63,460 nucleotides of DNA, from NCBI GenBank assembly GCA_015231305.1, contig JADGBW010000006.1, positions 1 through 63,460 of the forward strand, given 5' to 3'. This stretch comes from Magnetococcales bacterium (lineage in GTDB: Bacteria; Pseudomonadota; Magnetococcia; Magnetococcales; JADFYX01). Below are positions 1 through 63,460 of this stretch, one piece after another; the first letter of the stretch is position 1; the number at the start of each line of letters is the position of its first letter. A program made the position numbers and the translations under genes. The notes under the pieces are model-generated. The model made no database searches. It was not told the DNA's origin and saw nothing but the letters and a program-made list of their open reading frames with translations.

Positions 1-107
1 TTAATAAAGAAAAGTGGAACAATTTCCACAATCCCTCCAATGAGGACCAAGACCAAAGTCAAGACCGCCATTAAGGGAATACTTTTTTCAATGGTTGTGT
101 GTTTCAC
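1..107 (-). CDS. ccoO: Cytochrome cbb3 oxidase subunit II, N-terminal part (cut by window edge)
   Basis: CcoO is the membrane-anchored mono-haem c subunit that passes electrons to CcoN in the cbb3 oxidase. Only the first 35 codons are in the window. The start is a GTG at 107 with an AGGAG ribosome site just upstream. The visible peptide has an IEK motif followed by one membrane helix ending in GGIVEIVPLFF, which is the typical CcoO amino terminus. The CxxCH haem site lies beyond the window. It follows ccoN by 37 bases on the same strand, so the two are an operon. Confidence 0.85.
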   Translation of the reverse strand, partial: MKHTTIEKSIPLMAVLTLVLVLIGGIVEIVPLFFI

Positions 108-144
108 CGTTGTTTCTCCTTGCTCGGTTTAGCTAGTACCACAC

Positions 145-1560
145 TCATGCGGCTACAGAGGGACGATCTTTAGCATTTGCGATTGTCATGTATACATTGT
201 AGACCATGACTAACGCCCCTAAAAGAAAGACTATGCCGCCGATTGCACGAATAATATAGTAAGGATGCATAGCAGCTACAGTTTCAGCAAATGAGTAAGT
301 CAAGTTGCCAAAATTATCATATGCACGCCACATTAAACCCTGCATAACACCGGAAATCCACATAGCCACAATATAGATAACCACACCAACAGTAGAGAGC
401 CAAAAATGTAAATTGATCAATTTAACCGAATGGATAGTGGTCCCCCACAATTTTGGGATCATATGGTAAAGCGCAGCAAAAGAAACCATTGCTACCCAGC
501 CCAAAGCACCTGAATGAACATGACCAATGGTCCAATCTGTGTAGTGAGAAAGAGCGTTAACTTCTTTGATAGACATCAACGGACCTTCAAATGTTGACAT
601 ACCATAGAAGGATAGAGAAATGATGAAAAATCTTAAAATTGGGTCAGTACGTAGCTTATGCCAAGCACCTGATAGGGTCATAATTCCGTTGATCATACCA
701 CCCCATGAAGGTAGAAGAAGCATGATAGAGAATGTTGCACCTAAAGTTCCAGCCCAATCAGGAAGTGCTGTATAGTGAAGGTGATGAGGACCAGCCCAGA
801 TGTATAAGAATACCAAAGACCAAAAATGGACTATAGATAAGCGGTAGGAGTAAATTGGTCGTTCTGCCTGTTTAGGAACAAAGTAATACATCAGACCTAA
901 AAAAGCTGCTGTTAAGAAAAAGCCCACTGCGTTATGTCCATACCACCATTGAATCATAGCACTTTGTACTCCAGACCAAACTGGATACGAGGCTGTGATA
1001 CTAACAGGTACAGCAAGATTATTAACGATATGTAGGATAGCAACAGTAATTATAAACGCCAAAAAGAACCAGTTAGCCACAAAAATGTGGGGTTCCTTTC
1101 TTTTAGCGAGGGTTCCTACAAAGTTGATAAAGTAAGCCACCCACACTACTACAATAAGTAGATCGATAGGCCATATCATCTCTGCATATTCCTGACCTTG
1201 GGAGAGACCAAGAGGATAGGTTACCACCACCGCAACCACAATCAGATTCCATCCCCAAAAAGTCAACTTGGAGAGAAAATCCGAAAACAGTCTGGCCCGG
1301 CAAGTTCTTTGAACTACATAATATGTAGTTGCAAATAGAACAGAACCACCAAATGCGAAAATAACCGCTGACGTATGTAACGGTCTTAACCGCCCAAACG
1401 ATATGTAGGGTATTCCAGCATTTAGCTCGGGAAAAGCTAGTTCCAAAGCGAGTATAATACCCACCAAAAAACCAACCACCGCATATGCTATGGCCATGAC
1501 GGAAAACATTTTCACTACGTCATAGTCATAGGTTGCTATTGAATCATTTTTTTGACCCAC
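145..1560 (-). CDS. ccoN: Cytochrome cbb3 oxidase catalytic subunit I
   Basis: Catalytic subunit of the high-affinity cbb3 (C-type) haem-copper oxidase, which reduces oxygen to water in the inner membrane at low oxygen. The 471 residues match the usual family length and contain about twelve membrane helices. Visible signatures are the low-spin haem histidine region ([12 protein letters not shown]), the CuB histidines in GPHHLHYT, and the [13 protein letters not shown] segment with the haem ligands near the carboxyl end. Downstream is ccoO; no ccoP is visible in the window. A perfect FNR box with a class II promoter arrangement lies upstream (1675-1716), so expression is probably induced by oxygen limitation. 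The identification is firm. Confidence 0.97.
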
Positions 1561-1674
1561 GATCTCCTCCTGTACTTATAAATTAACTAAAAAAAAAATT
1601 TGATAATATTTTCATATTATTTTTTGGAGATTGTTTTCGATTTTCTAATAAGTATTAGTTAGTAGAAAATCACA

Positions 1675-1680
1675 TATAAA
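1675..1680 (-). promoter_or_regulatory. -10 element of the ccoN promoter
   Basis: On the minus strand the bases read TTATAT, close to the sigma-70 -10 consensus. A start site about seven bases further on (near 1668) would put the centre of the FNR box (1709.5) at about -41.5, the standard spacing for class II FNR activation. The start site is inferred, not measured. Confidence 0.5.
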
Positions 1681-1702
1681 CCACTGATAGTTAGTGATTA
1701 AA

Positions 1703-1716
1703 TTGATCTTAATCAA
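1703..1716 (-). promoter_or_regulatory. FNR/ANR-type binding site upstream of ccoN
   Basis: TTGATCTTAATCAA matches the FNR consensus TTGAT-N4-ATCAA at every defined base. It lies about 145 bases upstream of the ccoN start. It is symmetrical, so it could also affect the divergent oxidase operon, but only the ccoN side shows a -10 at the right distance. Confidence 0.85.
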
Positions 1717-1988
1717 CACTACACCGACAAGCTAACATCAATTTGATTTGATGGAAAGAGCTTATGTTGCTTTGTTAGTAAATAATTTAGCATCTTTATT
1801 GTTGACACAGAAACTACAAATGTGGTCTTATTTTTTGGTTGTCCATGCATATATTTGATATCAAATAAAAAGTACATTTAAAAATATCAATTGTAAAGTT
1901 TTAAGTGGCTTATTTTATCGTTTTAAATTTTTTTAGTCCGTTAAAATAGACACACAATTTGTACGGGGATATTCTAAGGAGAAGAAAC

Positions 1989-2753
1989 ATGTCGCAACCT
2001 ACGTCAGCCGAGCATGCTCATCATTGGGAAGTTAGTTGGGCACCTTTGGTCGCAACTTTCGGTGCTCTATTCTTAATACCATTTACGTTTTCCGCATATT
2101 ATGTTTATGAGGACTCTTTTTTAGCAATAATATTTGCTGGTATTGGCACTCCTCTTTTATTAGCTGGTATAGCTAAATGGGTAAGTGAGGGGATATCACA
2201 GAAACCATTACTAGAGGGGGTATCTCCTTCTGGGCTACCATACTTCATTGTTTCTGAGGTCTTCATTTTTCTCGGCTTTTTTGTCTCCTACTGGACAATA
2301 CGTCTTTCAGCTGGTAACGAATGGCCCCCTGAAGGAACACCAGAAATTAACCTTTGGATGCCAATCATTATGACCGTAATTTTGGTTGGTTCCAGCTGGA
2401 CATATCATGTTGCAGAAGAAAAATATGACCACGATGATCTTGCAGGATTTCGTAAGTGGCTTATAATTTCAATTGCACTTGGTGGAATATTCCTTGGTTG
2501 TACTTTTTATGAATATAGCCACTTATTGCACCTAGACTTTGGTCCATCAACCAATGCCTATAGCACAATTTTTTACACAATTACTGGCTTTCATGCATCC
2601 CATGTTGTAATTGGCTTGGGAATGTTTATAGCTATTTTAATACCGGCGTATTCAGGTAAAACAAATAAATATTTTGTTTTCTGCGCTGGTGTATATTGGC
2701 ACTTTGTTGATGTAATTTGGTTTTTTGTCGCATCACAAGTCTATTTTTGGTAA
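1989..2753 (+). CDS. coxC: Haem-copper oxidase subunit III
   Basis: Integral membrane subunit III of an aa3-like haem-copper oxidase. It has no redox centre; in the family it stabilises subunit I and its proton uptake. The 255 residues form about seven helices and include the family motifs GLPYFIVSEVFIFLGFF and TGFHASHVVIGLG, with HFVDVIWFF near the end. The start chosen is ATG 1989, because AGGAG sits seven bases upstream; the frame is open to 1959 but lacks a ribosome site there. It is the first gene of an operon with sco, coxB and coxA. Subunit III in first place is unusual; it normally follows subunit I. Confidence 0.93.
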   Translation: MSQPTSAEHAHHWEVSWAPLVATFGALFLIPFTFSAYYVYEDSFLAIIFAGIGTPLLLAGIAKWVSEGISQKPLLEGVSPSGLPYFIVSEVFIFLGFFVSYWTIRLSAGNEWPPEGTPEINLWMPIIMTVILVGSSWTYHVAEEKYDHDDLAGFRKWLIISIALGGIFLGCTFYEYSHLLHLDFGPSTNAYSTIFYTITGFHASHVVIGLGMFIAILIPAYSGKTNKYFVFCAGVYWHFVDVIWFFVASQVYFW

Positions 2754-2780
2754 AGAATTACAAAGGCTTAATAAATAGGT

Positions 2781-3602
2781 ATGCAACGACTTCTGGTTTT
2801 TCTCATTGGCTTTATAGTCCTTATTGTTTCATTACCTGTTGAGGCAAACTATTTTCGGCAACGTGAGTCAGATATTGACCCTAATATCTTTCGCATTGTT
2901 GAAAAAGATTTTATGGGGGTAAAATTTGACCCTAACCTTGAATTAATTGATCAGAATGGCAAAGAATTCAAATTTAAGGATCTTACAGGAAAACCGACAA
3001 TTCTAGTCTGGTCATATTATACATGCGACGGCAGTTGCTCTGCTGTAAATGCAGAACTAAAAGCCCTTCTAGAAGAGATTAAAGGACAAAAAATTGGTGA
3101 ACAATACAGGATTTTAACAATATCATTCGATAAGGATGATACCCTGGATTCACTAAAGAAATTTAGAACATTTTTAGAACTTACACCTGAATGGGAGAAA
3201 GCTTGGACTTTTGCTATTTTAAAAGATCCAAATTTAGTAAAAGAGAAGACTGAAAGTACTGGTTTTAATTTTTTCTGGGCACCACAAGATAAAACTTTTT
3301 ACCATCCTAATGTCTTCATAATACTTTCTTCTGAAGGAAGAATTACCCGTTATATTTATGCTTTGACCAATAACGAGAAAGATATGAGTTTGGCTCTATT
3401 AGAAGCTAGACAGGGTAATTTTAAAGTAAATGAAACTCTCGATTTTGTAATAGGGCTTTGTTATAGCTACAACTATGCTGAAGGTCGCTATACATATAAT
3501 ATCCCACTGTTTGTTGGACTGGGCGCGCTTTTCATTGGGTTGTCAATGTTGTTAGGCTCAGTTTTGCTTTTTAGAAAAAAGAAATTTAAGGAGGGAACGT
3601 AA
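2781..3602 (+). CDS. Sco1/SenC-type copper chaperone with C-terminal membrane anchor
   Basis: Thioredoxin-fold copper protein of the Sco/SenC family, expected to deliver copper to the CuA centre of the oxidase in this operon. An amino-terminal signal or anchor (residues 1-22) is followed by the soluble domain. The CxxxC copper motif is Cys82 and Cys86 (CDGSC) and the distal ligand is His175. A second hydrophobic segment near residues 243-265 followed by RKKK gives a carboxyl-terminal membrane anchor, which classical Sco1 lacks. It is separated by only 2 bases from coxB. A second, classical Sco is encoded at 6153. Confidence 0.9.
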   Translation: MQRLLVFLIGFIVLIVSLPVEANYFRQRESDIDPNIFRIVEKDFMGVKFDPNLELIDQNGKEFKFKDLTGKPTILVWSYYTCDGSCSAVNAELKALLEEIKGQKIGEQYRILTISFDKDDTLDSLKKFRTFLELTPEWEKAWTFAILKDPNLVKEKTESTGFNFFWAPQDKTFYHPNVFIILSSEGRITRYIYALTNNEKDMSLALLEARQGNFKVNETLDFVIGLCYSYNYAEGRYTYNIPLFVGLGALFIGLSMLLGSVLLFRKKKFKEGT

Positions 3603-3604
3603 CA

Positions 3605-4351
3605 ATGAAAAAGATGCTTGCGGCCTTGACCGGGATTGCATTGGTTGTGTCGTCCGCTATCGTGATGGCTTCTGAAACTACTGACACCATAAAGGATCCT
3701 GCCGTAGTTTGGGAACACCTATGGACAGAAGTTCTTATCGATCTATACATCATGGGCGGAATTTTTGGTGCTTTAGCAATTTACTGGCTGTTTAAATACA
3801 GAGCTAAAAGCCCCGATGCAGTTGGCGAAGGTCCAACCCTCACACGAGCGCAAAGATGGTCATGGGCAATTGTTCCATGTGTACTATTTTTAGCCGACGA
3901 CCTTTATTTAGGTGCTATGGGCTGGTCAGCTTGGAACGTCTATCGTACTGTTCCTGAAAATGCCATGGAAGTTAAAGTAACTGGCAGCATGTGGAACTGG
4001 GAATTTGAATATGAAGATGGTACAACATCAACATATGATGTAGATGGCGATGAAGGTGAGAAAGGTGACGGCTTGGTTGTTCCTGTTGGAACCCCTGTCG
4101 TTTTACGTATGACCTCCACTGATGTTCTTCACTCCTTTGGTATTACAAAATACCGTGTTAAAGAGGATGTAATGCCAGGCCGAATTACCTATATTTGGTT
4201 CTATCCAAAAGAAGAAGCTGAATCTTTTGTAACATGTGTAGAATTTTGTGGAGCAAATCACGCCAGAATGTATGCACCAGTCAAAGCTATACCACAAGAG
4301 CAATATGACAAGTGGCTGGTTAAAAGGGCTAAGGAGGAGGCAGAAGAATGA
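3605..4351 (+). CDS. coxB: Haem-copper oxidase subunit II with CuA site
   Basis: Subunit II receives electrons from cytochrome c at its binuclear CuA centre and passes them to subunit I. A signal peptide (about 1-22) is followed by two helices and a cupredoxin domain. The CuA ligands are complete: His176, Cys211, Glu213, Cys215, His219 and Met222 (CVEFCGANHARM). The aromatic patch SMWNWEF at 128-134 is the usual electron entry. There is no fused haem c domain. It overlaps coxA by four bases (ATGA), so the two are translationally coupled. Confidence 0.95.
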   Translation: MKKMLAALTGIALVVSSAIVMASETTDTIKDPAVVWEHLWTEVLIDLYIMGGIFGALAIYWLFKYRAKSPDAVGEGPTLTRAQRWSWAIVPCVLFLADDLYLGAMGWSAWNVYRTVPENAMEVKVTGSMWNWEFEYEDGTTSTYDVDGDEGEKGDGLVVPVGTPVVLRMTSTDVLHSFGITKYRVKEDVMPGRITYIWFYPKEEAESFVTCVEFCGANHARMYAPVKAIPQEQYDKWLVKRAKEEAEE

Positions 4352-5952
4352 GCGCGCAATCAGAAAAGATCAATTGGTATGAGTGGATATTTACTACCGA
4401 CCACAAGCGTATCGGTGTTATGTATCTAATTGGATCTATAGCTGCATTTGGTGTAGCCGGAATAATGGCTATTCTTATCCGTATAGAACAATCCAGCTTA
4501 GGTCCTACATTGGCTGCAGATGGATTAACAGCAGGTCAACAGTACAACCAGTGGCTATATTTCCATGGTGCTGCCATGATTTTAGCCTTTCTTATTCCTG
4601 GCCTCACAGGATTTGCTGCAAACTATTTTCTGCCTCTCATGATTGGGGCAGCAGATGTTGCATTTCCTCGTATTAATGCCTTGAGTGTATGGCTCTTTTG
4701 GTGTGGCATCATTGTCGCGCTATTAGGTTTTGTCATTCCTGATGGCCCAGACATCATGTGGACTGGATACCCGCCATACTCCATTCTTTCGGGTGGTAAC
4801 ACGGCCTTTTATGTGTTTACAGTGCACCTATTAGGATTTGCATCCATTTTAGGTGCTGTTAACTTTCTTGTTACTGTTATCTACATGCGCGCACCAGGCA
4901 TGGGTTGGAACCAGCTAAACTTGTTTGTTTGGTCAACTGTTACAGCATTTGTAATTCAGTTGGTTTTTGTTCCTGTTTTGGCTGCTGCTGTAACCATGTT
5001 GCTATTTGATAAATATTTAGGAACTCACTTTTTTGACCCAAGTGCCGGCGGTGACGTTCTACTTTATCAGAACCTATTCTGGTTTTATTCTCACCCAGCT
5101 GTGTATGTTATTTTGCTACCAGCCTTGGGTATACTTTACGAAGTAGTAGCTACTTTTAGTAAAAACAAGGTGTTTAACTATAAAGTCTGTGTTTATGGTG
5201 GTATGTGGGGTGTTGTATTAATCTCTGGTGAGGTTTGGGTTCACCATCTATATGTATCCGGTATGCCTAACTGGATTAGAATTGGACAGATGATAAGTAC
5301 CCTGCTTATCTCTCTACCAGTTGGTCTATTGGCTATATCTCTGTTTGGTACTCTATATAAAGGTGCTATAACTTTTGAGCTACCAATGAAATATGCAGTA
5401 TCTTGTCTGTTTTTGTTTCTGGTTGGTGGTTTAACAGGTATTCCATTAGCCATTACTGCACTAGATCTACATCTCTCTGAGACGTCGTTTATCCATGCTC
5501 ATTTCCATTATATCATGGGTATATTTGCTACCTTCTCCGTGTTTGCTGCTGTATATTATTGGTTCCCAAAAATGACTGGCAAAATGTATGACGATAAGTG
5601 GGGAACTATCGGTTTTTGGCTTAACTTTGTCGGTGTGAATGTAACTTTCTTGCCACTATTTAAAATTGGTGTTGAAGGTATGCCTCGTAGATATTGGAAC
5701 TACGAGATGTATCCTCAGTTTGAAACATGGCATTTTGTTGCAATGTTAGGTGCTATATTGGTTGCAGCCGGTATGATTATTACTGTTTTGAACTGGATTA
5801 TGAGTGCATACAAAGGAGAGCCTGCTTCTGACAATCCTTGGAATTCTAAATCTCTGGAATGGACCCATACAGTCAGCCCTCCTGGCCCAGGTAATTTCTT
5901 AAAAGATGTAGTAGTTGACAAAGATTGGACGCCTTATGACTACAGGAAATAA
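4348..5952 (+). CDS. coxA: Haem-copper oxidase subunit I, divergent A2-like type
   Basis: Catalytic subunit with 12 predicted helices and 534 residues. All metal ligands are present: His73 and His387 for low-spin haem, His385 for high-spin haem, and His249, His299, His300 for CuB; the crosslink tyrosine is Tyr253. The D-channel entrance keeps Asn92 and Asp103. The helix VI motif is YSHPAVY (247-253), so the usual Glu is absent and a Tyr-Ser pair stands in, as in A2-type oxidases. The K-channel lysine (PTGIK in relatives) is Leu328 (PVGLL). The usual Mg-site His-Asp is Ser-Glu (LSETSF), and a Glu (295) appears in helix VII four residues before the CuB pair. Oxygen reduction is the likely activity; an unusual oxidase or nitric oxide reductase role cannot be excluded. 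Confidence 0.93.
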   Translation: MSAQSEKINWYEWIFTTDHKRIGVMYLIGSIAAFGVAGIMAILIRIEQSSLGPTLAADGLTAGQQYNQWLYFHGAAMILAFLIPGLTGFAANYFLPLMIGAADVAFPRINALSVWLFWCGIIVALLGFVIPDGPDIMWTGYPPYSILSGGNTAFYVFTVHLLGFASILGAVNFLVTVIYMRAPGMGWNQLNLFVWSTVTAFVIQLVFVPVLAAAVTMLLFDKYLGTHFFDPSAGGDVLLYQNLFWFYSHPAVYVILLPALGILYEVVATFSKNKVFNYKVCVYGGMWGVVLISGEVWVHHLYVSGMPNWIRIGQMISTLLISLPVGLLAISLFGTLYKGAITFELPMKYAVSCLFLFLVGGLTGIPLAITALDLHLSETSFIHAHFHYIMGIFATFSVFAAVYYWFPKMTGKMYDDKWGTIGFWLNFVGVNVTFLPLFKIGVEGMPRRYWNYEMYPQFETWHFVAMLGAILVAAGMIITVLNWIMSAYKGEPASDNPWNSKSLEWTHTVSPPGPGNFLKDVVVDKDWTPYDYRK

Positions 5953-6055
5953 AATACCGAAAAAAAAAATATGGATAACTGCTGGGTTGTTGATGTTATT
6001 AGCTGTTTTAATCAACATATCCATCTATTATAAAGTTAGCCATTACGGACCATAA
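5936..6055 (+). CDS. 39-residue single-helix membrane peptide at the end of the oxidase operon
   Basis: An ATG at 5936 overlaps the last 17 bases of coxA in another frame and opens a 39-codon frame to a TAA at 6053-6055. The peptide starts MTTGNKIPKKK, then has one hydrophobic helix (about residues 13-31) and ends YYKVSHYGP. A lysine-rich head plus one helix is the layout of small accessory subunits or assembly peptides of haem-copper oxidases. The overlap suggests translational coupling. I do not recognise the family; the role is inferred from position and shape. Confidence 0.6.
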   Translation: MTTGNKIPKKKIWITAGLLMLLAVLINISIYYKVSHYGP

Positions 6056-6092
6056 TTTTTTACCAGCAAAAAAATTATCAAAATGATGAAAT

Positions 6093-6131
6093 CACAGAAG
6101 CTCTCCAGGTATAACTTGGAGAGCTTCTGTG
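6093..6131 (+). terminator. Strong hairpin after the oxidase operon
   Basis: A perfect 15-bp stem (CACAGAAGCTCTCCA and its complement) around a 9-base loop. No good T run follows on either strand, so it may act as a transcript-end stabiliser or partial terminator rather than a classic intrinsic terminator. Confidence 0.55.
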
Positions 6132-6152
6132 TAATATAACGCCGTTTATGGA

Positions 6153-6821
6153 TTGGAAAGTGTGCAAACTAAACTCACCAAAAAACAATTCGTTGTAGTT
6201 AGTTTATTAATATTTTTTGGGCTTTTTAGCTGTTTTAAACTTGTACAGCACTATTTCTATGCAAAAAAACCATCTTATAATCTTAACGGCATTACCCTTC
6301 CCCACCCTATTGCTTTAACGCCATTTGAGCTAATTGATCATTTTGGAGATCCATTTAATTTGGATAATTTGAAAGGTCGATGGAGTTTTCTTTTTTTTGG
6401 TTATAGCAATTGTCCTGATGTATGCCCAATATCTCTGGGTTTATTGACAAACACATTTATTGCATTAGAAGATACCCCTCAAATACTTGACAATGCTCAA
6501 GCTATTTTTATTTCTGTAGACCCAAAACGCGATAGCCATGAGTATTTAAAAGAGTATGTTCAATATTTCCACAAGGACTTTATCGGGGTTACTGGCAGTG
6601 AAGATGTTTTATTATCCCTAGTCAAACAGCTTCAAGCTAGCTATAAAATATCTTCTGCTATTGATACTGATGGCAACTATTTGGTTGAACATACCTCTGC
6701 ATTTTTTCTAATTGACCCCAAAGGTCGCTTCTTTGCTCTGTTTCAACCACAGTTTCATGATGCAGATAAAATTAAAGATGCATTTATTGCTATTTATAAT
6801 AGGCAAGCGAACACTAGATAA
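6153..6821 (+). CDS. Sco1/SenC copper chaperone (classical)
   Basis: Membrane-anchored thioredoxin-fold protein for CuA assembly. One amino-terminal helix (about 12-30) anchors the soluble domain in the periplasm. Cys87 and Cys91 (CPDVC) and His180 (EHTSAFFLIDP) are the copper ligands, all present. The 222 residues are normal for the family. The start is uncertain: TTG at 6153 or GTG at 6162, neither with a clear ribosome site. It lies between the oxidase operon and ccoGHQ and is the second Sco in 4 kb, so the two may serve different oxidases or different steps. Confidence 0.9.
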   Translation: MESVQTKLTKKQFVVVSLLIFFGLFSCFKLVQHYFYAKKPSYNLNGITLPHPIALTPFELIDHFGDPFNLDNLKGRWSFLFFGYSNCPDVCPISLGLLTNTFIALEDTPQILDNAQAIFISVDPKRDSHEYLKEYVQYFHKDFIGVTGSEDVLLSLVKQLQASYKISSAIDTDGNYLVEHTSAFFLIDPKGRFFALFQPQFHDADKIKDAFIAIYNRQANTR

Positions 6822-6959
6822 TAATATATAGAACTTAAAAAATTGAAACTAAACTAACAATTAGTTGTCATAAGGCTATCGACAAAGCAAATGTTCTATT
6901 TTAAAATATAAAATAACAGAGTCTCAACATGTAGAGCCCTCGCCTCAAGGAAAAAATTA

Positions 6960-8369
6960 ATGTCTGAACAGCCCAGCTCTTTATATGCCGACTGGAAGAA
7001 GATTTATCCTCGTTATCAAACTGGCTTTTTCCGTAGATTACGTTGGTCACTTGTCGCTGTATTTTTAGGAATTTATTACCTATTACCTATTATACGCTGG
7101 AATCGTGCGGAAGGTCTGCCAGATCAGGCGATTCTATTTGACCTACCAGCTCGTAAATTCTACATGTTCGATTTAGTAATATGGCCCCAGGATATCTTTC
7201 TATTAGCAATCATGTTAATTGCAGCTGCTCTAGCATTATTTTTCATGACTGCATTGGCTGGAAGAATATTTTGTGGCTATATGTGTTTTCAAACAGTTTG
7301 GACAGATCTATTCCTTTTTGTTGAAAAGTTTTTTGAAGGAAACAGAAAACAACGAATAAAACTAGATTCTGAAGCCTGGAGCTTGCGTAAATTACTAATA
7401 AAAGTCGCAAAGCACTTTGTCTGGATATTAATTGGAATTGCAACAGGCGGGGCGTTTGTCTTTTATTTTGCTGATGCCCCAACCCTATTTTGGCAATTTT
7501 TAGATGGGACAGCCCCTGGGCCTGCTTGGTTTACCCTTATTTTTCTTACAGCAACCACCTACATAATGGCAGGTATCGCGCGTGAACAAGTCTGTATTTA
7601 CATGTGTCCTTACGCTAGGTTTCAAGGAGCAATGTTTGATGAAGACTCCTTAATTGTTGCTTATCATCCTGAGTTGGGTGAACCAAGAGAGTCCAACCGC
7701 AGAGTTAGAGAGAGTAGTGAGACTAAAACAGGGCTATGCATAGACTGTGACGCATGTGTAACTGTATGTCCAACTGGTATAGACATTCGTGATGGTCAAC
7801 AGTATGAATGTATTACTTGTGGAGCCTGTATAGATGCTTGCAATACGGTAAAAGACCGTATGCACATGAAAAATGAGTTAATTCGCTATACATCAATGCG
7901 AGAGATTGAAGGCAAGAAAACCCGTTGGTTCCGCCCAAGAATTCTCATATATGGCACACTCTTAACTATTTTTCTTGGTGGTATAGCAGTTTATTTAGCT
8001 GTTAAGTCACCGCTATCTTTAAATGTTATAAAACACCGCCAGCCTATCTATATTATGCAGTCTGATGGTAGTATTCAAAACAACTTTACCATTCGTATTC
8101 TAAATATGCATACACAAGCAAGAACCTTCTCATTAGAGGTTGAAGGTTTAAAAAATGCATCACTATCTATTGTAGCTGTAGATGATTTTGATAGTGAAAA
8201 AAGACCTCTTATAACTGTTGATTCTGGAGCTGTAATGACATTTACTCTCTATTTAAAACAAGCAAAAAATAGTGTAAAGTCTGGATCAAAGGATATAACA
8301 TTCCTACTTCGTGCTACTGATAACACAGACTTTACCCACTCTTATGACAGTAAGTTTATGAGGCCATAG
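6960..8369 (+). CDS. ccoG: cbb3 oxidase assembly / copper-handling ferredoxin-like protein CcoG
   Basis: CcoG (FixG, RdxA) is a membrane iron-sulfur protein that reduces Cu(II) to Cu(I) during cbb3 oxidase assembly. The 469 residues contain about five helices and CxxxC-type motifs (CGYMCFQ and CIYMCPYARFQG). Two ferredoxin-type cysteine clusters follow (CIDCDACVTVCP and CITCGACIDAC), and the carboxyl-terminal domain is an Ig-like periplasmic domain. A run of purines (AAGGAAAAAA) just before the ATG gives the ribosome site. It is followed without a gap by ccoH. Confidence 0.96.
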   Translation: MSEQPSSLYADWKKIYPRYQTGFFRRLRWSLVAVFLGIYYLLPIIRWNRAEGLPDQAILFDLPARKFYMFDLVIWPQDIFLLAIMLIAAALALFFMTALAGRIFCGYMCFQTVWTDLFLFVEKFFEGNRKQRIKLDSEAWSLRKLLIKVAKHFVWILIGIATGGAFVFYFADAPTLFWQFLDGTAPGPAWFTLIFLTATTYIMAGIAREQVCIYMCPYARFQGAMFDEDSLIVAYHPELGEPRESNRRVRESSETKTGLCIDCDACVTVCPTGIDIRDGQQYECITCGACIDACNTVKDRMHMKNELIRYTSMREIEGKKTRWFRPRILIYGTLLTIFLGGIAVYLAVKSPLSLNVIKHRQPIYIMQSDGSIQNNFTIRILNMHTQARTFSLEVEGLKNASLSIVAVDDFDSEKRPLITVDSGAVMTFTLYLKQAKNSVKSGSKDITFLLRATDNTDFTHSYDSKFMRP

Positions 8370-8903
8370 ATGAACGAACAAACTACAGAAACCCAAGAGA
8401 AACCAGCCCGCCGTTTTGAACCGTGGCCTACCGCTATAGTACTGTTTTTTCTAGTGGTGTTTTCTGCTGATGCCATAATGATAACAATGGGTTTGAACTC
8501 ATGGCCTGGCTTAGTTAACAAAAACCCTTATCAAAATGGGATAAACTACAACAAAGTTATCCAAGCCCAGAATAAACAAGACAAACTCGGCTGGAGTATA
8601 AAACTAAATAGCGAAAGTCTTGTAGCTGGCCAAGAAGGAAAAATAAGTGTTTCCATAACCGGGAAAGAAAATATAGCTGTGCAAAAAGCTCAAGTTGAGG
8701 GTATTCTTTTTCGTCCAGTTGGTGAGGGAATTGACATAGCGTTTCTTTTAAAAGAAGAAAAACCTGGTCTATATTCCGCTATGATAACCCCACCTAAAGA
8801 GGGAAATTGGGATGTTAAAATTCGTGCTATTAAATCTGCCAGTGCAGATTTTAGATATGTGGAACGAATAACTGTGCAACAAAGCAAACCAGAGGTGAAA
8901 TAA
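8370..8903 (+). CDS. ccoH: cbb3 oxidase assembly protein CcoH (FixH)
   Basis: FixH/CcoH is a single-span membrane protein needed for stable cbb3 oxidase assembly. Here a helix near residues 20-42 is followed by a periplasmic domain with the typical NPYQNGINYNKVIQAQ segment. The length (177) is normal. The ATG directly follows the ccoG stop and the gene ends two bases before ccoQ, so the three genes are one operon. No ccoI copper ATPase or ccoS is seen nearby, though they usually follow. Confidence 0.92.
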   Translation: MNEQTTETQEKPARRFEPWPTAIVLFFLVVFSADAIMITMGLNSWPGLVNKNPYQNGINYNKVIQAQNKQDKLGWSIKLNSESLVAGQEGKISVSITGKENIAVQKAQVEGILFRPVGEGIDIAFLLKEEKPGLYSAMITPPKEGNWDVKIRAIKSASADFRYVERITVQQSKPEVK

Positions 8904-8905
8904 TT

Positions 8906-9091
8906 ATGGATTTTGATACAATGATTTCCTTTTCCAAACAGTTTTCTCTCATTTGGTTTTTCCTTATATTTGTGGGAATAGTTTTATGGGCCTACTGGCC
9001 AAGCCATAAAAAAGGTTTTGAAGAAGAGGGGCAAAGATTGTTGGAAGACGATCCGATCCACGAAAATAGTGTACCAGAACCAAAAGATTAA
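8906..9091 (+). CDS. ccoQ: cbb3 oxidase small subunit CcoQ-like
   Basis: A 61-residue protein with one helix (about 12-31) ending in WAYWPSHKKGFEEEG and an acidic, proline-containing tail. This is the layout of CcoQ/FixQ, the small subunit that stabilises cbb3 oxidase. In most genomes ccoQ lies between ccoO and ccoP; here it is at the end of the assembly operon, about 9 kb away from and opposite to ccoNO. The call rests on shape and neighbours more than on strong motif identity. Confidence 0.8.
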   Translation: MDFDTMISFSKQFSLIWFFLIFVGIVLWAYWPSHKKGFEEEGQRLLEDDPIHENSVPEPKD

Positions 9092-9111
9092 AAAAATAGT
9101 CAATACAGATT

Positions 9112-9136
9112 AGGTAGCTCACAACTACCTTTTCTT
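9112..9136 (+). terminator. Intrinsic terminator of ccoGHQ
   Basis: A 6-bp stem AGGTAG/CTACCT with a 7-base loop, followed by TTTTCTT. It lies 20 bases after the ccoQ stop. Confidence 0.65.
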
Positions 9137-9156
9137 ATATATTTTGGCATTTTTAT

Positions 9157-9188
9157 AAAAATCAAGCTCATTTAAGGGTTTGATTTTT
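9157..9188. terminator. Bidirectional terminator between ccoQ and the small-gene pair
   Basis: A 9-bp stem AAAAATCAA/TTGATTTTT lies just downstream of the minus-strand gene that ends at 9194. A T run on the plus side makes it a second terminator for ccoGHQ as well. Confidence 0.5.
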
Positions 9189-9193
9189 TAACT

Positions 9194-9379
9194 TTATCTT
9201 ATAATATTCTTGGCTTTTTCCCAACCATTTTGCCAACTCTGTTCTTCATAAGAGCCATGCTCATATGGGCACTCATCATCAATCTTATAGCCCTCCTCAA
9301 AAGCAGCCTCTATGCAAGCAGCATAACCTTCTGCAAAATTTAAAAGATGCTTAGACTCTAATTTTTTATTTTCCTTCAT
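9194..9379 (-). CDS. Small Rmf/CrpP-like protein
   Basis: A 61-residue soluble protein. Its plan resembles ribosome modulation factor: a GY(A/x)A segment near residue 18, then CPYEHGSYEEQSW, then NGWEKA at the end (Rmf has CPY...QWL.GWREA). Rmf binds 70S ribosomes and drives dimerisation in stationary phase; the wider family includes CrpP. The middle has an acidic insertion (EEGYKIDDE) not found in E. coli Rmf, so the function is uncertain. It overlaps the upstream small gene by 4 bases, so both are probably translated together. Confidence 0.55.
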   Translation of the reverse strand: MKENKKLESKHLLNFAEGYAACIEAAFEEGYKIDDECPYEHGSYEEQSWQNGWEKAKNIIR

Positions 9380-9618
9380 TTTCCACTGTCCTCCTGTCGT
9401 ATATAACCGTACACTTCACCATTAACAGTACATGGACTAAACCCCAAAGGTTTACCGTTATGCTCAGGAACCAAACGGGCATAATATCCGTTTTGACCTA
9501 CCTTTACATCCCATACAACCCACATACCTAACTGCCCAGATATTAATTTATTGCTAGAGTGAACACCTGTTATATACTGTTCATCAATATTTGATTGTGT
9601 AGCGGCAAATAACTGCAT
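9376..9618 (-). CDS. Hypothetical 80-residue protein
   Basis: I do not recognise this protein. It has no signal peptide or membrane helix. The middle is rich in aromatic residues and glycine (GMWVVWDVKVGQNGYYARL), suggesting a small beta-sheet fold, and the end is EDSGK. It ends in a 4-base overlap with the Rmf-like gene downstream, which supports both being real genes in one transcript. Confidence 0.5.
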   Translation of the reverse strand: MQLFAATQSNIDEQYITGVHSSNKLISGQLGMWVVWDVKVGQNGYYARLVPEHNGKPLGFSPCTVNGEVYGYIRQEDSGK

Positions 9619-9891
9619 TTTTATAATATTATCCTCTGAATTGTTTCAAACTTATGGAAGATGCTAGGGGATATTTCCAACAAATAATATGAGTACTGGT
9701 TCAGCAGAAGTTAAACTAAGAGTATCTTAATTTTAAAGTTACAAACGATGCTCTTATAGCGTTGTTAAGTATAGGTTATCTTATGTATAGCTATGATAAA
9801 CTGACTTAACATATTAATTATTAAGAATTTTTCTATTCTTAAGCTAAATATTTGCTTTTTAAAGGAGTATAAATACGGCTATAGAGTTTTG

Positions 9892-10635
9892 TTAAAACAG
9901 AGGAATAAGTGCTAAACAGACAAGGTAGACACCTTCGCTCAGCTCACAACTTGCCCCTAAAAAATCACCCGTTATACCACCTGGATGTTTTTGTATTTTT
10001 TTACGAAAAAATGTTAAAAAAATAGCTACACCTAAAAGGGGAATTTCACCACTAGCCATAAAAAGAGATGGTAATAGGGTAAAAAATGCAAGTACAACCC
10101 AGGCAGAATTATGAGGAATATTGGCAGCCATTTGCGACCCCATGCCAGAGTCTCTAATATAATCGCTAGTTAATAGCAGAAATATCATTGCCAAACGACC
10201 AAACAGAGGAACAAAAAGTAACCACCAAACCCCGTTATTGTTAGCAAATAGTGTATACAGAGCGGCAAATTTAACTAAAAGCAGAAGTACAACCACAACA
10301 ACTGCTCCTGGGCCACTACGAGGGTCTTTTAAAATCGCTAAACATTTTTCCCGGCTCCCCATACCACCAATCCAAGCGTCAGTTACATCAGCTAGACCAT
10401 CTAAGTGCAATCCACCAGTTATCCATACCCATACCACAAGCACCAATGCGCTACGCATTGCTGGGTCAACCGCTTCTAAACACCATGCTACACTGGCCAA
10501 TAATAGGCCTATCGCCACACCAACTAACGGGTAGAAGAGTATAGATAGGCCATATGCTCTTGGAGATGGAGTAGAAATAGCAGGCATGGGGATTTTACTT
10601 AACAAGCCAAAAGCCAAAACCATAGGTGATATCAT
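9892..10635 (-). CDS. cobS: Adenosylcobinamide-GDP ribazoletransferase (cobalamin synthase)
   Basis: CobS is an integral membrane enzyme that joins adenosylcobinamide-GDP with alpha-ribazole (phosphate) to give adenosylcobalamin (phosphate), the last joining step. The 247 residues hold about six helices with the family segments GGLHLDGLADVTDAWIGG (near 77-94) and LKDPRSGPGAV. The carboxyl end has GGITGDFLGASCE. The start overlaps the upstream cobC stop by 4 bases (ATGA), so translation is coupled. It is the last gene of the cobU-cobT-cobC-cobS operon. Confidence 0.95.
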   Translation of the reverse strand: MISPMVLAFGLLSKIPMPAISTPSPRAYGLSILFYPLVGVAIGLLLASVAWCLEAVDPAMRSALVLVVWVWITGGLHLDGLADVTDAWIGGMGSREKCLAILKDPRSGPGAVVVVVLLLLVKFAALYTLFANNNGVWWLLFVPLFGRLAMIFLLLTSDYIRDSGMGSQMAANIPHNSAWVVLAFFTLLPSLFMASGEIPLLGVAIFLTFFRKKIQKHPGGITGDFLGASCELSEGVYLVCLALIPLF

Positions 10636-11273
10636 AATCTTAACCCCATAAAGGCAAGATGGGGAGCAATATTTCGCCCATGTTCATCAAGCTTTAAATG
10701 AATACGGCTAACAGAAGCCAAAGGCACATGCAAAGCAAAACTAGCAGTTAAGGATAGGCCAAGTATTTCAGCTAAAATAGCCCTAATTACACCTCCATGG
10801 GTAATTATAATTTTACGTTTTGTGTTTGTCTTATTAGAGAGCTTACCCCAAGTTACTAACACTCTTTTTTTAAAATCAGATGTTTTTTCTCCACCAGGAG
10901 GTGAGTGAATATCTGGGTTTTGCCAAAAAAGCTTAAGAGGCTCACTATCATACCTTAAAATTTGTGAAGCTGACTTACCTTCCCACTCGCCAAAGCAAAT
11001 TTCACTAAAGCCCTCTTCAATCTTAAGGGGGATGGAGTACTGTTTGGCTATTTTTGAGGCAACTTGATGACATCGAATCAGAGGTGATGTAATTATCTGA
11101 TCACACGGAGCCAGTTTATTTAAAGTAGACTCCATAATTTTTTTACCATTTGCAGTAAGAGGGTCATCTAAAGAACCTCGAAAGCAAGGGCCACCCTCTA
11201 CCTCGCCATGACGTAACAGGTCGATAACTCCTACACTGGTTTTTAATGTGGCTTGGTAGCCAGAATGGGTCAT
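10632..11273 (-). CDS. cobC: Alpha-ribazole phosphatase (histidine phosphatase family)
   Basis: A phosphoglycerate-mutase-like phosphatase expected to remove the phosphate from alpha-ribazole-5'-phosphate or adenosylcobalamin phosphate. The catalytic motif is LLRHGE near residue 20 of the chosen start, and the second histidine is in THGGVIRA. The frame is open further upstream, but the ATG at 11273 is preferred because it makes an ATGA overlap with the cobT stop and removes a cysteine-rich extension that has no family match. The phosphatase family is sure; the exact substrate follows from the cob neighbours. Confidence 0.88.
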   Translation of the reverse strand: MTHSGYQATLKTSVGVIDLLRHGEVEGGPCFRGSLDDPLTANGKKIMESTLNKLAPCDQIITSPLIRCHQVASKIAKQYSIPLKIEEGFSEICFGEWEGKSASQILRYDSEPLKLFWQNPDIHSPPGGEKTSDFKKRVLVTWGKLSNKTNTKRKIIITHGGVIRAILAEILGLSLTASFALHVPLASVSRIHLKLDEHGRNIAPHLAFMGLRL

Positions 11274-12319
11274 CCCTGGGAAACACCTGCCTGAGCAAAT
11301 GTAGCCATACCAGCATGGAGTGTACAAGCCATTTTTAGAAGTGGAACAGCAACTGCTGCACCGCTCCCCTCCCCCAAGCGCATTTCAAGGTCAACTAAAG
11401 CTTGACCACCTATTGCTGCCAATAGTGCAGAGTGTCCTGGCTCTTCTGATAAATGAGCAAACAGCATCCAGTCTGCTAGCTCAGGACGTAGCCTAACAGC
11501 AGCTAAAGCTGCACTAGTAGTAATAAAACCATCTACCAAAACAGGTATACCAAGTTGGGCTGATGTAATGTAAAAGCCAGCTAAAGCCGCCAACTCAAAA
11601 CCACCTACTTTACGCAATACTGAAAGAGGGTCTTTAGCATCTGGCATATTTTTATCCAGTGCTTTTTGAATAACTTCTGCTTTTTTGGCAACACCTTCAC
11701 TATCTAATCCAGTACCAGGGCCAGCCATTAAAGTAGGAGACAGACCCGCTAATACTCCTCCTACAGCAGCAGCAGCGGTTGTGTTACCAATACCCATTTC
11801 ACCACCAATAAGAAGCTGAACCCCTTCTTTGTGGCCTCTAATAGCTGCTTGTCTTCCCACCTCCATAGCTGTATATAGCTGCTTTTCATCCATAGCAGCA
11901 CCTTGGCTCATGTCTGATGTTCCCGCGCCTACCCTGCTAGAGATTACACTGGGCAGTGGGCCAGGGTCAGTTACAGTTCCAACATCTACCACCTCAAAAT
12001 TGGCATTTAAATTTTTAGCAAGCACCGTTATTGCAGCACCACCACGGGAGAAATTTTTTACCATTTCAACAGTTACAGACTGAGGAAAAGCCGATACCCC
12101 AGATGCTACTACCCCATGATCACCAGCAAACACAACAATTTTTAATTTTTCAAGCTCAGGCAATACCTTGTTTTGCCATCCAGCAAAGTCCACAGCAATT
12201 TTTTCTAACACCCCTAGTGACCCTGGAGGTTTAGTCAACTGTTGTTGATGGCTCAAAGCGTCCTGACGATGTTTTTGTGATGGCACAACTATCGGTGCAT
12301 CCAACCAGTCTGGTCTCAC
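11270..12319 (-). CDS. cobT: Nicotinate-nucleotide--dimethylbenzimidazole phosphoribosyltransferase
   Basis: CobT transfers ribose-phosphate from nicotinate mononucleotide to the lower-ligand base, making alpha-ribazole phosphate. The 349 residues match the family. Visible signatures are VVFAGDHGVVASGVSAFPQ (near residue 60-80), IGGEMGIGNTTAAAA (near 170) and RLGEGSGAA near the end, which includes the catalytic glutamate. It overlaps cobU upstream and cobC downstream by 4 bases each. Whether the base is dimethylbenzimidazole or another cannot be told from sequence. Confidence 0.96.
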   Translation of the reverse strand: MRPDWLDAPIVVPSQKHRQDALSHQQQLTKPPGSLGVLEKIAVDFAGWQNKVLPELEKLKIVVFAGDHGVVASGVSAFPQSVTVEMVKNFSRGGAAITVLAKNLNANFEVVDVGTVTDPGPLPSVISSRVGAGTSDMSQGAAMDEKQLYTAMEVGRQAAIRGHKEGVQLLIGGEMGIGNTTAAAAVGGVLAGLSPTLMAGPGTGLDSEGVAKKAEVIQKALDKNMPDAKDPLSVLRKVGGFELAALAGFYITSAQLGIPVLVDGFITTSAALAAVRLRPELADWMLFAHLSEEPGHSALLAAIGGQALVDLEMRLGEGSGAAVAVPLLKMACTLHAGMATFAQAGVSQG

Positions 12320-12843
12320 AATTTTACTCCTTTTAAAACTGTTGGCAGCCCTGCCACAGTAAATATAACCCTATCACAAACCTTTGCTAAATCTTGGTGC
12401 AACCACCCGCTCTCATCAACAAAACTTCGGCTTAGATCTCCCATTGGTACAACTCCCAGGCCAGTTTCGTTACCTACCAGTATTATTGGTGATGCAAGTG
12501 CAGGTAAAAGTTCCAGCAATTCTTTTTTTTCTCTTTCCCATAGCTGTTGCCAATCTGGCTGTAATAAAATATTACTCAGCCAAAGTGTTAGACAATCAAC
12601 TAACAGCACTCTATCAGCTTTAGCATGTTTTGCCAAAACTGAAGATAATTCAATAGGTTCCTCAACTAGTTGCCAATGGGATGGTCTCCTTTGTTTATGG
12701 AGCAATATCCGTGTTTGCATCTCTTTATCTTTGGCTTGGGCAGTGGCGATATAAGTAACATCAAGGCCGGATTTTTTAGCCAGCTCTTCAGCCAAACTAC
12801 TTTTACCAGACCTAGCACCTCCAAGAATAAGTTCAATTGCCAT
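12316..12843 (-). CDS. cobU: Adenosylcobinamide kinase / adenosylcobinamide-phosphate guanylyltransferase
   Basis: CobU/CobP phosphorylates adenosylcobinamide and then adds GMP to make the GDP-activated form used by CobS. The P-loop GGARSGKSS is at residues 8-16, the guanylyltransferase histidine region is LHKQRRPSHW, and LVDCLTLWLSN and GNETGLGVVP complete the family pattern. The length (175) is normal. It is the first gene of the minus-strand cob operon and is divergent from cobO with an 86-base gap that must hold both promoters. Confidence 0.95.
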   Translation of the reverse strand: MAIELILGGARSGKSSLAEELAKKSGLDVTYIATAQAKDKEMQTRILLHKQRRPSHWQLVEEPIELSSVLAKHAKADRVLLVDCLTLWLSNILLQPDWQQLWEREKKELLELLPALASPIILVGNETGLGVVPMGDLSRSFVDESGWLHQDLAKVCDRVIFTVAGLPTVLKGVKL

Positions 12844-12929
12844 TGCTGCCTATGCTTTTTTTTATAAAATAATATCAATAGATTGATGATTCAGATAACA
12901 TGGTTATATAAAAGCTAGCAACCCCTATA

Positions 12930-13505
12930 ATGGAATTTAAAATGAATAACTCTAATACTACAGCAAATTCTAAAACAAAAAAACGTCAAGGTCGGGTTGT
13001 GGTTTTAACCGGTCCTGGTAAAGGCAAGTCTTCCAGCGCATTTGGTATGGTATTAAGAGCAGCCGGGTGGAACTATAAAATTTGTGTTATTCAATTTATT
13101 AAAAAAGAGTCTCGCAGAACAGGAGAACAGATGGCAGCTGCTAAGCTATCTGGTATAGAATGGCACTGTTTAGGTGATGGCTTTACCTGGATAACCAAAA
13201 ATCCTGAGCAAGATGCAAGCAACAACAAAAAAATATGGGAATTTTCCCAAGAAAAAATCAGCAGTGGTGAATTTGATCTGGTAGTACTTGATGAAATAAA
13301 CTATGCAGCCAGCTATGGTTGGATATCAGGAGCTGAAATTGCCGATTTTATCAAAAATAAAAAACCTTATGAGACACATCTAATTTTAACGGGGCGGGAT
13401 GCTCTACCAGAGGTAATTGCAGTTGCCGATACTGTTACCGAAATGGGTATGGTTAAACATGCCTATGAAGCTGGCATCACCGCTGGCAGGGGCATTGAGT
13501 TTTAA
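12930..13505 (+). CDS. cobO: Cob(I)yrinic acid a,c-diamide adenosyltransferase
   Basis: The CobO/BtuR-type adenosyltransferase attaches the 5'-deoxyadenosyl upper ligand to reduced corrinoids. The P-loop GPGKGKSS is near residue 27, followed by SAFGMVLRAAGW and, later, LVVLDEINYA (Walker-B-like) and LTGRDA. The length is normal. Two ATG codons (12930 and 12942) are possible starts and neither has a clear ribosome site; the short Asn/Thr/Lys-rich head is typical. It is the only plus-strand gene in the cob region. Confidence 0.93.
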   Translation: MEFKMNNSNTTANSKTKKRQGRVVVLTGPGKGKSSSAFGMVLRAAGWNYKICVIQFIKKESRRTGEQMAAAKLSGIEWHCLGDGFTWITKNPEQDASNNKKIWEFSQEKISSGEFDLVVLDEINYAASYGWISGAEIADFIKNKKPYETHLILTGRDALPEVIAVADTVTEMGMVKHAYEAGITAGRGIEF

Positions 13506-13556
13506 CTTAAGACCTCACAACAATTAGCATTAGCAAGTTGGTAGTTATTATTAAGT

Positions 13557-14597
13557 CTATTTTGAAATTGATTTAAGTGTACTCTCAAGACGTTGCCATT
13601 GGTCTTTGTCACCTGGCAACCCAAAACGGATACCTCCGGGATCACTAAAACGTCTGACTAGTATTCCATGCTGAGCAAATTTGTTAAACAACTCTTTGCT
13701 ACGAGAAACTTTAACCCATTTAAATAGAGTTGTTCCTCCAATTGGGGTCAAATTATATTTGCTTAGCATATTATGTAGTTGTTTTTGTTTTTCTTCTAAT
13801 TGACTACGTGTTTCAACATGCCAAGCAGTATCATTTAAACAGTTTTTAGCTACATGGCGTGATGGTCCACTTATCTGCCATGGACCTAGTAGCTGCCTCA
13901 TACTATCGAGTAGTTCTGGCCAACCAAAGACAAAGCCAACTCTTGCTCCAGCCAAGCCAAAAAATTTACCTAAGGAACGTAACACAATTAACCCTGGCTT
14001 TCCTGTCTCACCAATCATGCTTAATTGTGGTGTAGAGTCCATGAAGGCTTCATCAACTATTAACCATCTTTCCCCTCCAAATGCCTTGTCAGCAACAGCC
14101 TGACGTTTACGCCATTCAAATAGTTTCTCTTTACTAATTATTTTTCCAGTCGGATTGTTAGGGTTTACTACAACCACAGCATCATATAACTCTATTTTTT
14201 TCTCAAGCTCTCTTAATGTTACCTGTTCTACCTGATGGCTGGGAGGTGTAGAATAAAATGGTTTTTTATGTTTTTTACCAATAAAACCCCATGAGTGAGC
14301 ATGCTCTGAGTATGTTGGAGAGAGAACAGCAACCCTAAACTTTTCTGTTAAACGAGATAAAACTTGAATTGCTGCTTGAGAACCAGCAACAGGAAGTATA
14401 TTTTCACTACCATAGTAAGCAGATGCAGACTGTAACAGGCCATCTTCATCTTCTGGAAGGCGTAGCCATTTATCAGCAGGAATATGTGGAATGCTCCAGC
14501 CAATTGGGTTGATACCTGTAGAAAGGTCCAGCCATTTCTTAGGAGGCAAACCAAAAGTCAGTGCTGCCTGTTGAATTCCACCACCATGATTAAGCAA
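13557..14597 (-). CDS. cobD: Threonine-phosphate decarboxylase (PLP enzyme, CobD/CobC type)
   Basis: This PLP-dependent fold-type I enzyme decarboxylates L-threonine phosphate to (R)-1-amino-2-propanol phosphate, the linker of the nucleotide loop. The amino terminus (NHGGGIQQAALTFGL, LDLSTGINPIGW) is characteristic of the cobalamin branch rather than of histidinol-phosphate aminotransferases. NPNNPTG (near 153) and the lysine in LRSLGKFFGLAGARVGF bind PLP. The 346 residues match the family. It overlaps cbiB upstream by 8 bases, and CbiB uses its product. Confidence 0.93.
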   Translation of the reverse strand: MLNHGGGIQQAALTFGLPPKKWLDLSTGINPIGWSIPHIPADKWLRLPEDEDGLLQSASAYYGSENILPVAGSQAAIQVLSRLTEKFRVAVLSPTYSEHAHSWGFIGKKHKKPFYSTPPSHQVEQVTLRELEKKIELYDAVVVVNPNNPTGKIISKEKLFEWRKRQAVADKAFGGERWLIVDEAFMDSTPQLSMIGETGKPGLIVLRSLGKFFGLAGARVGFVFGWPELLDSMRQLLGPWQISGPSRHVAKNCLNDTAWHVETRSQLEEKQKQLHNMLSKYNLTPIGGTTLFKWVKVSRSKELFNKFAQHGILVRRFSDPGGIRFGLPGDKDQWQRLESTLKSISK

Positions 14598-15525
14598 TTA
14601 CCAACACTCCTATGATAAACACAACCACAATCCAAAGCGCAATGCCCCGCCTAACTAACCCAACTGCCCTTGGTATATCTGCAATTCTAGGTGGAGTGCC
14701 TTCACCCATAATTGGGTTTTGTTGAGCAACACCATGATAAACAGTTTCACCACCTAAAATGATTTCTAAAGCACCTGCTCCACTAGCCATTACCAAAGTA
14801 GCATTAGGGCTTTTACGATTTTTACAATAAAACCAAGACCGTAAGGCTGGCTGGCTTTTTCCAACTAATAAATAAGTTAAAGCAGTTAAACGAGCCGGAA
14901 CATAGTTAAGTAGATCATCCAGCCTGGCAGCCCCCCAACCAAAATGTAGATAACGCTGGTTGCGGTATCCCCACATTGCATCCAGGGTATTTACTAACCT
15001 ATAGATAATTGCTCCTGGAGCACCCAAAATTAAAAACCAAAACAGAGCACCAAATACTGCATCACAGCCATTTTCCAAAACTGATTCTATAGTAGAACGA
15101 GCAATATTTGTTTCATCCATAGCCTCAACATCACGGCTAACAATCATAGCCACACTTTGCCTAGCAGCTTCAAGCCCTTCAGAATCCATGGCTTTAACTA
15201 CATTATGAGCATGTGTAGCTAGGCTCTTGGCTCCCAACACAAAATAAAGGACAACTACAGAAAATAATTCACCTAAAAATGCTATATTAGAAATCCAAGA
15301 ACTCGCAATAGTTATCGGTATAACTATGATAATAACTGCAATCACCCCACGCATCCTAATTATATTGTAACGCTTTTTATCATTTGATGCAACATATAGT
15401 ATTTCTTCTACTAAATTTGCCATATTCCCGACACCAACTAAAGGGTGATATCGTCTCACCTCAGAGAACAATCTATCAAGAAATATAGCAGCTACCATAA
15501 GAAGTGCTAACGTTTTAAATTCCAT
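14590..15525 (-). CDS. cbiB: Adenosylcobinamide-phosphate synthase
   Basis: CbiB (CobD in aerobic nomenclature) is a membrane protein that attaches aminopropanol phosphate to adenosylcobyric acid. The sequence has the family landmarks HPLVGVGNMANLVE (near 28), SLATHAHNVVKAM, VSRDVEAMDETNIARSTIE and ENGCDAVFGALFWF, and several helices. The length (311) is normal. It and the PLP decarboxylase form a two-gene operon. No cobalamin riboswitch was found in the 600 bases upstream. Confidence 0.94.
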   Translation of the reverse strand: MEFKTLALLMVAAIFLDRLFSEVRRYHPLVGVGNMANLVEEILYVASNDKKRYNIIRMRGVIAVIIIVIPITIASSWISNIAFLGELFSVVVLYFVLGAKSLATHAHNVVKAMDSEGLEAARQSVAMIVSRDVEAMDETNIARSTIESVLENGCDAVFGALFWFLILGAPGAIIYRLVNTLDAMWGYRNQRYLHFGWGAARLDDLLNYVPARLTALTYLLVGKSQPALRSWFYCKNRKSPNATLVMASGAGALEIILGGETVYHGVAQQNPIMGEGTPPRIADIPRAVGLVRRGIALWIVVVFIIGVLVIA

Positions 15526-16134
15526 AAAACCAACCTAAAAAACAGTACATTTTAGAAACAAAATACCCCCACATATTTCCTGTAATAATATGTGGTAAAA
15601 TGAAAAAACAACACAATCCTAAATAACTTTAGAAATTGTAAAAAATATAATAGTAGTTAATTGCTGGGTGTGATTTTTTTAAAAATAAAACAGTAAAATA
15701 TCTCTGTCTTAATCATGAACATAATAATTAAATTTTTTTTCATACCTGACTTAAAACAAACACCATTTATATGTTAAAATAAATTTTTTACAGCCTGTAT
15801 TAACTTATTTTTGATAAGTGATAATAAGAGATTTGGACTGTAAATTTAGTATGTGCTAGGCATATATTCAAAAGACTCCTATATATTGCACCCTTTGTCT
15901 ACTTATCAATAATTCACTTAGCATTGTAATGGCATAGAGACCCTACCCAAATATAACTTTGTCAATTACACATTAATAATTATGGAGACATTTTGGACCT
16001 TAACAACAAACAAAGGACTCTTGGATTGTTATTGGTAAGATAGGTTGGCTTATAGTTAGTAGACAGGTATATTGATCACCTTGGTAAGACACCTTTAAAT
16101 CTAGGTTAAACTAGTTATCTTGGGATGGTGAGTT
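15526..16134. other. 609-base AT-rich intergenic region, nothing recognised
   Basis: The region lies between two divergent genes and must hold the promoters of cbiB-cobD and of the hydroxylase gene. A short hairpin with stem CCACATAT/ATATGTGG is at about 15570-15595. I looked for the conserved B12-box (GCCACTG-like) of a cobalamin riboswitch on both strands and did not see it. No plausible frame longer than about 20 codons was found. Confidence 0.5.
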
Positions 16135-16968
16135 ATGGAGCAGACGCTACTTGAACAGGAAAAAGTTATCCGCCTCAGCTTTTTTTTTGGAATTTTTGCA
16201 TTAGTTGCAATTTGGGAGATAACTGCCCCTAGACGCAAATTATCCATTAGCAAAGGCATGCGATGGAGCGCAAACCTTGGCGTGGTCGTTTTAAACACTA
16301 TTTTATTACGTCTGCTGTTTCCCACTGCTGCGGTAGGCTTAGCGTTAGTTGGCGAAGAGAGAAGCTGGGGTTTACTAAATAACTTTGAGATATCACCCTG
16401 GTTAGGGGTTATTATCGGTGTAGGTTTTATGGATTTTGCAATCTACGCTCAACATGTAATGTTTCATTCTGTTCCCACCCTATGGCGACTACATAAAGTA
16501 CACCATGCAGATCTTGACTATGATGTAACAACAGGAGCACGCTTTCACCCTATTGAAATTATACTATCAATGGTTATCAAGCTCGGTGTTGTGCTTTCCC
16601 TAGGACCATCAGCACAAGCTGTACTAATATTTGAAGTGCTACTAAATGCCATGGCTATGTTTAATCATGGCAATATATATTTACCAATAGAGATAGATAA
16701 AAGACTACGTCTGTTTGTTGTCACCCCTGATATGCACCGAGTTCATCATTCTGTTCACGCACCTTTAACAAACTCAAACTTTGGCTTCAACCTACCCTGG
16801 TGGGACCGCATTATGGGTACTTATACAGCCCAACCATTAACAGGCCATGAAGAGATGGATATCGGTCTAAATGAACCCAGAGAACCAAAACTGGTTAGCA
16901 CATTACCCGGCTTGCTAAAACTACCGTTTATTTCTCACTTAGATAAATACACAATCAACCGAAGATAA
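16135..16968 (+). CDS. Sterol desaturase / fatty-acid hydroxylase family membrane protein
   Basis: A di-iron membrane oxygenase of the fatty-acid hydroxylase superfamily. Four amino-terminal helices precede the histidine motifs: HVMFH (near 110), LHKVHHAD (near 120), the central FNHGNIY segment, and MHRVHHS (near 200). The 277 residues match bacterial members. The substrate cannot be told; lipids or carotenoids are usual. It is a single gene, convergent with comM. Activity would need oxygen and a reductase, which are not encoded beside it. Confidence 0.85.
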   Translation: MEQTLLEQEKVIRLSFFFGIFALVAIWEITAPRRKLSISKGMRWSANLGVVVLNTILLRLLFPTAAVGLALVGEERSWGLLNNFEISPWLGVIIGVGFMDFAIYAQHVMFHSVPTLWRLHKVHHADLDYDVTTGARFHPIEIILSMVIKLGVVLSLGPSAQAVLIFEVLLNAMAMFNHGNIYLPIEIDKRLRLFVVTPDMHRVHHSVHAPLTNSNFGFNLPWWDRIMGTYTAQPLTGHEEMDIGLNEPREPKLVSTLPGLLKLPFISHLDKYTINRR

Positions 16969-17035
16969 TAAAACCAGACTACCACAGTTAATAAACAGCT
17001 AAATGTTGCTTGCTATAACACAATTGAAGCAAACC

Positions 17036-18565
17036 TTAATCCCCAGAATAACTCCCCCCAACCCGATATTGAATTGCCTCAGCAAGGTGTTCTACGCCAA
17101 TGTTGGACGAATCAGCAAGATCTGCAATGGTTCGAGCTACACGACGCAAGCGGTTGTGGGTGCGAGCTGAGAAAGATAGCTTTCTTCCGGCATTCAACAA
17201 TAAAGATTGGCTATCTTTATCAAGTGCTGCATTTTTTTCTAATATTTTACCATCGAGTGAAGAATTTAAAACTCCAGCTCCATTACGTGCATATTGTCGT
17301 TCTCTAGCAGCAACTACACGCAGCCTAATTTCAGATGAAGACTCACCTGTAGGTAGCTCTATTAAATTTTCATGTGGTACTGGAGGTACTTCTACATGGA
17401 GATCAATTCGGTCCATTAAAGGCCCTGACAACCTTGCTCGATATTGTTCTATACGCGCCTGATTACAACGACACTCACGATATGGGTTACCAAGATGACC
17501 ACATGGACAAGGGTTAAAAGCAGCTACAAGCTGAAAGTCAGCAGGAAACCTAGCAGAACGAGCAGCACGAGATATATTCACCTCCCCTGCCTCTAAAGGC
17601 TCTCGTAATACCTCTAAGGTACTACGCCCAAACTCTGGTATTTCATCAAGAAAAAGCACCCCACGATGAGCTAAACTCACCTCTCCTGGTTTAGGTATAC
17701 TACCACCACCAACCAATGCTCCCTGAGATGAGTTATGATGAGGAGATCGAAATGGACGCACACCAACAATAGGCTGTCCAGCATGGAGCTTTCCTGCTAC
17801 TGAATGGATAGCAGTTACTTCCAAGGCTTCATCAAGAGACATATCTGGCAGCAGGCCAGGAAGACAACGAGCCAATAAAGTTTTGCCAGAACCCGGAGGA
17901 CCACTCATAATAAGGTTATGGCCACCAGCAGCTACTACCTCTAAAGATTGCTTGGCATGCTCTTGACCTTTTACATCACCCATATCCCGCACCAAACGAC
18001 TCTCTTCACCCACCCAATCTTGTAGGCCAGTTGTCACTACTGGTTTAAGAGGCTCCTCGGCTAAAAGGTGACGAACAAGCTCAAGAAAAGTAGTAGGAGC
18101 AACAACACTAAGCTCCTCAATTAATGCTGCCTCTACTCCATTCTCTTTTGGTACAATTAACTCAGTAAAACCATCACGTTTAGCATATAGCGCAGCTGGT
18201 AATGCTCCAGTTATGGGCCGTAAGCGACCATCCAAAGAAAGCTCACCCATAACAACTCGGCTATCCATAACCTGTTGTGGCAAACTACCCATAGCTACCA
18301 AAAGCCCTAAAGCCATAGGCAGGTCATAAGCCGAACCAACCTTAGGTAGATGAGCTGGAGCAAGATTTATAGTGATACGCCGAGTGGGAATTTTATAACC
18401 AGAATTAACAAGTGCAGCTCGAACCCTATCTTTAGCCTCACGTACAGTTGCTTCAGGAAGTCCAACTATACTCAATGCTGGCAAACCACGGCTTAAATCA
18501 ACTTCAACCTCAACAGGAACCCCAACCACTCCTTCAAGAGCAATGGTGTTAATACGAGCCAGCAT
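17036..18565 (-). CDS. comM: YifB/ComM-family Mg-chelatase-like AAA+ ATPase
   Basis: ComM is a hexameric AAA+ helicase that extends branch migration during natural transformation; the family was named for its likeness to magnesium chelatase. An amino-terminal Lon-protease-like fold domain (LPALSIVGLPEATVREAKDR) is followed by the ATPase domain with Walker A SGPPGSGKT (near 225), Walker B GVLFLDEIPEF, and the zinc-finger-like CPCG...C.C segment (FNPCPCGHLGNP). The 509 residues are full length. Its presence suggests, but does not prove, natural competence. Confidence 0.95.
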   Translation of the reverse strand: MLARINTIALEGVVGVPVEVEVDLSRGLPALSIVGLPEATVREAKDRVRAALVNSGYKIPTRRITINLAPAHLPKVGSAYDLPMALGLLVAMGSLPQQVMDSRVVMGELSLDGRLRPITGALPAALYAKRDGFTELIVPKENGVEAALIEELSVVAPTTFLELVRHLLAEEPLKPVVTTGLQDWVGEESRLVRDMGDVKGQEHAKQSLEVVAAGGHNLIMSGPPGSGKTLLARCLPGLLPDMSLDEALEVTAIHSVAGKLHAGQPIVGVRPFRSPHHNSSQGALVGGGSIPKPGEVSLAHRGVLFLDEIPEFGRSTLEVLREPLEAGEVNISRAARSARFPADFQLVAAFNPCPCGHLGNPYRECRCNQARIEQYRARLSGPLMDRIDLHVEVPPVPHENLIELPTGESSSEIRLRVVAARERQYARNGAGVLNSSLDGKILEKNAALDKDSQSLLLNAGRKLSFSARTHNRLRRVARTIADLADSSNIGVEHLAEAIQYRVGGSYSGD

Positions 18566-18818
18566 AGTTAAAATTTTCCTTGAGATTATGTGATAAATCT
18601 AAATGTTTTTTTATTTTCAATTTTATTTTAAGTTTTCAACCAAAATTCACCATCACATAGAAAGAAAAATTGGCTTTCTTATAGTTTAGTTATGCATATT
18701 ACAACTGAAATTGTCATTTTGCAACAGGATAACTTTAATAAGAAAGATAAACAGCAATAACCCCATCAATATAAATAGTTTGCAGTGATTTGAGGATATT
18801 TTGGATAAGAGGAGGTTT

Positions 18819-18878
18819 TTGAAGAAAAGAAAAAAGCAAAATATCGAGCTTGCTCAAAGGCGCAAGAAAAATGACTAG
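18819..18878 (+). CDS. Possible 19-residue basic peptide
   Basis: A TTG at 18819 follows GAGGAGG with a 3-base gap (short for normal initiation) and opens a 19-codon frame to a TAG at 18876. The product would be very basic (KKRKKQ... QRRKKND). A terminator starts five bases later. It could equally be part of a non-coding small RNA. I do not recognise it. Confidence 0.25.
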   Translation: MKKRKKQNIELAQRRKKND

Positions 18879-18882
18879 CATT

Positions 18883-18908
18883 GCCCCTAACTTGTAGGGG
18901 CTTTGTTT
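18883..18908 (+). terminator. Plus-strand intrinsic terminator
   Basis: The stem GCCCCT/AGGGGC with a 7-base loop is followed by TTTGTTTT. The T run is on the plus side only, although both flanking annotated genes are on the minus strand, so it points to an unannotated plus-strand transcript. Confidence 0.6.
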
Positions 18909-18921
18909 TAAAATTTTTTAT

Positions 18922-20349
18922 TTATGAATGATATACTAAAACCCGTTTTTCTAACATATCATCCATGGCATAACGTACACCCTCCCGGCCCAAGCCAGAA
19001 TCTTTTAAACCGCCATAGGGCATGTTATCTACCCTAAACGATGGTACATCGTTATGAACTACACCACCTACTTCAAGGGCATCAAACCCCCGCATAACAG
19101 TGGAAAAATCGTCAGTAAAAAGACCACACTGCAAACCAAATTTTGAATCGTTAACTCTATTAAAAGCATCTTCCATATCATCCACCGCAGTTAAAGTAAC
19201 CACAGGGCCAAAGGCCTCTTCAGATGATATTCTAGATCTAGAATCAACCTCTTCTAATATGGTTGCAGCCATACTATTACCCTGCCCTACATCAGCTACG
19301 CTGTTTCCTGTAATAACCTCTGCACCTTGCACAACAGCTTCTTGAACCCAATCCAACAAACGTTGCCTGTTGTTGCTATCAATCATGGGGCCTAATGTGG
19401 TTTTAGGGTCAAGGGGATCACCAGGAACCAATGCTTCAGCAGCTTTTTTAAACCTAGCTCTAAATTCGCCAATAATTTCTTGATGTAGAAATATTCTCTG
19501 TACAGAGATGCATACCTGCCCACATTGGTAAAACGCCCCCATTACGGATCTTGCAATCAACCAGTCCCAATCTTTTACATCTTTATCAACAATAAGCCCG
19601 GCGTTGCCTCCCAGTTCTAACAGTACTTTTTTCCTGCCAGCATCTCTCTTCATCTGCCAGCCAATTTCTGGTGAACCGGTAAAACTCAACAAATTTATTC
19701 TATCGTCTTCAACTAACATCTGCCCCGCTTGTCTATCACAAGGCAAAACAGAAAAAGCACCTTTTGGCCAGCCAGAATCTTGAACAATCTCTGCTAACAT
19801 TAGTGCGGTTAAAGGAGTTTTAGAGGCAGGTTTTAAAATTACAGGACAACCAGTCGCAATTGCTGGAGCAATTTTATGAATTGCCAAGTTTAGCGGAAAA
19901 TTAAATGGAGCAATGGCAGATACCACACCAACAGGATATTTACGCACCAAAGCCCTACGACCAGCTCCCATGGAGTTAACCCCAAGGTCAAACGCTTCAC
20001 CCTGTATACGGGTAGCCTCACCAACTGCTATGTCAAATGTGGCAATTGCTCTTGCTAGCTCTAAGCGTGATTCAGAAATTGTTTTACCATTCTCTTGGCT
20101 TAAAACACGAGCAAATTCCTCTTTACGCCTTTCCATACCATCGCGGATAAAAGCCAAGGCATCAGCACGCTGGTAAGGTTCTAGCTTACTGGTTTCAGGA
20201 AGAGAGGCAACTGCGGCATCTAATGCTAAATTTATCTCATGGGTTCCACACTGAGCAACACTATCTACCAGCTCACCGTTATAAGGATTAACCACATTTA
20301 AAGTTTTACCAGTGCTAACCCAATCTCCAGCTAAATAGGCCTCTTTCAT
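18922..20349 (-). CDS. NAD(P)-dependent aldehyde dehydrogenase
   Basis: A member of the aldehyde dehydrogenase superfamily, oxidising an aldehyde to an acid or acyl product with NAD(P). The 475 residues show the cofactor motif FTGSPEIGWQM (near 215), the general-base glutamate in LELGGNAG, and the catalytic cysteine in QCGQVCISVQR (near 280). AIAPFNFPLN and the ending GGLKDSGLGREGVRYAM are also typical. The substrate cannot be named: succinate-semialdehyde, lactaldehyde and phospho-aldehyde enzymes all look similar. It stands alone. Confidence 0.9.
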   Translation of the reverse strand: MKEAYLAGDWVSTGKTLNVVNPYNGELVDSVAQCGTHEINLALDAAVASLPETSKLEPYQRADALAFIRDGMERRKEEFARVLSQENGKTISESRLELARAIATFDIAVGEATRIQGEAFDLGVNSMGAGRRALVRKYPVGVVSAIAPFNFPLNLAIHKIAPAIATGCPVILKPASKTPLTALMLAEIVQDSGWPKGAFSVLPCDRQAGQMLVEDDRINLLSFTGSPEIGWQMKRDAGRKKVLLELGGNAGLIVDKDVKDWDWLIARSVMGAFYQCGQVCISVQRIFLHQEIIGEFRARFKKAAEALVPGDPLDPKTTLGPMIDSNNRQRLLDWVQEAVVQGAEVITGNSVADVGQGNSMAATILEEVDSRSRISSEEAFGPVVTLTAVDDMEDAFNRVNDSKFGLQCGLFTDDFSTVMRGFDALEVGGVVHNDVPSFRVDNMPYGGLKDSGLGREGVRYAMDDMLEKRVLVYHS

Positions 20350-20526
20350 AACAATCTCCTATCCGGTATAAGGGCAATAAAAAATGCACATCCATTGTAG
20401 TTATATTTTATGCCAAGGATCAGCCTTGATAAATTACAATGAGTATATCTATTTTCTTCAAAGCTACTGTAAAATAAAAAAACAGGAGAAATATGGATAT
20501 ATTATTTATTGTTACCCTAAATTAGC

Positions 20527-20781
20527 TCAACTTTTTTGTGCTAAAGCTGCCTCTAACTCTAAAACCTGTTTTTCTAAATCATCTACTTTAATCCGGGTGT
20601 TGCTCAACAAAGTTTGGGCAGCATCAAATTCGTCTCTTGTTACCAAATCAAAATGCTCAACCCCCTCCCGTACAACATCACGTAACTGCCTGATCATCTC
20701 TTGGCGACTCTCACCAACCATATTAACCACACCCATAATGTTTTGGGTAATTTGGTCTAGCATTACATTATCAATTTGCAT
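20527..20781 (-). CDS. ubiK: Ubiquinone biosynthesis accessory factor UbiK (BMFP family)
   Basis: UbiK is a small coiled-coil protein that binds lipids and helps the UbiJ/Ubi complex in ubiquinone synthesis. The 84 residues start MQIDNVMLDQI, have an amphipathic helix, and end in a long coiled coil (TRDEFDAAQTLLSNTRIKVDDL and on), which is the membrane-fusogenic-protein family pattern. It lies 25 bases after ubiV on the same strand, so it is probably cotranscribed with ubiU and ubiV. Confidence 0.85.
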   Translation of the reverse strand: MQIDNVMLDQITQNIMGVVNMVGESRQEMIRQLRDVVREGVEHFDLVTRDEFDAAQTLLSNTRIKVDDLEKQVLELEAALAQKS

Positions 20782-20806
20782 TTTGTTGCCTCTTGTTATT
20801 CTCTAG

Positions 20807-21703
20807 TTACTGAACAAATTCTAATCCTGGTCGCTCATGAAAATAACCGTTGCAAAATGGATCGTTACCATTTATTTCCAACAGTTTTGCTATGGCTTCC
20901 TGGCTTTCTATTTTGCCGTCCATAGTGCTTTTCCAAATTTTCACCACGTCCTTCATGTTTTTGCTTTGTGGCGACAAACGCAGGATATCTACTTTCATTT
21001 TTTGTAATGTTTTTAAATCTGCAATTAGATTGTAGACTAATTCTGACATTGTTTCTATGCCATTAATAACCAAAAACTGCTTGTTTTCTTGGGTATGCAT
21101 AGGCATACCATCAGGATAATCACCACATTTATACTGACAATTTCCCTTAGGCAGATTAAATGCACGGGCAGTATAACAACGGGCAGAAAAAGTTAATGGC
21201 AGTCTACCATAAGCAAACACCTCGGACTCTATACTCTTAACATCTCGACAAACGCCAGATATGTAATTAGCAGAAAGCTCTACTGGAAGCACAACACGTT
21301 CAACACCAACTTCTTTAAGAAAGTCCAAAGTCTCAGGGTTGTATGAGCAAATATGAGGGCCGGCTACCATCGGTTGTCCTTCACCTACCCCAATTGAAGC
21401 CATATCGTTAGCTTCTATACGTAGTCCGGCATCTTTTGCTAATTTTGCCATTTTACGAATTTCTACCTGTTCTTCCTCTGTCATAACCAAGCCAAGCATA
21501 GACAAAACAACCTCTTTGCCAGAACTTTTCAGCTCCTTTGCTAGCTTAACCAACTCTTTAGGGCTTAGGTGTAACCTTTTAGAGCAGACAACCTCACCTA
21601 TGTAGAGAATATCAGCATCGGTTTCAAAAGCCATCTTTTTATAAAAATCGGTAATGCCCTTTTTACCCCAATCAAAGAGGCAAGGCCCAATGGAAATTCT
21701 CAT
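20807..21703 (-). CDS. ubiV: Oxygen-independent ubiquinone hydroxylation protein UbiV (U32 family)
   Basis: UbiV works with UbiU to hydroxylate the ubiquinone ring without oxygen. The four cysteines that bind the [4Fe-4S] cluster in E. coli UbiV have counterparts here at Cys40, Cys176, Cys189 and Cys193, with the same 13 and 4 spacing for the last three. The 298 residues match the family. It starts two bases after ubiU. The peptidase-U32 name often given to this family is historical; no protease activity is implied. Confidence 0.95.
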   Translation of the reverse strand: MRISIGPCLFDWGKKGITDFYKKMAFETDADILYIGEVVCSKRLHLSPKELVKLAKELKSSGKEVVLSMLGLVMTEEEQVEIRKMAKLAKDAGLRIEANDMASIGVGEGQPMVAGPHICSYNPETLDFLKEVGVERVVLPVELSANYISGVCRDVKSIESEVFAYGRLPLTFSARCYTARAFNLPKGNCQYKCGDYPDGMPMHTQENKQFLVINGIETMSELVYNLIADLKTLQKMKVDILRLSPQSKNMKDVVKIWKSTMDGKIESQEAIAKLLEINGNDPFCNGYFHERPGLEFVQ

Positions 21704-21705
21704 AA

Positions 21706-22710
21706 TTACTGCCAGTCCTCTTGATAAGTTCCCAATGTGTGGGTTGCACCTTCAGAAGTGGTGTTTAATGTTTTAATCCACTTACCCTTGGGGCGGAATT
21801 TTTCTGGTGAGCTATAATAGGCATCAACAGCCTTACGGAAGGTCTTAGTTACTGTACCAACATAAGATTTTGTACGTTGTCGTCCTTCAATTTTTAAAGA
21901 GACAACACCTGCTTCAATAACCTCTGGTAACATTTCAAGTACGTTAAGAGAGCTAGGCTCCTCCATGGTATGATAAACTTTTTTATTAGCCTCAAAGCGT
22001 CCTTTGCAAATAGTAGGATATGCAGCATCTTCATCTGCTTCATATTCTGCTATTAATACATCGCCAAGCCTAGTTTGCAACTTATCACCACGGTTTTCAA
22101 AACGAACAGCCCGCGCTGGAGAACAAACACCCTCTATGTTAGGTGAGACTCCCGTGACATATGAAGAGAGATAACAACGCCCCTCTGCCATTACACACAA
22201 ACCTCCAAAAGCAAAAACCTCCATCTCAATGTCGGTTTTTTCTCCAAGCTTTTTAATCTCTTCAACGGTTAAAACTCGCGGTAGAATAACCCGTGTGATG
22301 TTAAAATGCTTTTTATAAAAATTTATTGCCTCATAGTTACTAGCAGAGGCTTGTACAGAGAGGTGAATAGGTAGGTCAGGATGTTTTTCGCGACAATATT
22401 TAAGTAGGGCTAAATTTGCTAGAATAATAGCATCAGCACCAATTTTGGCGGCAATATCTACTGTTTTATACCAGATATCAGGCTTATCAACCTGGGGAAA
22501 GGTATTTAAAACTACATTGCCTTTAACCTTATTTCTGTGGGCATATCGCAACCCCTCAATAGCCTCTTTTTCACTAAAATTCAAACCTTCAAAGTTACGT
22601 GCATTAGTGGCATTGCGGAACCCGAAATATACAGCATCAGCCCCATTATCAACTGCTGCCCTTAAAGATGGTAAATTTCCAGCGGGGGCAAGTACTTCAA
22701 TTTTGTTCAT
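21706..22710 (-). CDS. ubiU: Oxygen-independent ubiquinone hydroxylation protein UbiU (U32 family)
   Basis: Partner of UbiV. The [4Fe-4S] ligands correspond to Cys172, Cys179, Cys196 and Cys235, which have the same relative spacing (7, 17, 39) as the known cysteines of E. coli UbiU. The amino terminus MNKIEVLAPAGNLPSLRAAV and GEGRCYLSS-type region are family signatures. The length (334) is normal. It leads a ubiU-ubiV-ubiK operon; the third anaerobic protein, UbiT, is not in the window. Confidence 0.95.
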   Translation of the reverse strand: MNKIEVLAPAGNLPSLRAAVDNGADAVYFGFRNATNARNFEGLNFSEKEAIEGLRYAHRNKVKGNVVLNTFPQVDKPDIWYKTVDIAAKIGADAIILANLALLKYCREKHPDLPIHLSVQASASNYEAINFYKKHFNITRVILPRVLTVEEIKKLGEKTDIEMEVFAFGGLCVMAEGRCYLSSYVTGVSPNIEGVCSPARAVRFENRGDKLQTRLGDVLIAEYEADEDAAYPTICKGRFEANKKVYHTMEEPSSLNVLEMLPEVIEAGVVSLKIEGRQRTKSYVGTVTKTFRKAVDAYYSSPEKFRPKGKWIKTLNTTSEGATHTLGTYQEDWQ

Positions 22711-22877
22711 GTTAATCTCGATAATTTAATAATAGATACATGATGAATAAATATACTTTTTAATAGTGTCTACCATTAGAGTCTATATCACCTTGTTGGT
22801 TCAAGGCAAAATTATGATTTAAACTAATAAATTAAATTTTTCATTAGGTGTTAAATATATAAAATACCCAATTAAGG

Positions 22878-23513
22878 TTAAATATTTGGCCACGCCTTGT
22901 ATAAATCATGGTGTATCTCTAGCCTATCAAGAATGCGACCTACAATAAAATCGATAAGTTCGTCAATAGTTGAAGGGCGATTATAAAAACCCGGTGCAGC
23001 TGGTAACATAATAACACCAAGACGCGACAAAGCGAGCATATTTTCAAGATGAATAGGAGAAAAAGGGCTCTCTCGTGGTACCATTATCAATCTACCTTGC
23101 TCCTTGATGGTTACGTCAGCTCCACGTTCTATTAAATTTTCAGATATACCATGGCGTACCCTAGCTAAAGTACCCATTGAACATGGGCATATAACCATAT
23201 CTCGGCGACCACCAGAACCTGAAGCAACAGGAGATATCCAATCTTTTAGCCCATAATGTTTTAGAGTTTTAGATTTTTTATTATCTAAGCTGTTATTAGC
23301 AGTGGAATTAAAATATGCTAAGATATCTTTAACCACGTTATCTCCATCACCTTGCAACTCAAGGCCACACTCCTGTTTAATAACAACACGGGCAGGGTCA
23401 GACAATAGCAAGTCAACTGAGCGGTCAGCTTTTAAGAGTAACTCTATCAAGCGTAAGCTATATAGAGCACCAGAGGCTCCCGTTATAGCTACAAGGATTG
23501 GATTTTTTGGCAT
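22878..23513 (-). CDS. ubiX: Flavin prenyltransferase UbiX
   Basis: UbiX makes prenylated FMN, the cofactor of the UbiD decarboxylase in ubiquinone synthesis. The flavoprotein fold starts with VAITGASGALYSLRLIELL (residues 8-26), and CPCSMGTLARVRHGISENLIERGADV is the FMN/prenyl-phosphate site. PRESPFSPIHLENMLALSRLGV and the PAAPGFYNRP loop follow. The 211 residues match the family. It lies near ubiUVK but about 170 bases upstream, so it may have its own promoter. Confidence 0.96.
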   Translation of the reverse strand: MPKNPILVAITGASGALYSLRLIELLLKADRSVDLLLSDPARVVIKQECGLELQGDGDNVVKDILAYFNSTANNSLDNKKSKTLKHYGLKDWISPVASGSGGRRDMVICPCSMGTLARVRHGISENLIERGADVTIKEQGRLIMVPRESPFSPIHLENMLALSRLGVIMLPAAPGFYNRPSTIDELIDFIVGRILDRLEIHHDLYKAWPNI

Positions 23514-23552
23514 ATCAAGTTAAATATAATAGCTACAAAAAAAAAGGAACAA

Positions 23553-24494
23553 GTGGTGTCTGTCTATACTCATCTTAACATAAACGAACTAAGCACAGTT
23601 GTCACCCGGTTGAAACTAGACCCTATAAAGAGCTTAGAAGGAATTTCAGCAGGGGTTGTCAATACTAACTATAAACTTACGACTGAAACTCAACAATATG
23701 TACTTACCCTAGTTGAAGATCCCCATGAAGGAGACGCTCTACCTTTTATAGCTGATTTGTTAACACACTTGGCAAAAAAAGGTATACCCTGCCCCCACCC
23801 TGTTACAGACCAACAAGGCAAAGCCTATTTTATTATCAAAGATAGACCTTCATTACTTGCAGGCTTTTTAACTGGTAGCTCACCTATACTACAATCTTCA
23901 AACCACTGTTTTGAAATTGGCAAAATATTGGCTAAAATTCATCTTGCAGGGGCAGATTTTCCACAATCAAGAAAAAACTCTATGGGGCCAAGCAGGTGGT
24001 TAAAGCTACTAAATAAAATTGGCCCTTTGTTGCAAAAAAAAGACCCTACTACTTTGGAACTATTATTAAATGAACTAAAATGGCTAGATAACAACTACCA
24101 AAATTTAGAGCTTCCAAGTGGGTTGTGTCATGGAGATTTATTTCCAGATAACAGCCTGTTTTTAGAAGAAAAGATAACAGGAGTAATTGACTTTTTCTTT
24201 GCTTGTCATGATCTGTATATCTACGATATTGCCGTAATTAGAAATGCATGGTGTTTTGATGTTAATGGTAAGTCTATTCCAGGATATTGGAAAAAACTTC
24301 TTAGTGGATATACAGAGGTAAGAGCCCTAACTGAAAATGAAAAAAAACATTTAACAACTGCCTCTCGCGCTGCTGCGCTGCGCTTTTCCTTAACCAGACT
24401 TCACGACAATTATTTTCCCCGCAGCGGAGAAACAGTAACAAAAAAAGATCCTCAACCTTTTATAGAACGCTTAAAATATTTTCGTCAGTTATAA
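23553..24494 (+). CDS. thrB: Homoserine kinase (aminoglycoside-phosphotransferase fold)
   Basis: Phosphorylates L-homoserine in threonine synthesis. It belongs to the ThrB type found in Pseudomonas and alphaproteobacteria that has the choline-kinase/APH fold, not the GHMP fold of E. coli. The amino-terminal VYTHLNINEL is characteristic, and LCHGDLFPDNSLF (near 190) with GVIDFFFACHD is the catalytic and metal-binding region. A GTG start is used (23553 or 23556) with AAGGA five to eight bases upstream. It is convergent with the LysR gene, with only 5 bases between the stops. Confidence 0.93.
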   Translation: MVSVYTHLNINELSTVVTRLKLDPIKSLEGISAGVVNTNYKLTTETQQYVLTLVEDPHEGDALPFIADLLTHLAKKGIPCPHPVTDQQGKAYFIIKDRPSLLAGFLTGSSPILQSSNHCFEIGKILAKIHLAGADFPQSRKNSMGPSRWLKLLNKIGPLLQKKDPTTLELLLNELKWLDNNYQNLELPSGLCHGDLFPDNSLFLEEKITGVIDFFFACHDLYIYDIAVIRNAWCFDVNGKSIPGYWKKLLSGYTEVRALTENEKKHLTTASRAAALRFSLTRLHDNYFPRSGETVTKKDPQPFIERLKYFRQL

Positions 24495-24499
24495 TTTAC

Positions 24500-25408
24500 T
24501 TACTTTTTATGGTCCCAATACGGATTGTTGCCAAATCTTTTAACTAAAAAATCAACAAAAACCCTCACCTTAGCAGAAAGATGCCTATTGTGGTGATACA
24601 GTGCATAAAGACCTGTCTCTTTAATTTGATATTCACACAACGTTTTTTTAAGAGTTCCTGCTAAAAGGTCTTGCCCAACTATAAATGTTGGAAGAATAGC
24701 AAGCCCTTGTCCTTGTAAAACAATCTGACGAATAGCATCACCACTATTTACTCTAATTCTGCTTTTTATACTAACTACTTCATCACCTTTTTCAGATTGA
24801 AAGTGCCAGTTATCTCCGCTACGACTATAACTGTAAGCAATACAGTTATGTTTAACAATATCATCAAGAGATTTAGGTTCTCCATGCTCACTAAAATATT
24901 GTGGAGAAGCACACAACACAGACTTCAATGGGGCTAAACGACGGGCAATAAGGCTTGAATCAACCATATCACCACCTCTAATAGCCAAATCAAAACCTTC
25001 TGTTAAAATATCTACAAACCTATCACTCATATCAAGGTCAATCTCTATATCAGGCCAAATAGCCATAAATTCTGCAATAGCCGAAGCTAAATGGTAAATA
25101 CCAAAGCTCATTGGTGCGCTAATTCGTAATAGCCCGCTAGGTGCTGCATGAAGGTCTTTAACAGATCTCTCCGCCTCTTCCAAATCTGCTAAAATCAATT
25201 TACATCGTTGTAGATAATCCTTCCCCTCTGTAGTTAGGCGAATCTGTCTGGTAGTACGGTTAAAAAGCCTTACTGAAAGTTGCTCCTCCAACAAGCCAAT
25301 ATATTTACTAACTACCGCTTTAGATAACCGCATATTACGAGCAGCAGCAGAAAAGCTACCAACTTCTGTTACTTTTACAAATGTCTGCATCAAGCGAAAT
25401 CTGTCCAT
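24500..25408 (-). CDS. LysR-family transcriptional regulator
   Basis: An amino-terminal winged-helix domain (residues 1-60, with the AARNMRLSKAVVSKYIGLLEEQ helix-turn-helix) is followed by the effector-binding domain. The 302 residues are typical. LysR proteins usually control a divergent neighbour, so the likely target is the CDGSH-b561-YceI group starting at 25601. The 192-base gap between them is the expected operator region. The effector is unknown. Confidence 0.92.
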   Translation of the reverse strand: MDRFRLMQTFVKVTEVGSFSAAARNMRLSKAVVSKYIGLLEEQLSVRLFNRTTRQIRLTTEGKDYLQRCKLILADLEEAERSVKDLHAAPSGLLRISAPMSFGIYHLASAIAEFMAIWPDIEIDLDMSDRFVDILTEGFDLAIRGGDMVDSSLIARRLAPLKSVLCASPQYFSEHGEPKSLDDIVKHNCIAYSYSRSGDNWHFQSEKGDEVVSIKSRIRVNSGDAIRQIVLQGQGLAILPTFIVGQDLLAGTLKKTLCEYQIKETGLYALYHHNRHLSAKVRVFVDFLVKRFGNNPYWDHKK

Positions 25409-25600
25409 TAAACCACCCTTTCTATTGTCTACATTTTATGAACAATAATGTCACAATAAACTATATTGTCAACATCAAATATCGACTGTATATTGCAAAT
25501 CATCTTAACTAACACTTATCAAATATTTAACAGTTAGCAGTAATTGCAAAGCAACAATTGCTAAAAAACCAGTTAACACTATATTTTAAGGAGTTACATC

Positions 25601-25816
25601 ATGTCTAAACCAGTAATTGCCCAACTACCAGCAGGTTCTCATCATGTTTGTATGTGTGGAAAAAGTAAAAACAAACCATACTGTGATGGCTCCCACAAAG
25701 GTAGCGGCATCACCCCTGCTGCGGTAGAACTTAATAAACCTGAACAGGTTGCTATATGTGCTTGTGGTAAGAGCAACACAGCACCATTTTGTGATGGCTC
25801 TCATAAAAATCTATGA
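25601..25816 (+). CDS. CDGSH iron-sulfur domain protein (two domains)
   Basis: A 71-residue protein with two CDGSH-type [2Fe-2S] sites. Each has the C-x-C...C-x-x-x-H form: CMCGKSKNKPYCDGSH near 16-31 and CACGKSNTAPFCDGSH near 54-69. Such two-domain proteins are thought to carry electrons or clusters. AAGGAG is placed about ten bases before the ATG. It leads a group with a cytochrome b561 and a YceI protein, divergent from a LysR gene. Confidence 0.92.
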   Translation: MSKPVIAQLPAGSHHVCMCGKSKNKPYCDGSHKGSGITPAAVELNKPEQVAICACGKSNTAPFCDGSHKNL

Positions 25817-25869
25817 AAATTCCATCTAAGCTATAACAAACATGTTTTTTAGCTAAGGATACCTAAGCT

Positions 25870-26424
25870 ATGTTAAATGAAACTGAAAAAAAAATGCCTG
25901 CCCGCTATAACGGTTTTGCCCGCTTACTCCACTGGCTTATGGCAGTTTTAGTTCTAGGTTTAGCAGCTTTAGGTTTTTATATGGTCACTCTCACTTATTA
26001 CGACCCATGGTATAGAACAGCACCAGACCTACACCGCTCCTTTGGGGTTATCGCATTTATCTTGGTTATAATACGTTGGGTTTGGCGCAAGAAAAAACCA
26101 CCACCAGCAATGTCGCAAACTTTAAAACCAATAGAGAAGATGGCAGCACATTTGGTACATCATCTCCTCTACGGACTACTTTTTATACTACCCATTAGCG
26201 GATATTTTATTACTACTGCTAAAGGAGATGCAGTAAATGTTTTTGGCCTGTTTACAATACCTGCTCTATTTGAGAAACAGCCAGTTGCAAACTTAGAAGA
26301 TATAGCAGGGTTTATTCATTTTGGGTTGGCAGTATTTTTACTAGTCATAGTTGCTCTTCACATTGCAGGAGGACTAAAACACCATTTTATTGAAAAAGAT
26401 GATACACTTACACGAATGTTATAA
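25870..26424 (+). CDS. Cytochrome b561 family protein
   Basis: A four-helix membrane di-haem cytochrome. The 184 residues begin RYNGFARLLHWLMAVL, with the first haem histidine, then DLHRSFGV, then HLVHHLLYGLLFILPISGYF, and near the end LHIAGGLKHHF. These are the histidines of the prokaryotic b561 family. It sits between a CDGSH protein and YceI, a common pairing; b561 may reduce quinone or transfer electrons to superoxide in some relatives. The partner is not defined here. Confidence 0.93.
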   Translation: MLNETEKKMPARYNGFARLLHWLMAVLVLGLAALGFYMVTLTYYDPWYRTAPDLHRSFGVIAFILVIIRWVWRKKKPPPAMSQTLKPIEKMAAHLVHHLLYGLLFILPISGYFITTAKGDAVNVFGLFTIPALFEKQPVANLEDIAGFIHFGLAVFLLVIVALHIAGGLKHHFIEKDDTLTRML

Positions 26425-26461
26425 CTAATTAATATTATTAAAATAAAACCAGGAGCCAACA

Positions 26462-27046
26462 ATGAAAACCTCCCTAAAAGCCAAAAACCTAATAGCTATA
26501 GCTTTAGCAACAGCACTAAGCTGGTTAGCAACACCAGCTCAAGCAGATAACTATCGTATAGACCCTACTCACTCATTCATTGAGTTTAGTATCTCACACC
26601 TTGGTATAAGTGTTCTAAAAGGCCGTTTTAACGATATATCCGGCAACTTTAACTACGACAAACAAAAACCCAAAACTGCAAAAATATCTGTTTTGGTTAA
26701 AACTGCTAGCATAGATAGCAACCATGCTGAGCGTGACAAACATCTACGCGGCAAAGATTTTCTAGATGTAAAAAAATATCCAGAAGCCACCTTTACCACT
26801 ACATCGTTTAAGGGTAATGGCAAAACCGGAACCCTAACAGGTAAACTTACCATCCACGGTAAAACAAATAAGGTAAAAATTCCAATCACCTATGTAGGTG
26901 CAGGAAAAGATCCATGGGGTGGATATCGCATGGGGTTTGCAGGCAAAGTAAGAATCAAACGCAGCGACTACGGCATAAGCTACAATCTAGGGCCAGCGGC
27001 ACAAAGCATGGATTTAGATCTGTTTATAGAGGGTATTCGTAAATAA
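26462..27046 (+). CDS. YceI family periplasmic lipid-binding protein
   Basis: A lipocalin-like beta-barrel that in relatives binds a polyisoprenoid lipid such as a quinone precursor. A signal peptide (about 1-28, ending AQA) exports it. The mature part begins DNYRIDPTHSFIEFSISHLG and ends FIEGIRK, both family signatures. The 194 residues are full length. The gene follows b561 by 37 bases and is closed by a strong terminator. Confidence 0.95.
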   Translation: MKTSLKAKNLIAIALATALSWLATPAQADNYRIDPTHSFIEFSISHLGISVLKGRFNDISGNFNYDKQKPKTAKISVLVKTASIDSNHAERDKHLRGKDFLDVKKYPEATFTTTSFKGNGKTGTLTGKLTIHGKTNKVKIPITYVGAGKDPWGGYRMGFAGKVRIKRSDYGISYNLGPAAQSMDLDLFIEGIRK

Positions 27047-27058
27047 GAGCAGTTATAA

Positions 27059-27096
27059 AAAGCCCCATTTCAGAGTTTGAAATGGGGCTTTGTTTG
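27059..27096 (+). terminator. Terminator of the CDGSH-b561-YceI operon
   Basis: A perfect 14-bp stem (AAAGCCCCATTTCA and its complement) with a 5-base loop, followed by GTTTGTT. It begins 12 bases after the yceI stop. Confidence 0.85.
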
Positions 27097-27117
27097 TTCA
27101 ACCTACCAACATTCGTC

Positions 27118-27288
27118 CTACGCTTTTTTACTAAATATTTTTAAGATCATTGATGTCGTCCTATCTCTTCGACCAATAAAGAAGTCGCAAAGGCCCAAAA
27201 AACGCTCAGCCAAAAACTGTACATCACTTATTCGCCAGTCTTGCTGGTTATTCCACATCTTTTACAAGATTTTTTCAGTTTTACTCAT
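27118..27288 (-). pseudogene. Decayed small gene, possibly HicA-like
   Basis: On the minus strand a frame opens at ATG 27288, runs eight codons (MSKTEKIL), meets a TAA, and then continues in the same frame (KMWNNQQDWRISDVQFLAER...) to a TAG at 27118. The codons after the stop look like protein: balanced, with Trp and Asp. The segment resembles, from memory, the amino-terminal half of some HicA-type toxins (a DWRI motif followed by a leucine-rich helix), but the SH/HP part is missing, and an inverted repeat sits just upstream. It could also be translated from the internal ATG at 27258 (46 residues). The identity is a guess. Confidence 0.3.
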
Positions 27289-27296
27289 GCAGCCGT

Positions 27297-27314
27297 GGTT
27301 CCGCATACGGAACC
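27297..27314. repeat. 18-base inverted repeat upstream of the decayed small gene
   Basis: GGTTCCGCATACGGAACC has 7-base arms around CATA. It is 9 bases upstream of the start of the decayed frame, where an operator would sit. It has no T run, so it is not a good terminator for ychF. Confidence 0.5.
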
Positions 27315-27365
27315 TTAAATTTAAACTAAATTCACATAAATATCTTTATACACTCAAATAAAAAA

Positions 27366-28475
27366 TTAGACATTAAACAAGAAATGCATTACATCCCCAT
27401 CGCTTAGCTGATAGGTTTTACCCTCTAAGCGCATTTTGCCTTTTTCTTTGGCTCCCTGCTCACCATTGCAAGCGATAAAATCATCAAAACTTATCACCTC
27501 AGCGCGGATAAAGCCTTTTTGAAAATCTGTGTGGATAACACCTGCTGCTTCAGGTGCTGTCGCACCTTTTTTTACTGTCCAGGCTCTTACCTCTTTGGGG
27601 CCAACAGTAAAATATGTCATTAAACCTAACAGTTCATAAGCTTGGTGAACTAGACGGTCTAAGCCTGGTTCTTCTAGGTTTAAATCATCTAAAAACATTG
27701 CTTTTTCGTCGGCATCAAGCTCAGATATTTCAGACTCAATGGCTCCACATATTACTACCACCTCAGCCCCCTCTTCGGCTGCTTGTTTGCGTACGGCATC
27801 GGTCATTGGGTGTGCGCCGGGAGTTTGGGCTGTTACTATATCGGCCTCTGATACGTTACAAATATACAAGACAGGCTTTGCGGTAATCATGAAAAGATCT
27901 CGCAGCCCCTCTTTATCTTCAGGAGATAGATCCTGCTGGCGTATTGGTACTCCATCATTTAAGCCAGCTATAACTCTGGCATAAATATCAACTAAAATTT
28001 TTGCCTCTTTTTCACCTGTTCGTGCTTTTTTAATTACAGAATCATGCCGCTTCTGAACACTAGCTAAGTCAGCCAACATTAACTCGGTCTCAATAATTAA
28101 AATATCAGCAACAGGATCAACTCTATCTTCCACATGGGTGATATCATCATCCTCAAAACAGCGCACCACATGGGTAACAGCATCAACTTGTCGTATATGA
28201 CCTAAAAACTGATTGCCTAACCCCTCTCCTTTGGAGGCACCACTTACCAAACCAGCAATATCAACAAATTCCATTACTGTTGGTAAAACTTGTTGTGGAT
28301 TGGCAATTTTTTTTAGCTGTTCTAAACGAGGGTCAGCAACCGTAACCACACCAACATTTGGCTCTATGGTGCAGAATGGATAGTTGGCCATCTGAGCACC
28401 AGCCGCTGTTAAAGCATTAAAAATTGTAGATTTGCCAACATTAGGCAGACCGACTATACCGCATTGAAGTGCCAT
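27366..28475 (-). CDS. ychF: Redox-regulated ATPase YchF (Obg/TRAFAC family)
   Basis: YchF is a translation-associated ATPase of the Obg family that binds ribosomes and is regulated by oxidative stress. The 369 residues start with [19 protein letters not shown] (Walker A near 7-20), followed by the DIAGLV switch region (near 72-77). The carboxyl end has the TGS-like domain ([13 protein letters not shown] and [13 protein letters not shown], then [13 protein letters not shown]). It is full length and belongs to the conserved prs-rplY-pth-ychF block. Confidence 0.97.
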
Positions 28476-28551
28476 GGGAATCCTAGAATAATGATAGAAA
28501 AGAGAACACCTAAGTGCCTAAGCGGAGTAATTAAACATATCGCTTTAAGCC

Positions 28552-29115
28552 CTAAGAATTAAGCAACTGGTTCATCGCGCCGGGCAGATCACCATCAAGT
28601 AGAGCTGACAGTGCATTTGGTAACCCGTTAAGCCTAGGATCTATCAACTCTCGTTCTTCTTTATTAAACTTTGAGAGAACAAAATTTGTAGTATCCATAC
28701 GGCCCGGTGGTCTGCCTATACCTAAACGAACCCTTATAAAATCTGGTGAACCTATGATCTGTTGAATAGACTTAAGGCCATTATGTCCACCATTACCACC
28801 ACCTTTTTTCATCCTAACTCGACCTGATACAAGGTCTAGGTCGTCATGAAAAACAATTACCTGTTCTGGTTCAAGCTTAAAAAACCGGGCTGCAGCACCT
28901 ACTGACTCTCCAGAGAGGTTCATAAATGTTTCGGGTTTTAACCAGCCAATTTTTTGTGTGCCAACTCTACCAGTGCCAAAAACTCCCTTAAACCGCTGCG
29001 AGCCAACAGATAGCCCACATTCACGGATTAATAAGTCAATGGCATCAAAGCCCAAATTATGACGGGAACCCTGATACTTTTCACCAGGGTTCCCTAATCC
29101 TACCAACAAATTCAC
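28552..29115 (-). CDS. pth: Peptidyl-tRNA hydrolase
   Basis: Pth releases peptides from prematurely dropped peptidyl-tRNA. The amino-terminal VGLGNPGEKYQGSRHNLGFDAID has the catalytic histidine (residue about 20), and the middle has HDDLDLVSGRVRMKKGGGNGGHNGLKSI with a further active-site Asp. The length (187) is normal. It lies 22 bases after rplY, so both are in one operon. Confidence 0.97.
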   Translation of the reverse strand: MNLLVGLGNPGEKYQGSRHNLGFDAIDLLIRECGLSVGSQRFKGVFGTGRVGTQKIGWLKPETFMNLSGESVGAAARFFKLEPEQVIVFHDDLDLVSGRVRMKKGGGNGGHNGLKSIQQIIGSPDFIRVRLGIGRPPGRMDTTNFVLSKFNKEERELIDPRLNGLPNALSALLDGDLPGAMNQLLNS

Positions 29116-29137
29116 GTAAAAAACAAAAGAGCCAAAA

Positions 29138-29782
29138 TTAGCTCTCTTCCCCTTCGTCAGATGCTTTCTCAGTTGTTACTTCAGTCTCAATAGCCTCTGG
29201 TGCATCAGTCTCTACCTCTTCAATCACAGGCGCACTGATATTAACAATGGTAAAGTTAACCTCTGTATTAACAACAACACCTTTTGGCATTTCAATATCC
29301 TCAATATGGATAGAATCACCAATATCCATCTCGGCCACAGATATCTCAAAGTTCTCAGGAATATCACCAGCTAAACATTGAACCTCAAGTGTACGGCGGA
29401 TTTGCTCAACCATACCACCTGCCTTAACACCTGGGCATACTTCTTCACCAAGCAAGACAACAGGAACCTCAATCTCAACTTTTTGCTTAGGATTAAAGCG
29501 CATGAAATCAACATGAACAGGGTCACCAGTTACGGGATGAGTTTGAAAACCACGCAACAGAACCATCTGTTTGGCACTACCTATAACTAGCGTCTGCCGT
29601 TGGGTACGGAGTGCAGAGCCGTTTTTCTCAACAACTTCCATCCACTCTTTAGAGTTTAAAGATAAGTTAACGTTATCTTTACCACCACCATAAAGTACTG
29701 CTGGTAGATTACCTTCGCGACGCATCAAGCGGGCCACCCCCTTGCCGGTCCCCTCTCGTTTTTCAGCTTTAATTGTTGCCAT
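29138..29782 (-). CDS. rplY: Ribosomal protein L25/general stress protein Ctc
   Basis: The L25 domain at the amino end binds 5S rRNA (REGTGKGVARLMRREGNLPAVLYG, residues about 9-32). It is followed by the Ctc-type beta domain with VHVDFMRF and VPVVLLGEEVCPGVKAGG, and an acidic tail rich in Glu, Thr and Ala. At 214 residues it is the long (Ctc) form, not the 94-residue E. coli form. It lies between prs and pth. Confidence 0.96.
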   Translation of the reverse strand: MATIKAEKREGTGKGVARLMRREGNLPAVLYGGGKDNVNLSLNSKEWMEVVEKNGSALRTQRQTLVIGSAKQMVLLRGFQTHPVTGDPVHVDFMRFNPKQKVEIEVPVVLLGEEVCPGVKAGGMVEQIRRTLEVQCLAGDIPENFEISVAEMDIGDSIHIEDIEMPKGVVVNTEVNFTIVNISAPVIEEVETDAPEAIETEVTTEKASDEGEES

Positions 29783-29950
29783 GAAACAGACTCCTCAAAA
29801 AATAATACAATAAAAAAAAACAGGAATATCTACCAAACCATTCACAAAAAATAGCCTTTATTACCAAGACATTAAATATAAATGTCTGGTTAAATAAAGA
29901 ATATCAAACGTCCAGCCTCCAGGGGTGCTGATAACGCTTTGAAAATGAAA

Positions 29951-29975
29951 TGCCTAATTAATAAATATTTAGGCA
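29951..29975 (-). terminator. Possible terminator of prs
   Basis: A 7-bp stem TGCCTAA/TTAGGCA around an AT loop, about 35 bases after the prs stop. On the minus strand it is followed by ATTTCATTTTC, so the T run is weak. Confidence 0.4.
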
Positions 29976-30009
29976 AGATCCTGCAAAACATAAAATAAAA
30001 CAAATACTA

Positions 30010-30954
30010 TTAAACAAATAGAGAGCTAACGGACTCCTCATCACATACTCGGCGAATGGCCTCACCTAGGAGGTTGGAGACGGTGTAGCTTTGAATTTTA
30101 TCACAAGCAACGGCAGCTTCACTCAACTGGATTGTATCGGTTACAATTAAACGGGACAAGCCGGAGTTTTGAATCCGATCAACCGCAGGACCGGATAGAA
30201 CACCGTGTGAGCAAACCGCTATAACTGAATTGGCCCCTCTCTCCAACAAAGCATCAGCAGCTTTAGTTAGTGTTCCTGCTGTATCAACCATATCATCGAC
30301 GATAATACAATCTTTCCCCTCTACATGACCAATAATATTATGAACTTCAGCAACATTCGCTGCTGGACGGCGTTTATCGATAATTGCAAGATCAGCATTT
30401 AAACGTTTTGCATATGAGCGAGCACGCACAACACCACCAACATCTGGGGAGATTATAACTATATTAGAAGTATCAAGCTCTCGTATAGCCCCTAATAGGG
30501 TTGGTGTTGCATAAAGATTATCAACTGGCATATTAAAAAAGCCTTGGATCTGTCCTGCATGCAGGTCCATAGTTAATACTCTTCCCACACCAGCAGCATG
30601 GAGAAGGTCTGCAACAAGTTTAGCTGTGATAGGTGTTCTACCTGCCTCTTTACGATCTTGGCGAGCATAACCATAGTATGGTATAACAGCCGTTATTCGA
30701 CCAGCAGAAGCCCTGCGTAAGGCATCAACCATAATCAAAATTTCCATAAGATGATCATTGGCTGGTGATGAACTAGGTTGAACAACAAACACATCCTTTC
30801 CACGAACATTTTCATCGATCTGAACAAATATTTCCCCATCAGAAAACCGCTTGATTGTTACAGCAGAAGGATTAACAGAGAGATACGTACAAATCCGTTT
30901 GGCAAGTTCGGGGTTGGCAGTACCAGAAAAAATCTTTAATTTATCGATAGACAT
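30010..30954 (-). CDS. prs: Ribose-phosphate pyrophosphokinase
   Basis: Makes PRPP from ribose-5-phosphate and ATP, for nucleotide, NAD and histidine synthesis. The 314 residues include [13 protein letters not shown] (near 9), RYARQDRKE-type loop [21 protein letters not shown], the [11 protein letters not shown] region, and the PRPP-binding signature [16 protein letters not shown] (near 215). Full length and very conserved. It heads the prs-rplY-pth-ychF block. Confidence 0.98.
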
Positions 30955-31160
30955 AGCTATAACTTTAAGGGGCTCTTAGTGAGGGGATGTCAGGGTATTG
31001 CTAATACTTAAAAAAAACTGCTAACTCCATACAGGAATATTCTTTTGAATTTGCGAAGAAAAATACACCCCTTCTCTCATCAAAGCAACCATTAAACTGA
31101 TAGTTTGCATTATCCCCCCATCAGGCATCTAAATTTTTTAAAAATATATCTACCCAATAC

Positions 31161-31198
31161 AAAAAAAAACCTGTCTTTCCTTGAGGAAAGACAGGTTT
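31161..31198 (-). terminator. Strong intrinsic terminator of the ankyrin gene
   Basis: A perfect 14-bp stem (AAACCTGTCTTTCC and its complement) with a 4-base loop. On the minus strand it is followed by a run of T residues. It starts about 37 bases after the ankyrin-gene stop. Confidence 0.9.
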
Positions 31199-31234
31199 AT
31201 GGTCACAGAAAAAAAATATTTAACTGGTTTACTA

Positions 31235-32320
31235 TCAACGAGCAGCCAAATTAACCATCTTTTTATATTTCAATGAAGATTCAACATGGCCAGAATTTAA
31301 TGGTGACAATAACTCTACGACATCTTGATAACCTCCAATTTTTGCTAGAGTCAAAGGTGTGTTACCAAGAGAATCAACCGCATTTTTATCAGCACCAGAG
31401 TCTATTAAAGTAGTAGCAGCCATTAAACGGCCTTTTCTTGCTGCCCAGTGTAGAGGGGTCTCACCATATTGAGCTTTAGGATCAATATCATTAGTTAAAC
31501 TAGACAACAATTTAATAATAGAAGAGAAACCTTCAGCAGCTGCCCAATGTAGAGGTGTATCTCCAGAAACGCCCTTAGAGTTAACAGATACACCACTTTC
31601 AACAATTAAAAAACGAGCTGTCTCCAAGGCTCCACGACGTACAGCCCAATATAGTGGTGTGCGACCATGAAGGTTAGCAATATTTGGATTTGCCCCTCCT
31701 TTTATAAGAAGCTTTACTATATTTTGATTGTTCTCTTCTGCTGCCCAGTGCAGAGCACTATCACCTGATATGTCTTGAACATCTATTACTGCACCATAAC
31801 TTACCAACTGTTGCACCAACTCAATGTTACCTTCACCTGCTGCCCAATGTAGAGCAGTATTACCTTTTGAGTTGACAATATTTGGGTTTGCCCCTTTTTC
31901 TAATAAAGCTTGGGAAATTTCCAAAGAACCACTAGCAGCTGCAATCATATGGATTGGTGTATCACCACGTTTATCTTGCACATTAACTTTTGCTCCATGG
32001 CTCAATAATAAATTTACCACAGAGAGATCATTTTTAATTACTGAAAAATGGAGGGGAGTAAGCCCAAAGCCATCGACTGCATTTACATCTTGGCCTTCAT
32101 TTATCAACCTAGTAACAACTTGAAAATTTTCATTTTCAATAGCTTTATGAAGAGCTGTTCGTGTGGATTTTTTTGGCTTATCAATAATAACTGCACCCAT
32201 CCCTCTTTCAATTGCTGAACCATAATTGGGCACAAAGACAACAGAAAATAGACAGACCAGAACAGCTAAATATAGTGGTTTGAAAATTTTCTTAAGGAAA
32301 ACCAACTCAAAACTGAACAT
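31235..32320 (-). CDS. Exported ankyrin-repeat protein
   Basis: A 361-residue protein with an amino-terminal hydrophobic segment (about 14-35), suggesting export or inner-membrane anchoring, and then about nine ankyrin repeats (residues 53 to about 350). The repeats have the usual (D/N)TALHWAA...G...LV..L...GA..N.. form and many carry HWAA. No enzymatic domain is present, so it is a protein-binding scaffold with unknown partner. It is monocistronic with its own strong terminator. Bacterial ankyrin proteins in the periplasm sometimes serve oxidative-stress enzymes; that is not shown here. Confidence 0.85.
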   Translation of the reverse strand: MFSFELVFLKKIFKPLYLAVLVCLFSVVFVPNYGSAIERGMGAVIIDKPKKSTRTALHKAIENENFQVVTRLINEGQDVNAVDGFGLTPLHFSVIKNDLSVVNLLLSHGAKVNVQDKRGDTPIHMIAAASGSLEISQALLEKGANPNIVNSKGNTALHWAAGEGNIELVQQLVSYGAVIDVQDISGDSALHWAAEENNQNIVKLLIKGGANPNIANLHGRTPLYWAVRRGALETARFLIVESGVSVNSKGVSGDTPLHWAAAEGFSSIIKLLSSLTNDIDPKAQYGETPLHWAARKGRLMAATTLIDSGADKNAVDSLGNTPLTLAKIGGYQDVVELLSPLNSGHVESSLKYKKMVNLAAR

Positions 32321-32725
32321 TTTTGATTCCTCTTTAAAGCTTCATCAATAGTATTAGTGGCACGTAGAAACTCTAACTCGCAATAACCTTGCCACATCAA
32401 TAGCAAATAATTTTGACATTATTTTTCAATACGTTACCAAAGAAAGATAAAATTATATAACTATGAAAAACCTATAAATGCCAAGAATTTGTCAATAATT
32501 TTAACATATTATATTTGTTTCGATCCTTGTATATGCTTTCATTAAGTAAGAGCTTGTTATGTAAATTAAAATATATAAAGCACATCTCAGCTTGTTGGTG
32601 AAAAGATATATTTCTGTTATGCTTGAAAATTATTAAGTTACACAACTTCATGCCTTTTAATTATCAAAGCAACATTATATTATTGAAAATATTTAGTTTA
32701 ACTATAAAAAAAGAATAGATAATTT
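32321..32725. other. 405-base divergent intergenic region
   Basis: An AT-rich stretch between the minus-strand ankyrin gene and the plus-strand MetF-like gene. It must hold both promoters. I saw no coding frame, no clear binding site and no terminator in it. Confidence 0.5.
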
Positions 32726-33481
32726 ATGATTCATAACAATAAAACCCGTATATCCATAGAACTTGTGCCCCGTAACGAAGAAGTCTTAAAAAAAGAGCTT
32801 AATCTCCTTAAGGAACAGTTTAAAACTGTAAACCTGATTAACATCCCCGATTTGACCAGCTTTGACATTCGTTCCTGGGAAGGGTGCGCAGTTGCTTCAC
32901 AATATTTCACCCATACAATCCCCCATATACGTGCAAAAGATATTGATCCCAATAGCCCTCTACCTATGAAACAATTTTTAATTGATAGTGGCATCAATGA
33001 AGTTCTAGTAGTAACAGGTGATCCACATACTGACCCCAACATACCTCAGTATAATGTTAACTCTGTTGATATAATTAAAAAATTTAAAACAGAAATGCCT
33101 GATATTAAGATCTATGCTGCTATAGACCAGTACCGCTCAGGTTTTCAAAAAGAGATGCACTATCTGTTGGAAAAACAGGCAGCTGGAGCAGTTGGTTTTT
33201 TTACCCAACCATTTTTTGACATACGCTTTATGGAAATTTATGGAGAAATTCTTGCCGATTATGAGGTTTTTTGGGGAGTGTCACCTGTAACATCTGAAAA
33301 ATCGAAAGCATACTGGGAAAAAAGAAACTGCGTAGTCTTCCCCCAAGAATTTAAACCAACCTTAGAGTGGAACCGAAAGTTTGCCAGTCAAGCCCTAAAA
33401 TATGCCAAAGCCAGCAATACTAACATCTACTTTATGCCTATTCGTATTGATATAGAGAAGTATCTTGGTGGTATAGTGTAG
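32726..33481 (+). CDS. MetF-like methylenetetrahydrofolate reductase family protein (short)
   Basis: A TIM-barrel protein related to 5,10-methylenetetrahydrofolate reductase. Signatures are ISIELVPRNEE (near 10, with the family catalytic glutamate position), VVTGDPHTDP (near 94) and AVGFFTQPFFDIRFM (near 155). At 251 residues it is about 40 shorter than E. coli MetF and ends soon after the last barrel strand. Some FAD contacts may differ. It stands alone, so a true methionine role is not shown; it may be a specialised folate or C1 enzyme. Confidence 0.75.
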   Translation: MIHNNKTRISIELVPRNEEVLKKELNLLKEQFKTVNLINIPDLTSFDIRSWEGCAVASQYFTHTIPHIRAKDIDPNSPLPMKQFLIDSGINEVLVVTGDPHTDPNIPQYNVNSVDIIKKFKTEMPDIKIYAAIDQYRSGFQKEMHYLLEKQAAGAVGFFTQPFFDIRFMEIYGEILADYEVFWGVSPVTSEKSKAYWEKRNCVVFPQEFKPTLEWNRKFASQALKYAKASNTNIYFMPIRIDIEKYLGGIV

Positions 33482-33518
33482 AAAAATATTAAAAATTTAT
33501 AGTGATCTCAAACCAAAA

Positions 33519-33558
33519 CATACACTATAAAACCAACTTGTTGATTTTATAGTGTATG
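33519..33558. terminator. Bidirectional hairpin between convergent genes
   Basis: A perfect 14-bp stem (CATACACTATAAAA and its complement) with a 12-base loop, placed between two convergent genes. The stem is AT rich and has T runs within it, so it can serve both directions. Confidence 0.6.
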
Positions 33559-33592
33559 TAGCACTGAATTATTAAGTTAGATAGTAACTACT

Positions 33593-36580
33593 TTATTTAG
33601 ACTCAATATTAATATCTAGCATATCTGCAATAACAGCCAAAGTAGCTTTTGCGCTATTAAAATCTATATTTCCTATCTGTTCTTCTAGTCGTTGCAACTC
33701 ATACCTGGCTTTATTATCTACCCCAACTAATAATTTATTAAGATTTTCAAATTTTTCTTCAGCATCAAATGATTGGATTTTTAACTTCTCTAGCAGATCA
33801 ATCATTACAGGGGTTATTAATGCTATATCCAAATTGTGAGCATCTTTACCACCACTTAATTCTATTATCTTAGCATTAGCTTCCTCATCTCTGTTTTTCA
33901 GAATCTCTATGGCACTTACAACTTCTTCAATAGAACTCTCAAGCTCATCAACTAATCTAAGTCGCCCTTCTACAGGTTGTGAAAAACTTTTTTCAAAAGC
34001 CAATGCTGCAACAAAAATTCTTTTGGCAGAGATATTTCCGGCTATACCTTTAATCGTATGAGCTATATTACTAGCATTGATCAAGTCTTCATTCTTTTGT
34101 GTCGCCAATAATGAGCGTATTTTACTAGCAGTCTGGGAGTGATTACGATGAAATTCAAACAATAGCGACTTAAACACACGATGGTTGCCGTTAAGCCTTT
34201 CTAGAGCCTCATCGACTTCAATTCCGGATAGATTTTCAGGAATAATATTATTTGTTAGATCTCTTTTCTGCTTAGGAGGAGTAGCTAATCCAAGCCCATC
34301 ACGTGGTTTGATATGTTCCACCAATGCAGCATAGAGCTTTGCCCTGTCAATAGGCTTGGTTATATGATCATTCATACCAACAGAAAGGCTTTTATCACGA
34401 TCACCACTCATTGCATGAGCAGTCATGGCGATAATTGGTAACTCCTTGTATTGTAAGTCTTTGCGAATCTGGCGAGTAGCTTGTAAACCATCCATTTCTG
34501 GCATTTGAATATCCATCAAAACTGCATCGTAACTCGACTTTTTGACCATTTTTACTGCTTCTAAACCATCTTTTGCCTGATCTACAATAAGACTTACACC
34601 TTCTAAAATTTCTACTGCAACCTGAAGATTGATAGAATTATCCTCTGCCAACAAGACGCGGGCTCCACCAATATGTTTGATTATTTGGGCTGTATCAACA
34701 ACTCCCTCTTTAACCCGGAAAGTCTTAGCGACATCCTTGCCAAAAACATCCATGATGGAGTCAAATATTATTGAACAATTAACAGGCTTGCTAACAGCTT
34801 CATCCACTCCCACTAAACGTCCCTTTTCCAGTAGCTCTTCTTCACGATCAAAGGGTGTCAGTAAAATCATCTTGGGAACAACCTCACCCTTAAAAGTCTC
34901 ATTTATCTGCTCAATGGTTTTAAGCCCATCCATATTCGGCATAAACCAATCTACTATAACCAATTGATATGGCCTCTCTTTGTCTATGCCCTCCCTTACT
35001 GCATCCAAAGCTTCTTGCCCGGAACTAACACCAGTTGCTATAAACCCAAACATTTCAAGTGTCTTTATTAATGATTTTTTAGCAGATAGATTATCATCTA
35101 CAACCAAAGCACGAAGATGCTCCATATCCTCTGGGGGAATCATATTTACATCCTCGCCACCCAGATTGCGTTGGAAAGTTGCTGTAAAATAGAATGTACT
35201 TCCTTGCCCAGATTTTGATTCTACCCAAATCTTGCCCCCCATCATTGTCACCAGCTTTTGACTTATTGACAGCCCAAGGCCTGTTCCGCCAAACTTACGG
35301 GTTGTAGAACTATCAGCTTGAACAAAAGCATGAAAAAGCTTATCTGCCTGGCTTTTGGTCAGCCCTATTCCGGTATCACGAACTGAAAATTCCAGTGTTA
35401 CACTGTCCGCTGATTCTTGAACAGTTTTTACCTGAACTTCAATTTCTCCTTCATCAGTAAATTTAATGGCATTGCCAATTAGGTTAAGCAAAACCTGCTC
35501 AAGACGGAGGGAGTCTCCATGCAACTCGTAACGACACTCTTCTGAAACACATAAAATAAACTCTAGGTGTTTTTTAGCTACCTTTGCACGAAACAGATCG
35601 GATAAATGTTCAAATATTTCCCTTACTAGAAAATCACTGTTCTCTAATTCAAGTTTACCAGCTTCTATCTTGGAATAATCCAAAATATCGTTGATAATTC
35701 TAAGTAAGGATCGAGATGAGTTTGAAATTTTGTTAAAATAATCTAGGGTTTGTTGTGATTGCTCAACTTGAATAGCCAACTCAGAAAGGCCAATAACTGC
35801 ATTCATAGGAGTTCTTATTTCGTGGCTCATGTTAGCAAGAAATTCGGACTTAGCCTTAGTTGCCTTCTCCAACTTTGATCTCTGATCGGTCAGATCCCAT
35901 GTCATTTTACGGAATGCAGTTGCTAATTCTCCAATTTCATCCTGAGATGAAACATCAATTTCTGTATTAAATTTTCCCTTACCAATCTCTATTGAGGCCT
36001 TTCGAAGAGCTTCTATAGGGGTTGATATTATCTTTTGAAACCAAATTGTTAGAAATATTGCTATTAGAAGAGAAATAAACAGCACCACTAAACCTAAAAA
36101 GATACTTCTCCAAATCTTCTCCTTTAACTCAGACAGATTAGCATGAATTATAATTGACCCAATAACCTCTTCTTCCAAAACTATCTTTTCTCTTAAAATC
36201 AGCCTGTCAGAATCAAACAAAAAATTTTCATCTTGAGAGAGAGATGCATGATTAGGGTTAAATGACTTATGATCTGAACGAATATATTCAGTAAACAAAT
36301 CTCCATCCGCTGTAAATAGTGTAGCAGAATCTATTGTGGTAGCAGTCTCTAGTGCTTGAAGAATATTGTAGGCGGTATCAGGGTCATTAAAGGCCAAAGC
36401 TGCCCTGCTATTGAGTGCTATAATACGAGTCTGTATAAGGATATCTTTTTTAATCTCTTCTCGTTCAATAAAATAGTCTGTCGCAATAAATGCCGTACTA
36501 GCCAAAAGCAGGGTTAAACAGCTTATAAGGGTCATTATCCCTATGAGCTTTTTCCGAATTGAGAGATCTCTAAAATTCAT
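33593..36580 (-). CDS. Hybrid sensor histidine kinase with two receivers and an Hpt domain
   Basis: A 995-residue BarA-like phosphorelay kinase. Order: helix 1 (about 14-36), periplasmic sensor (about 40-155), helix 2 (about 159-180), HAMP (about 181-235), HisKA with phospho-His253 ([10 protein letters not shown]), HATPase with Asn370 and DTGIG at 402, receiver 1 with Asp544, receiver 2 with Asp690, and Hpt with His841 ([10 protein letters not shown]). All phospho-residues are present. No output domain is fused, so a separate regulator should take the phosphate. It is the last gene of an operon with a YfiR protein and a TonB receptor. Confidence 0.95.
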
Positions 36581-36595
36581 GGTTTTTTAGCAACC

Positions 36596-37150
36596 TTATT
36601 GAACGTTTATACCCACCTGCAGCATGGTAGCACTTATCTTTAAGCCAGCATCTTCTGCCCTTTCTTGACTTATTTCAAAGCGTAACTTTTGTTCTCTTGT
36701 TGTAAAGTTAACCATTCCCCCATGTTGTACAAAACTGTCAATCTCACCAACAGTTAGAACAGGGCTGCCTATTACACCTGTAAAAATTGATTGTAAGTTG
36801 CTGGCTTCAGATCTGCTAACAAATAGTATATGACAATCTGCCACACTTTTAACATCATCTAATCTACGGATAGTTATCCGTCTCTTTTTTACCTTTTTTT
36901 TAGAGAGAACTGACAATAATTTACCAAATGGGTCATCACCAATTATACAGAGTTGAAAGTTAGCATTATTATCAGAAAAAGCTGTTGTGGGCCATTTGAC
37001 AAATTTAGTGAAATGGTACAGATAAGCGACCTTAAGTTGATGCTCTTTGGATAAACCAGCATACGCAACCCCGCTTGTAGTTACACAAAAAATAGCAGCA
37101 AGAGTGATAGCTGCTATTTTGGAGGCAAATATTTTTTTTAACAACATCAT
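36596..37150 (-). CDS. YfiR family periplasmic protein
   Basis: A secreted protein with a signal peptide (about 1-32, ending AYAG) and the family core EHQLKVAYLYHFTKFVKWP. In Pseudomonas YfiR represses the diguanylate cyclase YfiN from the periplasm. Here the partner may be the sensor kinase 15 bases downstream instead, with the TonB receptor upstream by 8 bases. The length (184) is normal. The family is clear; the local function is inferred. Confidence 0.85.
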   Translation of the reverse strand: MMLLKKIFASKIAAITLAAIFCVTTSGVAYAGLSKEHQLKVAYLYHFTKFVKWPTTAFSDNNANFQLCIIGDDPFGKLLSVLSKKKVKKRRITIRRLDDVKSVADCHILFVSRSEASNLQSIFTGVIGSPVLTVGEIDSFVQHGGMVNFTTREQKLRFEISQERAEDAGLKISATMLQVGINVQ

Positions 37151-37158
37151 AATCTAAA

Positions 37159-39114
37159 CTAAAAATTCCAATCAATCTGAGCCAATATACTTCTTGGTAT
37201 TTCGCTGCTTGTAACTGCTGTACTAATAAATTCAAGATGAGAATCATCTAAAAGGTTATGCCCTGTTAGGCTAACTACAATATTTTTTTTAGGGGTCCAG
37301 CCAAGACGAACATCAAGCCTAATATAGGAAGGAATATCTGAATTGGAAATTTTATCAACGTAGTACACAGAAGTATCAAATTCCAGGTCATCACGTAAAT
37401 CAAAGTAGGATCTCACCTGGAATTGATTTTGAGGTATATCACCATTAGAAGCTGAAATTGTTGTATCAGTGCTATCAGCATCCAACTCCATATTCATTTT
37501 CAACCATGTGTGGCTAGCCCGCAGCTTCCATTTTTTATTAACCTGCCAATCTACAGCAGTTTCCACACCATAAGTAGTAGCAGAAAGCTTGTTATCAAAA
37601 ACCTGGGCAATTGATAAAACTCCACCTGAAAAGGAGGTACTATCTTCGTAGGATACTACGTCATCATATTTGTTGTAAAAGGCAGAAACATCAAAGAAAA
37701 GTCTATTATTTGGCTTAGCCCGGTATCCAACCTCGTAGGCTTGAAGAATTTCTGATTTTATTTCTGAGTTACCACTGATGGTTATAGCTGTTGTGGCTCC
37801 AGTCATAGTGTTTAGGTGAAAGTCTCTATCAACCCTTGCTGGCGAACGGATAGCTCTTGAAGTAGCTACCCACATTGACTGTTTAGGATCAATATACCAC
37901 AAAGCTCTGGCATTTGGCTGGTATTCCATTCCAGTATAGTCGTTATGCTCTACCTTAGTACCTATAGTCAGCTTTAGCTTATCTTCCACCATAGAAATCT
38001 CATCTTGAACAAACATGCTGAATGTCTCATCATTTGCTGATGAGGGTATCCAGCTTGATGTACTGTTATTTGTCATATCATCTTTAGTGATTCGGTATCC
38101 TAGCCCCCAGATAATTTCATGTTTATCTTTGGGAGAAAAACGATGCTGGAAATCCCAATCAAAAGTATCTCGTTCCTCATTTTCGGTGCGTACATTTCTA
38201 TCGTAATAGAGTTGCAAAGAGAGGTCAGAGGTATCAGATAATACACGATCCCAACTGATATGAAGGTTTCCTCCATTTTTAATTGATGTGCTGGCATCAT
38301 GTTCCATTTGATAAATATCTCCCTGAACAGTCAAAGTATCATTTGTGGAAATATTTAAATCTGCACGAAACCCACCACGCTGGCTACTCCATCCATCATT
38401 AGCATCACTACCACTAGCCAGGTCGAAGCTATTGCGGTCAAACTTTTTAGCATAGAGTCTAAATGTTGATTTTTCTCCAACTTTACCGCCGTAACGGGCA
38501 GCTCCATGGAGTCTTTCTACACTTCCAACCCCAATACTAACTAGACCTTTCTGGGTATCTGCTGAATTTTTTGTAATGATATTTATGACACCATTTACAG
38601 CATTGGCTCCCCACAAACTACCACCTGACCCTCTTATTACTTCAATGCGTTCTATATTATCAATCATAACATCCTGTACATCCCAAAACACACCGGCGAA
38701 CAATGGGCTATAGATAGTACGACCATCCATAAGAACGAGAAGTTTGTTAGAATATTGCGCATTAAATCCCCTGGAAGAGATAGCCCAGGTACTATTATTT
38801 ATTCTTGCTACATCAAGACCTGGAACCATTCGCAATAGTTCGGGGATACTTTTCATGCCAGAGCGACGAATCTCCTCATTACTGATTACATAAGCGGCAG
38901 CAGGAGCATCTTTCAGGTTCTGTTTTTTCTTAGATGCTGTTGTTAGTGTAATTTCAGCTAACTCATGAAAGTCGACTTCAAGGAGATCTTCTAACTCTGC
39001 CATCGCCTTATCATCTTCAAGATCACTAGCCCAGATATTTGTCGGCATCACAACTAACAACAAAAGAAACAACATGGCCAAACCATTTGAAAGTATGCGA
39101 TTAATAAACTTCAC
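37159..39114 (-). CDS. TonB-dependent outer-membrane receptor
   Basis: An outer-membrane active transporter of 651 residues. A signal peptide is followed by a plug domain (about 55-175) with RSGMKSIPELLRMVPGLDVARI, VLMDGRTIYSPLFAGVFWD and VIRGSGGSLWGANAVNGVINI, and then the 22-strand barrel ending in a terminal Phe. The ligand cannot be named; the short plug and GANAVNG motif are common in receptors for vitamin B12, ferric siderophores or metals. It leads the operon with YfiR and the hybrid kinase, which suggests a sensing role rather than only uptake. About 290 AT-rich bases upstream hold its promoter. Confidence 0.93.
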   Translation of the reverse strand: MKFINRILSNGLAMLFLLLLVVMPTNIWASDLEDDKAMAELEDLLEVDFHELAEITLTTASKKKQNLKDAPAAAYVISNEEIRRSGMKSIPELLRMVPGLDVARINNSTWAISSRGFNAQYSNKLLVLMDGRTIYSPLFAGVFWDVQDVMIDNIERIEVIRGSGGSLWGANAVNGVINIITKNSADTQKGLVSIGVGSVERLHGAARYGGKVGEKSTFRLYAKKFDRNSFDLASGSDANDGWSSQRGGFRADLNISTNDTLTVQGDIYQMEHDASTSIKNGGNLHISWDRVLSDTSDLSLQLYYDRNVRTENEERDTFDWDFQHRFSPKDKHEIIWGLGYRITKDDMTNNSTSSWIPSSANDETFSMFVQDEISMVEDKLKLTIGTKVEHNDYTGMEYQPNARALWYIDPKQSMWVATSRAIRSPARVDRDFHLNTMTGATTAITISGNSEIKSEILQAYEVGYRAKPNNRLFFDVSAFYNKYDDVVSYEDSTSFSGGVLSIAQVFDNKLSATTYGVETAVDWQVNKKWKLRASHTWLKMNMELDADSTDTTISASNGDIPQNQFQVRSYFDLRDDLEFDTSVYYVDKISNSDIPSYIRLDVRLGWTPKKNIVVSLTGHNLLDDSHLEFISTAVTSSEIPRSILAQIDWNF

Positions 39115-39406
39115 AATATTTCCTTTCTTAAAAAGAGTAGTGAGTCAAATTTATTCTTCTTCATAATGGCATTGATCTAACTATCATAGTTACAATAAAA
39201 AATTCACGTATAACAAAGTTACGTCACGATCATACATGAAAATTATTACAGAAGACATGTGTATATAGATTAGTACTTTTTATTTTATATTTTTAAAGCA
39301 GCATCATTCATACTCTCATGAAATTACTCCGCAATGTATAATATATTTTTACTCTTTTCGTATTAACTATCCCATAACCAACTAGAAAATAGTTCGTCAT
39401 GCTAAG

Positions 39407-40750
39407 TTATTCACCATAAGCCATAGCTGGCAACCACGTAACTATTTGGGGCCAAAGAGCTACTAATAGTAGGGTAAAAATTTGAATTGCCACAAATGGT
39501 ATTACTCCTCTATATATATCCATTGTGCGAATTTGGGGCGGACAGACACCTTTTAAAAAAAATAGTGAGAAACCAAAAGGAGGAGTCATAAATGATGTTT
39601 GCAAGTTGATGGCAAAGAGAATACCAAACCACAGTGGGTTATAACCGTAATCAGCAATAATTGGAGCTAAAATAGGAATATGGATAAAGCATATTTCTAT
39701 AAAATCGAGGAAAAAGCCTAGGATAAAAACCAGCACCATTACAGTTAGCAAAACCTGCCAACCGACAAAGTCTAGATTTTCTAAAAAATCTCTGATCACC
39801 ATATCTCCGCCCATACCGCGGAAAACCAGACCAAATGCATTTGCCCCAACCAATATAATAAACACCATGCTGGTTAATTTTGTGGTAGTTTGTGATACTT
39901 GACGAACTACTTCTATATTTAAACGACCATGGAAAGCAGCCAAAACCAATGCCCCCACAGCTCCCATCGCTCCTGATTCTGTAGGTGTTGCAATACCCAT
40001 AAAAATTGAACCCAACACAGCAAACATTAACCCTAATGTAGGAACCAGAGTTTTTACTACTTGCCACAAGAAGGCTTTATCATAGGGTTTATCGTTATCT
40101 TTAACAGTGGGGGCTTGCTCTGGTTTAATTTTGCTTATAAATAGAATATAGCTAATATACAAGCCCACCAATATTAAACCGGGTATAACAGCTCCTAAAA
40201 ACAGATCACCAACAGAAACACCAAGAATGTCTCCTAGTAAGACCAAAATAATACTAGGGGGGATAATCTGCCCCAAAGTACCAGAGGCAGCCACAGTACC
40301 AGTGGCAAGAGATTTTGCATAACCGTGGTTAAGCATTACCGGAACCGAAAGCAGCCCCATTGTTACGACAGTTGCCCCAACAATACCAGTAGATGCACCC
40401 AACAAAGCCCCAACTACTACAACTGAGACCGCCAAACCACCATGAACTTTCTTAAACAACAACCCCATTGTCTCTAATAAAGACTCCGCCAAACCAGACT
40501 TCTCAAGCATTAAACCCATAAATACAAACAGGGGAACTGCTATAAAAGTGCTGTTTTGCATTATCCCCCATAAACGCAAAGGCAGAAGGTCAAAAAAAGC
40601 TAGGTCAAGCCCAATAACAGCAAAAGTCAGAGCCGTACCAAGAAGGGTAAAAGTTACAGGAAAGCCCAACATCAACAAAAAAGTGAGTAGTAGAAACATC
40701 CAACCTGGTAGGTAATCTGCCAATAAAGGGGGAAGATAATCTATGAACAT
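39407..40750 (-). CDS. dctM: TRAP transporter large permease (DctM)
   Basis: The large membrane subunit of a TRAP system, driving uptake with an ion gradient. It has about twelve helices in 447 residues, with family motifs VPLFVFMGLMLEKSGLAESLL and SGIVGATVVTMGLLSVPVML, GTLGQIIPPSIILVLLGD, and GIATPTESGAMGAVGALVL. It overlaps dctQ by 10 bases. The carboxyl region (NLQTSFMTPPFGFSLFFLKGV) is typical. Confidence 0.95.
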   Translation of the reverse strand: MFIDYLPPLLADYLPGWMFLLLTFLLMLGFPVTFTLLGTALTFAVIGLDLAFFDLLPLRLWGIMQNSTFIAVPLFVFMGLMLEKSGLAESLLETMGLLFKKVHGGLAVSVVVVGALLGASTGIVGATVVTMGLLSVPVMLNHGYAKSLATGTVAASGTLGQIIPPSIILVLLGDILGVSVGDLFLGAVIPGLILVGLYISYILFISKIKPEQAPTVKDNDKPYDKAFLWQVVKTLVPTLGLMFAVLGSIFMGIATPTESGAMGAVGALVLAAFHGRLNIEVVRQVSQTTTKLTSMVFIILVGANAFGLVFRGMGGDMVIRDFLENLDFVGWQVLLTVMVLVFILGFFLDFIEICFIHIPILAPIIADYGYNPLWFGILFAINLQTSFMTPPFGFSLFFLKGVCPPQIRTMDIYRGVIPFVAIQIFTLLLVALWPQIVTWLPAMAYGE

Positions 40751-41256
40751 GATGGGGATAGCAATATTTTCAAGCTGTTAATACCAAGAGAAACCCCTTG
40801 CAGCATCAACAATACAAATCCAATTGGTACAAACGCTTTAACAATAAAACGTGCAGGAATACCGCCAGGATCAGGTGATATTTCACCAATTTCATAAGCA
40901 GTAATTACCCATGGAATGCTTACCCAAATTATTAGATAACAGCCTGGTAAAAGAAAAAAAATTACACCAAGAAGGTTTATTAAAGCTTTGGTTTTTGGGC
41001 TAAACTGTTGATAAAAAAGATCTACCCTAACATGTTGATCGTATAAAAGCGTATAACCTGCGCTTAATAGAAACAAAAAGGCAAACATATGCCATTCAAG
41101 CTCCTGTACAAAAACATAGGAGCTGTTAAACATATATCGCATAATAACATCAATTAAAACAACAATAACCAACACAAAACTAACCCAAGAGACCAGTTGC
41201 CCAACTCTCTCATTTATGCTGTCTATTATCCCGGCTAACCGTTCTAAAATAATCAT
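40741..41256 (-). CDS. dctQ: TRAP transporter small permease (DctQ)
   Basis: A four-helix membrane subunit of 171 residues. The motif LEWHMFAFLFLLSAGYTLLYDQHVRVD (helix 2 and loop) is the DctQ signature. It sits between dctP and dctM, overlapping dctM by 10 bases and following dctP by 11. Confidence 0.93.
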   Translation of the reverse strand: MIILERLAGIIDSINERVGQLVSWVSFVLVIVVLIDVIMRYMFNSSYVFVQELEWHMFAFLFLLSAGYTLLYDQHVRVDLFYQQFSPKTKALINLLGVIFFLLPGCYLIIWVSIPWVITAYEIGEISPDPGGIPARFIVKAFVPIGFVLLMLQGVSLGINSLKILLSPSCS

Positions 41257-41267
41257 TAAAAAATATT

Positions 41268-42389
41268 TTATAGCTTTACTTTTTTAGCTATTAGCTGGTG
41301 ATAAACCTGCTCTGATACTGAACTCCACACCCCTACTCTGTCTTGAAACTTGTTAAAAGCTTTATGTACTTTCTGTGCTTGGGCATCTTTGCTGGCTTCT
41401 TCTTCTCTCACCTCTAGGGCTACTTTATGGAGTTTTCTTAATGTTTCTTCAGGAAAATTGCGGATCTGTACATTGTGTTTGTTGATTAAGGTTCGTAAAG
41501 CATTACCGTTTTGAGCGTCAAATTCTGCCAACATCCAAATATTATTATCAGCTGCTGCTACATCTAAAGCTGATTGTAGGTTTTTAGGTAATTTTTCATA
41601 CGCTTTCTTGTTAAAAAACACCTCAAGCACTGACCCAGGTTCATGCCAGCCTGGTGTGTAATAATATTTTGCTGCTTTATAAAAACCCATACGCATATCG
41701 TGTAGAGGGCCGACAAACTCAGTTGCATCAAGCACTCCACGTTCTAGTGCTGTGAAAATTTCACCACCAGGTAGAAGTACGGGAGTTCCCCCTACTTTTT
41801 TAATTACCTTGCCACCCAAACCGGGTATCCGCATTTTAAGACCTTTAAAATCTTCAATGGTGTTTATCTCTTTATTAAACCAGCCCCCCATCTGCAAACC
41901 AGTGTTACCACAAGGCCGAGGAATTAAATTAAAAGGTGCGTAGGTTTCTTCCCACAGCTTTAACCCACCACCAGCATAAAGCCAAGAGTTCATACCTTGA
42001 GCATTAAGACCAAAAGGCACAGATGAAAACCACTGAGCAGCACTGCTTTTTCCTGCCCAATAATATGAAGCAGCAGAACCAGCTTGCACCATACCTTTGG
42101 ATACAGCTTCAAAAGCTCCAAAAGCAGGTATCAGCTCACCAGCTGCATATACTTGAATAGTTAACTGAGAAGAAGTTAGCTCCTTAACCCGTTTAGCAAA
42201 ACGCTCTACCCCTTCCTGAAAAAGTGGTGAATTTGGTGGCCATGTAGAGACAATTTTCCACCTGTATTTTCTAGTACTTGCCAGCACATTAGGTGCAGCA
42301 ATTACAGCACCTGTACCTGCGACAGCAACAGCACCTGTTTTTTTTAAAAAATCACGGCGTTTTATATTTTTTTGACCCATCTTTTGCAT
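41268..42389 (-). CDS. dctP: TRAP substrate-binding protein with Tat signal
   Basis: Periplasmic binding protein of the TRAP system. The signal peptide has the twin-arginine motif RRDFLKK (near 9-15), so export is by the Tat path, in line with the TakP (alpha-keto acid) branch. RWKIVSTWPPNSPLFQEGV begins the mature protein; MGFYKAAKYYYTPGWHEPGS is typical of that branch. At 373 residues it is full length. A 2-oxoacid or similar carboxylate is likely, but the substrate is not proved. Confidence 0.93.
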   Translation of the reverse strand: MQKMGQKNIKRRDFLKKTGAVAVAGTGAVIAAPNVLASTRKYRWKIVSTWPPNSPLFQEGVERFAKRVKELTSSQLTIQVYAAGELIPAFGAFEAVSKGMVQAGSAASYYWAGKSSAAQWFSSVPFGLNAQGMNSWLYAGGGLKLWEETYAPFNLIPRPCGNTGLQMGGWFNKEINTIEDFKGLKMRIPGLGGKVIKKVGGTPVLLPGGEIFTALERGVLDATEFVGPLHDMRMGFYKAAKYYYTPGWHEPGSVLEVFFNKKAYEKLPKNLQSALDVAAADNNIWMLAEFDAQNGNALRTLINKHNVQIRNFPEETLRKLHKVALEVREEEASKDAQAQKVHKAFNKFQDRVGVWSSVSEQVYHQLIAKKVKL

Positions 42390-42433
42390 ATCCCAATGGA
42401 AAATAATAGATGACTGAATTTATTAGCCTTGAT

Positions 42434-44650
42434 TTAACGTTCCTGGAAGGCTTTATTAACCGAAGCATAAATTGGTTTTAACAGATACTCCATTAAGGTT
42501 TTTGCACCTATATGAATATCTGCTTGTACCACCATGCCAGGAAGAATCTGATTAGTATTTTTTTCGTTACCAATATAAGATTTTTGCAAGCGCACTATAC
42601 CTTTATAAAAAGGTTCACCACCAGTTGGATCATCAAATGTAGTTGGTGAAATAGACTCTAATACACCTTGGATACCGCCATAACGGGCAAAATCGTATGT
42701 GGAAACTTTAACTGTTACCCCTTGGCCAATTTTTACATGACCAATATCTTTGGTATTTATCATAGTCTCCACACGACGAGTTTCATCCAGTGGAACTATT
42801 TCAGTTAAAGGACTACCAGGACCAACTACACCACCTACAGTACTAATTTTAAGATCTTTAACAATTCCCCATACTGGAGAGTAAATGACTAGTCTCTTAA
42901 CCCTATCATCAAGACGAGACATACCCTCTTTTACCTGGGAAAGTTCAGCAGTAATTACACCAAGCTCGCGAAAATTCTCTTCTCTGCTTTTATCAAGAAA
43001 ACCATCTAATTCATTCAAGGCTTCATGGAGATCTTTTCTTGCTCCAACAGTAGAACCAATTACTCTAACCAGCTCAGACTCAACCCTAATTTTGTCTCTT
43101 TTGGCTGCAATAACCATTAACCGCGACATTAGACCTTTTTTAAAGCCAATATTTTTAACTTCCATCTCTTGGTTAGAATAATTAATTTGTAATTGCAAAG
43201 CCTCTTGTTGAGCAAGAAGGTTTTCCAAACTAGCTTTTGATCTATCAATACGGGTATTAAAGGTATCAATTTGACTGGTATAGGCACTGCGTTGCGCACT
43301 TAGAAGTGAAGCTTGCCCTTTTATTATTGTATCATATTCTTCTGGTATTTCAGAAAAATCAGCCCGCTTATCTTCAAGCATGGCGACAATACGTATTTTT
43401 TGCGCCATTAGTGAAGCCAAGCGAACACGCATTTGGTTAAGGTCTGCCTCAGCTGATTCTGGACTTAAGCGAGCAAGCTTGCCACCTTCACTGATTATCT
43501 GCCCTTCTGAAACAAAAATTTCTTCAACAATACCACCTTCAAGGTGTTGAATTACCTGAACAGGACTATTAGGTATAACCGTACCAGTAGTAGAGGCCAT
43601 CTCATCGATTGTGGTAAAAGATGCCCAAGTTAAAAATAGGGCTATAAGAAATGCCACCAACAAAATTGAAGAACGTACCAGGGTTCCAAGGCCGGACTCT
43701 TCCAAAACCACTGACTGTGATAAAAAACGGTCCTGTTTTGGTCCCTGTTTTAACTTTGTTACCTCCTCAGGGTCTGGTTCCAACAATGACAGCAGAGATT
43801 CTGGCTCTTCGGAAGATGATAATATTGGGGATTTGGCTTTATCACCCTTATCTGCCTTGTTTCCACCAGCTTCTTTGGGTGGTGGTGGGGTTGGCTTTGC
43901 TGCTGCAGGTGGTGGCTTTTTGGCTTTTGCTGCCACCTCAGAAGCTGCCATTTTTTCAAGTGGTATTTGACCTAAAGCTTTAGGTTCTGAAGGTTTACCT
44001 TGTTTGCCTGTACCAGCTTTATTAGCAGGAGCTTTTGCAGGATCAGTTGCCAACGGAGGAATTTTTGCTTTACCAGTATCATTTTCAGCTGAAGATGCTG
44101 GAGGTTTTACCTCACTATTTTTAGCAGCTAAAGGAGGTACTTTGGACTTACTTGCAGCTTTTTTGTCTGTAGCTGCTGTTTTTTCCCCTTGGTTATTTTT
44201 AGCAGCCAAAGGAGGAACTTTTGCTTTTTCAGCCACTTCTTCCAATGCCTTACTTGACTTTTTAGCTATATCACTTTTAGAAACTACTGGTGGTATAGGT
44301 GGCTTTTTAAGCTCTTTTTTCTCTGGTTTAGCCTTAGGGCGAACTTTACTGGTGATAGAAAGGCCTCCACCTTTTTTCTTCTTTTTTGGAGTCTTACCCT
44401 GCTCTGCTAATGGCTTTTTTACAGCTTTTTTTTCTAAATTTAAGCGAGATTCTTCAACCTTTTTTTTCTCAGGTTTTACCTCAGGTTTTTTTTCACTCTT
44501 TTTAGCTGGCTTTTTTTGACCAAGGTTAATTCTTAGGCCAGACTTCTTCTCTTTACCACTACTCTTGGCAGCAGGTATTTCTGCCTTCTGAGCTTTGGCA
44601 TCACCTTTTTTTAATAACTCCTTTTTGTCTGTAAGTTTAGTGTCAATCAT
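42434..44650 (-). CDS. Type I secretion membrane-fusion protein with long Lys/Pro/Ala-rich cytoplasmic tail
   Basis: A HlyD-family protein that bridges the ABC exporter and the outer-membrane channel. The HlyD part starts near residue 320 with one helix (about 326-345), then the periplasmic domain with the biotinyl-lipoyl-like segment VIQHLEGGIVEEIFV and a coiled coil, ending VQADIHIGAKTLMEYLLKP. The first 320 residues are unusual: Lys/Pro/Ala-rich, with a KVPPLA or KIPPLA motif three times (near 144, 170 and 196). It overlaps the ABC gene by 4 bases. Confidence 0.9.
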   Translation of the reverse strand: MIDTKLTDKKELLKKGDAKAQKAEIPAAKSSGKEKKSGLRINLGQKKPAKKSEKKPEVKPEKKKVEESRLNLEKKAVKKPLAEQGKTPKKKKKGGGLSITSKVRPKAKPEKKELKKPPIPPVVSKSDIAKKSSKALEEVAEKAKVPPLAAKNNQGEKTAATDKKAASKSKVPPLAAKNSEVKPPASSAENDTGKAKIPPLATDPAKAPANKAGTGKQGKPSEPKALGQIPLEKMAASEVAAKAKKPPPAAAKPTPPPPKEAGGNKADKGDKAKSPILSSSEEPESLLSLLEPDPEEVTKLKQGPKQDRFLSQSVVLEESGLGTLVRSSILLVAFLIALFLTWASFTTIDEMASTTGTVIPNSPVQVIQHLEGGIVEEIFVSEGQIISEGGKLARLSPESAEADLNQMRVRLASLMAQKIRIVAMLEDKRADFSEIPEEYDTIIKGQASLLSAQRSAYTSQIDTFNTRIDRSKASLENLLAQQEALQLQINYSNQEMEVKNIGFKKGLMSRLMVIAAKRDKIRVESELVRVIGSTVGARKDLHEALNELDGFLDKSREENFRELGVITAELSQVKEGMSRLDDRVKRLVIYSPVWGIVKDLKISTVGGVVGPGSPLTEIVPLDETRRVETMINTKDIGHVKIGQGVTVKVSTYDFARYGGIQGVLESISPTTFDDPTGGEPFYKGIVRLQKSYIGNEKNTNQILPGMVVQADIHIGAKTLMEYLLKPIYASVNKAFQER

Positions 44651-46821
44651 GACATACCAGGAGGAATTTGCGGAATTATTTCAGCAGGAGGGCCCATTAA
44701 TTTTAAGTAGCCCTGTTGAAAAAACAGGACAGTATCGGCAACCTTGATGTGGCTAGGTCTATGTGTAACGATAAAAATGGTTTTTTTTCCTCGTTGCGAA
44801 TTTACATAACGAACAAAAGCTTGGTCACTATCCCAATCCAGAGTATTAGCAGGTTCATCAAATAACATGATTTTAGCTGGTTTTAAATACGCTCTTGCTA
44901 GGGATATTTTTTGGATCATACTTGAAGGTAAACTTGTGGCCTTTTGATCTCCAACTCTAGTCCAAAATCCTTGGGGTAAAGCCTTAATCTCATCTAAAAC
45001 ATCAGCAGCTCTACATGCCTCTTCTAGTTCTTCATCTGATGCTGTGGCATATGCTAAACGTAGATTTTGCGCAATAGTTCCATAAAATAGCGCACATGTT
45101 TGTGGAACATAAGCTATGGCATGACGAAGTTCAATTTGGTTCATCTGTCTAATATCTAAACCATCAATTCGTATACTTCCAGCTTGGGGTACATATATAC
45201 CAGCTATTAATTTTACAATTGTAGATTTACCAGAGCCATTACCACCAATAACAGTAACAATATTTCCCGGTTTAATATCAAAAGATACACCCATTAGTGC
45301 TGGCTCTGCATCTGGAGAATAACGAATACTCACCCTGATAAAAGAGACAAATCCATCAAATTTTTTCAGTGGTTCAATAACCGCAAACTCTTCTCTTTCT
45401 GGTACTACCTTCATTAAACCATCAATTTGACTTAGACTTCCCCTAACTTGTTCCAAACGTGTCATAGCAACAAAAGCACTTTGAATAGGAGCCAATACTC
45501 GCCAGACTAGGATCATAGTTGCAACCAAACCACCAGTTGTCATATCACCAGCCAAAACCCGGAACACCCCTACACCAATAGTAGCAATTCCAGAACCCAT
45601 AACCAATACGGTAGATATTGTATTAACAAGAGAGTTAATAAAGGCAGTTTTAAAGGAAGTCATTGCTGCTTTAGCAGCTAAGTCACGGTAGCGATCTAGT
45701 AGTATTTGCTCAACACCATTATATTTAATACCGCGAATTTTTGAGAGAGCTTCAACTACAAACTCCTGCCTTTTTGATACAGCCCTACGGCTTTTGGATT
45801 CCTCATTTGCAACCATGGGCATCATTACAATCCACAAAACCACAAACATGCCCATAGTAGCAAAAGGTATAAGAGCAACAGGACCAGCCAGGCTCATAAT
45901 TACCGCAAAAAAAACTATGGTAAAAGGTAGCTCAAAAAAGACCATCATTAATGGCCCTGTAAAAAAGTCTCGTACGGAGTCAAAGTTTTTAATACGTGAT
46001 ACCTGAGCGCCTATTGGGGCGCGTTCTGTAACATGTGGTGGCAGTGATAAAATTCTCATAAATATAGCATTACTAACAATGCCATCTAATCTGGCACCAA
46101 TATACATCAGCATTTGCACACGCACTTTACGCAACATCCAATCAAATAACATTACAATCCCAATACCAACTAGCAGACCCATTAGTGTAGTAATTGAGCG
46201 ACTTCCAACCACCTTATCATATACTGTCATAACAAATAGCGGAGTTGCCACCTGTAACAGTGTGAGAAAAAAAGTTACAATCATAATGTAGGTGATTAGT
46301 TTTCTAAATCTTTGGGAGACAAAACGAAACCAACCCAATCGTTTTTGATCAGAGACTATCTCTTCTATGTCTAATAACTCAAAAAAGTATCCTGTTCCTT
46401 TGAGAGTTCGTAAAGGTAATTTTTCTAAGCGGTTTAGCTCACCATTGAAAATGATGATTGCATCTTTAGTACGTTTTAGCAGGACCATGGCCCCAGAGAC
46501 GTCTGGCACAAAAAGACACGGCATTAAACGAGCATCAATTTCTGCTGCGTTTATACGACCTTTACTACTTTTATACGAGAGATTAGACATCATGTTACGT
46601 AAACCAGTTAGGTCTAATGTCTCGGCAAAATGGGGTAGAGCTTCTGCTATATGACGACGATCACCACGATAGCCAAGGGACATAAGAAGTGGCATCATGC
46701 ATGCGCCGAAGTCCGACATATGCGCGAACTCTTCTAACAATCCAGATACCTCTTGTGTAGGTCGTAATGCCCTTGCAAAGGCTTCTAATTCTGGATCACG
46801 GTCAATGGGGTATTTTGTCAT
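44647..46821 (-). CDS. Type I secretion ABC exporter, C39-like domain subunit
   Basis: A LapB-type ABC exporter with an amino-terminal C39-peptidase-like domain (residues about 30-130) that lacks a clear catalytic cysteine, a six-helix transmembrane domain, and an ATPase domain. Walker A is GGNGSGKST, Walker B IMLFDEPANTLD and the switch histidine is in VTHRPS. The signature motif is LPSSM instead of LSGGQ. The ATG at 46821 is chosen because it directly follows the upstream stop; the open frame extends to 46860. It works with the next ABC subunit. Confidence 0.9.
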   Translation of the reverse strand: MTKYPIDRDPELEAFARALRPTQEVSGLLEEFAHMSDFGACMMPLLMSLGYRGDRRHIAEALPHFAETLDLTGLRNMMSNLSYKSSKGRINAAEIDARLMPCLFVPDVSGAMVLLKRTKDAIIIFNGELNRLEKLPLRTLKGTGYFFELLDIEEIVSDQKRLGWFRFVSQRFRKLITYIMIVTFFLTLLQVATPLFVMTVYDKVVGSRSITTLMGLLVGIGIVMLFDWMLRKVRVQMLMYIGARLDGIVSNAIFMRILSLPPHVTERAPIGAQVSRIKNFDSVRDFFTGPLMMVFFELPFTIVFFAVIMSLAGPVALIPFATMGMFVVLWIVMMPMVANEESKSRRAVSKRQEFVVEALSKIRGIKYNGVEQILLDRYRDLAAKAAMTSFKTAFINSLVNTISTVLVMGSGIATIGVGVFRVLAGDMTTGGLVATMILVWRVLAPIQSAFVAMTRLEQVRGSLSQIDGLMKVVPEREEFAVIEPLKKFDGFVSFIRVSIRYSPDAEPALMGVSFDIKPGNIVTVIGGNGSGKSTIVKLIAGIYVPQAGSIRIDGLDIRQMNQIELRHAIAYVPQTCALFYGTIAQNLRLAYATASDEELEEACRAADVLDEIKALPQGFWTRVGDQKATSLPSSMIQKISLARAYLKPAKIMLFDEPANTLDWDSDQAFVRYVNSQRGKKTIFIVTHRPSHIKVADTVLFFQQGYLKLMGPPAEIIPQIPPGMS

Positions 46822-46822
46822 T

Positions 46823-48547
46823 TTATTTTTTACCCCCTTTGTTGTCCCCAGGTGGTGCACCTCTAGGAGGCTGAGGAGGCTTTATAACAACTTGACCGTC
46901 TTCTAACAAAAACACGCGCTTTGCAAGCTTTAATAAAGAGGGCCTAGCACTAACCATGATGACAGTTGCACGACCTCTCATATCAGCCAGTACATTGCCT
47001 AAATTATCGTCACCAGCTCCATCTAACGCTGTGTTTGCCTCATCAAAAAGCACAATTTTTGGTGAGGTAACTAATGAGCGAGCAATTGTAATACGCTGTT
47101 TTATGCCTTTGGGCGTGGATTCGTCAGCACCATCATCAATTACAGTTTCATACCCACGGGGCAATTTAGATACATAGGCTTCTAGTTGCAGTAGCTCTGA
47201 GGTGGCAATTGCAGCTTCTTCATAGCCAGGGCGAAATAGGTGTATATTTTCTAGAATAGAGCCTTTAAACAACATGCCAACTTGTGGCAGATAAGCTACC
47301 TTATTGCGAATAGATCGTGGGTCGTGGAGGTTTAGGTCATAACCGTCTATCAACACCTCGCCAGATGTTGGTTTTAATGCTCCCATCATCAACCAAAGCA
47401 GAACAGTTTTACCGCTGCCATTCTCACCAGATATACCTATCATCTCACCTGGGGCAACATCTAATGAGACATTTTTGATGATGTCTGGCCCATCTTCTGT
47501 AAATCTAAAGCTCACATTACGCATTTCTAGACGGCCAATAACTTCAGGAATTTCAGGCAGTCCAAAACGTGATTCTGGCTTTAGCTCAAATACCTTGGCA
47601 AGACGATCTTTTGCCAAACGGATTGTCTGAAATCGGGTCCAAATTCCTACTGCTCGTTGCAGAGGCTGTAAAGCCCGCCCAGAAAGCATAGTACAAGCTG
47701 CAAGGCCTCCAATGGTCAACTGCTGTTCGACAACCATAATTCCACCAAACGAGACCACCCCAACCATAGATAGCTGGGAGAAAAAAGAGCCTATATTTTG
47801 TGAATCACCACCTTGTACCCCTACCTCCTGTGAGCCTTTAGCGCAGGCATCAGATAGTCTCTCATATCTGCGGAGCATCATGGCTTCCATAGCCATAGAT
47901 TTTACTGAGTGCAAACCTGTTAACACTTCAATAATAAAATTAATCCTGCGGTCATCTGATTCAATCTTCTGAGCGACTAGCTTATGGAGCTTAATACCCA
48001 ATGCCCATACAAAAATTACAAATAAAACAAACATAACAACAGGCATTAAAACTAATAAACCTGCTAAATGATATACTAAACCGAGATATATCGATACAAA
48101 TGGGAGGTCCAAAATTACCAAAACAGCAGTACCGGAATAAAAATCTTTTAGGGTGTTAATAGCATTAACACGTTCTAAATGAACTCCTGATCCATCTTTT
48201 TCAAAATCAATTAGGTTTGTGGTAAGCAGTCTCTCCATAGCACTGCAACTTGCTAGATGTTCAAACCTCGCTCCTAGCCAACCTGTAATATAAGAACGCC
48301 CCATTGACAGGCCAGCTTCTAATAAAATAGCAACAACAACACCTATAAGAAGCCAGCTAAGAGTGCTAACAGCTTGATATTGTAAAATTCGATCATAAAC
48401 TTGTAAGAGTGTAAGGGGTAATGCCAAGCCAAGAAGGTTTATCATAAGAGAAAGCAAGACAAGATCACCCAAAGTTGAAGCAACCATAGAAAATGGTGTC
48501 AATCTGGTTGGCCAGCCAGCTTTTGCGAAAAAATTGTCGCTACTCAT
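46823..48547 (-). CDS. Type I secretion ABC exporter, second subunit
   Basis: A six-helix transmembrane domain and an ATPase domain, with no C39-like domain. Walker A is SGENGSGKT and Walker B IVLFDEANTALD. The signature motif is TPKGI (LSGGQ in normal proteins) and the switch histidine is missing (VSARPS). The tail is rich in Pro and Gly (PPQPPRGAPPGDNKGGKK). The ATG at 48547 is the likely start; a TTG at 48565 would add six residues. It is one base from the next ABC gene and probably forms a heterodimer with it. Confidence 0.88.
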   Translation of the reverse strand: MSSDNFFAKAGWPTRLTPFSMVASTLGDLVLLSLMINLLGLALPLTLLQVYDRILQYQAVSTLSWLLIGVVVAILLEAGLSMGRSYITGWLGARFEHLASCSAMERLLTTNLIDFEKDGSGVHLERVNAINTLKDFYSGTAVLVILDLPFVSIYLGLVYHLAGLLVLMPVVMFVLFVIFVWALGIKLHKLVAQKIESDDRRINFIIEVLTGLHSVKSMAMEAMMLRRYERLSDACAKGSQEVGVQGGDSQNIGSFFSQLSMVGVVSFGGIMVVEQQLTIGGLAACTMLSGRALQPLQRAVGIWTRFQTIRLAKDRLAKVFELKPESRFGLPEIPEVIGRLEMRNVSFRFTEDGPDIIKNVSLDVAPGEMIGISGENGSGKTVLLWLMMGALKPTSGEVLIDGYDLNLHDPRSIRNKVAYLPQVGMLFKGSILENIHLFRPGYEEAAIATSELLQLEAYVSKLPRGYETVIDDGADESTPKGIKQRITIARSLVTSPKIVLFDEANTALDGAGDDNLGNVLADMRGRATVIMVSARPSLLKLAKRVFLLEDGQVVIKPPQPPRGAPPGDNKGGKK

Positions 48548-48565
48548 TACAAGTACCATACCCAA

Positions 48566-48909
48566 ATTTGTTCTTATGAAAATTACTAAATATTGGTAAT
48601 CCTCAAAATCTAGAAAAACACACTACACTATATATGAAATTTCACCTAATTTCACTGTGTTGCTACCCAAGGTTACATAAAAAATAAACATTTTCACTTA
48701 AAGATTTGGTTAACAAAGGATTTTTAATTACTGACCATACATTAATATAGAGATATTTTAATTATTTAAAGAAGATAGCAATCATTTTTATAGTTTTATC
48801 ATGGTATTAAATCAACAAAAACTTAAGACAGGCACAGTTATTGCTTTTATATTTTCTCGTTCAATAGCGTAACTAAAAGTAGCAACTGGCTAAAAACCTG
48901 TTAAGACGT
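48566..48909. other. Divergent intergenic region of the secretion genes
   Basis: 344 bases between the second ABC gene (minus) and the TolC-like gene (plus). It must hold both promoters. It is AT rich with no clear binding site, hairpin or coding frame. Confidence 0.5.
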
Positions 48910-50589
48910 GTGGATATTATATCTGTGAAAAAAGACACAAAACATTTTAGGTATTTATTTCCACTAGTTATTGGGCTTACCCCACTACCATACTCCCCTG
49001 CTTACGCACAGACATTACAAGAGGCTGTAGCATTAGCAATTAATAGCAACCCTACAATTCTTGCCGCAAATGAGGAACTAAAAACCTTCAAAGAAAAAAC
49101 AACCCAAGCACAAGCAGGTTTACTTCCAACTATAAATCTAACAGCTGCTTATGGTGAAGAGTGGAACAACACTCCAAGCACTAGAAACGCTGGAGAAGTA
49201 AGCGGCCTTAGCTTAGGTCGTTCTGAAGTTGGGGTAACAGTTAGCCAAAAATTATATGACGGCAAAGAGACAAAATATAAAATTGAACAAGCCATAGCAA
49301 AACAGCAAGCAAACAAAGGCAAGCTTTTATCAACAGAAGAGACCCTAACCATGGCCGTTGCAACGGCATATATAGATGCTCTTCAGGAACAAGAACTGCT
49401 AGCCCTACAAGATCAAACAATTTCTTTACACAGGAAAATTCTTGGTAAAGTCAGAGAGATGACCTCCATTGGCGCAGGAACAGCTGTTGATGTGCGCCAA
49501 GCAGAAAGTCGCTTTGCACTCGTTGCATCTGATAGAGAAACAAATATTGGTATAAAGCTTTCCGCCGAAGCTCGATATTTAAAAGCTGTAGGACAAGAGA
49601 GCGAAAATTTAACTCACCCTGTATTAAAACATACATTACTACCAAAATCTTTAGAGCAAGCACTGGAAATAGCACTGGAACGTCACCCAAGTGTTATAAC
49701 TAATCAATCAGACTTAAAGACTGCTATAGCTGAAAAAAACATCTCAAAAGCCAGCTTTTGGCCTGATCTAACCCTAGACTTATCAGCTACAAATACTCGA
49801 AATGTAAGCGGAACTAAAAGTTACTCTAAAAGCGCATCTGCAATGCTAAATTTTAGCTATAATGTTTTTAATGGTGGCGCTGATAGTGCAAAAAATCGAG
49901 AAACAAATAGCAACATCAGTAAAATACTCGAAAAAGGAGAAGAGACTCAACGTAACATAAGAGAGGCTGTAGAGTCTGCTTGGCACACTCTTAAAAGCTC
50001 TCGTAGACGCATTAAACACATAGAAAGACATGTATCTGTTGCAAAAACAGTTACAAAGTCTTACCACGATCAATTTGAAATAGGAAGCCGTTCTCTTGTT
50101 GAAGTACTAGACTCTGAAAATGAGCTACATACTGCTAAAAAATCACTTATTATTGAACAGTTTCAGTTAATGAGAACTACCATGATGCTATTATCATCAA
50201 TGGGAATTTTACATGAGACACTCAGCATGCCACCAAAAGATGTTATGCAGTCTATAGCCTCAAAGTCGGACATGTTGAAGGCAAACGGTTTATTACTAAA
50301 TTTGATGGACGATGAAGAGTTTTTAATAAAACTAAAAACTACTGACCCTGATAGCCAAAAAGCAACACCAAAAACAAAAGACGATAGTGTGCAAAATACA
50401 ATAGAAAACTTGCCTCCATATCTTTTTAAAATACTATCACAAGAAGGCAGTACATACAGCCCAAGTTTGTTAGAATACCTCGATGCAGTTCAAGACATGT
50501 CAGAAAGAAGCAGTAAAAATTTTATGAATGAAATATCAGTGTTAGACTATATATCAAGCATAAATGACGACTCAAAAAAAACCAATTGA
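48910..50589 (+). CDS. TolC-family outer-membrane efflux channel with long C-terminal extension
   Basis: The outer-membrane channel of the type I secretion system. A signal peptide (about 1-33) is followed by the TolC repeats: LQEAVALAINSNPTILAANEELKTF (near 36) and LEQALEIALERHPSVITNQSD (near 250). The channel part ends near residue 440. About 115 more residues follow, with Asp/Ser/Lys-rich sequence, which TolC does not have. The start is GTG at 48910 or 48925. The gene is divergent from the exporter operon. Confidence 0.9.
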   Translation: MDIISVKKDTKHFRYLFPLVIGLTPLPYSPAYAQTLQEAVALAINSNPTILAANEELKTFKEKTTQAQAGLLPTINLTAAYGEEWNNTPSTRNAGEVSGLSLGRSEVGVTVSQKLYDGKETKYKIEQAIAKQQANKGKLLSTEETLTMAVATAYIDALQEQELLALQDQTISLHRKILGKVREMTSIGAGTAVDVRQAESRFALVASDRETNIGIKLSAEARYLKAVGQESENLTHPVLKHTLLPKSLEQALEIALERHPSVITNQSDLKTAIAEKNISKASFWPDLTLDLSATNTRNVSGTKSYSKSASAMLNFSYNVFNGGADSAKNRETNSNISKILEKGEETQRNIREAVESAWHTLKSSRRRIKHIERHVSVAKTVTKSYHDQFEIGSRSLVEVLDSENELHTAKKSLIIEQFQLMRTTMMLLSSMGILHETLSMPPKDVMQSIASKSDMLKANGLLLNLMDDEEFLIKLKTTDPDSQKATPKTKDDSVQNTIENLPPYLFKILSQEGSTYSPSLLEYLDAVQDMSERSSKNFMNEISVLDYISSINDDSKKTN

Positions 50590-50611
50590 TAATATCGAAG
50601 TATAAACAAAA

Positions 50612-50647
50612 AAAACGCCATCCCAATTTTTATTGAAATGGCGTTTT
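50612..50647. terminator. Bidirectional terminator between tolC-like gene and fba
   Basis: A stem of AAAACGCCAT/ATGGCGTTTT with a 16-base loop. On the minus side it is followed by a T run (TTTTTTTGTTT), so it ends fba; the plus side also ends in T bases before GATAAAA. Confidence 0.75.
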
Positions 50648-50662
50648 GATAAAAAAAATTGT

Positions 50663-51727
50663 CTATTTCACTCTAGGGTCAAGTTTACCAGACTGGTATG
50701 AGATAACCATATCACCAAGGCTAATAGGTTTAATTTTTGAGGCCATGCCAGCAGTACCAAACTGTTCATAACGGTCTTTACAAATTTGTGAAGCTGCATT
50801 TTCAGCTGGGTTTAAAAATTTGCGAGGGTCAAAAACACCTGGGTTTTCATTAAAATATTTACGAATTGCACCTGTCATTGATAAACGCAAATCGGTATCA
50901 ATGTTTACTTTACGAACACCGTGTTTTATACCAATTTGCACCTCTTCTACTGGCACACCATATGTCTCAGGAATATCACCGCCATATTCATTAATAATTG
51001 CTAAATGTTCTTGTGGAACTGCTGATGATCCATGCATAACAAGATGTGTGTCAGGAATCCGTGAATTTATCTCTTTTATGCGTTCAATAGCTAAAATATC
51101 GCCTGTGGGTTTACGGCTAAATTTATAGGCCCCGTGAGATGTGCCAATAGCAATAGCAAGCGCGTCTACTTTTGTTGCTTTTACAAAGCTTGCTGCCTCT
51201 TCTGGGTCTGTTAATAGAGCCTCTTTATCTAGTTTTCCTTCGGCTCCATGACCGTCCTCTTCCCCGGCTTCTCCTGTTTCCAAAGAGCCTAAAACACCAA
51301 TTTCACCCTCAACGGAAACCCCTATGGAGTGGGCCATCTCTACCACCTTGGCGGTGACTTCAACGTTATAGTCATAAGTAGATGGAGTTTTGCCGTCTTC
51401 GCGAAGAGAACCATCCATCATTACACTAGAAAAACCACTACGCATTGCAGCTAAACAGACCGCTGGAGATTGACCATGGTCTTGGTGCATAGCAATAGGT
51501 ATGTGAGGATAGGCTTCTAAAGCTGCTAAAATTTGATGCCGTAAAAATGCCTCACCAGCATATTTTCGCGCTCCAGCAGAGCCTTGCAAAATCACCGGAC
51601 TATCAGTTTCGTCAGCAGCCCGCATAATAGATTTTACCTGCTCCATGTTATTGACATTAAATGCTGGAATGCCATAACCATATTCCGCAGCATGATCAAG
51701 CAGCTGTCGCATGGATACCAAAGGCAT
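50663..51727 (-). CDS. fba: Fructose-bisphosphate aldolase, class II
   Basis: A zinc-dependent aldolase for glycolysis or gluconeogenesis (also Calvin cycle in CbbA-type proteins). The 354 residues start [25 protein letters not shown]. Metal ligands are in HQDHG (near 82) and the later H-containing loops; GTSHGAYKF and [10 protein letters not shown] are signatures. The ATG at 51727 is chosen since AAGGAG is nine bases upstream; the open frame extends to 51796 but adds a hydrophobic head with no family match. No rubisco or phosphoribulokinase gene is in the window. Confidence 0.95.
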
Positions 51728-51866
51728 GAAGGTTCTCCTTGAGCCATATAAAAAATTGAAAAATAATATATAAACAAAACTTATAATTGCAAGCACTAAC
51801 TAAACAAAAGGCAGCTTGATTTATATAAGTAAACAATACTAGAAAAACATTAATACATACAGAAAG

Positions 51867-52841
51867 TTACTGCTTTTTCTCTTCTTCTTCTAAAACAACA
51901 CCCATGGAGATAAATTTGTTAAATCTATCTTCAATTAGTTGCTCTGGAGTCATCTTTTCCAACTCATCCAGATATTTTATAATGTGAATTTGTAGAAGTT
52001 TAGCTGCCTCTTCTGGGTTGCGGTGAGCACCACCTCTGGGTTCTGGGATAACTTCATCTATTAAACCCAACTCAAGAATTTCATTGGGAGTAACCTTCAA
52101 AGCTTCTGCTGCTAAGTTGGCTTTTGATGCGTCTTTCCATAAAATGGATGCGCATCCCTCAGGTGAAATAACTGAATATGTAGCATACTCCATCATAAGG
52201 ACTCTATTACCAACCCCTATAGCAAGTGCACCACCAGATCCACCCTCACCTATAACCACAACCACAACTGGCACTCGCAAGGTAACCATAGATTTAATGT
52301 TTTTAGCTATGGCTTCTGCTTGCCCTCGCTCTTCGGCTCCTTTACCAGGATATGCTCCTTGTGTATCCACCAAACAAATTATGGGTAGGTTGAATTTTTC
52401 AGCTAGCTTCATCAATCGCAAGGCTTTTCTGTAGCCTTCAGGGCGTGGCATACCAAAATTTCTGTGAACCTTAGCTTTGGTTCCCCTGCCCTTTTCTTGG
52501 GCTACAACCATTACATCACGGCCTTCAAGTTTAGCTAAACCAGCTACAATTGCTGTATCATCACCAAAAGTACGGTCGCCATGTAGCTCTTGAAAATCAG
52601 TGAAGGTTGTCTCAAGGTAGTCTAGTGAGTACGGGCGGTCTGGGTGACGAGATAGGTGGGTTTTTTGCCAAGCATCAAGCTTAGAGAATATACGGTCTGT
52701 TAGCTTATCCGCCTCTTCTTCTAGGCCAGAAAGATCTTGTGTTATATCTATGTCTGAAGTGTCAGAGAGATAGCGTAATTCATCTATTTTGCCCATCAAT
52801 TCACCGATAGGCCGTTCAAAATCAAGAAAAGTCCGGGACAT
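51867..52841 (-). CDS. accA: Acetyl-CoA carboxylase carboxyltransferase subunit alpha
   Basis: The alpha half of the carboxyltransferase in fatty-acid synthesis. The 324 residues begin with FLDFERPIGELMGKIDELR, then LSRHPDRPYSLDYLETTFTDFQELHGDR, and CLVDTQGAYPGKGAEERGQAEAIA and GEGGSGGALAIGVGNRVLMME (oxyanion loops). Full length. accA lies near dnaE, as in many gammaproteobacteria, but here the MITE copy lies between them. Confidence 0.97.
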   Translation of the reverse strand: MSRTFLDFERPIGELMGKIDELRYLSDTSDIDITQDLSGLEEEADKLTDRIFSKLDAWQKTHLSRHPDRPYSLDYLETTFTDFQELHGDRTFGDDTAIVAGLAKLEGRDVMVVAQEKGRGTKAKVHRNFGMPRPEGYRKALRLMKLAEKFNLPIICLVDTQGAYPGKGAEERGQAEAIAKNIKSMVTLRVPVVVVVIGEGGSGGALAIGVGNRVLMMEYATYSVISPEGCASILWKDASKANLAAEALKVTPNEILELGLIDEVIPEPRGGAHRNPEEAAKLLQIHIIKYLDELEKMTPEQLIEDRFNKFISMGVVLEEEEKKQ

Positions 52842-53267
52842 TATTCTCTATTTCCAAGTAAAAGGAAGCAATAAGACAGTTAAGCCATAAGTTCCCATAA
52901 AAATTACAATTAACCAATACACTTCAGATTACACTTTCTAACCTAAAATTGGCAAGAGTTTCAATCTTTTTTTGTGACGTTTACTACCCTGCAAGGTATT
53001 TATAGCAATACTCCGCCAATACTAATTATAACTCAAACAGTTAATAAACAGTATTTTCACAACAATTTGATTTAGATTAATGATCCTAAAAACGGCAGTT
53101 GGAAGTGCGTGCATAGTGTAATCTATAGATTTATCTGGTGTATAAGGGGAAATCGCGGTTACCTTATTGGTGATAAGACTTTCCCCTGATATGCTAGGTG
53201 AATCAAAAGGTTGCGCTAGGTGCGTGCTTACAACTGCCGTTTCTAGGATGATAGTTTTCAGATTTAA
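52842..53267. other. Intergenic region between accA and dnaE, containing MITE copy 1
   Basis: 426 bases. The first part (to about 53080) is AT rich and holds the accA promoter, with no recognised site. The rest is a repeated element (see separate entry), which ends about 16 bases after the dnaE stop. Confidence 0.7.
53085..53247. mobile_element. MITE-like element, copy 1 (163 bp)
   Basis: The element begins CCTAAAAACGGCAGTT and ends AACTGCCGTTTCTAGG, so the ends are inverted repeats. It is flanked by a 5-base direct repeat ATGAT (53080-53084 and 53248-53252), as expected from insertion. It has no coding capacity. The whole length folds back on itself: the arms pair for about 65 positions with no bulges, many pairs being G-U, around a central hairpin of CTTAT/ATAAG with loop TGGTG. 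It is about 84 percent identical to copy 2 (60957). CCTA ends with 5-base duplications resemble IS1380-family ends; that link is from memory. Confidence 0.85.
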
Positions 53268-56200
53268 TTACAAGCTATTAACTGTCCTTCTACCACTAAA
53301 ATTAGCAGCACCTGTTCCAAACAGCCCTATAGCTCCTGATAATAGCTCTTCACTGGGGGTAACCTTATAAGCCTCCCCTAGTTTTAGCTGTACTTTACTA
53401 TCTGGTATAGTCAAATTGACAACAACCCGGCAAGCCGTGCCACTGTTTTTTGATATTAGCTCTGCTAAACTATCCATACCTTTGTTTGCTAACTGTTCAT
53501 GCTTAATCTGCAAGCGCAACTCCCGACAAAAGCCCCCCCTAAAATCTGCTAGACTAACAACATCAGTAGCCATCATTTTTGGCTCTTCTTCTCCTGGTTC
53601 TATGGTTCCTGTTACTACTAGCAACCCCTCTTCGTCTAGAAGGTCACGGCATGCGGTAAATACTTCTGAAAAAGCAATAACTTCAATCTGTCCAGCCATA
53701 TCCTCAAGAGAGAAAAAGGCCATTAGTTCACCTTTTTTTGTCCTATGAATTTTTTTGTCAACCACCACCCCTGCTATGCGTACATCATCCTGTGGGTTAG
53801 CTCTAGGGCCAAATTTTTTCTTAATATGGTCCGAGTCTTTAATGCCATAATCTGCAAGCTCAGGCAGATACTTACGCATGGGATGACCCGACATATAAAA
53901 ACCTAGGGCATCATTTTCAAAAGATAGCTTTACATCATCGCTAAGAGGTTTTACTGCTGGTAGTTGTGGTTCACTCTCAGGAGTATCACCAAAAAGATCC
54001 AGGCAACCATGGTCGGACTCCTCCTGCCGTCTGCTTCCTTGGCTTAAGGCTGAAGGCAAGGCTTTTAATAGGGCTGCTCTATTTTCAGAAAGGCAATCGC
54101 ACCCACCAGATTTAATTAGGTTTTCCATCATACGGCGGTTTAAACCAGCTGTTGCAGCACGGTGACAAAGATCATACAAACTTTTAAAAGGCCCAGTACC
54201 GTCATCTCTAGCTGCTAACATGGCATCTACAGCACCCTCGCCAACATTTTTAACAGCTGCCAAACCATATTGTACCGCACCATCTTTAACACCAAAGTCT
54301 CTGCCAGAAACATTAACATCTGGTGGCAAAACCTTAAGCCCCATCTCTCGGCATTCACGGACAAAAAGTGTTACTTTATCAGTGTTTAGCTTATCACATG
54401 TTAAAGTTGCAGCCATAAACTCTACGGGGTAATGGGTTTTTAACCATGCGGTTTGATAGGAGATCAAAGCATAAGCAGCAGAGTGAGATTTATTAAAACC
54501 GTAACCTGCAAATTTTTCCATTAAATCAAAAATATATTCCGCTTTTTTGGCATCAATACTGTTTTCGGCAGAACCTTTCATAAAAATAGCTCGCTGAGAG
54601 GCCATCTCTGAAGCTTTCTTTTTACCCATAGCACGTCGGAGCAGATCAGCACCCCCTAGAGAATACCTTGCTAAAACCTGAGCAATTTTCATCACCTGCT
54701 CTTGATAGAGGATAACTCCAAAGGTCTCTTTTAATATTGGCTCCAGCTCTGGCAGAGGATATTCCACCGCAACCCGTTTATGTTTACGGTTAATAAAATC
54801 GTCAACCATACCTGACCCCAAAGGACCGGGACGGTAGAGAGCAACAAGAGCAACAATCTCTTCAAATGTATCTGGAGCCAGTTTTTTTAATATCTCCCGC
54901 ATACCAGAAGATTCTAACTGAAACACACCTTTAGATTTACCATCTTTTAAAAGCTGAAAGGTCTCTTTATCTTCTAAGTCAATAGTATCAATATCAACTG
55001 GCTCTTCACCTCGTGCGATACGAGGACCATTAACAAGGCGTAAAGATTCATGGATGACTGTTAAGGTTTTTAGGCCCAAAAAGTCAAACTTTACCAAACC
55101 AGCACGTTCAACATCTATCATGTTAAACTGGGTTACAGGCATGGTAGATCGCGGGTCTAAATAGAGAGGGACCATGTCAGTTAATGGTCCATTAGCCATT
55201 ACCACACCCGCAGCGTGGGTTCCGCAAGAACGTGGAAGACCCTCCAGGGTTAAAGCTAAATCAATTAACTCGGCGACCTCCCTATCTTCTTGTATTAATT
55301 TATTAAGCCGTTCTTCTTCATCTATAGCTTTTTTCAGTGTTATACCAATAACATTGGGAACAAGTTTGGCAATACCATCTACCTGCCCATAGGGTAATTG
55401 TAAAACCCTGCCCACATCGCGTATAACAATTTTAGACTGCAAAGTACCAAAGGTAATAATCTGCGCTACTCTATCATCGCCATATTTATGCTGCACATAT
55501 TCAATAACGTTTTGCCGTTTATCCATACAAAAATCTACGTCAAAGTCAGGCATAGATACACGTTCTGGGTTAAGAAACCTCTCAAACAATAATTGATAAC
55601 GAATAGGGTCTAAATCGGTAATATCCAAACTCCAAGCCACCAAAGAACCAGCACCAGAACCACGCCCTGGACCCACAGGTATATTCTCTTTTTTAGCCCA
55701 ACGTATAAAGTCTGATACAATTAGGAAATAGCCAGGAAAACCCATTTGCAAGATAACTTCTAGCTCAAACTTAAGCCTATCATTATATTGTTTTGTTATT
55801 TCGGCATGCTCTTTTTCATCAAACCGTGGCAGAACGTGATTTGACAGACGAGATTTAAGACCATCGTGTGATTGAAGCCGTAACCAAGAAGCAAGATCTT
55901 CCCCAGCGGGAAGCTGAAAGTTGGGCAGTACAGTTTTACCTAAATCTAACTGTAAGTTACACCGCTTAGCTATTTGAATTGTATTTTCAATGGCTTCTGG
56001 TATATCAGAAAACGTATCGACCATCTCATCAGCAGTAGCAAAATGAAAACGATCGTTAAAACTCTCCCGGTTGCTATCATCAGCTAATGACTGCCCTAAA
56101 CCGATACAGCGAAGGGTATCAAAAGCCCGTAAATCCTTTTTTTCAAAAAAATGGACATTGTTACTAGCAACAACAGGAATATCCAACTCTATTGCAAGCT

Positions 56201-56795
56201 TGGCTGTGTTGTGGATCAACTCCTCTTCTTCTACTAACCCATGGCGTTGTAACTCAAGATAAAAACCCTGCTCTGAAGTAGTTTTATCTTTATATAAACT
56301 GGCAAGTTCTATAGCTTTTTCACGAGCCAAATCAACCTCACCCAAAGCTAAAAGGCGACCAACCCCACCTTTTACACCAGCCGAAAGAGCAATCAACCCC
56401 TCGTTATGTTTACTTAGAAGATCTAAATCAACCCGTGGTTTACCATGGCTACCATCAAGATGCCCAATAGATATTAATTCCAGCAGATTTAGCCACCCCT
56501 GATTATTACGACACAGCAGCACCAACTCTTCTCTAATCTCTTTATCTTCACGGACGGTAGTATCAGTATGGTCTGCAACAACATATACCTGCGCCCCTAA
56601 AATCGGCTTAATACCAGCCTTCATACAACCAGAGAAAAACTGCACAGCAGCAAACAGGTTACCCTGATCAGTCAAAGCCAACGCAGGCATGTTCTCCTTT
56701 GCAGCCCTTGCAATAAGGTCCTCAACCCTAATAGTAGAGTTAAGCAAAGAGTAGCCAGAGTGAACATGCAAGTGAATAAAAGGAGCGTGTGTCAT
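53268..56795 (-). CDS. dnaE: DNA polymerase III alpha subunit
   Basis: The main replicative polymerase. The 1175 residues have the PHP domain at the start (FIHLHVHSGYSLL), the polymerase core with the catalytic DFDVDFC motif (near 395-405), the helix-hairpin-helix region and an OB-fold region (VRIAGVVVDKKIHRTKKG) near 980. Full length and of the DnaE1 type. The last codons are SGRRTVNSL. The MITE copy 1 starts about 16 bases after the stop. Confidence 0.98.
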   Translation of the reverse strand: MTHAPFIHLHVHSGYSLLNSTIRVEDLIARAAKENMPALALTDQGNLFAAVQFFSGCMKAGIKPILGAQVYVVADHTDTTVREDKEIREELVLLCRNNQGWLNLLELISIGHLDGSHGKPRVDLDLLSKHNEGLIALSAGVKGGVGRLLALGEVDLAREKAIELASLYKDKTTSEQGFYLELQRHGLVEEEELIHNTAKLAIELDIPVVASNNVHFFEKKDLRAFDTLRCIGLGQSLADDSNRESFNDRFHFATADEMVDTFSDIPEAIENTIQIAKRCNLQLDLGKTVLPNFQLPAGEDLASWLRLQSHDGLKSRLSNHVLPRFDEKEHAEITKQYNDRLKFELEVILQMGFPGYFLIVSDFIRWAKKENIPVGPGRGSGAGSLVAWSLDITDLDPIRYQLLFERFLNPERVSMPDFDVDFCMDKRQNVIEYVQHKYGDDRVAQIITFGTLQSKIVIRDVGRVLQLPYGQVDGIAKLVPNVIGITLKKAIDEEERLNKLIQEDREVAELIDLALTLEGLPRSCGTHAAGVVMANGPLTDMVPLYLDPRSTMPVTQFNMIDVERAGLVKFDFLGLKTLTVIHESLRLVNGPRIARGEEPVDIDTIDLEDKETFQLLKDGKSKGVFQLESSGMREILKKLAPDTFEEIVALVALYRPGPLGSGMVDDFINRKHKRVAVEYPLPELEPILKETFGVILYQEQVMKIAQVLARYSLGGADLLRRAMGKKKASEMASQRAIFMKGSAENSIDAKKAEYIFDLMEKFAGYGFNKSHSAAYALISYQTAWLKTHYPVEFMAATLTCDKLNTDKVTLFVRECREMGLKVLPPDVNVSGRDFGVKDGAVQYGLAAVKNVGEGAVDAMLAARDDGTGPFKSLYDLCHRAATAGLNRRMMENLIKSGGCDCLSENRAALLKALPSALSQGSRRQEESDHGCLDLFGDTPESEPQLPAVKPLSDDVKLSFENDALGFYMSGHPMRKYLPELADYGIKDSDHIKKKFGPRANPQDDVRIAGVVVDKKIHRTKKGELMAFFSLEDMAGQIEVIAFSEVFTACRDLLDEEGLLVVTGTIEPGEEEPKMMATDVVSLADFRGGFCRELRLQIKHEQLANKGMDSLAELISKNSGTACRVVVNLTIPDSKVQLKLGEAYKVTPSEELLSGAIGLFGTGAANFSGRRTVNSL

Positions 56796-56813
56796 GCTAA
56801 AATACTACCTTAC

Positions 56814-57920
56814 TCAACGCTCAAGATCTAACTCAATTTTTATCTCTTCACCCTCACGCACAATGTCTAAAATAGCTGTGGTTCCCCACTCTAGTCTTTT
56901 TGTTAGCCATACTAACCTTTTGCTTGATGTTATCTTTTGACCATTTAGGTGAGTTATTTCATCTTCTGGTTTTAGGCCGTGTTTGGCAGCTAATGAACCT
57001 TCCATTACACTTTTTATATACACTTCTTGGTCAATATCTTCTAGAAAAATGCCAAACCTAACCGGTGGTGGGGGTGGTTTAGGAACCCCCCAAGCGTAGT
57101 ATGCTATTGTTTGATCTGGCCAATCTTGGTCTATGTTCCACGGTAGAACTGTGGCTATATTGTCTATCCCCTGGCTTTTTAATTGGTGGGGTATACCGTG
57201 ACCGTATGATATGTGGCCACTTCCTGTTAATCCAATAACTAACCCATAGGGGTTATGGCCTAACCATTCACTAATTTGGGTTGCCATCACCCCATCCCAA
57301 ACCTGCTGTGCCTGGACAAAGTTTTTAAAATCACCCAATTTTGACATCATAGGGTGACTATCGAACACATCCTTTAATATCAAAGTATATTCTCTACTTG
57401 CCGGAGCAATTTTTGGTAGCTTATGGCGTATTGACTCATCAACCCCATCCACACCTTTTAGACGCACCTCTTTAACTATCTCTCGTTTTATATTCATCGC
57501 TAGAAGAGGTACTTGGTTATCTCTGGCAAATCGTAAAATTTCCATATACAAATTTGCATCAAAGCCCCAAATATTATCCCAGTCTACTGCCTCTAAAAAA
57601 TCTTTACGGGTTAGTTCATCAGCGACCCATCTGTCTAATATTGGTTGTAGATGCCGGGGAAACATCTCTAAACCTATAACAATATTTTTATGGCGTTTGT
57701 GTAAAGCCTTAATAATCTTAAGCTGCACCTTGTGATGGTGAACATTGTCATGAGTCTCACCAACAAGCACCACCTGTCTTTTGTTTAACTGGTCGTAAAA
57801 CTGCTCTTGGGTGATAGTTTTATGGCGAAACAGGTTGACAATTTGCCCACTTTCAATTTGTTGAGGCCCCATTATTATCACCTGAAAAAAAATAAATCCG
57901 AGAATTAAGAAAGGTATCAT
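56814..57920 (-). CDS. ChaN-like iron-binding domain protein with C-terminal PDZ domain
   Basis: A 368-residue protein. An amino-terminal hydrophobic segment (about 1-19) gives a membrane anchor or signal. The ChaN/DUF399 domain spans about 33-250 (VVLVGETHDNVHHHKVQLKII, then GLEMFPRHLQPILDRW and MNIKREIV). In relatives this domain binds haem or iron. A PDZ domain follows at about 290-365 (GIFLEDIDQEVYIKSVMEGSLAA, then LKPEDEITHLNGQKI). PDZ suggests it docks on a partner. It overlaps the HD gene by 4 bases. Confidence 0.85.
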   Translation of the reverse strand: MIPFLILGFIFFQVIIMGPQQIESGQIVNLFRHKTITQEQFYDQLNKRQVVLVGETHDNVHHHKVQLKIIKALHKRHKNIVIGLEMFPRHLQPILDRWVADELTRKDFLEAVDWDNIWGFDANLYMEILRFARDNQVPLLAMNIKREIVKEVRLKGVDGVDESIRHKLPKIAPASREYTLILKDVFDSHPMMSKLGDFKNFVQAQQVWDGVMATQISEWLGHNPYGLVIGLTGSGHISYGHGIPHQLKSQGIDNIATVLPWNIDQDWPDQTIAYYAWGVPKPPPPPVRFGIFLEDIDQEVYIKSVMEGSLAAKHGLKPEDEITHLNGQKITSSKRLVWLTKRLEWGTTAILDIVREGEEIKIELDLER

Positions 57921-59371
57921 AGTAATTGATTTAACTCTTTTTCAACCATGTTTAAGATGGTTTTTTCAGCTTGAGGATCTACAAAAACTCGCACCTGACG
58001 GCGATTGTTTTTACCAAGAAAACTAATAAGGTCAGAAATTTCCTCGGCAGGACGAATTTCACCGTTGCCTGAAACTACATATACAGGCTCCGAATGACCA
58101 GACGTATACTGTAAATGGGCGTAAGGGGCACGGTCTAGGTAATCAACGTATACTAATAAACGTAGGGGTATTTGGCGTATATTGCCATTTTCATCTTTTA
58201 TTTCTAGAAGATCTTCAGCTCGCTGAGCAAAAAAATGTTCAACTTTCTTTGCCATAGCAGGGTCGGTAATAACATCGGAATATATTTTTTGCCAAAATAT
58301 ACGTCTATATACTGGTTGGCGATTACGAAACAGGCTGCATTTCCAACGTAGATCTGCTTGCCCGTATGATTGGGGCTTCATATCTGCCCACTGACCAAAA
58401 CAGTAGTCAAATAGGGTGTCGTCCAGTGCTAAATAGTCACTTAAAATAGGCTTTTGATCTTTATTAGAGACCCCATTTAAAAAACCAGCCATCTGCTTTG
58501 GCATGCCTGGAGGCCAAGCACCATCTTTAGCTTTAATCCATATAAGCAGTTGAAAAATGTGGATCAAAAGAGCCTCAAACGCCCGCACAGTTTTATGGTC
58601 GTAGACCTGACGGTACATATGATCACGAGCTGAAATATAGCTCTCTAAAGCTACCGGACCTTTTGCTAAATCTACACACAACCTAAATGAACCATCAACC
58701 TCTTCTGCTCTTAAACTATGCAGCAGCCACTCTAAGTCGTAACTACCATAAGATACACCTGTAAAACAGGCATCACGCAGAAGATAATCCATCCTATCGG
58801 CATCTAACTGGCTGGAGATAATCTGCTTGCCTAAGTGTACTTCGCCGTGGGGTGGGTTGTGCCCCCAAATACCTTTAAGGTGTGAAAAAAATTTTTCAGA
58901 ACTTATATTTAACCGCTTACAATGTTTAATTATTACTTCTCTAGGATTGCCATCACCAGCAAGTACACGCCACCCCCATACTTCATGGCTTTCAATACCT
59001 GGCACAAGGTGCTCAAAAACATGAGAATAAGGGCCATGACCTACATCGTGAAAAAGAGCAGCTACCTTAACTGCCAGCATTAACTCACGATCCATCAACC
59101 TACCTTTTTTTAAAGGTAAGGTTGCTAAAATACGTTTTGCTAGGTGCATAGTACCTAAAGCATGAGAAAAACGAGAGTGTTCTGCTGAAGGGTAGACCAT
59201 TGCTGCTGGTCCAAGTTGACGAATACGCCGCAACCTTTGTAGCTCTTGGGTGTCTATAAGATCCAAAAGCATTGCGCCGCCCCACTCGGTAGGGTCACTG
59301 GCAGGTCCTTTGCGCTCCCTATGTAGGGAGATCATATTATGGACAGCATCCCTAAAAACCTTGCTACTCAT
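57917..59371 (-). CDS. HD-domain phosphohydrolase
   Basis: A metal-dependent phosphohydrolase of the YdhJ/SAMHD1-like group. The HD motif is complete: HSRFSHALGTMHLAKRI (near 65-81), AALFHDVGHGPYSH (near 111-124) and a later DADRMDYLLRD. The amino terminus FRDAVHNMISLHRE is characteristic. The 484 residues are normal. Relatives hydrolyse dNTPs or nucleotides; the substrate here is unknown. It lies 6 bases after a second, small HD protein and overlaps the ChaN gene. Confidence 0.88.
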   Translation of the reverse strand: MSSKVFRDAVHNMISLHRERKGPASDPTEWGGAMLLDLIDTQELQRLRRIRQLGPAAMVYPSAEHSRFSHALGTMHLAKRILATLPLKKGRLMDRELMLAVKVAALFHDVGHGPYSHVFEHLVPGIESHEVWGWRVLAGDGNPREVIIKHCKRLNISSEKFFSHLKGIWGHNPPHGEVHLGKQIISSQLDADRMDYLLRDACFTGVSYGSYDLEWLLHSLRAEEVDGSFRLCVDLAKGPVALESYISARDHMYRQVYDHKTVRAFEALLIHIFQLLIWIKAKDGAWPPGMPKQMAGFLNGVSNKDQKPILSDYLALDDTLFDYCFGQWADMKPQSYGQADLRWKCSLFRNRQPVYRRIFWQKIYSDVITDPAMAKKVEHFFAQRAEDLLEIKDENGNIRQIPLRLLVYVDYLDRAPYAHLQYTSGHSEPVYVVSGNGEIRPAEEISDLISFLGKNNRRQVRVFVDPQAEKTILNMVEKELNQLL

Positions 59372-59377
59372 ATAATA

Positions 59378-59818
59378 CTATTCACCTTCAGGAAGATCAT
59401 GTAACACGGACCAAGCCAGACGATATTTTTTTAAACGCTTCCAATCTCGCTCACTTGGGCTGTGGTTTAATCGCCTTATATCCATATTGTCTTCCAAATC
59501 GCGTAGCTTGACATAACGGGCGAGAGAGTTTCCTTTAATCCGTAAAATATAGCTTTGATAATCCTCACCTTCTCTATGGGTAAGGTGGTCCAAGGCATCT
59601 AACACCCGCTGGGAAAATCCAGCCTTTCGTAAATCTTCAAAGGTGGTATCGGTATCTTCTACTAAATCGTGGAGTACAGCTACAATTCTGGCAGTTTCAT
59701 CTCGCATTCGCATCATTATGCGTAGCGGATGCAGAATGTAGGGTTGATCAGCCTTATCAACCTGTCCTGCATGACCTGCAACAGCAAGGGCAATTGCTTT
59801 TTCAAGAAGAGTAGCCAT
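59378..59818 (-). CDS. Small HD-domain protein, RelA/SpoT hydrolase-like
   Basis: A 146-residue stand-alone HD domain resembling the (p)ppGpp hydrolase half of SpoT (MESH1-like). Motifs: HAGQVDKADQPYILHPLRIM (near 16-35), VLHDLVEDTDTTFEDL (near 48) and VKLRDLEDNMD (near 102). No synthetase, TGS or ACT domain is present. It could break down (p)ppGpp or another nucleotide. It lies 12 bases after nadA and 6 before the larger HD gene. Confidence 0.85.
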   Translation of the reverse strand: MATLLEKAIALAVAGHAGQVDKADQPYILHPLRIMMRMRDETARIVAVLHDLVEDTDTTFEDLRKAGFSQRVLDALDHLTHREGEDYQSYILRIKGNSLARYVKLRDLEDNMDIRRLNHSPSERDWKRLKKYRLAWSVLHDLPEGE

Positions 59819-59830
59819 AAAACAAATATC

Positions 59831-60946
59831 TCACATAACGCTAAGCATTCGATCCAACGCCTTTTTGGCAGAAATAGCCACAGCTGAAGGAACCGTAATT
59901 GGGTTAACAACATGCCCTGCTACCAAGTTTTCTAGGGTCCAACACAAATGCTGGGTATCAATACGAAACATAGTTGAACACATGCAAATTGTAGGGCAAA
60001 GAAAATGTATCTCTTTATCTGGCATCTCATGCTTTAGGCGGTTTACCAAATTTAGCTCTGTACCTATGGCCCATTTACTACCAGAAGGAGCATTACGCAC
60101 TGCTGATTGAATCTGTTCGGTGGAACCTAAATGGTCAGCCTTCATGCAAACTTCATAGCTGGATTCTGGGTGTACAGTTATTTGAATACCAGGAATTTGC
60201 TCTCTGAATTGGTCGATATGGGCAGGTAGAAACATTTGATGTACAGAACAAAAGCCGTCCCATAAAATAACCTTAGCATCTTTTATCTGCTGAGCAGTTA
60301 AACCACCATTAGGCTCGCTTGGCTTCCAGATAACCATCTCATCAAGAGCTATCCCCATAGCAGCAGCACTGTTGCGCCCTAAATGTTGGTCTGGAAAAAA
60401 AAGTACTTTTTCCCTCTTCTCAAAAGCCCAAGCTAATACTTTTTGTGCATTTGAAGAGGTGCAAACAGTGCCCCCATGATCACCACAAAAACCTTTTAAA
60501 TCAGCCATAGAGTTGACATAAGTAACAGGAGTAACCACGCTTTCGACATCTATAACCTTACCAATTGCCTGCCATGCTATCTCAACTGAAGGGAGGTCTG
60601 CCATATCAGCCATAGAACAACCAGCTGCCATATCTGGCAAAACCGCTATTTGTTCTGGGGTGGAGAGTATATCTGCCACCTCAGCCATAAAATGGACACC
60701 ACAAAAGACAATATAACGGGCATCAGGTCTTTTGGATGCCAAACGAGATAGCTTTAGAGAGTCACCAGAATAATCTGCAAACTTATACACTTCTTCACGT
60801 TGATAGTGATGCCCCAAGATAACACATGTGTCACCAAGGGTAGTTTTTGCAGCTTGTATTCGACTTTCTAATTCAGCATCAGAAAGTTCATATAGTGGTT
60901 CTAACAATACCGGGCTGGGATCAGACATGATAATATTTGAACTCAT
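59831..60946 (-). CDS. nadA: Quinolinate synthase A
   Basis: Condenses iminoaspartate and dihydroxyacetone phosphate to quinolinate in NAD synthesis; it needs a [4Fe-4S] cluster. The 371 residues have ILGHHYQREEVYKFADYSGDS (near 43), VCTSSNAQKVLAWA (near 160) and the late cysteine region LCPTICMCSTM. The start chosen is ATG 60946; the MITE copy 2 ends only about 10 bases upstream and its inverted end gives the sequence TAGG at a ribosome-site distance. A second ATG at 60928 is possible. No nadB or nadC is adjacent. Confidence 0.96.
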   Translation of the reverse strand: MSSNIIMSDPSPVLLEPLYELSDAELESRIQAAKTTLGDTCVILGHHYQREEVYKFADYSGDSLKLSRLASKRPDARYIVFCGVHFMAEVADILSTPEQIAVLPDMAAGCSMADMADLPSVEIAWQAIGKVIDVESVVTPVTYVNSMADLKGFCGDHGGTVCTSSNAQKVLAWAFEKREKVLFFPDQHLGRNSAAAMGIALDEMVIWKPSEPNGGLTAQQIKDAKVILWDGFCSVHQMFLPAHIDQFREQIPGIQITVHPESSYEVCMKADHLGSTEQIQSAVRNAPSGSKWAIGTELNLVNRLKHEMPDKEIHFLCPTICMCSTMFRIDTQHLCWTLENLVAGHVVNPITVPSAVAISAKKALDRMLSVM

Positions 60947-60956
60947 TAAATATTAA

Positions 60957-61120
60957 CCTAGAAACTGCAGTTTAAAGAGCGTGCATAGTGTAATCTATTG
61001 ATTTTTCTGGTGTATCAGTAGAATATCGTGGTCACCTTGTTGGTGACAAGACTTTCTTCTGATATGCTAGGTGAATCAATAGGTTGCGCTAGGCGCGCGT
61101 TTACAACTGCTGTTTCCAGG
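60957..61120. mobile_element. MITE-like element, copy 2 (164 bp)
   Basis: The same element as at 53085, beginning CCTAGAAACTGCAGTTT and ending AACTGCTGTTTCCAGG. The flanking 5-base repeat is ATTAA (60952-60956) and TTTAA (61121-61125), four of five bases alike. The fold of copy 1 is kept, and some stem positions changed on both sides together (for example CTTAT/ATAAG to CTTGT/ACAAG). It lies between the divergent nadA and queG genes and so must carry, or have replaced, part of their promoters. Confidence 0.85.
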
Positions 61121-61151
61121 TTTAAGTTAACAAAATAACGGATACCCTAAA

Positions 61152-62291
61152 TTGCCCCATTCTAACAATCAAAGAGCAAAACTAAAAGAGCAGTTAAGAA
61201 GAATCGCCTTAGATGAGGGCTTTTCTCCCGTAGCTTTTGCCTCGCCACAAAAACCACCTCAAGGAGAATTTTTAACAAAATGGCTTAAAAACGGCTCCCA
61301 TGGTGATATGGAATGGATGGCAAAAAACCAGGAAAAACGCCAAGACCCTAACCTGTTAATGCCGGGGCTGGGTTCTATAATGGTGTTGGGGCTAAACTAT
61401 CGCCCCCAAGGTAATCACAGCCCATATCTTAACGACCCTGCTGCTTTGGGTGTTTCGGCTTACGCAAGAAATGTTGAATATCAGGGCTTTATTAAAAAAA
61501 AGTTAAAAAAGTTAGCACAACAGATAGAAAAACTACTAGGTCGTAGAATTGATGGCAGAATTTTTGTTGATACCGCACCAGTATTAGAAAAACCAATAGC
61601 AGCAAGTGCCGGCTTAGGTTGGCAGGGGAAAAACAGCTTATTGGTAAATCGCAATTACGGATGCTGGCTTTTTTTAGCAGAATTTTTTCTAGAACTAGAC
61701 CTACCACCAGACCCACCATCAAAAGAACACTGTGGAACCTGCAACCGCTGCCAAAAAGCCTGCCCTACAAACGCCCTAAATACCCCGTGGCAGCTAGATG
61801 CCAAAGAGTGCCTAGCCTATTTTACCATAGAATCATCAGCACCAATCCCCCACAAACACCGCAAAGCCATGGGCAACCGGGTGTTTGGGTGTGACGACTG
61901 CTTAACAATATGCCCCTGGAACCGCTTCACCCCCCAAAGTAGTGAAACAATATTCAACCCCCGCCCAATATTAAAAGCCCCCAAACTTTTAGAGTTCGCC
62001 TTTTTAGACGATGCAAAATTTCGCACCACTTTTAGCAAGTCCGCAATAAAACGCACTGGCCGTATAAAGTTTATGCGCAACCTAGCAATAGCACTAGGCA
62101 ACTGGGGCAACATTGCAGCACTGCCAGCCTTAAAACACCTATTTAACGATGAAAACCCATTAATAAGAGGCCATGCTGCGTGGGGTTTAGGGCAAATCCC
62201 CTCAGAACATGCTATAGACCTACTAAAAAAAGCAGAAAAAAATGAAGAAGATCAAACAGTTTTAGAAGAGATTTGTATTGCCTTAAGATAG
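61152..62291 (+). CDS. queG: Epoxyqueuosine reductase
   Basis: The cobalamin-dependent iron-sulfur enzyme of the last step of queuosine tRNA modification. The 379 residues have ASAGLGWQGKNSLLVNRNYG (near 153), two ferredoxin motifs (CGTCNRCQKACPTNAL and CDDCLTICPWN), and a HEAT-like carboxyl end (LKHLFNDENPLIRGHAAWGLGQ). The start is a TTG at 61152; no better start fits. The MITE copy 2 ends 31 bases upstream. It depends on cobalamin, and this window also has cob genes. Confidence 0.95.
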   Translation: MPHSNNQRAKLKEQLRRIALDEGFSPVAFASPQKPPQGEFLTKWLKNGSHGDMEWMAKNQEKRQDPNLLMPGLGSIMVLGLNYRPQGNHSPYLNDPAALGVSAYARNVEYQGFIKKKLKKLAQQIEKLLGRRIDGRIFVDTAPVLEKPIAASAGLGWQGKNSLLVNRNYGCWLFLAEFFLELDLPPDPPSKEHCGTCNRCQKACPTNALNTPWQLDAKECLAYFTIESSAPIPHKHRKAMGNRVFGCDDCLTICPWNRFTPQSSETIFNPRPILKAPKLLEFAFLDDAKFRTTFSKSAIKRTGRIKFMRNLAIALGNWGNIAALPALKHLFNDENPLIRGHAAWGLGQIPSEHAIDLLKKAEKNEEDQTVLEEICIALR

Positions 62292-62620
62292 TTTAATGTA
62301 GTTTCAAATCATAAAAGTACTAAAACTACTATGGGTCCAGAGAGATAACCTACCTGTTTGGTTTGGGTAAAGCCAAGGTTTTGCCTTTATTTTCAAAAGG
62401 GTGGGGTTTGGGGGAATGCAAGCCCTAATAATGAAAAGCACATAGACAGAAATTGAAATCACTAAAACAAAAAAAAACAGCTATAAAACATTTTTAAAAC
62501 CTAAAACCAAAATCTTAGTTATGCTCAACGGAGTAAACTATCCTTGCTGGGCTTGTTCTTCGTTATATTCGTAGACAGTAGAATTATTTTGAATATAATC
62601 CACAACTACTCGCTTTATCG
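62292..62620. other. Intergenic region after queG
   Basis: About 330 AT-rich bases. A weak hairpin (TAAAG/CTTTA near 62363-62386 followed by TTTTC) may end queG. The part from about 62538 continues the frame of the broken gene below (see 62538-62953). Nothing else was recognised. Confidence 0.4.
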
Positions 62621-62953
62621 CGGACTACACAACTTTTACATACTTGCTTTTCATGTTAAAGCTTAGATTTTCCCCGTATTTTCCTTTTTTCAAATCAATA
62701 AATGTTGGAATATAATCTGTACCATCAACAACTATAATTAAATATCTAAAATCAACCCTACGTATATAAACCCGTAATTTAATATGCTCAACTACGATTT
62801 CAAATATAGTTTCACTTTTTAAAAAAACTTCGCCTTGTTTAAACCCTTCATCAATAAATTCTTTAACATCATCAACAATATCATTTTCACTTATTGTTTT
62901 TTAAAATCTTTAAGGTTCAGTTTAAATGTATCTGTTACAACAATATATCTCAT
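62538..62953 (-). pseudogene. Broken small gene, RelE/ParE-like toxin fold suspected
   Basis: The minus strand opens with ATG 62953 (MRYIVVTDTFKLNLKDFKKQ) and hits a stop after 20 codons. Adding one base to the run of six A residues in that spot restores a frame that continues (TISENDIVDDVKEFIDEGFKQG...) to a TAG at 62625. The open frame of about 110 residues has beta-rich VYIRRVDFRYLIIVVDG and ends like RelE-type toxins (KKGKYGENLS). The same frame continues past that TAG for 28 codons to 62538. The start overlaps the stop of the upstream gene by one base (TAATG). I could not identify the family firmly. Confidence 0.5.
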
Positions 62954-63186
62954 TATATTTTTATTGAATTTTCAAACTTCCTTTCTTTGAAATGTGAAGC
63001 AAGTTTTTCAAGTGCATCTCTGCTTTCTTGTGATTCCAAAGCTTTAAGAGCAGCCTCTTCAAAATCTTGATCCTCTGAATCAGATTCAATTGTAACCTTA
63101 TATTTTTGGTCAGGTCTTCCACCAAGCTCAGTTAGCCAGTTAGTAGGAAGTTGAGAACCATCAACATATTTTAGCACCGATGACAT
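62953..63186 (-). CDS. Possible antitoxin-like small protein
   Basis: A 77-residue acidic protein beginning MSSVLKYVDGSQLPTNWLTELGGRPDQKY. ATG 63186 is preferred; the open frame reaches 63246 but the extra residues are hydrophobic and without a ribosome site. The carboxyl half is helical and acidic, as in many antitoxins. The stop overlaps the start of the broken gene downstream (TAATG). The antitoxin role is inferred from this order and from the shape; no DNA-binding motif is recognised. Confidence 0.5.
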   Translation of the reverse strand: MSSVLKYVDGSQLPTNWLTELGGRPDQKYKVTIESDSEDQDFEEAALKALESQESRDALEKLASHFKERKFENSIKI

Positions 63187-63441
63187 TTTTAAATGTATCC
63201 ATTTGAAAATAATAAAAATAATATTGGCATTAAAGCAAATTATCAAATGTATGTAAATACAATTATAGGCTTTGGAATTTTCATAGTTTTAATCATGTAA
63301 ATATCCAAACACAAACAATAGTAACACTATGCTATACATGTGTTTACTTCATCCAAGACACAAGTTTAGTGTTGGCTTGAATTAAAACACGCAATTATTA
63401 AACGAACTATTGTTAAGTTTAAGTATAATTGAGAAGTAAAC

Positions 63442-63460
63442 ATGACACAGTATGTGATTA
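63442..63460 (+). other. Possible start of a gene cut by the window end
   Basis: An ATG at 63442 follows GAGAAG with a normal gap and opens MTQYVI before the window ends. Too little is present to call a gene. Confidence 0.2.

Follow-up and report, generated by a model that had tools for sequence, protein, structure and literature searches.

The analysis of the window, that is, the whole stretch of 63,460 nucleotides from a Magnetococcales bacterium, led to the identification of a new MITE family with an unusually clear strand-specific structural constraint. We consider it probable that the element is moved in trans by an IS1380-like transposase and that the hairpin formed by its plus strand is under selection as RNA. 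Members of the family are 160-164 bp long, display the ends CCTA...TAGG with terminal inverted repeats of about 17 bp, and carry neither a transposase gene nor a coding signal; no account of this family was found in the literature. Comparison of the copies and of their insertion sites demonstrates, at the level of sequence, the mobility of the element, its end sequence, the target duplication and the strand-specific constraint.

Two copies lie in the window (Table 1), and the coordinates and lengths proposed for them in a preliminary description of this DNA were borne out, as were the perfect flanking repeat of copy 1 and the imperfect one of copy 2. The copies had been estimated to be about 84 percent alike, and their identity over the full length is 86%. 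Since copy 2 lies between divergent genes, nadA on the minus strand and queG on the plus strand, promoter sequence may be displaced or added at this site; in the window, the stretch 60928-61152 comprises the region in which the two genes are parted by the element.

Table 1. Coordinates in the window of the two MITE copies and of their parts.
Feature	Position	Strand	Remarks
MITE copy 1	53085..53247	+	163 bp; dnaE/accA spacer, both genes on minus strand
Copy 1 left target-site duplication	53080..53084	none	ATGAT
Copy 1 right target-site duplication	53248..53252	none	ATGAT
Copy 1 left terminal inverted repeat	53085..53101	+	CCTAAAAACGGCAGTTG
Copy 1 right terminal inverted repeat	53231..53247	-	CCTAGAAACGGCAGTTG on minus strand
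Copy 1 mid-stem left arm	53103..53144	+	wobble-rich zone, element positions 19-60
Copy 1 mid-stem right arm	53188..53229	+	approximate limits
Copy 1 conserved apical hairpin and loop	53158..53174	+	GTTACC-TTATT-GGTGAT; from fold and conservation
MITE copy 2	60957..61120	+	164 bp; divergent nadA/queG intergenic region
Copy 2 left duplication	60952..60956	none	ATTAA, one mismatch to TTTAA
Copy 2 right duplication	61121..61125	none	TTTAA

The further copies anticipated in the preliminary description are numerous. With copy 1 as query, the own genome gave 67 matches; with 40 of the 114 candidates scored, these represent at least 40 separate places at E <= 1e-31, which excludes chance; this genome comprises 3.96 Mb in 238 contigs and is 83% complete, MAG assemblies tend to break at repeats, and the copy numbers are lower bounds. 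With the same DNA query, each of the four same-genus genomes tested was found to contain copies, as were two genomes of other families (G015 and G009), and none appeared in 34 other order-mates. A covariance model search of 399 genomes of the phylum gave matches in 30, including 17 of family f18, which is assigned to the Zetaproteobacteria through a single member (G116), because its match position is that on the zetaproteobacterial contig QIFG01000048.1 (SZUA-181). The family thereby spans Magnetococcales and the iron-oxidizing Zetaproteobacteria. Plasmid and phage collections contained no match to the element.

As shown by the flanks, the element transposes with a 5-bp target duplication, as had been proposed from the two copies of the window. 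Exact duplications flank 59 of 92 copies, while permutation of the right flanks gave a mean of 11.4 and a maximum of 21; they are A/T-rich, with TTTAA, TTAAA and ATTAT as the commonest, and they also occur in 24 of 47 zetaproteobacterial and 4 of 14 f7 copies. In a relative (G004) the site of copy 2 is empty, has the expected length and contains a single TTTAA. G001 and G004 lack copy 1, and their spacer is too diverged for the junction to be read. Most copies are intergenic, with a few in-frame cases, and convergent gaps are favored over divergent ones (23:9, p = 0.02), the latter being the rarest location (9 of 76 copies with both neighbors called). No significant orientation preference relative to neighboring genes was observed (27 versus 17 co-directional, p = 0.17), a preference that might be expected from a function as read-through RNA.

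The MITE end was sought in 48 order-mates, which led to a genome (G007) where CCTAAATTCGGCAGTTG lies 83 bp upstream of the start codon of an IS1380-like reading frame. Homologues of this frame are preceded by the ends CCTAAATCCTGCAGTTG in G031 and CCTAGATCCGGCAGTTG in G012, located 84 and 83 bp before the start codon, respectively. These three relics (L169, L198, and L197) carry the 17-bp end of the MITE on the 5' side of the transposase start codon, at a distance of 83-84 bp, and at a further locus (L203, in G013) the C-terminus of a transposase, whose best match is IS1380 (27.7 bits), is followed by an inverted MITE end, CTTAAATCCGGCAGTTAC on the minus strand. A homologue on a Polaromonas plasmid, with no matching end of its own, is 56% identical to the N-terminal part and continues into a second frame, which scores 55 bits against PF13701 (cut-off 34.7) and finds its best match in the NCBIfam IS1380 model (112 bits, below the cut-off of 180). 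Because three 5'-end relics and one 3'-end relic share the MITE end, the attribution to an IS1380-like transposase is well supported, and this transposase would be a divergent, putative member of the family. The preliminary guess of an IS1380-type transposase holds up, since relics with MITE ends carry an IS1380-like gene. As for a full-length IS with CCTA ends, end-sharing relics do exist, but only broken or partial ones; no intact autonomous parent was found, all parents in Magnetococcales order-mates being of this kind, and no parent transposase was detected in the own genome at its 83% completeness.

Other candidates for the parent were discarded. Standard PF13701 transposases occur in G001, G003, G004, and G015, and were rejected because their ends, where they could be read, are TA[AG]CCCGGATATT... 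and differ from the ends of the MITE. Solo end matches in G000, G002, and G015 correspond to decayed copies, contig ends and deletion derivatives of 48-57 bp, with no intact IS among them. At L097:967-2531 (G004:C205) lies a transposase gene of the IS1380 family whose matched region contains one TGA stop, and its ends, TA[AG]CCCGGATATTTCATGAA, are unlike those of the MITE.

The plus strand of the element folds far more stably than its complement. For copy 1 the predicted energies are -93.0 kcal/mol for the plus strand and -50.6 for the reverse, and for copy 2 they are -90.0 and -62.5 kcal/mol. When the arms are paired symmetrically, copy 1 has 14 G-U against 3 A-C pairs and copy 2 has 12 against 2, in agreement with the plus-strand G-U pairs first reported. 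The arms had also been described as pairing with no bulge, which was not sustained: the stem is interrupted by several 1x1 mismatches and by internal loops of 2x2 and 3x3, and near its tip it has an asymmetric internal loop that is conserved. The plus strand is the more stable in all 123 aligned copies (mean -88.7 versus -57.8 kcal/mol), the distant ones among them having been oriented by a covariance model that contains wobble pairs, an orientation supported by the conserved tip sequence. The excess of G-U over A-C cells is concentrated in the mid-stem, with 613:30 in the main Magnetococcales set, 126:6 in f7 and 389:46 in Zetaproteobacteria, against 42:17, 15:6 and 22:15, respectively, in the outer 17 pairs.

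Since these cells share ancestry, parsimony was used to locate the changes on a tree. Without strand bias, a ratio of 1:1 is expected, because a G-C or A-U pair (WC) has one transition of each kind, to G-U or to A-C. On internal branches, and with the error that parsimony carries, WC to G-U outnumbers WC to A-C by 46:11 in the mid-stem (p = 3e-6), while the counts are 12:13 in the inner stem and 16:7, not significant, in the stem ends. On terminal branches the mid-stem bias is weaker (73:42, p = 0.005; difference from internal branches, p = 0.02), so that most individual copies seem to decay. We read this as selection acting mainly in the source lineages that give rise to copies, and weakly on individual copies.

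Among 62 copies, 92.7% of the cells are paired, a share that falls to 35-43% once the partners are slid, and changes on both sides were seen at 37 pairs. Covariation was judged against a null preserving both the tree and the number of changes in each column (our own R-scape-like implementation, not R-scape). At E<0.05, 8 of 72 pairs pass in a first set; in the combined one, 13 of 69 do so (five in the ends, four in the mid-stem and four in the inner stem), and 5 of 12,651 non-structure pairs also pass. The covariation test suggested in the preliminary description thus yields an excess over a phylogeny-aware null. At least four end types surround the common interior, namely CGGCAGTTG, CTGCAAGTG, CCTCAGTTGG, and CCGACATTG. 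In type D, whose ends differ most, ends and interiors are 44-50% and 62-69% identical to the consensus of the other types, and for the remaining types the values are 61-81% and 72-75%. What the sequences show is a strand-specific wobble confined to the mid-stem, compensatory changes, and an interior that persists where the ends differ. The earlier suggestion of selection on RNA structure is upheld as a folding constraint on one strand, and we infer that RNA rather than single-stranded DNA is the molecule concerned.

For this probable reading, we propose the following mechanism. A divergent IS1380-like DDE transposase, acting in trans, would recognize the outermost 17 bp or so on either side (CCTARAWNCGGCAGTTG), and 5 bp of an A/T-rich target are duplicated upon insertion. 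For the plus strand of the conserved interior, the predicted fold is a rod of some 70 base pairs whose tip is conserved, and this strand would be transcribed by read-through or from an unrecognized promoter, the folded RNA presumably being what selection sees. Perfect long DNA palindromes are a known hazard, which cells tend to delete or cleave. Wobble pairs would allow a full RNA fold, yet leave the DNA short of a perfect 160-bp palindrome. As the bias is weaker on terminal than on internal branches, we infer that the hairpin would mainly aid the spread of the element and is not kept up for the host site by site. It may, for example, render an insertion within a transcript self-contained and tolerable, perhaps as a unit processed by a double-strand-specific RNase.

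A variant to which we give only a modest chance is that the interior is a noncoding RNA gene that spreads with the ends of different IS1380-type transposons, its RNA being conserved between Magnetococcales and Zetaproteobacteria while the ends changed, and aiding amplification or survival in trans or in cis. A better conservation of the interior than of the ends rests mainly on type D, because ends and interior are comparable in the other types. Scans of the element for internal promoters and terminators gave nothing convincing, and no Rfam family matched the window at gathering score, the only matches being sub-threshold and chance-like ones to microRNA hairpins.

It is rather unlikely that the element is an ordinary MITE, whose palindrome is kept by DNA-level processes such as transposase binding to the ends and template-switch correction, and whose strand bias was inherited by chance from one ancestor. 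Such a constraint on DNA predicts the few wobbles and the lack of significant bias seen in the outer 17 pairs, and the decay of many individual copies fits it as well. Nevertheless, the new mid-stem changes on internal branches are themselves biased toward G-U, palindrome correction in DNA would erase wobble pairs rather than keep them, and the same bias is found again in both bacterial classes and in combination with several of the end types.

The constraint might also act on a hairpin of single-stranded DNA, as in a strand-specific intermediate of transposition or transfer. G-T is better tolerated than A-C in DNA too, and with DNA parameters the plus strand is still the more stable in 120 of 123 copies; however, transposition as double-stranded DNA is what the paired ends, the 5-bp duplication and the IS1380-like DDE transposase point to, no HUH-type signature was seen, and we hold this reading to be improbable. 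Strand-asymmetric mutation, or a plus strand rich in G and T, could in principle generate the mid-stem bias without selection on folding, and the mid-stem plus strand is indeed G- and T-rich (GC skew 0.36, TA skew 0.14). In the genus set, the wobble pairs gained on internal branches arose from both A>G (18) and C>T (20), against 3 T>C and 14 G>A for A-C pairs, and uniform strand-biased mutation is disfavored because the same strand lacks a comparable excess in the inner stem and the ends; we regard this cause as scarcely probable.

Finally, it is most improbable that the minus strand is kept open as a harmless peptide tolerating in-frame insertions, as in Rickettsia palindromic elements, with wobble as a by-product of a C/A-rich minus strand: 43 of the 62 copies in the main Magnetococcales set have minus frame 1 open, element plus duplication amount to 168 bp (56 codons), and one copy lies in frame inside gluQRS, splitting the profile match, but the frame is open in only 3 of 47 zetaproteobacterial and 1 of 14 f7 copies with the same wobble bias, the usual zetaproteobacterial length of 162 breaks it, and synonymous changes are not in excess. 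Coding thus does not account for the asymmetry. The copy in gluQRS, which encodes tRNA glutamyl-Q synthetase (L032:1501-1663; G001:C411:5838-6000), is near-consensus and lengthens the gene by about 55 codons; the reading frame stays open to its left and right, and no target duplication is visible. Other copies are located close to the beginning of a glycosyltransferase frame and within a small-heat-shock-like one.

The transcripts of MITEs are commonly said to fold, and it is seldom examined whether selection maintains the fold or the inverted ends produce it as a by-product. The present family offers many copies, two bacterial classes and several end types, and the comparison of ends, mid-stem and inner stem provides an internal control that separates DNA-level from single-strand-level constraint, so that the question of whether bacterial MITEs evolve as RNAs becomes directly testable. 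The results suggest that a long RNA hairpin has been preserved by evolution inside a mobile element usually thought passive, and they connect a large MITE family of Magnetococcales and Zetaproteobacteria with a transposase of the IS1380 type.

Previous studies describe systems that resemble this one in part. ISEcp1, of the IS1380 family, has the IRL CCTAGATTCTACGT and a 5-bp duplication (PMC7864471). Its ends and those of the MITE are of the CCTA type, beginning CCTAGATTC/CCTAAATTC, and the target duplication has 5 bp in both; the MITE is, however, gene-less and its end continues as CGGCAGTTG, where ISEcp1 has TACGT, and the ordinary IS1380 copies of the genomes examined have a different end, TAACCCGGATATTTCATGAA. 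The Correia/NEMIS elements of Neisseria are likewise short MITEs whose transcript forms a stable hairpin, which is cut by RNase III (PMC10969869); they differ in having a 24-bp TIR with TA at the termini (PMC2229807) and in their hosts. In enterobacteria, the ERIC/IRU/RU-1 element is a 127-bp repeat that also folds when transcribed, and its orientation matters for the effect on mRNA (PMC2229807), but it has 7-bp ends and no IS1380 link, and no Rfam or sequence link to the present family was seen. Transcripts of both Correia/NEMIS and ERIC are processed or destabilized (PMC10969869, PMC2229807). In Coxiella, QMITE1 and QMITE2 have a very stable transcript fold and some small RNAs arose from them; QMITE2 differs by a duplication of 7-9 bp and a TIR of 23-29 bp, and the sections at hand describe no strand-specific covariation for either QMITE (PMC10969869). 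The Rickettsia palindromic elements, of about 150 bp, insert in frame in protein genes (PMC10969869), whereas copies of the present MITE are mostly intergenic and few are in frame.

Some minor observations concern matches at the margin of the family. A typical Magnetococcales-type copy (L113:78-240, JADGAW010000244.1) lies on a contig filed under a Nitrospinota MAG, which reflects either binning contamination or horizontal transfer. Weak covariance-model matches in G011, G005, and G006 (L286, L287, and L288, respectively) have unrelated ends, e.g., CGCGGAAAAAATAAATTA, and may represent either very distant relatives or long hairpins of unrelated origin. Palindromes of 48-57 bp that consist of the two ends only were observed in G000 (L130, L131, L135, L140, and L126) and G015 (L145), several of them with perfect 5-bp duplications, and at least one looks like the product of a deletion between GGTGCGTG direct repeats of both arms.
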